Below, piece after piece: positions 1-23,133 of a DNA stretch of 23,133 bases. The notes under the pieces are model-generated. The model saw only the letters and a list, made by a program, of their open reading frames with translations, ran no database searches and was not told the DNA's origin. This DNA comes from a virus: positions 1-23,133 of the IMG/VR virus record IMGVR_UViG_3300027736_000262. One strand, given 5' to 3'. The position numbers and the translations under genes are program-made. The stretch's first letter is position 1, and each line of letters starts with the position of its first letter.

Positions 1-783
1 ACCACCCAACTGAGCACCAATATCCAAAGGTGCTTGACCCAATGACTCAATGCCTTGATTAGCCGCTAAGTACGCTTGGAATGGAGACAATGCACCAATC
101 TGACCTTGTTGGTAACCACCAAGTAAGTTAGCACCTTGACCAAACAACCCTGCACCAAACAATGTTTGTTGTTGACCCGCTTGTTGTGCTTGAGCCGCCA
201 ACTGAAGGTCTTGCATTGCTCTAGCATTAGCCAACGCCTGTTGTTCAGGATTAGCCGCACCTAGATTGCCACCTTGAGCCACAGACAATCCACCTCTGCC
301 TGTGTTGAACAATTGGTTACTTAACCTAGCAGATTCAACATCACGACTAGGGGCAAGCAAAGCCTGTTGGTTAGTCATGTATTGTTGAGCAACTTGTTCA
401 GGGGTTTGCTGAAGATACTGTTGCCCCAAACCAAACAAGTTTTGAGCCGCACCTTGTAACGGGGCATACTGACCTTGTGCTTGTTCTGCTTGCGTTAATG
501 CACCACCTTGCAAACCTGATAACCTGTTTTGATAGGCTTGTAGTTCAGGAGATACTGTGTATCCTGCACTCGTCAAATAACCTTCAGGACTAAACCCAAA
601 GTTAGATTTACCAAAACGAGTTGTAATGCCAACAGGTCTAAACCTAGCCTCCTCTGCCGCCTTGTCTGCCGCATAGCGTTGAGCATCAGCCGAGGCTCTA
701 GCCGCAGACGCATTGGAATCTGCTTGCATGGAACTACCAAGCAATCCTAAACCTCCGCTAATAAGTGCGCCCATAAATGCCAT
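1..783 (-). CDS. Ala/Gln-rich virion protein, probably internal/ejection type (3'-truncated by window edge)
   Basis: Reading leftward from an ATG at 783, the frame stays open for 261 codons and runs off the left edge. The start is preceded by AAGGAG seven bases upstream, inside the end of the cupin gene, so the two are likely coupled. The protein opens with a short hydrophobic Gly-rich segment (MAFMGALISGGLGLLGSSMQ). An Ala-rich, probably coiled-coil stretch follows (about 20-45), then a conserved-looking block (RFRPVGITTRFGKSNFGFSP, about 47-66). The rest is Gln/Gly/Leu/Ala-rich with motifs such as LLAPSR and NPEQQALANA. I recognise this as a conserved virion protein type from podovirus-like environmental phages. 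Family role is unproven; an internal (DNA-ejection) or tail-associated protein is the best guess. High confidence that it is coding, moderate on role. Confidence 0.8.
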   Translation of the reverse strand, partial: MAFMGALISGGLGLLGSSMQADSNASAARASADAQRYAADKAAEEARFRPVGITTRFGKSNFGFSPEGYLTSAGYTVSPELQAYQNRLSGLQGGALTQAEQAQGQYAPLQGAAQNLFGLGQQYLQQTPEQVAQQYMTNQQALLAPSRDVESARLSNQLFNTGRGGLSVAQGGNLGAANPEQQALANARAMQDLQLAAQAQQAGQQQTLFGAGLFGQGANLLGGYQQGQIGALSPFQAYLAANQGIESLGQAPLDIGAQLGG

Positions 784-785
784 GA

Positions 786-1097
786 TTATTCTCCTTGAAT
801 CAAAACTTCATCCACCTTAGACGGGTCTTTCTCGTCTGTGGCATGAATACAAAACCAAACACAATCAGTAACCGCTTTAATCCCATGATGATTTCCTGCC
901 TCAATATTTATGCAAGCAGGAGCATCGTAAATCTTAATATCACCATCATTGACAACTACAACCTTACCCTTGGCAAGTATCCCAAAATGGGAATATGTAT
1001 GCTTGTGTTGCATAAGCATAGTTCCAGCAGGAATACTCGCTTCCTTGGCATACAGTCCATCAGAAAAGTGGTGAGTGATGTAATCGGGTAGGTTCAT
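786..1097 (-). CDS. Small cupin-fold protein 1
   Basis: A 103-aa single-domain cupin. Cupin motif 1 is clear: G25, five residues, H31-x-H33, three residues, H37 where the family usually has Glu, six residues, G44. Motif 2 is represented by G68-x-x-H71. The four His residues could hold one divalent metal. Cupins include dioxygenases, isomerases and sugar- or metal-binding proteins, and nothing here picks a substrate. The start overlaps the stop of the next cupin by ATGA, and the ejection-type protein follows directly. The same H-x-H-x-Y-S-H string occurs in the neighbouring cupin, which suggests duplication or joint function. There is no signal peptide. It could be virion-associated or a cytoplasmic auxiliary enzyme. 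Confidence 0.85.
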   Translation of the reverse strand: MNLPDYITHHFSDGLYAKEASIPAGTMLMQHKHTYSHFGILAKGKVVVVNDGDIKIYDAPACINIEAGNHHGIKAVTDCVWFCIHATDEKDPSKVDEVLIQGE

Positions 1098-1375
1098 ACC
1101 TTACCTTCAGCAAAAACATTAACAAAAACTGTCCCGTCTTCCAACGCTTCAATCTCATGCCATCCATCAGCAAGCAAATTTACAGGCTGAGTGTCTTTGG
1201 TCATTATGAGTTCTTTGCCTTCCTTGCGTACCGCACAAGACCCTGCATTACATATTGTTAGATGTGAGTATGCGTGAAAATGTTTTTCCAATCCTTGCCC
1301 TTTGTTGGCATGAAATATATTAATTATTGCCCCGTCATAATTAACTTGATGAATTGGAATTACATTTTCAATCAT
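1094..1375 (-). CDS. Small cupin-fold protein 2
   Basis: A 93-aa single-domain cupin. Motif 1: G26, five residues, H32-x-H34, three residues, H38 in place of the usual Glu, six residues, G45. A motif-2-like G71-W-H73 follows. The H-F-H-A-Y-S-H string closely matches H-K-H-T-Y-S-H in the next gene. Outside this motif the two proteins differ, so they are diverged paralogues or an old pair. The start overlaps the 80-aa gene by ATGA and the stop overlaps the next cupin by ATGA, giving a tightly coupled set behind the tail fibre. Function unknown: a metal-dependent enzyme or a small-ligand-binding accessory of the fibre/virion module are both open. Confidence 0.85.
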   Translation of the reverse strand: MIENVIPIHQVNYDGAIINIFHANKGQGLEKHFHAYSHLTICNAGSCAVRKEGKELIMTKDTQPVNLLADGWHEIEALEDGTVFVNVFAEGKV

Positions 1376-1614
1376 AAATTTTGTGAACCAGTTGTTTGCG
1401 GTTGTAATTCTGAACTAGCAAAATAATTTTCAATATCACCAAATTCACCTGATTTTGCTCTGTTAAATAAATCTACACCATGCTGTTCAGAATCAAAACT
1501 TGTAGCTGTAAACGAATGTTCTTGATTAAATTCAAACCATTTCACAGTTAAATTAATTTGTTCTCTATCATTACCAAACCAAATTGGATTTTTTGCATAT
1601 TGTAGTGTTAACAT
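1372..1614 (-). CDS. Conserved small phage protein downstream of tail fibre
   Basis: An 80-aa hydrophilic protein without membrane segments or signal peptide. It starts MLTLQYAKNPIWFGNDREQI and contains GVDLFNRAKSGEFGDI near residues 46-61. I recognise this as a small conserved phage protein that often accompanies fibre genes, but I know no proven function. A fibre-assembly chaperone is possible from its place alone. The ATG is preceded by AAAGGA about six bases upstream. It lies 11 bases after the fibre gene and is coupled through ATGA to the cupin behind it. Confidence 0.75.
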   Translation of the reverse strand: MLTLQYAKNPIWFGNDREQINLTVKWFEFNQEHSFTATSFDSEQHGVDLFNRAKSGEFGDIENYFASSELQPQTTGSQNL

Positions 1615-1625
1615 TATTTTTCCTT

Positions 1626-2393
1626 TTAACTAACACGAACTGCAAACATCAAATTATTTACAGAACCAGTACCAGTAAATGCGCCCATAAATTGCCAAGT
1701 TCCTGATTGAGTGCTTGAAATGCAAGAGTTAGACTGCATAGTACAACCATTCCAAACTGCTCCATTTGTTGTAAAAGATGAACCTGCAAAAGTAGAGCCA
1801 AAACTTAATGAACCTACATTAGAAGTTATTCTACCTATCATATAACTCCCTACACTACCTGCACTTGGTGCAGAAATTACTAATGTTCCTGAAGTAGTAA
1901 TTGTTCCTCCTGACAAGCCATTACCTGTTGCAACCGAAGTAACTGTGCCAGCAGTTGATGCAATAGTAATTGTTCCCGTTCCGTTAGTAATTGATATGCC
2001 ACTACCAGCAGTTAATGTTGATTTGGAAAGTGTATTTCCTGTTGTATTACCAATAAGTAATTGACCATTTGTGTAAGTTGTTTGATTTGTTCCACCATTA
2101 GCAACTGGCAAAGTTCCTGTCACACCAGTAGTTAAAGGCAATCCTGTGCCACCCGCTAATGAGCCTGTAACTGCACCTGTGACATTGCCTGTAATCGTTG
2201 ATGATGCAGTTATTGCCGCAACATTAACAGTACCTGTAAAGGTAGGACTTGCAAGGTCAGCCTTAGTCGCAACAGCAGTTGAAATATTATCAAACTCGGT
2301 ATTGATTTCAGTACCTTTGACAATCTTTAACGGGTCACCCGATGTAAGATTATCTTTAGACGCAAAATTGGTTGATTTGGTGTAATTACTCAT
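1626..2393 (-). CDS. Tail fibre / receptor-binding protein
   Basis: A 255-aa protein with a typical short-fibre layout. The N-terminal attachment-like segment (about 1-50) carries PLKIVKGTEINTEFDNISTA, common in podovirus fibres. Then come SPTFTG and Gly/Thr/Ser-rich beta repeats such as TGVTGTLPVANGGT (about 89-102), a phage-fibre motif. The C-terminal part (about 180-255) has two Cys residues close together (NGCTMQSNSC) and is probably the exposed tip. AAGGAG precedes the ATG. It directly follows the nozzle gene, which fits attachment at the tail tip. No enzymatic depolymerase motif is visible. Confidence 0.85.
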   Translation of the reverse strand: MSNYTKSTNFASKDNLTSGDPLKIVKGTEINTEFDNISTAVATKADLASPTFTGTVNVAAITASSTITGNVTGAVTGSLAGGTGLPLTTGVTGTLPVANGGTNQTTYTNGQLLIGNTTGNTLSKSTLTAGSGISITNGTGTITIASTAGTVTSVATGNGLSGGTITTSGTLVISAPSAGSVGSYMIGRITSNVGSLSFGSTFAGSSFTTNGAVWNGCTMQSNSCISSTQSGTWQFMGAFTGTGSVNNLMFAVRVS

Positions 2394-2401
2394 ATTTCTC
2401 C

Positions 2402-3961
2402 TTAACTGACTTTCCCACGTTTGGCTTGAATTTCAATCTTTTGAACCGACAATTGACTACCATTGATGTTAGTCTCATAACCCGTTTGCACAACTTTACC
2501 AGCACCACTCGCACTTGAGGTCAATGTTTGCAAAGAAACACCATCAGAGTAATACGCTACTGTTGTTGCATTTGCCCCGTACTCAGCAATCCCATACTCG
2601 GAAATGCTTTGCGTTGGGATTAAAACATTGTTTGACAAATAGTTGTAACTAAAATCAAATCCCCACTTCATTGTGACGTATTGGTTTGTTCCGCCAATGA
2701 CAACAATTGACAATCGTTTCAATATAGAGGTAACTGATTGGTCACCTAAATCTGCATGGTTGGTGTAATACTGAAAACGATAAGCACTTGTATGGTCTTG
2801 ATAAGTTCCATACTTGCCAACATAACCATTTTTACCAATTAACAAGTCCCCGTTTCTGCGAGATAGCAAGGCAGTAGGTTCAATTGAGTCCCAAGTTGTT
2901 ATCCTAAACGAGCCATCTTGTAACTGCACCTTAGTGTCAAAACAAAATACTTGTTTAACTAAAGGAAGCGTTATGAGATAAAACGCTTCTTTTTCTGAAT
3001 AAACAGACTTGACAGTAGAAAGTGTTTCCCCCGCAAGAATATCTATCAAATCATTTCTTACATTCTTAGACAAGTCTCCCAATGGGGCAGACTTCTCGGT
3101 TATGGTTCTAGCAAATGAACGAATACCTGAATTGGATAAAAACAAAATGTCTTTACCCGTACTTTGAATTGTGTCTCTTGCTATACAACCAATCCCACCA
3201 ACAGTATCACTCAAAGTCATTGTGGCTGGTGTTGTTGCGTTGGCATAAACCAATATCTGACGTTTACCAAATATGATTAGAAACCCGTTGTGCGCAGCTA
3301 AACCAGTAATCTCATCAGCCCCATTAGGCCAAACTCTGTCTACATTTAATGAGCCAGCCGTTCCTGTTGACCATACATGACCCGACAAAAGGTCAGAGAA
3401 ATAAATTGTGTTTTTAACTGACGATGTACTTGCAACCCATAACCGACCATACGCACTTATGGCAATGTTTCCACTTGGAACAGTTGCTACATAACCAGTT
3501 TTCTCTGACACTCGTCTAAACGTGCTTGTAGAAACAGTTGGGTCAAATATGAGTGGGTCAAACCCTGATTGAAAGAAATAAGTAATTCCATTCAAAGATG
3601 TACATTGCCAGTTGTTTGCAGTAATGGTTGGGGCAGTACCCCCTCCCCCATACGTTAATTCTGAAACAGCGTTAGAGCCATCAAGTTTAAAGAGTTTATT
3701 GTTACCCGCAAATAAAACAGTCAAAGTACCATCTGATTGAACCAACTCATGTATCACACCAATATCATTAGCACCCAAAGCACCACTAGACGCATTAACC
3801 CTTGACCAACCCTTGCGTGAGCCAATACGACCATACTGGTCAATCACACAGTTAGTAGCAATCAAAGCAAATCCAGCCGCCAAATCAAGAGGCGAGTCTT
3901 GCGTATTCAACCCAAAAAAGCCTGGTGCTGAAATGCTATAAGTCTGTATTTGCTGACTCAT
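2402..3961 (-). CDS. Tail nozzle / packaged-DNA-stabilisation-like protein
   Basis: A 519-aa protein that begins with a motif seen in podovirus tail-nozzle or stabilisation proteins: PGFFGLNTQDSPLDL (about 13-27), then NCVIDQYGRIGSRKGW (about 37-52). The remainder is rich in short beta segments (for example SAYGRLWVAS and GFLIIFGKRQILVYA), consistent with a propeller-like body as in P22 gp10 or SU10-type nozzles. By analogy it would sit below the adaptor ring and plug the tail channel after packaging. It overlaps the adaptor gene by ATGA, and the fibre gene follows eight bases later, matching the order adaptor-nozzle-fibre. Role is inferred from motifs and synteny. Confidence 0.82.
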   Translation of the reverse strand: MSQQIQTYSISAPGFFGLNTQDSPLDLAAGFALIATNCVIDQYGRIGSRKGWSRVNASSGALGANDIGVIHELVQSDGTLTVLFAGNNKLFKLDGSNAVSELTYGGGGTAPTITANNWQCTSLNGITYFFQSGFDPLIFDPTVSTSTFRRVSEKTGYVATVPSGNIAISAYGRLWVASTSSVKNTIYFSDLLSGHVWSTGTAGSLNVDRVWPNGADEITGLAAHNGFLIIFGKRQILVYANATTPATMTLSDTVGGIGCIARDTIQSTGKDILFLSNSGIRSFARTITEKSAPLGDLSKNVRNDLIDILAGETLSTVKSVYSEKEAFYLITLPLVKQVFCFDTKVQLQDGSFRITTWDSIEPTALLSRRNGDLLIGKNGYVGKYGTYQDHTSAYRFQYYTNHADLGDQSVTSILKRLSIVVIGGTNQYVTMKWGFDFSYNYLSNNVLIPTQSISEYGIAEYGANATTVAYYSDGVSLQTLTSSASGAGKVVQTGYETNINGSQLSVQKIEIQAKRGKVS

Positions 3962-4605
3962 ATTGGCACAAACTCCTGATTCTCAGGATAGCGAGTTCCC
4001 TCTAACGCAACATGGTCTGAGAGCATAGATTTGTAAAGTAAGTATGCCTCACTTGATGACAGACCACCATCTTCACCACGCTCAACCAAAGCCCTTGCAT
4101 AAGCATTTTGAGCAACCAATGTATCAGGCACTAACACAACTGTTGAGCCTGAAGATAGTGTTGCCTGTGGTACTGTTAAAGCAAACTTAACTGTGTAAAC
4201 ACCATCGGGTACTGGGTACAAACTTACCTTTGTGTCGTAAGACCCGTTAACCCCATCAAAAGCATATTCTGTTGGTGATTGAGTAGCAACAGGAAGAAAG
4301 TTTAGTTTTCGGTTCATGTCCACAAAACTAATGTTTCTTAGTGATAAAAGGCTAGTTGTATTGATTACATCCATTACTTGAAACTTCTGTCCAGCACCAG
4401 TTAAAGCGTAGGATGAAGTAGACGAAGCTGTTGTTACTGTAATTGTTTGTCCCAACACATTCCAAGAGAAAGCATTTTCAATTTGACTTTTGGCATCATT
4501 GACAAACTTGCCTATCAATGTTGAATAAGTAGTTTCTGTTGGAGAGGTAACACTTGCCTCTCTCAGTCGAATTAGTACATCGTTAATCAGTTCTAAATAG
4601 GTCAT
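3958..4605 (-). CDS. Head-to-tail adaptor (SU10/P22 gp4-type connector)
   Basis: A 215-aa protein. The N-terminus (MTYLELINDVLIRLREASVT) followed by an open stretch and IGKFVNDAKSQIENAF (about 31-46) is typical of podovirus adaptor proteins that dock under the portal. The middle is beta-rich (YALTGAGQ, LYPVPDG) and the C-terminus is helical (LVAQNAYARALVERGEDGGL, about 163-182, then AYLLYKSML). In P22 and SU10 such proteins form a ring that closes the packaged head and carries the tail. It overlaps the preceding 111-aa gene and the following nozzle gene by ATGA on each side, which indicates coupled expression of connector parts. Confidence 0.83.
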   Translation of the reverse strand: MTYLELINDVLIRLREASVTSPTETTYSTLIGKFVNDAKSQIENAFSWNVLGQTITVTTASSTSSYALTGAGQKFQVMDVINTTSLLSLRNISFVDMNRKLNFLPVATQSPTEYAFDGVNGSYDTKVSLYPVPDGVYTVKFALTVPQATLSSGSTVVLVPDTLVAQNAYARALVERGEDGGLSSSEAYLLYKSMLSDHVALEGTRYPENQEFVPI

Positions 4606-4937
4606 TGTCTAGTCAACCCTTCTTCTTCAATGGTGACTGCTACCGCAAAGGTAGATGCCGCCTCTGATGTTGCTTTTAAAATATCGCCTTCTTCCATTAC
4701 AAAGTAAGATGTGCCACCCCAATCTTGGGTGGTCTTGGAAGTAACTGCTGTTTGATAGACAAGCGAATATGTAGCAGTCGCTGAAGTGTCTACCCAATCA
4801 AATGTAATGTGTTTATTTGAAGTAGTAGCATTAGCGGCACGAAGCAATACAACCTTTGCATAGTAACCAGTAGGTACTGTATAAAGAGTTGTCAGCGTAT
4901 TTGCTGTTAAGTTTGCTCCAACCGATAATGCTCTCAT
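4602..4937 (-). CDS. Small beta-rich protein, probable virion component
   Basis: A 111-aa protein of alternating short hydrophobic and Thr/Ser stretches (TLTTLYTVPTGYYAKVVLLR, about 15-34; ITFDWVDTS) with an acidic tail (TIEEEGLTRQ). The pattern suggests a single beta-sandwich. I do not know a named family. It sits between the 100-aa basic protein and the adaptor, overlapping both by ATGA, so a minor head or connector component is likely. There is no Cys, signal peptide or membrane segment. Confidence 0.75.
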   Translation of the reverse strand: MRALSVGANLTANTLTTLYTVPTGYYAKVVLLRAANATTSNKHITFDWVDTSATATYSLVYQTAVTSKTTQDWGGTSYFVMEEGDILKATSEAASTFAVAVTIEEEGLTRQ

Positions 4938-5236
4938 TTTGCCTTTGCCTTATTCCTTGCGGAAATTGACTTGGCTTTTGCCTTTGCATCATCCTTGGAG
5001 TTTGCACCCCAAGCCTTGAGCGAAAGAAGCAGTCTTGTTGGTTCACCATCCTTGTACTCTGCACCAGCCATATTGCCCATGCGAGCCAAGAAACTTGCTC
5101 TACGAGGGTTATCCCCCGACTTAACTGGTGCTTTCAAGTTGCCACCAGTTTCTGCATTATAAGATGCTCTGCCTTTAGAGTTCAACCCCCCTTTGGCATT
5201 TTTTCCTTCGGAGCGTTGCCAAGCAGGAGTCTTCAT
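4934..5236 (-). CDS. Small basic DUF6321-like phage protein
   Basis: A 100-aa strongly basic protein. It contains AWQRSEGKNAKGGLNSKGRA (5-24), YNAETGGNLKAPVKSGDNPR (26-45), RRASFLARMGNM (45-56) and a C-terminal Lys/Ala-rich tail. I recall this pattern as the DUF6321 family of phage and bacterial proteins of unknown function; that assignment is from memory. The charge suggests nucleic-acid contact, perhaps packaged with the genome. The start lies one base after the stop of the 53-aa gene, with AAGGA upstream. The end overlaps the 111-aa gene by ATGA. Confidence 0.8.
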   Translation of the reverse strand: MKTPAWQRSEGKNAKGGLNSKGRASYNAETGGNLKAPVKSGDNPRRASFLARMGNMAGAEYKDGEPTRLLLSLKAWGANSKDDAKAKAKSISARNKAKAK

Positions 5237-5237
5237 C

Positions 5238-5399
5238 TTATTTTCCTTTTTTTGGTTTCTTCATTCCAGCCTCAGACATAGCAATAGCCACCGCTTGTTT
5301 CTGAGATTTAACAACTTTCCCACCCTTACCTGAATGTAGAGTTCCCTCTTTCCATTCGTGCATAACTTTACCAACTTTAGCCATTTTCTTTGTTGCCAT
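5238..5399 (-). CDS. Small Lys-rich DUF6496-like protein
   Basis: A 53-aa reading frame, easily missed because of its length. It begins MATKKMAKVGKVMHEWKEGT and continues with LHSGKGGKVVKSQKQAVAIA before a Lys-rich end. The core (V-M-H-E-x-K-x-G-x-L-H-S-G, then K-x-x-K-S-x-K-Q-A-x-A-I-A) matches the small DUF6496-type proteins as I remember them. AAGGAG lies a few bases before the ATG, nine bases after the previous stop, and the stop is one base before the next ATG, so it fits the operon perfectly. Function unknown; basic charge suggests DNA binding. Confidence 0.85.
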   Translation of the reverse strand: MATKKMAKVGKVMHEWKEGTLHSGKGGKVVKSQKQAVAIAMSEAGMKKPKKGK

Positions 5400-5408
5400 G
5401 ATTACTCC

Positions 5409-5726
5409 TTAGACCAATTCTGTAACTGAAACAGTTGAAGTAGTAATTGTTGCATCTTTGATAAAAGCAATCTTTTGAGCAGGATTCACTCGTACTATTT
5501 CAACACAATTAGGTGGAATCATTGCTGATGTTGTAATACTTGCAGTTGGGCTAGTGCCAATTGCATAATGGCAATGACCTTGACCACAAGCAATGCGAAT
5601 CATGGTAGTTGTAGCACCAAAAGCCGTCATTTGAACGCTTGAGGTTGTGACTGTTGCCACTTGGGTTGTACCATGACTAGCAACTCCAAAAGCCACTTGG
5701 TTTGGGTCTAGTTGAAATGTTGACAT
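5409..5726 (-). CDS. Small Thr/Ser-rich beta protein, probable virion component
   Basis: A 105-aa protein made of short beta segments (TTQVATVTTSSVQMTAFGAT, about 20-39; IACGQGHCHYAIG; ATITTSTVSVTELV at the end). The cluster C-G-Q-G-H-C-H could bind a metal, but this is only suggestive. Length and composition resemble small capsid-decoration or connector proteins; no family is recognised. The ATG is preceded by AAGGAG and overlaps the stop of the preceding gene as TAATG. The 53-aa gene starts nine bases after its stop. Confidence 0.72.
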   Translation of the reverse strand: MSTFQLDPNQVAFGVASHGTTQVATVTTSSVQMTAFGATTTMIRIACGQGHCHYAIGTSPTASITTSAMIPPNCVEIVRVNPAQKIAFIKDATITTSTVSVTELV

Positions 5727-5890
5727 TATTTGCTCCTTGAAGATTTCTTCATCATGTTAGTTGCTGTGCGTTGACCACGCATAGGCTTTGGTTTACCAAC
5801 TGCCACCATAAAGGTTATTGATGGTTCACCACGTTTTTTAGCACCTTTTACAGCACTATTTGCATCTTTATAAGTAGTTGTTTTTTTCAT
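5726..5890 (-). CDS. Small basic protein (54 aa)
   Basis: The frame extends to an ATG at 5926, but the start at 5890 is preferred. There, AAGGA sits seven to eight bases upstream and the ATG overlaps the previous stop as ATGA, the usual spacing in this operon. The 54-aa product begins MKKTTTYKDANSAVKGAKKR and ends in a Met/Lys/Ser/Arg-rich tail. A central hydrophobic strand (ITFMVAVGKPKP) is the only other feature. Charge suggests nucleic-acid or capsid-interior contact. No family recognised. Confidence 0.75.
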   Translation of the reverse strand: MKKTTTYKDANSAVKGAKKRGEPSITFMVAVGKPKPMRGQRTATNMMKKSSRSK

Positions 5891-6312
5891 TTTGTATCCT
5901 TTTTGATAGAACCGCCTGATTTCCATGCGTCACAAGTTCTTAGTGCCGCACAGGTGAAATGAAATAACTCGCAAAATCCAAGGTCTGCCGCATCAATAAA
6001 CTGTTGGTCATAGTCCAACTCATTAGGGCTAGACTTACCTTTCTCTAGTCCCAATTTGATGCACTCCATCATCTTGGGAGTTTGGATAAATGCGGCACAG
6101 TTACCACAACGCATAGTTTTCACTACTTCGGTAGGTGCGTTATACATCTTGGCTTTTTTCAACCAAAACGCTTCATTAGGTTCAAGTGGGTTTGGCGCAC
6201 CATATCCATACTCTTTAAAAGCATGATTTCTGTTTTTCAGATTTACATGAATATCTTGAGTAGGCAAGGGACAAACTGTGCCTGAGAGCAATCCTTCTTT
6301 CACTTTAGCCAC
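5887..6312 (-). CDS. Cys-rich conserved phage protein, possible metal or Fe-S binding (HiPIP-like spacing)
   Basis: A 141-aa protein with seven Cys. Six lie in one cluster: C69-x2-C72-x11-C84-x29-C114-x6-C121-x5-C127. The strings MRCGNCAAF (67-75), GFCELFHFTCAA (112-123) and RTCDAW recall a phage-encoded family that resembles high-potential iron-sulphur proteins (CxxC, then C, then G-aromatic-C), though with more Cys than the four-Cys classic. It could hold a cluster or zinc. The upstream half has a conserved-looking EYGYGAPNPLEPNEAFWLKKA (34-54). The start is uncertain: GTG at 6312 has no clear ribosome site, whereas GTG at 6303 has AGGTGG upstream and a 4-nt overlap with the previous stop. 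Confidence 0.78.
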   Translation of the reverse strand: MAKVKEGLLSGTVCPLPTQDIHVNLKNRNHAFKEYGYGAPNPLEPNEAFWLKKAKMYNAPTEVVKTMRCGNCAAFIQTPKMMECIKLGLEKGKSSPNELDYDQQFIDAADLGFCELFHFTCAALRTCDAWKSGGSIKKDTK

Positions 6313-6503
6313 CTAGCGGCAAAGAAACTTAGGATTCCTGACAAGGTAGACACAACTGCCATGCCCATCCAAAAACCGCCCTTAGATTGGTTAATCATCT
6401 CAAGCATCAACTTAACGTCAACACTTAGTTGAGCAACCTGTATCTGTAAAGACTCTACTTGAGCCTCTAACTTGCCAAAGTCTCTAGCGTCAATATCAGA
6501 CAT
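6300..6503 (-). CDS. Small coiled-coil plus one-helix membrane protein, holin-like candidate
   Basis: A 67-aa protein. Residues about 11-40 form a heptad-like amphipathic helix (LEAQVESLQIQVAQLSVDVK). A short linker NQSKGG precedes one transmembrane helix (about 44-64, WMGMAVVSTLSGILSFFAAR), and the end is basic. This layout resembles XhlA-type haemolysin/holin accessories and other small phage lysis or membrane-anchor proteins. No endolysin or spanin gene is seen nearby, so a lysis role is only a candidate. AAAGG lies six bases before the ATG. It overlaps the 65-aa gene by 8 nt and the Cys-rich gene by up to 13 nt. Confidence 0.75.
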   Translation of the reverse strand: MSDIDARDFGKLEAQVESLQIQVAQLSVDVKLMLEMINQSKGGFWMGMAVVSTLSGILSFFAARWLK

Positions 6504-6693
6504 TCTGAACCTTTCGAGGTCTACCCATCTTCTTAAATTGCGGGATGGGAGGATTAAATTTTACTTCACTTAAAGGTTCTTCTTTTGCATCATCTAACCG
6601 AATGTAGTTAGGATGATTTCTCATGGAGTCAATGTCATGTTGAAGATTGAAGGTAATTATCGTACCTGTCGTTGTATCTTGAAACTGAGCCAT
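6496..6693 (-). CDS. Small conserved hypothetical protein (65 aa)
   Basis: A 65-aa hydrophilic protein starting MAQFQDTTTGTIITFNLQHD and ending in a basic KKMGRPRKVQNV segment with a GRPRK motif similar to AT-hook-like DNA contacts. Its ATG is preceded by AAAGG about five bases upstream. It is the first gene after the intrinsic terminator at 6708-6734, so it is expressed by read-through or from an unseen promoter. Its stop overlaps the start of the membrane protein by 8 nt. Function unknown. Confidence 0.7.
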   Translation of the reverse strand: MAQFQDTTTGTIITFNLQHDIDSMRNHPNYIRLDDAKEEPLSEVKFNPPIPQFKKMGRPRKVQNV

Positions 6694-6707
6694 AAAAACC
6701 TTTAAAT

Positions 6708-6734
6708 GAAGAAAAGGGGGTTTGTGACCCCCTT
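6708..6734 (-). terminator. Intrinsic terminator after the 108-aa gene
   Basis: On the minus strand an 8-bp perfect stem AAGGGGGT/ACCCCCTT (6734-6727 with 6721-6714) encloses a 5-nt loop and is followed by TTCTTC at 6713-6708. It starts seven bases after the stop of the 108-aa gene. It is a convincing Rho-independent terminator, though the U-tract is interrupted, so read-through into the following genes is plausible. Confidence 0.82.
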
Positions 6735-6740
6735 CCCCTG

Positions 6741-7067
6741 TTAGACGATTAATCGACCAACAACTACACGAATCTTAGCTGATGCCAAGTCAACAGTAGA
6801 GCCACTTTCGTTTTGTATACGCAAAGAAACTACACTAGCCGCAGAGACATAACCTGTAACAGTTAAACCTGCTTCATCGACTGCGAAAGAACATCCTAAA
6901 ACCATGTCACCCAATGCAACCCCAGGTACTGCAATAGTGTCTGTCTCTCCTGCCGCATCTACCAAAGAACCCGCATCAAGTGTTGCTGTGACCACCCAAG
7001 TGTCGCTAAACATTCCTCGGAACTGGTCATTACCTCTACGAGAGGTGATTGACGTTGCTGCTGCCAT
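6741..7067 (-). CDS. Putative capsid decoration / small head protein
   Basis: A 108-aa protein directly after the major capsid gene. After a basic N-terminus (SRRGNDQFRGMF, 8-19) the sequence alternates short beta strands (TWVVTATLDAGSL; DTIAVPGVALGDMVLGCSF, about 43-61) and ends ASAKIRVVVGRLIV. The pattern suggests one compact beta domain. Its place and isolation between two intrinsic terminators suggest a high-copy head component such as a decoration or cement protein, but I recall no characterised homologue. AGGAG lies about nine bases before the ATG. Confidence 0.78.
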   Translation of the reverse strand: MAAATSITSRRGNDQFRGMFSDTWVVTATLDAGSLVDAAGETDTIAVPGVALGDMVLGCSFAVDEAGLTVTGYVSAASVVSLRIQNESGSTVDLASAKIRVVVGRLIV

Positions 7068-7090
7068 TTTGATTTCTCCTAATTGTGGTT

Positions 7091-7118
7091 AAAAAAGACC
7101 CCCCCACTAAGGAGGGGG
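7091..7118 (-). terminator. Intrinsic terminator after the major capsid gene
   Basis: On the minus strand CCCCC (7118-7114) pairs with GGGGG (7105-7101) around an 8-nt loop, followed by GGTC and six T (7096-7091). It lies about ten bases past the capsid stop and before the ribosome site of the 108-aa gene. The stem is short but all G-C and the T-run is uninterrupted. Confidence 0.82.
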
Positions 7119-7127
7119 CAACTGCAA

Positions 7128-8090
7128 TTAGGCAGGTACTGCCAAAGCATAAGCAGAGGAAGACTTTGCCAAACCGCTAGAAGCGGCTGTACGCAAAGCG
7201 GCTACACCATACAACGTGTCTGCTGTATAGAGAGTGCCTAAATACTCTTGCTTATATTGGGTCTGTGAACGAACACCAACTTGCTCGACCAATACCATCG
7301 AGTCTTTATGACCCATCAAGCAAATGCGGTCTGTGGTTGAAGTGCCTGCGCCTGTATCAGCGTTGCTAGAAACAAATACGGGGATACCATACAAGTTACC
7401 AACTTCACCAGTACGGATAGCACTTCCATCACCCACAAATGCTTGCTCGGTGTAACGTGCCAAACCCATCAACGTGTTGCGTGATGAGGGTGGAATGATG
7501 AAGAAACGACCATCCATAGGAGTGTCATTGTCATCAAGACGTTGGATAGTTCTGCGGATAGCGGCATCAGTCAATGCAGAAGCATTGGAAGTTGATGAGT
7601 TATAAGCAGTAGTACCATCGCCACCAATGTAGGCTTTAGTAGTTGCAGATGAAGTTGCATAGTCATCAGTTCCAACTGTTGCACCATTGAAGGCACGACC
7701 CAATTGAACCAAATCTGTGTCAACTTGCTTGGCAAGTGCATAGCCAGCATCTGAAGTATAGAAGTTACGCAAACTGTTTAAGGCTTGTGCTTCGACAATA
7801 TCTTCAATCAAACGAGAATACTCGTAATGCTTACCAATAGTTACTTGAACTTCAGACTCAGTTGCCGCAATCAATGTTACTTGAGTTGAAGCCGCCTTTG
7901 CTGATGCAGAACCTCTTGTTGGGGTTGGAATGTGAATTACATCGCCCTTCTTACCCTTAAAGTTCATTTTCATAACTAAGTTCGCAAGAACCAAGTTTTT
8001 CTTGTAAGCCGCAATAATCTCGTCACTCCAAATTTCTGGAATGAATTTGTCTGCGGTCGTTAGCGTTACGTGTGCTGTTCCTAATCCCAT
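7128..8090 (-). CDS. Major capsid protein (HK97-fold, P22/N4-like coat class)
   Basis: A 320-aa protein immediately after the scaffold gene. The N-terminal part has KFIPEIWSDEIIAAYKKNLV (about 15-34), then GKKGDVIHIPTPTRG (about 46-60), a typical N-arm/E-loop region of P22-like and N4-like coats. Next are IGKHYEYSRLIEDIVEAQAL (about 86-105) and SDAGYALAKQVDTDLVQLG, the spine-helix region. MVLVEQVGVRSQTQYKQEYL (265-284) near the C-terminus is also coat-like. It would form the icosahedral shell. A strong AGGAG stands seven bases before the ATG, as expected for an abundant product, and an intrinsic terminator follows. Confidence 0.92.
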   Translation of the reverse strand: MGLGTAHVTLTTADKFIPEIWSDEIIAAYKKNLVLANLVMKMNFKGKKGDVIHIPTPTRGSASAKAASTQVTLIAATESEVQVTIGKHYEYSRLIEDIVEAQALNSLRNFYTSDAGYALAKQVDTDLVQLGRAFNGATVGTDDYATSSATTKAYIGGDGTTAYNSSTSNASALTDAAIRRTIQRLDDNDTPMDGRFFIIPPSSRNTLMGLARYTEQAFVGDGSAIRTGEVGNLYGIPVFVSSNADTGAGTSTTDRICLMGHKDSMVLVEQVGVRSQTQYKQEYLGTLYTADTLYGVAALRTAASSGLAKSSSAYALAVPA

Positions 8091-8118
8091 GATGAATCTC
8101 CTAAAAACAAAAAGTTAA

Positions 8119-8883
8119 TTACTTGACCCTTCCCTCTGCGTATGCCGTCATAATTTCATCAGACAAAGCATCGTAGCGGTTCGGGTCTGTCATTTTCAGC
8201 CGAATAAGGTCTGCCCTTCGATAAACTCTCTTTGAACTCTCTCCAGTTCCACCTACGTCAACAGTTGCGGCTTTTAGGTTAGATTTGCGTTGAGTTTCCC
8301 CGTTATCGCTTATCTGTTTAGCCTTCACACCACGCAACTCTTTATAAGTGCTTAACAGTTCATGTGCCGAATCATAGTCAAATTCACCATCAGCCTTGGC
8401 ATACAAACCTATGCGAACTGGGCTTGATTTCACCCAATTTACAAACTCCGAATCTTGCACTAATTGTGAAAAATCAGGATGGTTCTGTGCCAACTTCTGT
8501 TGAATCTGCATCCTTTTGAAGTCTTGACCCGCTTGGCGAGCCGCTACTACATCAGGGTGACTATCAATCGTCTTTTGAACCGCTTTCTGTGGATTTTCAA
8601 AGAAATCTACTTCAGGTTCTTCCTCTTTAGTAAGTTGTTGCTTAGAGCCAAGGTTCTGCTTAATGAGTTCATCTGCCAACTGTCGAACCTCAGATGCTTC
8701 TTTTCTTGCTTGCCCAACTTCTTGGGCTTGCTTACCAATCATCTTTTCAGCTTCTTGGTGCATCCGAATAACGTCTTCAAGTCTCTTATTCTGATATTTA
8801 TCAGGGATACCTGCGACTTCTTCGACTTTGGCTTCTTCAGCCTCTAACTCACTTTGCGTCTCGTCTTCTTTGTCAATCAACAT
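8119..8883 (-). CDS. Scaffold protein
   Basis: The frame extends to 8922, but the ATG at 8883 is chosen because AAGGA lies about six to seven bases upstream, while the upper ATG has no such site. The 254-aa product is highly charged. The N-terminus is acidic (DKEDETQSELEAEEAKVEEV). A long coiled-coil-like segment follows (RMHQEAEKMIGKQAQEVGQA). The middle has NPQKAVQKTIDSHPDV and LAQNHPDFSQLVQDSEFVNW, and the C-terminus is basic (RVYRRADLIRLKMTDPNRYD), the part that binds coat in related scaffolds. Its place directly before the coat gene supports the role. Scaffold would fill the procapsid and leave before or during packaging. Confidence 0.87.
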   Translation of the reverse strand: MLIDKEDETQSELEAEEAKVEEVAGIPDKYQNKRLEDVIRMHQEAEKMIGKQAQEVGQARKEASEVRQLADELIKQNLGSKQQLTKEEEPEVDFFENPQKAVQKTIDSHPDVVAARQAGQDFKRMQIQQKLAQNHPDFSQLVQDSEFVNWVKSSPVRIGLYAKADGEFDYDSAHELLSTYKELRGVKAKQISDNGETQRKSNLKAATVDVGGTGESSKRVYRRADLIRLKMTDPNRYDALSDEIMTAYAEGRVK

Positions 8884-8940
8884 ACTTTTTCCTTTTTCCT
8901 GCCACTTTTGGTTGTAGGACATTCAACTCGGCATTTCTGC

Positions 8941-9168
8941 TTATGAGTTGGCTTTTTGCTCCGATTTCAGTTTATCAAAATGGCTTTTCTCAAACTTCCC
9001 ATGCGCTGATGGAAAATTCCCCGACCATCCCTCTAACTTAAAAGCAGGAGCACTCAAAATGCGGTTGGCTGTTTCTCCGCACTCGCACCGAATACTTTTT
9101 GACTCATAATCAATCAGTCTTTCGGTTAAATGCCCGTTTTCACAGGCAAATTCAAATATTCTTTTCAT
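8941..9168 (-). CDS. Small zinc-ribbon protein (FmdB-like)
   Basis: A 75-aa protein. The first half carries a zinc-ribbon pattern: C9-x3-H13 in ACENGHLTE, then C28-x-C30 in IRCECGETANRILSAP. FmdB-type regulatory ribbons share the aromatic N-terminus (IFEFAC), the Cys pairs and the A-x-R-x-x-S-A-P end. The second half is basic and Lys/Ser-rich. It overlaps the 79-aa gene by 17 nt and has AGGA before its ATG. Such ribbons occur next to capsid genes in many phages; whether it regulates or joins the head is unknown. Confidence 0.78.
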   Translation of the reverse strand: MKRIFEFACENGHLTERLIDYESKSIRCECGETANRILSAPAFKLEGWSGNFPSAHGKFEKSHFDKLKSEQKANS

Positions 9169-9391
9169 TCAAATCCTCGTATGCTCTTTCGGAAACCTGT
9201 TTCAAGGTTTTTAGCCAATTAAGTATGGAAAGTTCCCCCTTTTTGAATTGGAGAGACTTTTCGTCTTGAATTACAGATATATTATTGAGGGAAACTATCA
9301 TGTTGTCAATATCAATTAATAATTCTTTCCAACCCTCAGATGCCATCATCGAGAATCGGTCAGAATAATATTTATCAAGTTCAGGGGTCAT
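9152..9391 (-). CDS. Small helical conserved phage protein (79 aa)
   Basis: A 79-aa mostly helical, acidic protein with YYSDRFSMMASEGWKELLID (9-28) and FKKGELSILNWLKTLKQVSE (49-68). I recognise it as a small protein conserved in podovirus-like head modules but know no proven function. GAGGA stands about eight bases before the ATG, overlapping the stop of the large repeat protein. It overlaps the zinc-ribbon gene by 17 nt, so the two are probably translated together. Confidence 0.75.
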   Translation of the reverse strand: MTPELDKYYSDRFSMMASEGWKELLIDIDNMIVSLNNISVIQDEKSLQFKKGELSILNWLKTLKQVSERAYEDLNEKNI

Positions 9392-9403
9392 TTAGTAGTT
9401 TCC

Positions 9404-12400
9404 TCAAAAAAACATCAAAAAGTTGCCATTGTTACGGGTTAGAAAGTTCCACCCCGTATTATTACCGCTATTGGTCGAACTATATGCGTTCCATGTTCCA
9501 CCCGTAGCCGTTGAGTCTTGGATGTTTAAATAGTCTACATCTGTAATACCGCTTGCCTTTGTGATTGTCCTTGCCGTTGCTGGCGTATTACTGTTTAAAA
9601 CGACTAGGTTTCCTGCTGTTCCATTGACGTTGAAATTGGTAACTGTAAATGCGGTTGTACAAGAATTGGTAATAGTGCAAGGCGATACTGTGTTGTTTAA
9701 TGTTGTACATCTTGCTAATGTACTACCCGTAGAAAGACCTAAATAAAGCGTTCCACCTAACCCTGACATAGTAATTGTGCCATATAAATTACCACCTCCA
9801 GTACCCGCACCGCCAGCAAAAACAGCAGAACCTGTTGTTGTAAACACAATGGTTGAGTTTGCTACATCGTAAGTTGTTCCTGTATTAGAGCCAACAAACC
9901 CTGATGTACTTGTGCCGCCAGTTATTGTTACAGTAGATGTTCCAAGTGTTAATGTTTTTGTGTTTGCATTACTAAAGTTAAATGTTCCGCAAGTAACGCT
10001 ATATCCGTTTGTTTGTAAAGTCCCTGTACTTAATGTTATTGTCTTTGTAGCCCCTGTTACAAACGCATCTTGCAAGCTGTAGGTTGCTGTTCCGTTTAAA
10101 TTAATTGCAGAATCCATAGCAGTACCAGCTAGGGTAATCTGCTGTGTTCCTGATGTTGCACTAAAAGATGTTGTGCCTGTACCTGATACATGGCTCATCG
10201 TACTACTGCAAGTAAAGTTTCCAAATATTGTTCTGCCATTACTTGCTAAAGCACCAGCAAATCCAGTAGTAAATATTAAATCTTTAACTGCGGTGTTTGT
10301 TGTTGAAGAAGGAAATGAGGCAATACTTCCAACTTGTCCAGCAGTAGTTGTAAAGTTTAGTGCGTTGCTTTCTGTTGCCCCTGCTGTACTTCCAAACTGT
10401 ACTGTTCTTGTTATTCCCGATGCAATATCACCTGTAAGGTTAATTGCTGATGTGCCTGTGTAGGTAAAGTTTGTAGCAGTACCCATACCCAAAACTGTAG
10501 CTGTACCTGTATTAGTAAGCGTAATTTTTCCATTAGTACCAAACAATATAGAGCGAGTATTTGTATTGCTTGAACTAAATGCACCAAAAATAGTTAGCGT
10601 TTTATCGTTTAAATCTAGCGTACCGCTTGTAAGTGTTAGGTTTCTTGCTGTTGTTGTACCTACTGTTAAAGCGTCTTGCAATTGCCATGAACCGCCTACT
10701 CCATTAAATGTAATAGGAAAATCAAGCGTATTACTATTAGTAGTTATTGTTCTTACTGTTGCATTTGTTGAGGCAAATGTTGTTGTATTAGTACCAGCAG
10801 TTAATGTCATGCCAGTTGGAAATAATAAGTTTCCATAAATTGACAAAGTTGCGTTTGTCATTGTTCCTGTAAAACCAGCAAAACTAAGATTTAAAAATCC
10901 ACCACCAATAGAAATAGTGTCGCTTCCAGCAGAAATAGTAAAAGACAAAGAATTTATTTCGGTTTGTCCCGTAGTATTACCAAATGTTATTGTTCTTGTA
11001 ATTCCTGACCCTGCATTACCCGTTATATTAACAGTAGGTGTTCCTGTATAAGTAAAATTGGTAGCAGTTGTCATACCAAAAATTGTTGATGTACCTGTAA
11101 AAGTATTTGTAATGTTTCCAGTACCAAATGCTATTGTTCTTGTATTTGAATTAGAAGAACTAAAAGCACCAAAATGAGTAAATGTATTGCCGTCTAAATC
11201 CAATGTTCCGTTTGTTAAAGTAACTCCTCTACCAGTAGCAGTTCCTACATTTAAAGCACCAACTAATTTCCAAGTGCCTCCAACACCATCAAATGTAAGT
11301 GGAAAATCTAGATTATTTCCATTGGTTGTGATTGTTCTTACTGTTGCACTTGTTGATGCAAATGTGGTTGATGATGTTCCTGCGGTTAAAGTTATGCCTG
11401 ATGGTAATGTTAAATTTCCGTAAATAGACCTAGTGTTATTTGCTAATGTTCCTGTAAAACTTGTTAAATTAACATTTAAAAATCCGCCTTGCAGACTTAC
11501 AGTATCGCTACCAGCAGACACGTTAACAGTTATTGAGTTTGTTTCAGTTTGTCCTGCTGTATTACCATGAGATATAGTTCTTGTAAATGCACCAGTAGAA
11601 TTTCCAGTTATATTAACAGTAGGTGTTCCTGTATAGGTAAACCCTGTTGCGGTTTGCATACCCCAAACTCCTGCCGTTGCTATTGAATATGTGTTTGTAT
11701 AATTTCCACCATTAAAAACTATCGCTCTTGTGTTTGAATTATTTGATGCCCACAAACCAAAGTTAGTTAATGTAAAACCAGCCAAATCCAACGTACCACT
11801 TGTTAGTGTAATTGTTCTACTTGTAGCAGTTCCAACGCTTAAAGCATCTTGCAATTGATAAGTAGCAGTACCCGAAAATGTAATTGGAAAATCTAGGTTT
11901 AATGCCGCAGAAGTAATTAATTGAGTTCCGCTAGTAGCGGCAAAGGTAGTTACACTAGCACCAGCCGATAATGTCATGCCCGATTTAAGAGTTAAATTTC
12001 CGTAAAGAGTTCTAGTCCCGTTGGTTAAATTTCCTGTGTATGTTCCAGCAAAAGTTAAATTTTTAACAGAGCCAGATACACCAATCGCATTAGAGGCGGC
12101 ATTGTTAATGGTAAAACTAATTGAATTGGCTTCTGTAACAGATGCTGGCAATAAAGTTAATGTTCCTGTACCAGTAATATTAATTAATGGCGTACCCGTT
12201 ACAGAATGAGTAGTTGCCCCTGTAAATACGCCAGTACCACTACCCGCACACGTTATGCTATTAGTACCAAACGCCAATGTCCCCGTAAATCCTGTCATTG
12301 TCAGAGTTGAGCAAATAGCCGTACCCGACCCAATTGTTACAGTATTAGCACCTGATGCGGCATCAAAGAAAACAGTATCCGAAGATGTGGGTACAGTTTG

Positions 12401-12490
12401 ACCGCCAGCACCGCCAGAAGTCAAAGCCCATTTAGTTCCAGCAGTAGCATCCCATGTAGCCGCACCGCCAACCCAATATCTTGCCGCCAT
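9404..12490 (-). CDS. Giant repetitive Thr/Gly/Ser-rich beta protein, adhesin- or fibre-like
   Basis: A 1028-aa protein dominated by Thr, Gly, Ser and Asn. It opens with MAARYWVGGAATWDATAGTK (1-20) and SSDTVFFDAASGA, an N-terminal module I have seen in phage and bacterial surface proteins. From residue 163 it consists of about four long repeats starting at 163, 357, 552 and 756. Each begins [YF]GN[LF] and contains TFA-T-S, LDFP-TF, GTLDL, a NTR block and, in the first three, FTYTGT (about 194, 195 and 204 aa in those three). The pattern suggests a long beta-solenoid, as in autotransporter adhesins. The C-terminus (GNNTGWNFLTRNNGNFLMFF) is distinct. There is no signal peptide or catalytic motif. 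Likely an extended virion fibre. The start overlaps the previous stop as TAATG. Confidence 0.85.
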   Translation of the reverse strand: MAARYWVGGAATWDATAGTKWALTSGGAGGQTVPTSSDTVFFDAASGANTVTIGSGTAICSTLTMTGFTGTLAFGTNSITCAGSGTGVFTGATTHSVTGTPLINITGTGTLTLLPASVTEANSISFTINNAASNAIGVSGSVKNLTFAGTYTGNLTNGTRTLYGNLTLKSGMTLSAGASVTTFAATSGTQLITSAALNLDFPITFSGTATYQLQDALSVGTATSRTITLTSGTLDLAGFTLTNFGLWASNNSNTRAIVFNGGNYTNTYSIATAGVWGMQTATGFTYTGTPTVNITGNSTGAFTRTISHGNTAGQTETNSITVNVSAGSDTVSLQGGFLNVNLTSFTGTLANNTRSIYGNLTLPSGITLTAGTSSTTFASTSATVRTITTNGNNLDFPLTFDGVGGTWKLVGALNVGTATGRGVTLTNGTLDLDGNTFTHFGAFSSSNSNTRTIAFGTGNITNTFTGTSTIFGMTTATNFTYTGTPTVNITGNAGSGITRTITFGNTTGQTEINSLSFTISAGSDTISIGGGFLNLSFAGFTGTMTNATLSIYGNLLFPTGMTLTAGTNTTTFASTNATVRTITTNSNTLDFPITFNGVGGSWQLQDALTVGTTTARNLTLTSGTLDLNDKTLTIFGAFSSSNTNTRSILFGTNGKITLTNTGTATVLGMGTATNFTYTGTSAINLTGDIASGITRTVQFGSTAGATESNALNFTTTAGQVGSIASFPSSTTNTAVKDLIFTTGFAGALASNGRTIFGNFTCSSTMSHVSGTGTTSFSATSGTQQITLAGTAMDSAINLNGTATYSLQDAFVTGATKTITLSTGTLQTNGYSVTCGTFNFSNANTKTLTLGTSTVTITGGTSTSGFVGSNTGTTYDVANSTIVFTTTGSAVFAGGAGTGGGNLYGTITMSGLGGTLYLGLSTGSTLARCTTLNNTVSPCTITNSCTTAFTVTNFNVNGTAGNLVVLNSNTPATARTITKASGITDVDYLNIQDSTATGGTWNAYSSTNSGNNTGWNFLTRNNGNFLMFF
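10226..12004 (-). repeat. Three long in-gene coding repeats (plus a diverged fourth copy downstream)
   Basis: Tandem units run 12004-11423, 11422-10838 and 10837-10226. A fourth, more diverged unit starts at 10225. The boundary is the codon run for Y/F-G-N-L/F. Units 2 and 3 are the most alike (shared TFAST-ATVRTITTN, LDFP-TF-GVGG, FGAFSSSN). Unit 1 differs more, and unit 4 lacks the FTYTGT block. Confidence 0.85.
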
Positions 12491-12711
12491 TACTCAGCAG
12501 GGATGGGGTTTCCATCCTCGTCATGTAGAACCTCACCATCCTCACCACGCATATAGTTTGGTGGTGGTTGAGTAATTGCCTTTACCCAATTTTCAAACCT
12601 TGTTTGCTTCATTGCTTCCAACTCGGCATCGGTAAAAGTGTGGTCATCGGATAGGTTTAACGCATCCCGAAAAACGATTGAGTTGTATGAGTTTTCAAAG
12701 ATGATTTGCAT
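12490..12711 (-). CDS. Small acidic protein between two fibre genes (73 aa)
   Basis: The frame extends to 12747, but that would overlap the collagen-like gene by 34 nt. The ATG at 12711 is two bases after that stop and is preferred. The 73-aa product begins MQIIFENSYNSIVFRDALNL and continues DDHTFTDAELEAMKQTRFEN and QPPPNYMRGEDGEVLHDEDG. It is helical and acidic with a Pro-rich, Asp/Glu-rich end. Similar small proteins beside fibre genes are sometimes assembly chaperones; no direct evidence here. The stop overlaps the start of the giant repeat protein as TAATG. Confidence 0.72.
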   Translation of the reverse strand: MQIIFENSYNSIVFRDALNLSDDHTFTDAELEAMKQTRFENWVKAITQPPPNYMRGEDGEVLHDEDGNPIPAE

Positions 12712-12713
12712 GA

Positions 12714-13571
12714 TTAAGCCTGTGTAGTTACTGCAATAACATCCCAACGAGTGTTAAATGCGTTATAAATACAACCAACATACGTTGTCTTGCTTGCAGT
12801 TGTGGTTGCGGGCAAAGTAACCCCAATAACTGTATAGGTAGCGTTCCAAGTTAAAGCCCTACCTGTGCCATTATCAAGTAATCTAAATATCAATTTATCG
12901 CCATTGGTAGGTGTTCCAATGGGTGCGTTAATTGTCAATGCCGATGCCAATGCGGTATACGCATAAATATCACCAACAGAAACATCAGGAGTTAAAGATG
13001 TAGCCGTTGTAGCCGTTATATCTCTAAGGTCAATACGACTTGAAGAAATTGTTGTTCCGCTAATTGTTCCACTTGTAATACTGGCAACTGCCGTATTAGT
13101 AGACATGGTGCTGATAACTTTAATTTTCTCAGCCAAGTCGGGGGCAACAACCTCACCCACATTTAACTCTCTGCCTGTTGACAAGGTAATAACTAAAGAA
13201 CCATCAAAGTCAATCTTGGCATCCGTAACAGATACCCCATCAGACCCATCTACCCCATCTTTTCCATTAATGCCGTCACGACCATCACGACCATTTTGAC
13301 CTGCTTTACCATCTATTCCTTTATCGCCTTTGTCACCCTTGTCACCCTTTTCAGGAACAATGGATTTGGCAACTTCAAGTTGGTCAGAAACCTTCTTTTC
13401 CATCACTTTGATGGCTTCAACAATCAGGTCTACATTATCTTGAACTGCTTGCTCCTCTTGTGCTCTCATCGCAACAAGGGTTTCCTCCATCTGATTGATA
13501 GCGGCTAACTTCTCATCAAAGGATGAGTCTGCCGCCTCAATACTTTGAATGAGGTCTTTGATGTTAGCCAT
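12714..13571 (-). CDS. Collagen-like fibre protein
   Basis: A 285-aa protein in three parts. Residues 1-72 form an acidic coiled coil (SSFDEKLAAINQMEETLVAM). Residues 76-114 are 13 uninterrupted Gly-x-y triplets (GDKGDKGDKGIDG, then GRDGRDGINGKDG), a collagen-like trimer stem. Residues about 115-285 form a beta-rich head whose last 90 residues (INAPIGTPTNGDKLIFRLLD; RALTWNATYTVIG) match a C-terminal fibre domain I have seen in many phages. Trimeric virion fibre is the likely role, on the head, connector or tail. It begins inside the portal gene with an 8-nt ATGGCTAA overlap, so it is coupled to portal translation. Confidence 0.87.
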   Translation of the reverse strand: MANIKDLIQSIEAADSSFDEKLAAINQMEETLVAMRAQEEQAVQDNVDLIVEAIKVMEKKVSDQLEVAKSIVPEKGDKGDKGDKGIDGKAGQNGRDGRDGINGKDGVDGSDGVSVTDAKIDFDGSLVITLSTGRELNVGEVVAPDLAEKIKVISTMSTNTAVASITSGTISGTTISSSRIDLRDITATTATSLTPDVSVGDIYAYTALASALTINAPIGTPTNGDKLIFRLLDNGTGRALTWNATYTVIGVTLPATTTASKTTYVGCIYNAFNTRWDVIAVTTQA

Positions 13572-15633
13572 TCTGATTTAACCCATTTGTGAGTTTAGTA
13601 AGAAAATCTTGTTTAACCTGATTTTGAGAGTTGACCTTATCTGCCATTTGTAACTCAACAATCTTAGACTTGTTTTTAATGTCTGCTTCTTTCAGCATCA
13701 AGTCTGCAATCTTTACTCGTTTGTCAAACTCACGGGAAGCCAAGTCATCTTGGTTGGGCAAGTTCTTAGTGTTTGCTGCCATTGCTTTGGCTTGCATCTC
13801 CATAGGCATGAGTTGTGTCTCAGCATTGAGTTTCTGTGCTTCTGCTCTGTTTTGCTCCGCTTGAGTGGTGTTAACTGCAATCTGAGCCTGTGCCGCTTGC
13901 AATGCCAACTGCTGTTGAGCCTGCTGAAGTTGCTGTGCTTGTGGGTCAGGTTGACTCATCTTATCTAACGCATCCATCATCTCGAACCTGTTGCTCAAAC
14001 TAGAGTTGCTAACAATTCCTTTTAGGATAACTGGCAACACAGGAGTATTCGGGCCGAGGGTTTGCAATAAGCTAATAAACTGTTGTTGCTCGTATTCTCT
14101 AGCAATAATTCCAAGAGTAGCAGTTGGAATGAAGTTCATGTCAACAGAAGGATACCGATTAGGGTCAAACTGCATATACCTAAATGCCGCTTTCTTGATG
14201 AAAGGCACTAAGAAATCTTCTTGAAAGTTAACCAAAGTGCGTTTGTACTTCTTAATAATAGAAGCCACCGCCATTGACATACCGCCTTGACCAGCATCAC
14301 GACTGACTTGAGATACCATACCTTGTGAGTCAAGCGTACCCGTAGCCTGTAACAACATTCTCTCAAACTCTTTAGAAGTCGCAAGGTTGTTTCCATCTGT
14401 CTGTCCAAACTTAAAAGGATACAGAATTTCACTAGGAGCACCATTGGTAAGAATGGCTTTGCCTGGCTTTACCTCAAACTTTGCACCCCTCGGCAAACGT
14501 GTGGCATCCATTGCAATCATTGGGGAGGTGGTTAAAGCGAGTGAATCCAAGTGAGAGCGAATCTGAGCATCAATAGCTTTCTGCATATTGAAGGCTTTTT
14601 CCACAGTACCTCGCCCCAAGAGTCTATTCGGAACAGTATCGTCTTGATAGGACAAAATTGGCCTATCCTTCATCATGTAAGGATTTTCTTCTGCTTTTAA
14701 GAGTTGTCCATCGTTTGCAATGACAACAATGGCTTCAACCATATCCGCATAATCATCAGAAGCAGAGTTTTCAGGGAATAACTCAACAACATCCTTGTTT
14801 TCTTCCAAGTTCTTGAGATATTCTCTAGGCACAAGCCCGTAATAGGTGAGTAAAAGTACCTTTTCATCTTTATACTGGCTAACCTCTTGGGTTGGCTCTA
14901 AGTCTGAGTCATCTCCAGTTGTTGTTAGGTCAACTTTTCTGTAAACACCACTCTCAATACCCTGAACAACCTTGTGAATAGAGATATATTTCTCTACTGC
15001 AACACCCATACAGTCATCAATACTTGTTCCGTTGGGGTCAAATAAGAAGTTTTTAGGGTTAATGGGCATAATCTTGACAGCAATCCTGTCACGCTCCATT
15101 ACACCGATAGCCGCCTGCCCCATTTGATTAGGAATAGGCTGAGTTGCAGGTACATACTCTTTCTCAGTTTTGACAACAATCTCGCCAATGCCTGTACCAT
15201 AGATTTCAGCCATCAACTCTATTTGGTCAATGGCTTTTCTAATCTTGTCTTTCTTAAAATCTTCCATGAGTTGATTTTTTATCATCTCAACGTCAATGGG
15301 GTTGCCATTTACATCTTGGATATTGTCTTCAATATCAAAGAAATCACCTTGTCCAAAGATGGCTTCCATAATCTCGGCATGACGAGTTTCAACTGCTTGT
15401 TGTGTAGCAGGGGTTACGATGCGTGAACGCTCAGATTCCCTAGTTTTATCCTCTGATGCCCATTGACCACGAAAAATACGCTCGTACTCAAGGTAATCGG
15501 GAAGGTGATTAGTGTCTCTGTAAGTTCTCCATCTGTCACAATGGTCAACCACAAAGGCAACTAACTCTTTGTCAGCCTCTGTTGGTTCGTAAAACTCGTT
15601 TTGTTCTAGTTTCGGTTCTTTTTTTGTAGCCAT
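13564..15633 (-). CDS. Portal protein (P22-type podovirus portal)
   Basis: A 689-aa protein, close to the long P22-type portals. The N-terminal part has DYLEYERIFRGQWASEDKTR (46-65), RSRIVTPATQQAVETRHAEI (69-88) and EAIFGQGDFFDI (90-101), standard in this class. The middle contains IMPINPKNFLFDPNG, and LGRGTVEKAFNMQKAIDAQI (339-358) is the stem-like region. The last about 140 residues are Gln/Ala-rich and coiled-coil-like (QAQQLQQAQQQLALQAAQAQ), the likely barrel. It forms the dodecameric DNA gate that docks terminase and adaptor. AAGG lies about eight bases before the ATG, four bases after the preceding gene. Confidence 0.92.
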   Translation of the reverse strand: MATKKEPKLEQNEFYEPTEADKELVAFVVDHCDRWRTYRDTNHLPDYLEYERIFRGQWASEDKTRESERSRIVTPATQQAVETRHAEIMEAIFGQGDFFDIEDNIQDVNGNPIDVEMIKNQLMEDFKKDKIRKAIDQIELMAEIYGTGIGEIVVKTEKEYVPATQPIPNQMGQAAIGVMERDRIAVKIMPINPKNFLFDPNGTSIDDCMGVAVEKYISIHKVVQGIESGVYRKVDLTTTGDDSDLEPTQEVSQYKDEKVLLLTYYGLVPREYLKNLEENKDVVELFPENSASDDYADMVEAIVVIANDGQLLKAEENPYMMKDRPILSYQDDTVPNRLLGRGTVEKAFNMQKAIDAQIRSHLDSLALTTSPMIAMDATRLPRGAKFEVKPGKAILTNGAPSEILYPFKFGQTDGNNLATSKEFERMLLQATGTLDSQGMVSQVSRDAGQGGMSMAVASIIKKYKRTLVNFQEDFLVPFIKKAAFRYMQFDPNRYPSVDMNFIPTATLGIIAREYEQQQFISLLQTLGPNTPVLPVILKGIVSNSSLSNRFEMMDALDKMSQPDPQAQQLQQAQQQLALQAAQAQIAVNTTQAEQNRAEAQKLNAETQLMPMEMQAKAMAANTKNLPNQDDLASREFDKRVKIADLMLKEADIKNKSKIVELQMADKVNSQNQVKQDFLTKLTNGLNQNG

Positions 15634-15637
15634 AGGG

Positions 15638-17737
15638 TTACCTTATTGATTCGCCAATTGTGTTACCAAAGGGGTCGGAATAGTCTAATGCGCCTAAACC
15701 TAGTGTACCAGCAGGGATTGCAGTAAACAATGGTTGACCTTCTTTGACTGCCTTACGCATCTCTGGGGTTATGTCTAGGTATCTTACTGGCTCTTGTTTC
15801 GTTGTTGGAATCATGCTGTTTTCAGCGCGTTCTTTAACTGTATTTACTTTAGTCTCACCTACTTGTGCGCCATACTTCTTACCTAGTTTGTTTAAGTAAT
15901 TAGGGTAAATCTCATCGTAATACTTTTTCATTCCCTCACCGCCAACTTGCAGATCAACACCCCTTAAGGTCATACGTCCACCGCCAGATTGACCTTCGCC
16001 TTTAATAATCTTTTCAGCAATCTCTTTTCCAACAATTTCAGGAAGTTCTTTTGCTGAGTAATATTCTTTTGGCAAATCTATGCCTTGTTGATTTTTGTCA
16101 ACAATCCCTAAACGGTATTTGGCGCTATCGCCATAGCCAGATGTTTTGTAATCAATGTAATCAACTTGCTTACTCAAATCATATCTTGCAGCTTGTTGCG
16201 CACCAGTAGTCAAGCCTATGCGGTCATAGCCCTTGTCCACAGCCTCTTTAATTGCTCTCTTTAGTGCTAGTTGATGCCATGTGTCTTTGAAGGGGGCATC
16301 GGGAACACCCCCAGATTTTCCAGAAACCAATGGCTGCAACTCTTTAACCCGCGCCATTTCTTGAGGTGTTAATTTTTGCCCATTTGCATTTCTTATAACT
16401 AAAAGCTCATATTCTTTTAACGCACTTTCTAATTGTGGCGTTTTGTACCCCTTCTCCCGCCCCGCCTGATGCCAATCTGACTGCACTTCCTCAATCAATA
16501 GCATCTTTTTGCCTTCAGCATCGACGCGATCATTGACCCTCATGTGGGCTAGGATGTTTGGTTCGTCAAAGTGGGATGATTTGTAAGACTCAAGGTTTTC
16601 TCTAAAACCTTTAAGATTATTTGCAGTTTTTAACAGTTGTTCTTGTGCTTCTTCTTGTGTTCTGAAACCTTGACTTCTTGATGTTGGTGTTTCTGCAAAA
16701 TATTTAACTGTTCCATCATCGTACTGCATAGGTGTAACCTGATACCCTTTTGGCATAACAGGTTCTTTAAATGGCAAAGTCAACAATATCTCACGGTAGT
16801 TCTCCCCACCAGGCAATTGATATTTGTCGTATTTGCTAGGGCCGTAAGGAATTTGTGAATTAAATTGTTTTACAAAGTTATCCGCTTCTTCGGCTGTGTT
16901 AAATGCGCCATGTAAGGATAAGTCATTTCCATAAACAATGAATTGGTTTTTATCAGGATTAAATTCACTAAACACGCCAGACTTTTCACCTCTGCCTGAT
17001 AACACACGCTCTTGTAAATTGAGGCGGTTGTTAGCAATAAAGTCTTGCACCTCTTGCTTGGTGACGTTTGGCTTATTAGCAAGAAAATCATCTAGACCAG
17101 TCCATGACAACTCATCTTTCTTAACATCAGGTGACTTCATCAGATCATTAAGAAAAGCCTGACCTGTACCCTTGTTCCTTGGTAAGTTCAATGCCGCCTG
17201 TTCAGCCGCTGAATAGAACCCTAGTTCAGACACCTGGGCTTGAGGTTTTGGCATAGATAAACTAGGTTCAACAGCCATCATAGGCTTCATTGCCGTAGGA
17301 ATTACGTTAGCCAAAGAACCCTCATTGCCATACATTCCACGAGCTAACTCGGACAATGCAACATTACCAACCTTACCAACCGCCCTTGCAATAGGTGCAG
17401 GGTTTAGCGGGACAAATGAGCCAAGCTGATTAGCAACCTGACCTACCTGACTGGTTGGTGGTAGTGGCAAATTTTGTAAATAGTATTCTGAACCATACGG
17501 AACTTCAGGGGCAATCTTGCCGTAAGACTCTAACGCTTGAACAGCCTCCGCAGGCAGTAAAGACCTCTTGAGGTTTAGCAAATCAGGTATCGCCCCTAGC
17601 AATCCCACAATCCTTCCACGCAATACGTCTGCTGGAATATCGGCAGATGCTTGTGGGTCTTGCATAGTTCTTCGCCCACCCATTTGTGGGTAGATTCCAA
17701 ATGCCGCACCGCCCCCACCAAACAAACCATCTGCCAT
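15638..17737 (-). CDS. Large conserved-domain protein of the phage polyvalent-protein type, between terminase and portal
   Basis: A 699-aa protein. Residues 1-30 are Gly-rich, and 31-160 are low in recognisable motifs. Residues 171-237 carry ELGFYSAAEQAALNLPRNKG then ELSWTGLDDFLANKPNVTKQ, a domain I recall from phage polyvalent proteins. Residues about 388-530 hold a second, highly conserved-looking block: HFDEPNILAHMRVNDRVDAE, IEEVQSDWHQAGREKGY, TWHQLALKRAI and IGLTTGAQQAARYDLSK. Residues 600-627 (GEGMKKYYDEIYPNYLNKLG) belong to the same type. Invariant-looking H389, E417, Q419, D421, W422 and H423 hint at an enzyme, but no function is established to my knowledge. It lies two bases after the large terminase gene. 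Delivery with the genome into the host is possible inference. Confidence 0.8.
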   Translation of the reverse strand: MADGLFGGGGAAFGIYPQMGGRRTMQDPQASADIPADVLRGRIVGLLGAIPDLLNLKRSLLPAEAVQALESYGKIAPEVPYGSEYYLQNLPLPPTSQVGQVANQLGSFVPLNPAPIARAVGKVGNVALSELARGMYGNEGSLANVIPTAMKPMMAVEPSLSMPKPQAQVSELGFYSAAEQAALNLPRNKGTGQAFLNDLMKSPDVKKDELSWTGLDDFLANKPNVTKQEVQDFIANNRLNLQERVLSGRGEKSGVFSEFNPDKNQFIVYGNDLSLHGAFNTAEEADNFVKQFNSQIPYGPSKYDKYQLPGGENYREILLTLPFKEPVMPKGYQVTPMQYDDGTVKYFAETPTSRSQGFRTQEEAQEQLLKTANNLKGFRENLESYKSSHFDEPNILAHMRVNDRVDAEGKKMLLIEEVQSDWHQAGREKGYKTPQLESALKEYELLVIRNANGQKLTPQEMARVKELQPLVSGKSGGVPDAPFKDTWHQLALKRAIKEAVDKGYDRIGLTTGAQQAARYDLSKQVDYIDYKTSGYGDSAKYRLGIVDKNQQGIDLPKEYYSAKELPEIVGKEIAEKIIKGEGQSGGGRMTLRGVDLQVGGEGMKKYYDEIYPNYLNKLGKKYGAQVGETKVNTVKERAENSMIPTTKQEPVRYLDITPEMRKAVKEGQPLFTAIPAGTLGLGALDYSDPFGNTIGESIR

Positions 17738-17739
17738 CC

Positions 17740-19002
17740 CTATACCCCGCTAATAATGTCTAAAGGTTTCCATTCTTCATCATCTTCATCTGCCTCAAAG
17801 TATGAGGTTATAGCGAGTTGGTCTAGATACGATAAAGCATCGGGTAAGTCATCGTGAACACCCTGCGATGGAAACATCAACAGTTGGTCTAGGAAAACTT
17901 CCCAATCTTCATCCTGATTAAGAATAATCCTACCATGTTCAAACCTTCCCTGCAACGACCAAATGATTCTATCTGCTTTTTTCCTATTGCCATGCGTTAA
18001 ATCTACAATATGAGCAAACACGTTGTTCTTACGCATGAGGTCAGACAAGTAAGGTAGAACTGCGTTCTTGAGAGAACCACGCTCTATCCCTATTGAGGTA
18101 GGTCGGTAGTCTCTGATGGCCATGAGAATCTTGGCGGCAGTCTCCCGTATGTCCCAACGGCCATGAATAATCTCTTGCACATACCACTTCCCGTCATCGG
18201 TGACCTTGACAACGCAAATGGCAGATTCGTCTAATCTTTTTTTACTGTTGGCCGCTTGTTTAGCAACTTCTTCAAATCCTGCCAAATCGCAAGAAATGAA
18301 ATACGAACCATGTTCAGGTACTTCCCCATATTTAATCCATTCCTCTTTAAAGATGTCAGAGCCTGCATTGGAAAACGAGGCCATGTACTCTTGCTTAAAA
18401 CTGAAGCTACTTAATGTCTTCTTGGCCGATTCTATCTCATTGGGGTCAATCATTGGGTTGTCTTGGGTGGTGAAGTGCCAGGACTTCCACTCTTCGTCTT
18501 GTCCATCTTGTCCTAAGTTCCACAAGTCATAGAACCAGTTGCGCCCTTTGGGGCTGGATATAAATAATGCTCTACCCTTCTTATCGCTGAGTGAGGCTCG
18601 AATAACTTGCTCCCACGCTTCAGGCTTAATGTCTGCCACCTCATCCAAAACTGCATAGGTAAGCGAGACTCCACGCAAGGTGTCGGGTCTGTCTGCCCCT
18701 CTGACATAGATGGTTGCCCCATTTATCATCACAATGTCTTGGTTGTTGATGTGGCTGGACTGGATGACATCTCTGCCCAACTCAAGTAACACTTGCCAAA
18801 TAATCTGCCTAGCTTGGCCGTTGGTGGGGGCAACATACAGAACTGCACTTCCCGCAGGGCAGCGCAATGCCTCTATTAATAGAGTTGTGGCGGCTAGTCT
18901 AGACTTACCGCACCGCCTGCCAGCCGCAACGACTTTAAATCTTGTTTTATCTTTGAAGACTTCCTCTTGCCAGGGCAGGAGGGAGAAGTTGAGTTCAGCC
19001 AT
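17740..19002 (-). CDS. terL: Terminase large subunit (packaging ATPase-nuclease)
   Basis: A 420-aa protein with both terminase domains. ATPase: Walker A AAGRRCGKS (26-34), Walker B AVLDE (117-121) and coupling motif FISSPKG (147-153). RNase H-like nuclease: D239 in FISCDLAG, E307 in IGIERG and the acidic group in VHDDLPDALSYL (D384, D385, D388). It cuts concatemers and pumps DNA through the portal. At 420 aa it is compact compared with P22 (about 500 aa) but has every motif. It starts in an 8-nt ATGGCTGA overlap with the small-subunit gene and is followed after two bases by the polyvalent-type gene. Confidence 0.95.
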   Translation of the reverse strand: MAELNFSLLPWQEEVFKDKTRFKVVAAGRRCGKSRLAATTLLIEALRCPAGSAVLYVAPTNGQARQIIWQVLLELGRDVIQSSHINNQDIVMINGATIYVRGADRPDTLRGVSLTYAVLDEVADIKPEAWEQVIRASLSDKKGRALFISSPKGRNWFYDLWNLGQDGQDEEWKSWHFTTQDNPMIDPNEIESAKKTLSSFSFKQEYMASFSNAGSDIFKEEWIKYGEVPEHGSYFISCDLAGFEEVAKQAANSKKRLDESAICVVKVTDDGKWYVQEIIHGRWDIRETAAKILMAIRDYRPTSIGIERGSLKNAVLPYLSDLMRKNNVFAHIVDLTHGNRKKADRIIWSLQGRFEHGRIILNQDEDWEVFLDQLLMFPSQGVHDDLPDALSYLDQLAITSYFEADEDDEEWKPLDIISGV

Positions 19003-19396
19003 ACTTGGGTTCTATGTCCTCGATGTTTTCTTCTTCTTCGGTGTTGGCCTGTATGGTTGTTGCACCGATGCCTGTGATGTTGATGGTGACTGCACCCCGT
19101 TGGGTTTTGTCTTTCTCAAACATGGAGATTGGGAGTGTGCGGTCTATGCACATCTTGATGGCTGTTATTTGGGCGGGGTGGTTGTCGTTTAGCGCTATAT
19201 CAATTAACTTTTGAGCAACGTCTTTGCCGCCACTACGAATCATCAAGTCCTTGAGTTCCCTCATTCGCTGGTGGTCTGTTTTGGGGAGGGTGGCTGGTGG
19301 GTTAGACGCAAACTCTTTAAGTGTTGTTTTTAACTTTTTGGGTCTGCCGCCTTTGGACTTGGGGGGATAGTCTGTTTCAAGTTGTATGTCGTTCAC
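18995..19396 (-). CDS. terS: Terminase small subunit candidate
   Basis: A 133-aa protein starting at GTG 19396, with AAGGG about six bases upstream. It has a basic segment KSKGGRPKKLKTTLKEFASN (13-32), likely DNA-contacting. A helical part follows (QRMRELKDLMIRSGGKDVAQ, then IDIALNDNHPAQITAIKMCI), resembling the central oligomerisation helices of small terminases. The end has a strand TINITGIG and an acidic tail. The gene is directly upstream of terL and overlaps it by 8 nt, the usual place. Small terminases diverge fast, so the call rests on context plus this layout. Confidence 0.8.
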   Translation of the reverse strand: MNDIQLETDYPPKSKGGRPKKLKTTLKEFASNPPATLPKTDHQRMRELKDLMIRSGGKDVAQKLIDIALNDNHPAQITAIKMCIDRTLPISMFEKDKTQRGAVTINITGIGATTIQANTEEEENIEDIEPKYG

Positions 19397-19425
19397 AATT
19401 GTCCCTTGGGGATGTGGTGGGTGGG

Positions 19426-19454
19426 ACTATAAACGATTTTGGTTCTATATTCAA
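19426..19454 (-). promoter_or_regulatory. Sigma70-like promoter of the terminase/late operon
   Basis: On the minus strand TTGAAT (-35, 19454-19449), a 17-bp spacer and TATAGT (-10, 19431-19426) match the consensus at 4 of 6 and 5 of 6 bases with ideal spacing. Transcription would start near 19418-19420, about 22 bases before the GTG of the small terminase gene. It reads leftward into the whole structural operon. Confidence 0.65.
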
Positions 19455-19508
19455 TTTTTTTTTGAAATGGGGCTGTCTATATTACTTATTTGTCTATTTC
19501 GCTTTTTA

Positions 19509-19529
19509 TGTGGGTTGGATGCACCCACA
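19509..19529. other. Short perfect hairpin in the control region
   Basis: TGTGGGT (19509-19515) and ACCCACA (19523-19529) form a 7-bp perfect stem with a 7-nt loop. No T-run follows on either strand, so it is not a standard terminator. It may be a structural or protein-binding element upstream of the late promoter. Confidence 0.5.
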
Positions 19530-19728
19530 AAAACTTAAAGCCAAGCCGACCCCCTCCCCCCCTTCAATCGACCAAAAATCCAAATTAGAACTAATCTCGT
19601 ACATGAATAACTAAATAGCAGATACTAACCAAAATATCTAATGAAATCAACGAGTTACAAATCATGCACCAATAAGTGACATTCTACTATGTTCATTATG
19701 TAAACTAGAACCATACCCACAGGGGTAG

Positions 19729-19737
19729 TTATCCACA
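19729..19737 (+). promoter_or_regulatory. Perfect DnaA-box sequence
   Basis: TTATCCACA matches the consensus bacterial DnaA box exactly. A second CCACAGG-like string lies just upstream (19716-19722). It stands within the long gene-free region. Confidence 0.6.
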
Positions 19738-19796
19738 GGTTTAATTGGGCAACTGACCTGTTTTCGGGGCAAATGTGAACAACTGGTCAATTTTGC

Positions 19797-19805
19797 TGTT
19801 GATAA
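19797..19805 (-). promoter_or_regulatory. Relaxed DnaA-box sequence
   Basis: The minus strand reads TTATCAACA, a relaxed form of the DnaA box. It faces opposite to the perfect box 59 bases to the left and directly flanks the GC-rich 15-bp repeats. Confidence 0.45.
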
Positions 19806-19812
19806 CTCGGTC

Positions 19813-19842
19813 GGCTGGCGGGTTGGCGGCTGGCGGGTTGGC
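19813..19842. repeat. Two tandem 15-bp GC-rich repeats
   Basis: GGCTGGCGGGTTGGC occurs twice with no gap (19813-19827 and 19828-19842), and each copy holds the submotif GGCGGG or GGCTGGCGG. Such iterons in a non-coding region are candidate initiator or regulator binding sites. Confidence 0.8.
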
Positions 19843-19891
19843 GGGGAAATCGAAAATGTAAAAGGGTCGGATGGTACTTTTTGCCGTAACC

Positions 19892-19909
19892 TATGCAAAA
19901 CTTTGCATA
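19892..19909. promoter_or_regulatory. Perfect 8+2+8 bp palindrome, candidate operator
   Basis: TATGCAAA and its exact reverse complement TTTGCATA flank AC. On the minus strand it lies just downstream of a weak promoter-like pair, TTTACT (19946-19941) and TATATA (19922-19917) with an 18-bp spacer, so it would cover the transcription start. That is a classical repressor position. Confidence 0.55.
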
Positions 19910-20016
19910 TCTTTTTTATATATGAAAATGAATATATAGAAGTAAACTTAACCAAACTTTTAGTTATTAAAAAATAATATAATTTACAGGCAATATCGGA
20001 CTACTCAATAATACCT

Positions 20017-20259
20017 CTAATCCTCACTAGAATCCTCTTGGTTGCCTTGAATCACATCATCAATACTCAAGGCTACCTCAATCGAACTGAGTGGCATGAT
20101 GGGTCTAAATCCAAGACTCCACACATGACTGTAAACATCCATCAGTTCCCGAAACCCATCGGAGATATTCCCATTTCCTGCGGCAATCAAAATCTGCAAC
20201 TCCTCAACACCCAAAGTCCTTTGGAAATACCGAGTAGTTCTCTTGGGTGGTCTAACCAT
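20017..20259 (-). CDS. Small protein with a ribbon-helix-helix-like pattern, possible regulator
   Basis: An 80-aa protein. Basic residues at the N-terminus (RPPKRTTR) lead into a short strand (RYFQRTLG), a helix (VEELQILIAAG), then GNISDGFRELMDVYSHVW, where a turn with N-I-S starts a second helix. This strand-helix-helix order and the S-x-G-[FIV]-R string resemble Arc/MetJ-type repressors. The acidic tail (NQEDSSED) is disordered. The call is tentative. It begins in an 8-nt ATGGTTAG overlap with the 222-aa gene and is the last gene before the control region, where a palindromic operator candidate lies. Confidence 0.65.
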   Translation of the reverse strand: MVRPPKRTTRYFQRTLGVEELQILIAAGNGNISDGFRELMDVYSHVWSLGFRPIMPLSSIEVALSIDDVIQGNQEDSSED

Positions 20260-20920
20260 CTTTGAACCTCTCAGCGTGTTTAGTGTTAAACAGAACAGGC
20301 AACTGGCTTGGCTCGCTAAAGTCTAGGTCTGACTGAATATCATCGAAACCAGTCAAGTTCACCAGCTTGGCATGACCATACATTCTCTTAGCCTCAACCA
20401 CATCTTTTAATACTGGTGACTTCAACAACTCTTCAATCTCGGCCATTGTCCAAACATGACAATCTCTTGTATCTTTAATGCTCGAATCAACAAAACGAGT
20501 TGGCTTAACCCTAAACTGCTCAAACATCTTGGCATCCATCTCCGACTTAACAACCACCATCACAGACCCATCACCCATCTGATGCTCAAACACCGAAATA
20601 TCAGGCATCGGGTCAACTCCATAAATTAATGCCCAATCCTCCAAAAACCCAAATGCTCTAATCATTCCCTGAACTGCTCGGTCAAACTTTTCAATGTCCT
20701 TGGACTGCTGACCAACCCAAACTCTTTGACTTTGCAACCAAAATTTCTCTCTAAGTTCATTGTCTACTAAAGTTAACAATCTACCAACACCAAATTTCTG
20801 CTCATGCTTGTCTTTAACTTCTATCAAATTAACCAACAAACTGTTGGCATGAACATCAAAATCCGACATCGGAAACTTCACCTCAATTGGACTTGGAATA
20901 ATCTGTTTTTTCTTAATCAT
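20252..20920 (-). CDS. Hypothetical protein of the replication region (222 aa)
   Basis: The ATG at 20920 is preferred over the GTG one codon earlier because AAAGG stands eight bases upstream of it; both are possible. The protein begins MIKKKQIIPSPIEVKFPMSD and continues mostly helical and charged (HEQKFGVGRLLTLVDNELRE; KFDRAVQGMIRAFGFLEDWA). An acidic C-terminal part contains DIQSDLDFSEPSQLPVLFNT. I recognise no family, Cys motif, signal peptide or membrane segment. Its place after the primase-helicase suggests a role in replication or early takeover. The stop overlaps the next gene by 8 nt. Confidence 0.8.
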   Translation of the reverse strand: MIKKKQIIPSPIEVKFPMSDFDVHANSLLVNLIEVKDKHEQKFGVGRLLTLVDNELREKFWLQSQRVWVGQQSKDIEKFDRAVQGMIRAFGFLEDWALIYGVDPMPDISVFEHQMGDGSVMVVVKSEMDAKMFEQFRVKPTRFVDSSIKDTRDCHVWTMAEIEELLKSPVLKDVVEAKRMYGHAKLVNLTGFDDIQSDLDFSEPSQLPVLFNTKHAERFKDG

Positions 20921-20964
20921 CACAAAAACCTTTCAAAATCTCAAAATCAATTACAGACAGACAA

Positions 20965-21069
20965 AACCCGACATCGACACGACAGACAACACAACTCTAA
21001 AGAGTTTTGTTGTTGTCTGTCGGTATGCCGACACAATACAACACCGACATTTGTCGGCTTTGTCGGGTT
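20965..21069. repeat. Nested inverted repeats built on CCGACA/TGTCGG
   Basis: Six copies of one hexamer occur in about 100 bases: CCGACA at 20968, 21028 and 21044; TGTCGG at 21018, 21052 and 21061. The outer pair extends to a 9-bp inverted repeat (AACCCGACA 20965-20973, TGTCGGGTT 21061-21069). Inside are an interrupted long hairpin (20981-21021: 11-bp base, 5-bp apex, TAAA loop) and two short hairpins (21018-21033, 21044-21057). It fills the spacer between the primase-helicase and the 222-aa gene. Confidence 0.85.
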
Positions 21070-21079
21070 GTGGTAGTAA

Positions 21080-23133
21080 CTAATCATTACTTCTATACCC
21101 AACATCCACAGGTTGCATATCCGCATCCTCATCCAAGATGTAGGCATACTTGACCCCATCTTTGTCCCCAAGCCTGACTGGTGACCCCGATTTAGTAGCC
21201 CTATCAAACCCCGTTGCGAGTGTTTCAGACGATGTTGATGATGGCTTTCTTGACTTAAATTCAGACCTTAAATCGGCCTCCAAACACACATATTTGGGTC
21301 TTTCATCGAACCACTTTATGTTATCTTTCTTATTAGTGAGTGTTTTCACAATTTCATACGCTAAACGCTGATTTTCACCAGTTCCAACATTCTTTTTGCG
21401 ACCACCTTGACCACCTTTTTTAGCCGCCTCAACTGTCTCAGGTGACGGCCTAACGGCCAAACTCATCACCGAGTCAATGCCCAAAGAGCCAACAGAAATC
21501 TCCACAGACACCACCTCAAATCCAATTGGTTTGCCGTCTTCACCATCCTTTTGCTTGGTCACAGTCAATATCCCTTGACCAGCTACATCACCATTTTTGC
21601 GGGAAACTGCATCCTTAAACGATATTGCGTTATCAACCCTGACAATCTCCAACTCTGTATCCACAGCACCCAACAGAGAACTATGTCCTCTTAAACCTCG
21701 ACTAACATCCTTACCCGAATGGTGAATGGCCATCAAAGCACAGTTGTAATACTGCATCAACTCACCCATCTTGTTGACTATCATGCCCATATCTTCAGAC
21801 GAGTTCTCGTTAAACCCACCTCCCGAAGCCCTCATCAGGGTATCAACAATAATCAAATCAATAGTCCAATTGCGTTCTAGCAACACCTCGTTAACCGATT
21901 CAATCAGGGCAAGGTAATCCTCATCTGATGACCTGAGATTAATCTGATGCCTAACAATTAAGATGGGTTCAGACCCATCCGAGTCCTTAAATATCTTTAG
22001 TGCCTTAACCCTTGCACCCATACCACCAAAACCCTCACCCGCCAAGTAAAGGATGCAACCCTGCCGTCTCTCGCCATCCATCGTTGGGTTCGTTGCGTGT
22101 CCCATCCAGTCCTCACCACTTGCTATTGAGTGAGCCATATCAAGTGCCACAAAAGACTTGAAGCTGGCGGGTGGTGCGTACATAGCCACAAAAGACTTCT
22201 TAGGGATAATCCCTTCAATAAGCCACTCCAACTTCTCATCCTGAATCTGATTCCAATCCTCGACCTTAAATCTTTTAGTGGCCACAGGAGTTGCCTCAAC
22301 TGTCGCAACTGTCGCACCTTCTACATCTACAACATCTTCTCTTGCAACCTCAAGTGGTGGCACACCATCCTCGTCCAATTGCATACCCGAATCAACCGAA
22401 CCCACAACATACCTCTGTGGTATAACAAAGTCATCAACTGTCAATATTTGAGGGGCATCCTTTACCCTTTTAATCAGGTCATCCTTAGTGTTCCCATCCA
22501 TCACAAACTCAAAGGCATCGTCACCATCAAAGGGAAGTTCGTCCAATACCCTGAGAGATGCCGCAACACCCACCAAAGAAGATACAACCTTCTTTGCGTA
22601 ACTCCAACCAGCCGTGTCACAGTCAGGCACTACGCACACCTTTGCACCTGCAAAGTAATCAATTACAACTTCAGGGAAACTCGATGCACCCGCATGAGTG
22701 CAAGTTGCCTGTAAGCCAAGTGCAACTAATGCGTCTGCTGACTTCTCGCCCTCACAGATAAAGATGGTCTTACCCTCACCAATAGCCAACAACAACTTAG
22801 GCAACCTGTAGGGAACAATCCTCACATCTGCCAATGTGTACTTCTTCTGACCATTAGGCATCAACTGACAGTTCCTGTAAGTCTTGCCCTTGGCATCATT
22901 TGTTTTATAGCGTTCCTTGATGAATAGAGTCTGACCATCCTCATCTGTGTAGTGCCACTCAGCCTCCAGGTCACGGGTCTTGACCACCTCAACAGGCTTG
23001 GGCAAAGGTTTCACATTAGCCAAGGGTTCATACTTCTCTGATTGAGGCAGAAGTCCTAATGACCTTATAGTGTCAAACACATTGCGCTGTTCACATCCGC
23101 TAAAGCACTTAAATAAATAATTCCCATCATCTC
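21080..23133 (-). CDS. Primase-helicase: zinc motif, TOPRIM and RecA-like helicase (5'-truncated by window edge)
   Basis: The frame is open to the right edge. A GTG at 23080 can be read as a start, but the 17 codons before it encode DDGNYLFKCFSGCEQRN, the Cys pair of a primase zinc-binding domain, so the true start lies outside. Counting from that GTG: TOPRIM spans about 104-180 with E110 in CEGEKSADAL and D153/D155 in VPDCDTAG. A linker runs to about 270. A RecA-like hexameric helicase follows with Walker A APPASFKS (302-309), Walker B LIIVDT (409-414) and AIHHSGKD (451-458), as in RepA/AAA_25 proteins. The C-terminus may hold a winged helix. It would make primers and unwind DNA at the phage fork, as T7 gp4-type fusions do. 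Confidence 0.92.
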   Translation of the reverse strand, partial: DDGNYLFKCFSGCEQRNVFDTIRSLGLLPQSEKYEPLANVKPLPKPVEVVKTRDLEAEWHYTDEDGQTLFIKERYKTNDAKGKTYRNCQLMPNGQKKYTLADVRIVPYRLPKLLLAIGEGKTIFICEGEKSADALVALGLQATCTHAGASSFPEVVIDYFAGAKVCVVPDCDTAGWSYAKKVVSSLVGVAASLRVLDELPFDGDDAFEFVMDGNTKDDLIKRVKDAPQILTVDDFVIPQRYVVGSVDSGMQLDEDGVPPLEVAREDVVDVEGATVATVEATPVATKRFKVEDWNQIQDEKLEWLIEGIIPKKSFVAMYAPPASFKSFVALDMAHSIASGEDWMGHATNPTMDGERRQGCILYLAGEGFGGMGARVKALKIFKDSDGSEPILIVRHQINLRSSDEDYLALIESVNEVLLERNWTIDLIIVDTLMRASGGGFNENSSEDMGMIVNKMGELMQYYNCALMAIHHSGKDVSRGLRGHSSLLGAVDTELEIVRVDNAISFKDAVSRKNGDVAGQGILTVTKQKDGEDGKPIGFEVVSVEISVGSLGIDSVMSLAVRPSPETVEAAKKGGQGGRKKNVGTGENQRLAYEIVKTLTNKKDNIKWFDERPKYVCLEADLRSEFKSRKPSSTSSETLATGFDRATKSGSPVRLGDKDGVKYAYILDEDADMQPVDVGYRSND

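Follow-up and report, generated by a model that had tools for sequence, protein, structure and literature searches.

Gene order and the CCGACA array

The array described here is found in a 23,133-nucleotide viral DNA (IMG/VR record IMGVR_UViG_3300027736_000262; "the window" denotes this whole stretch), in the spacer between the gene of a primase-helicase and that of a 222-residue protein (Table 1). In Pfam, the helicase matches AAA_25 (E 5e-34) only and no SF3 helicase family. The 222-aa protein belongs to a conserved family, is made up of a three-helix bundle and a small alpha/beta part, and its gene immediately follows the array at nearly all loci, those of the cultivated phages included.

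Table 1. Coordinates of the array, its flanking genes and two further genes of the window
Feature	Position	Strand	Basis
Intergenic spacer with array, probable replication origin	20924–21079		Synteny in 187/189 relatives
Primase-helicase, 666 aa	21080–23080	-	AAA_25 at residues 265–458; PHROG primase/helicase matches
Helicase C-terminal winged-helix domain, predicted word reader	21137–21376	-	AlphaFold2 model, Foldseek MecI/BlaI, coevolution
Predicted recognition helix, model residues 81–92	21194–21229	-	Contains the residue predictive of the base preceding ACAA in relatives
222/223-aa gene, conserved orphan family, directly downstream of array	20252–20923	-	Synteny
CCGACA array, six CCGACA/TGTCGG words within 9-bp inverted repeat	20965–21069		Word count, shuffles
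CCGACA word copy	20968–20973	+	Word count
CCGACA word copy	21018–21023	-	Word count
CCGACA word copy	21028–21033	+	Word count
CCGACA word copy	21044–21049	+	Word count
CCGACA word copy	21052–21057	-	Word count
CCGACA word copy	21061–21066	-	Word count
Terminal long hairpin, word-like arms and separate tip stem	20980–21022	-	Opposite-strand self-match, folding, counterpart of covarying hairpin
699-aa protein, between terminase and portal genes	15638–17737	-	PHROG endolysin match phrog_7348
1028-aa protein, highly repetitive, Thr/Gly/Ser-rich; probably structural/fibre	9404–12490	-	

The hexamer CCGACA (TGTCGG on the other strand) occurs six times within 105 bp, three times in each orientation, and the outermost copies are part of a 9-bp inverted repeat (AACCCGACA, 20965–20973, and TGTCGGGTT, 21061–21069). 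The entire record contains ten copies; one of the four that lie outside the array is located at 20863 within the 222-aa gene and three are elsewhere. Across the window, CCGACA ranks first among hexamers, with every other hexamer at four or fewer. It never exceeded two copies per 105 bp in 200 dinucleotide shuffles, and the maximum for any hexamer was five per 105 bp in 60 shuffles, compared to the six observed. The spacer also folds strongly. The minus (sense) strand folded as RNA has an energy of -58.8 kcal/mol (z = -6.8), the plus strand folded as DNA has a z-score of -6.1, and neither value was reached by any shuffle. The excess of the hexamer over chance and the outer inverted repeat, both reported in an earlier note on this DNA, are borne out. 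On the sense strand, the outer repeat is followed by a run of four T only.

Related phages carry arrays of other words at the same place

IMG/VR contains many relatives of the window helicase with 41–47% identity, and helicase scans yielded a set of 189 distinct viral loci with readable downstream DNA. The order of primase-helicase, repeat-rich spacer and 222-aa gene is kept in 187 of them, where homology to the 222-aa family begins 46–352 nt past the helicase stop codon. The gap is occupied by a compact array of one short word in direct and inverted orientation, which hardly occurs elsewhere in the locus. The word itself depends on the clade (GGACAAA, GTCTACAT, GTTACAAA, GTAACAAA, GAGACA or GATAGA, and further ACGAAT, CGAATC, GTCAAA, ATCAGA and TCGGAA), and CCGACA was not found as the array word of any other sampled phage. 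The earlier note had looked to related phages for both the hexamers and their pairing: the hexamer is absent from them, but an array of their own word, with pairing, is located at the same place.

The array is present, syntenic and found about once per genome, and in nine of ten long contigs, which may be fragments, the word clusters at the spacer downstream of the helicase and nowhere else. One contig (G013:C1) has four further GGACA words that form a weak additional cluster (oriented position 32587–32719) far from the main array. The spacers of six loci (L060, L062, L074, L301, L303 and L051) exceed the others by 80–130 nt and contain a hairpin-like insert as well as an array that is duplicated or split; TTAGGCA recurs in those of L062 and L051, and TAGGCA is present in that of L303.

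No nucleotide-level relatives were found among isolate phages, and GTDB genomes and plasmids gave only weak matches (about 25–34% identity), mainly to the AAA core. There is no intergenic gap after the helicase of Microcystis phage Mae-JY30, and no array is visible in the gap after repA in MW202711, which shows that distant RepA-type helicases do not all have this layout.

Among cultivated phages, the nearest relatives found are Roseobacter phages CRP-811, -821, -822, -823 and -831. Isolate homologues are annotated as helicases of the RepA family. A homologue of the 222-aa family follows the array in the CRP phages as well (hhalign probability 90). The words occupy matching relative positions in the arrays of CRP-823 and CRP-821, and in both genomes (29–30 kb) the array is the most AT-rich stretch. 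The accessible text of the CRP-822 paper mentions no such array or origin. These isolates also bear on the idea that the array is a packaging (cos/pac) or partition site, which is suggested by the terminase genes located about 1.5 kb downstream of the array in the window. The CRP isolates have their terminase genes several kb from the array, across the end of the circular map, and the word tracks the helicase domain (see below) rather than the neighboring 222-aa protein. We consider a packaging or partition site extremely improbable.

The word follows the C-terminal domain of the helicase

The word follows only the C-terminal ~110 residues of the helicase, which are predicted to form a winged helix. 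Across 185 loci, the k-mer distance between spacers correlates with the C-terminal distance (rho 0.52, partial 0.49), whereas the partial correlations of the spacer with N-terminal, AAA and 222-aa distances are around zero or below (222-aa distances of 1.0 in this set are those of truncated contigs; an overlap filter was used in the comparison of near-identical pairs). At equal distance of the N-terminal and AAA parts (N+AAA), the C-terminal domains differ by 0.21 in same-word pairs vs 0.63 in different-word pairs. Of 305 pairs that have near-identical N+AAA parts and the same C-terminal domain, not a single one differs in the word; converse pairs, in which different C-terminal domains accompany the same word, do exist. 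By parsimony, the word changed 49 times on the N+AAA tree vs 17 times on the C-terminal tree. The 222-aa protein, whose distance does not track the word and for which no relative was found in Pfam, PHROG, the PDB or Foldseek, was rejected as the word reader and as a known initiator.

The CRP isolates display the same relationship. The word CTACAAA is common to CRP-811 and CRP-823 (11 copies), whose C-terminal domains are 96–100% identical in 50-residue blocks. In CRP-821 and CRP-831 the word is GTATAAA (10 copies) and the C-terminal domains are 98–100% identical, and the domains of the two pairs are about 70% identical to each other. Unlike this grouping, the N-terminal part of the CRP-823 helicase is nearest to that of CRP-821.

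Phages that are ~97% identical elsewhere exchange the C-terminal domain and the spacer jointly as a cassette of ~500 bp. For example, the helicases of L074 (word GGGACAAATGG) and L058 (word GGTCTACATATG) are 87–100% identical in each 40-residue block until the AAA part ends, but only 40–57% identical in the last ~110 residues. In all seven pairs inspected, the swapped tract has the same borders, from ~380 nt before the helicase stop codon to the start of the 222-aa gene (~+150), and the DNA on either side is 85–98% identical over most of its length. The domain and the array move as one recombination cassette. A second variable stretch of the helicase, at alignment residues of about 270–320 between the primase and AAA parts, is 45–65% identical in several otherwise near-identical pairs.

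A predicted winged helix and a residue-to-base code

The AlphaFold2 model of the C-terminal 129 residues of the window helicase is a winged helix with the topology H-b-b-H-H-b-b and a moderate mean pLDDT of 72. Its best Foldseek matches are winged helices of the MecI/BlaI type, at a weak E-value of 0.03. In the relatives, the predicted recognition helix contains an F-x-x-A-W motif, and residue 3 of this motif predicts the base that precedes ACAA in the word: Lys or Arg corresponds to G, Thr to T, and Met or Val to A, which holds at 137 of 142 loci. Mapped on the N+AAA tree, base and residue class show 20 changes each, and the two jointly require only 22 changes, which shows that residue and base switch together. 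L305 and L307 vs L306 come close to a minimal case, where the domains are close, Lys is replaced with Val, and GAC has become AAC or TAC in nearly every copy of the word (L306 has a K-type domain, L305 a V-type one).

The exceptions to the code are L118, L072, L307 (a mixed array), L062 (Gln) and the window itself, which combines Thr with G. The C-terminal domain of the window is only 13–30% identical to those of the relatives used. As the word of the window is unique in the sample and off the code, the claim for the window draws on its homology and layout and on its having the domain.

Physical linkage of the domain and the array inflates their association. Could linkage be all there is, with one recombination tract spanning the 3' end of the helicase gene and the spacer by chance and no functional bond between them? 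The two are adjacent and are exchanged in one tract. However, the breakpoints recur at the same places in the seven pairs, the 222-aa gene just beyond the tract stays unswapped, the three pairings of the code return in separate clades, the array never switched without the domain in the 305 pairs, and in L305/L307 vs L306 the domains differ little, yet nearly all copies of the word have changed. Linkage as the sole explanation is therefore very unlikely.

The terminal hairpin

Part of the spacer is under selection for pairing. In 22 distinct relatives, 99.7% of the pairs of the terminal hairpin are kept, and seven pairs are altered on both sides, in the word stem and in the tip stem alike. Such compensatory changes argue that pairing is selected beyond the mere inverted orientation of sites. 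Mismatches on the sense strand are G.T in 32 instances vs A.C in 12, which is suggestive only and hints at a role of the hairpin as a single strand, e.g. in priming or loading, by analogy with the ssi sites of RSF1010.

Strong folding, the compensatory pairs and the G.T excess would also suit a cis-acting structured RNA (an attenuator, an antiterminator or a translation control element) in the transcript that runs from the helicase gene to the 222-aa gene. Pairing, however, requires neither a common word across separate stems nor a match between the word and the helicase domain. The shuffle z-scores of the two strands are equal (-5.8 and -6.0), which leaves folding uninformative about the strand, and an Rfam search returned no family at the gathering threshold. 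An RNA element of this kind is quite unlikely to account for the spacer. Of the roles suggested in the earlier note, that of a structured RNA is thus not needed for the explanation, although the hairpin itself is conserved by compensatory change, and a lagging-strand primase signal is possible for the terminal hairpin only. Type III toxin-antitoxin RNAs, GGA traps of the CsrA type, HUH/REP elements and the phi29 pRNA were considered and rejected: the word sequence is not constant from clade to clade, and no matching partner protein was found.

A probable iteron-type origin read by the helicase

Taken together, the spacer is likely to be an iteron-type replication origin, in which the word is bound by the C-terminal winged helix of the primase-helicase itself. 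The remaining role proposed in the earlier note, a binding array for a replication protein, has strong support, and the predicted reader is encoded in the adjacent gene. We infer that the domain binds double-stranded DNA directly, that replication starts at the array and that the hairpin takes part in the process.

Alternatively, the array could be an operator through which the winged helix of the helicase switches the transcription of the 222-aa gene and late genes, with replication starting elsewhere. The array is located upstream of a conserved gene, and the predicted fold resembles that of repressors such as MecI and BlaI. At the spacer, cumulative GC skew does not turn; in the CRP genomes, its minimum is near the switch in gene orientation. 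On the other hand, the predicted reading domain belongs to a primase-helicase, not to a free repressor, the arrays contain up to 11 words and have an AT-rich core in CRP-821 and CRP-823, and well-studied analogues of the same layout are origins (PMC7581432, PMC4234260). An operator is improbable, if less so than the other alternatives.

If the spacer is an origin, the primase-helicase encoded just upstream would recognise the word through its C-terminal winged helix. Direct and inverted copies alike would be occupied by several protomers, which would assemble on the spacer, open the DNA and start priming. The terminal hairpin may act as a loading or priming structure.

Comparison with known replication systems

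SaPI Rep and SCCmec Cch2 belong to a helicase family that is different from that of the window. In phage P4, the alpha protein is a helicase of the SF3 type, and a second cis region, termed crr, is present. In lambda, the DNA-binding domain of O and its cognate origin iterons covary and swap as a module.

The layout is most similar to that of SaPI Rep and SCCmec Cch2, in which short repeats are located directly downstream of the helicase gene, with inverted repeats nearby, and the C-terminal domain binds these iterons (PMC7581432). Here too, the array follows the helicase gene (with the 222-aa gene next), and covariation, the cassette swap and the residue-to-base code suggest that the C-terminal domain sets the specificity for the repeat. 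Unlike the phage helicases, however, SaPI Rep and Cch2 have no primase domain of this kind, and they are carried by satellites and cassettes, not whole phages.

P4 alpha combines a bacterial-type primase and a helicase with a winged helix at the C-terminus through which it binds origin repeats (summarised in PMC4234260). The predicted C-terminal winged helix, with its weak Foldseek E-values, may be its counterpart here, but the helicase is SF3 in P4 alpha and of the AAA_25/RepA type in the window. In contrast to the additional crr region of P4, there is one array per contig in nine of the ten contigs (which may be fragments), the weak second cluster of G013 being the exception. The system is a variant with an AAA_25/RepA-type core, which sets it apart from both the P4 and SaPI families.

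In the plasmid pRN1, an essential structured non-coding origin is located directly downstream of the gene of ORF904, a replication protein with a C-terminal winged helix, and this origin is variable in sequence but conserved in structure (PMC4234260). The structured spacer and the C-terminal winged helix are similar, but pRN1 has no iterons, and its protein contains an archaeo-eukaryotic primase and an SF3 helicase. RSF1010 has a RepA-family helicase, and its origin carries iterons and hairpin priming signals, but iteron binding and priming are performed by separate proteins (RepC and RepB', respectively). There is no indication here of a separate iteron binder similar to RepC, as the word tracks the C-terminus of the helicase and not the 222-aa protein. 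In PLE RepA_N/ori modules, the binding domain and its cognate origin covary and swap, which has been tied to escape from an origin-cutting nuclease (PMC8263062). Both there and in lambda O, the reader is a separate initiator and not a primase-helicase.

Proposed origin identity in a large group of phages

These results give a probable origin and a named, predicted reader to a large, mostly uncultivated group of phages. No description of an origin was found for this group, and the accessible text of the CRP-822 paper mentions none. With about 20 events in which one residue and one base switch, the loci also represent an unusually clean natural experiment in protein-DNA recognition. They raise the question of why origin specificity changes so often, for which PLE/Odn (PMC8263062) and lambda origin decoys, where ectopic origin copies can block the phage (PMC4488673), are precedents. 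It is possible, albeit short of probable, that the origin word is a fast-evolving identity tag, and that the recognition helix and the origin have switched together ~20 times by the residue-to-base code under pressure from satellites, decoy origins or origin-targeting nucleases.
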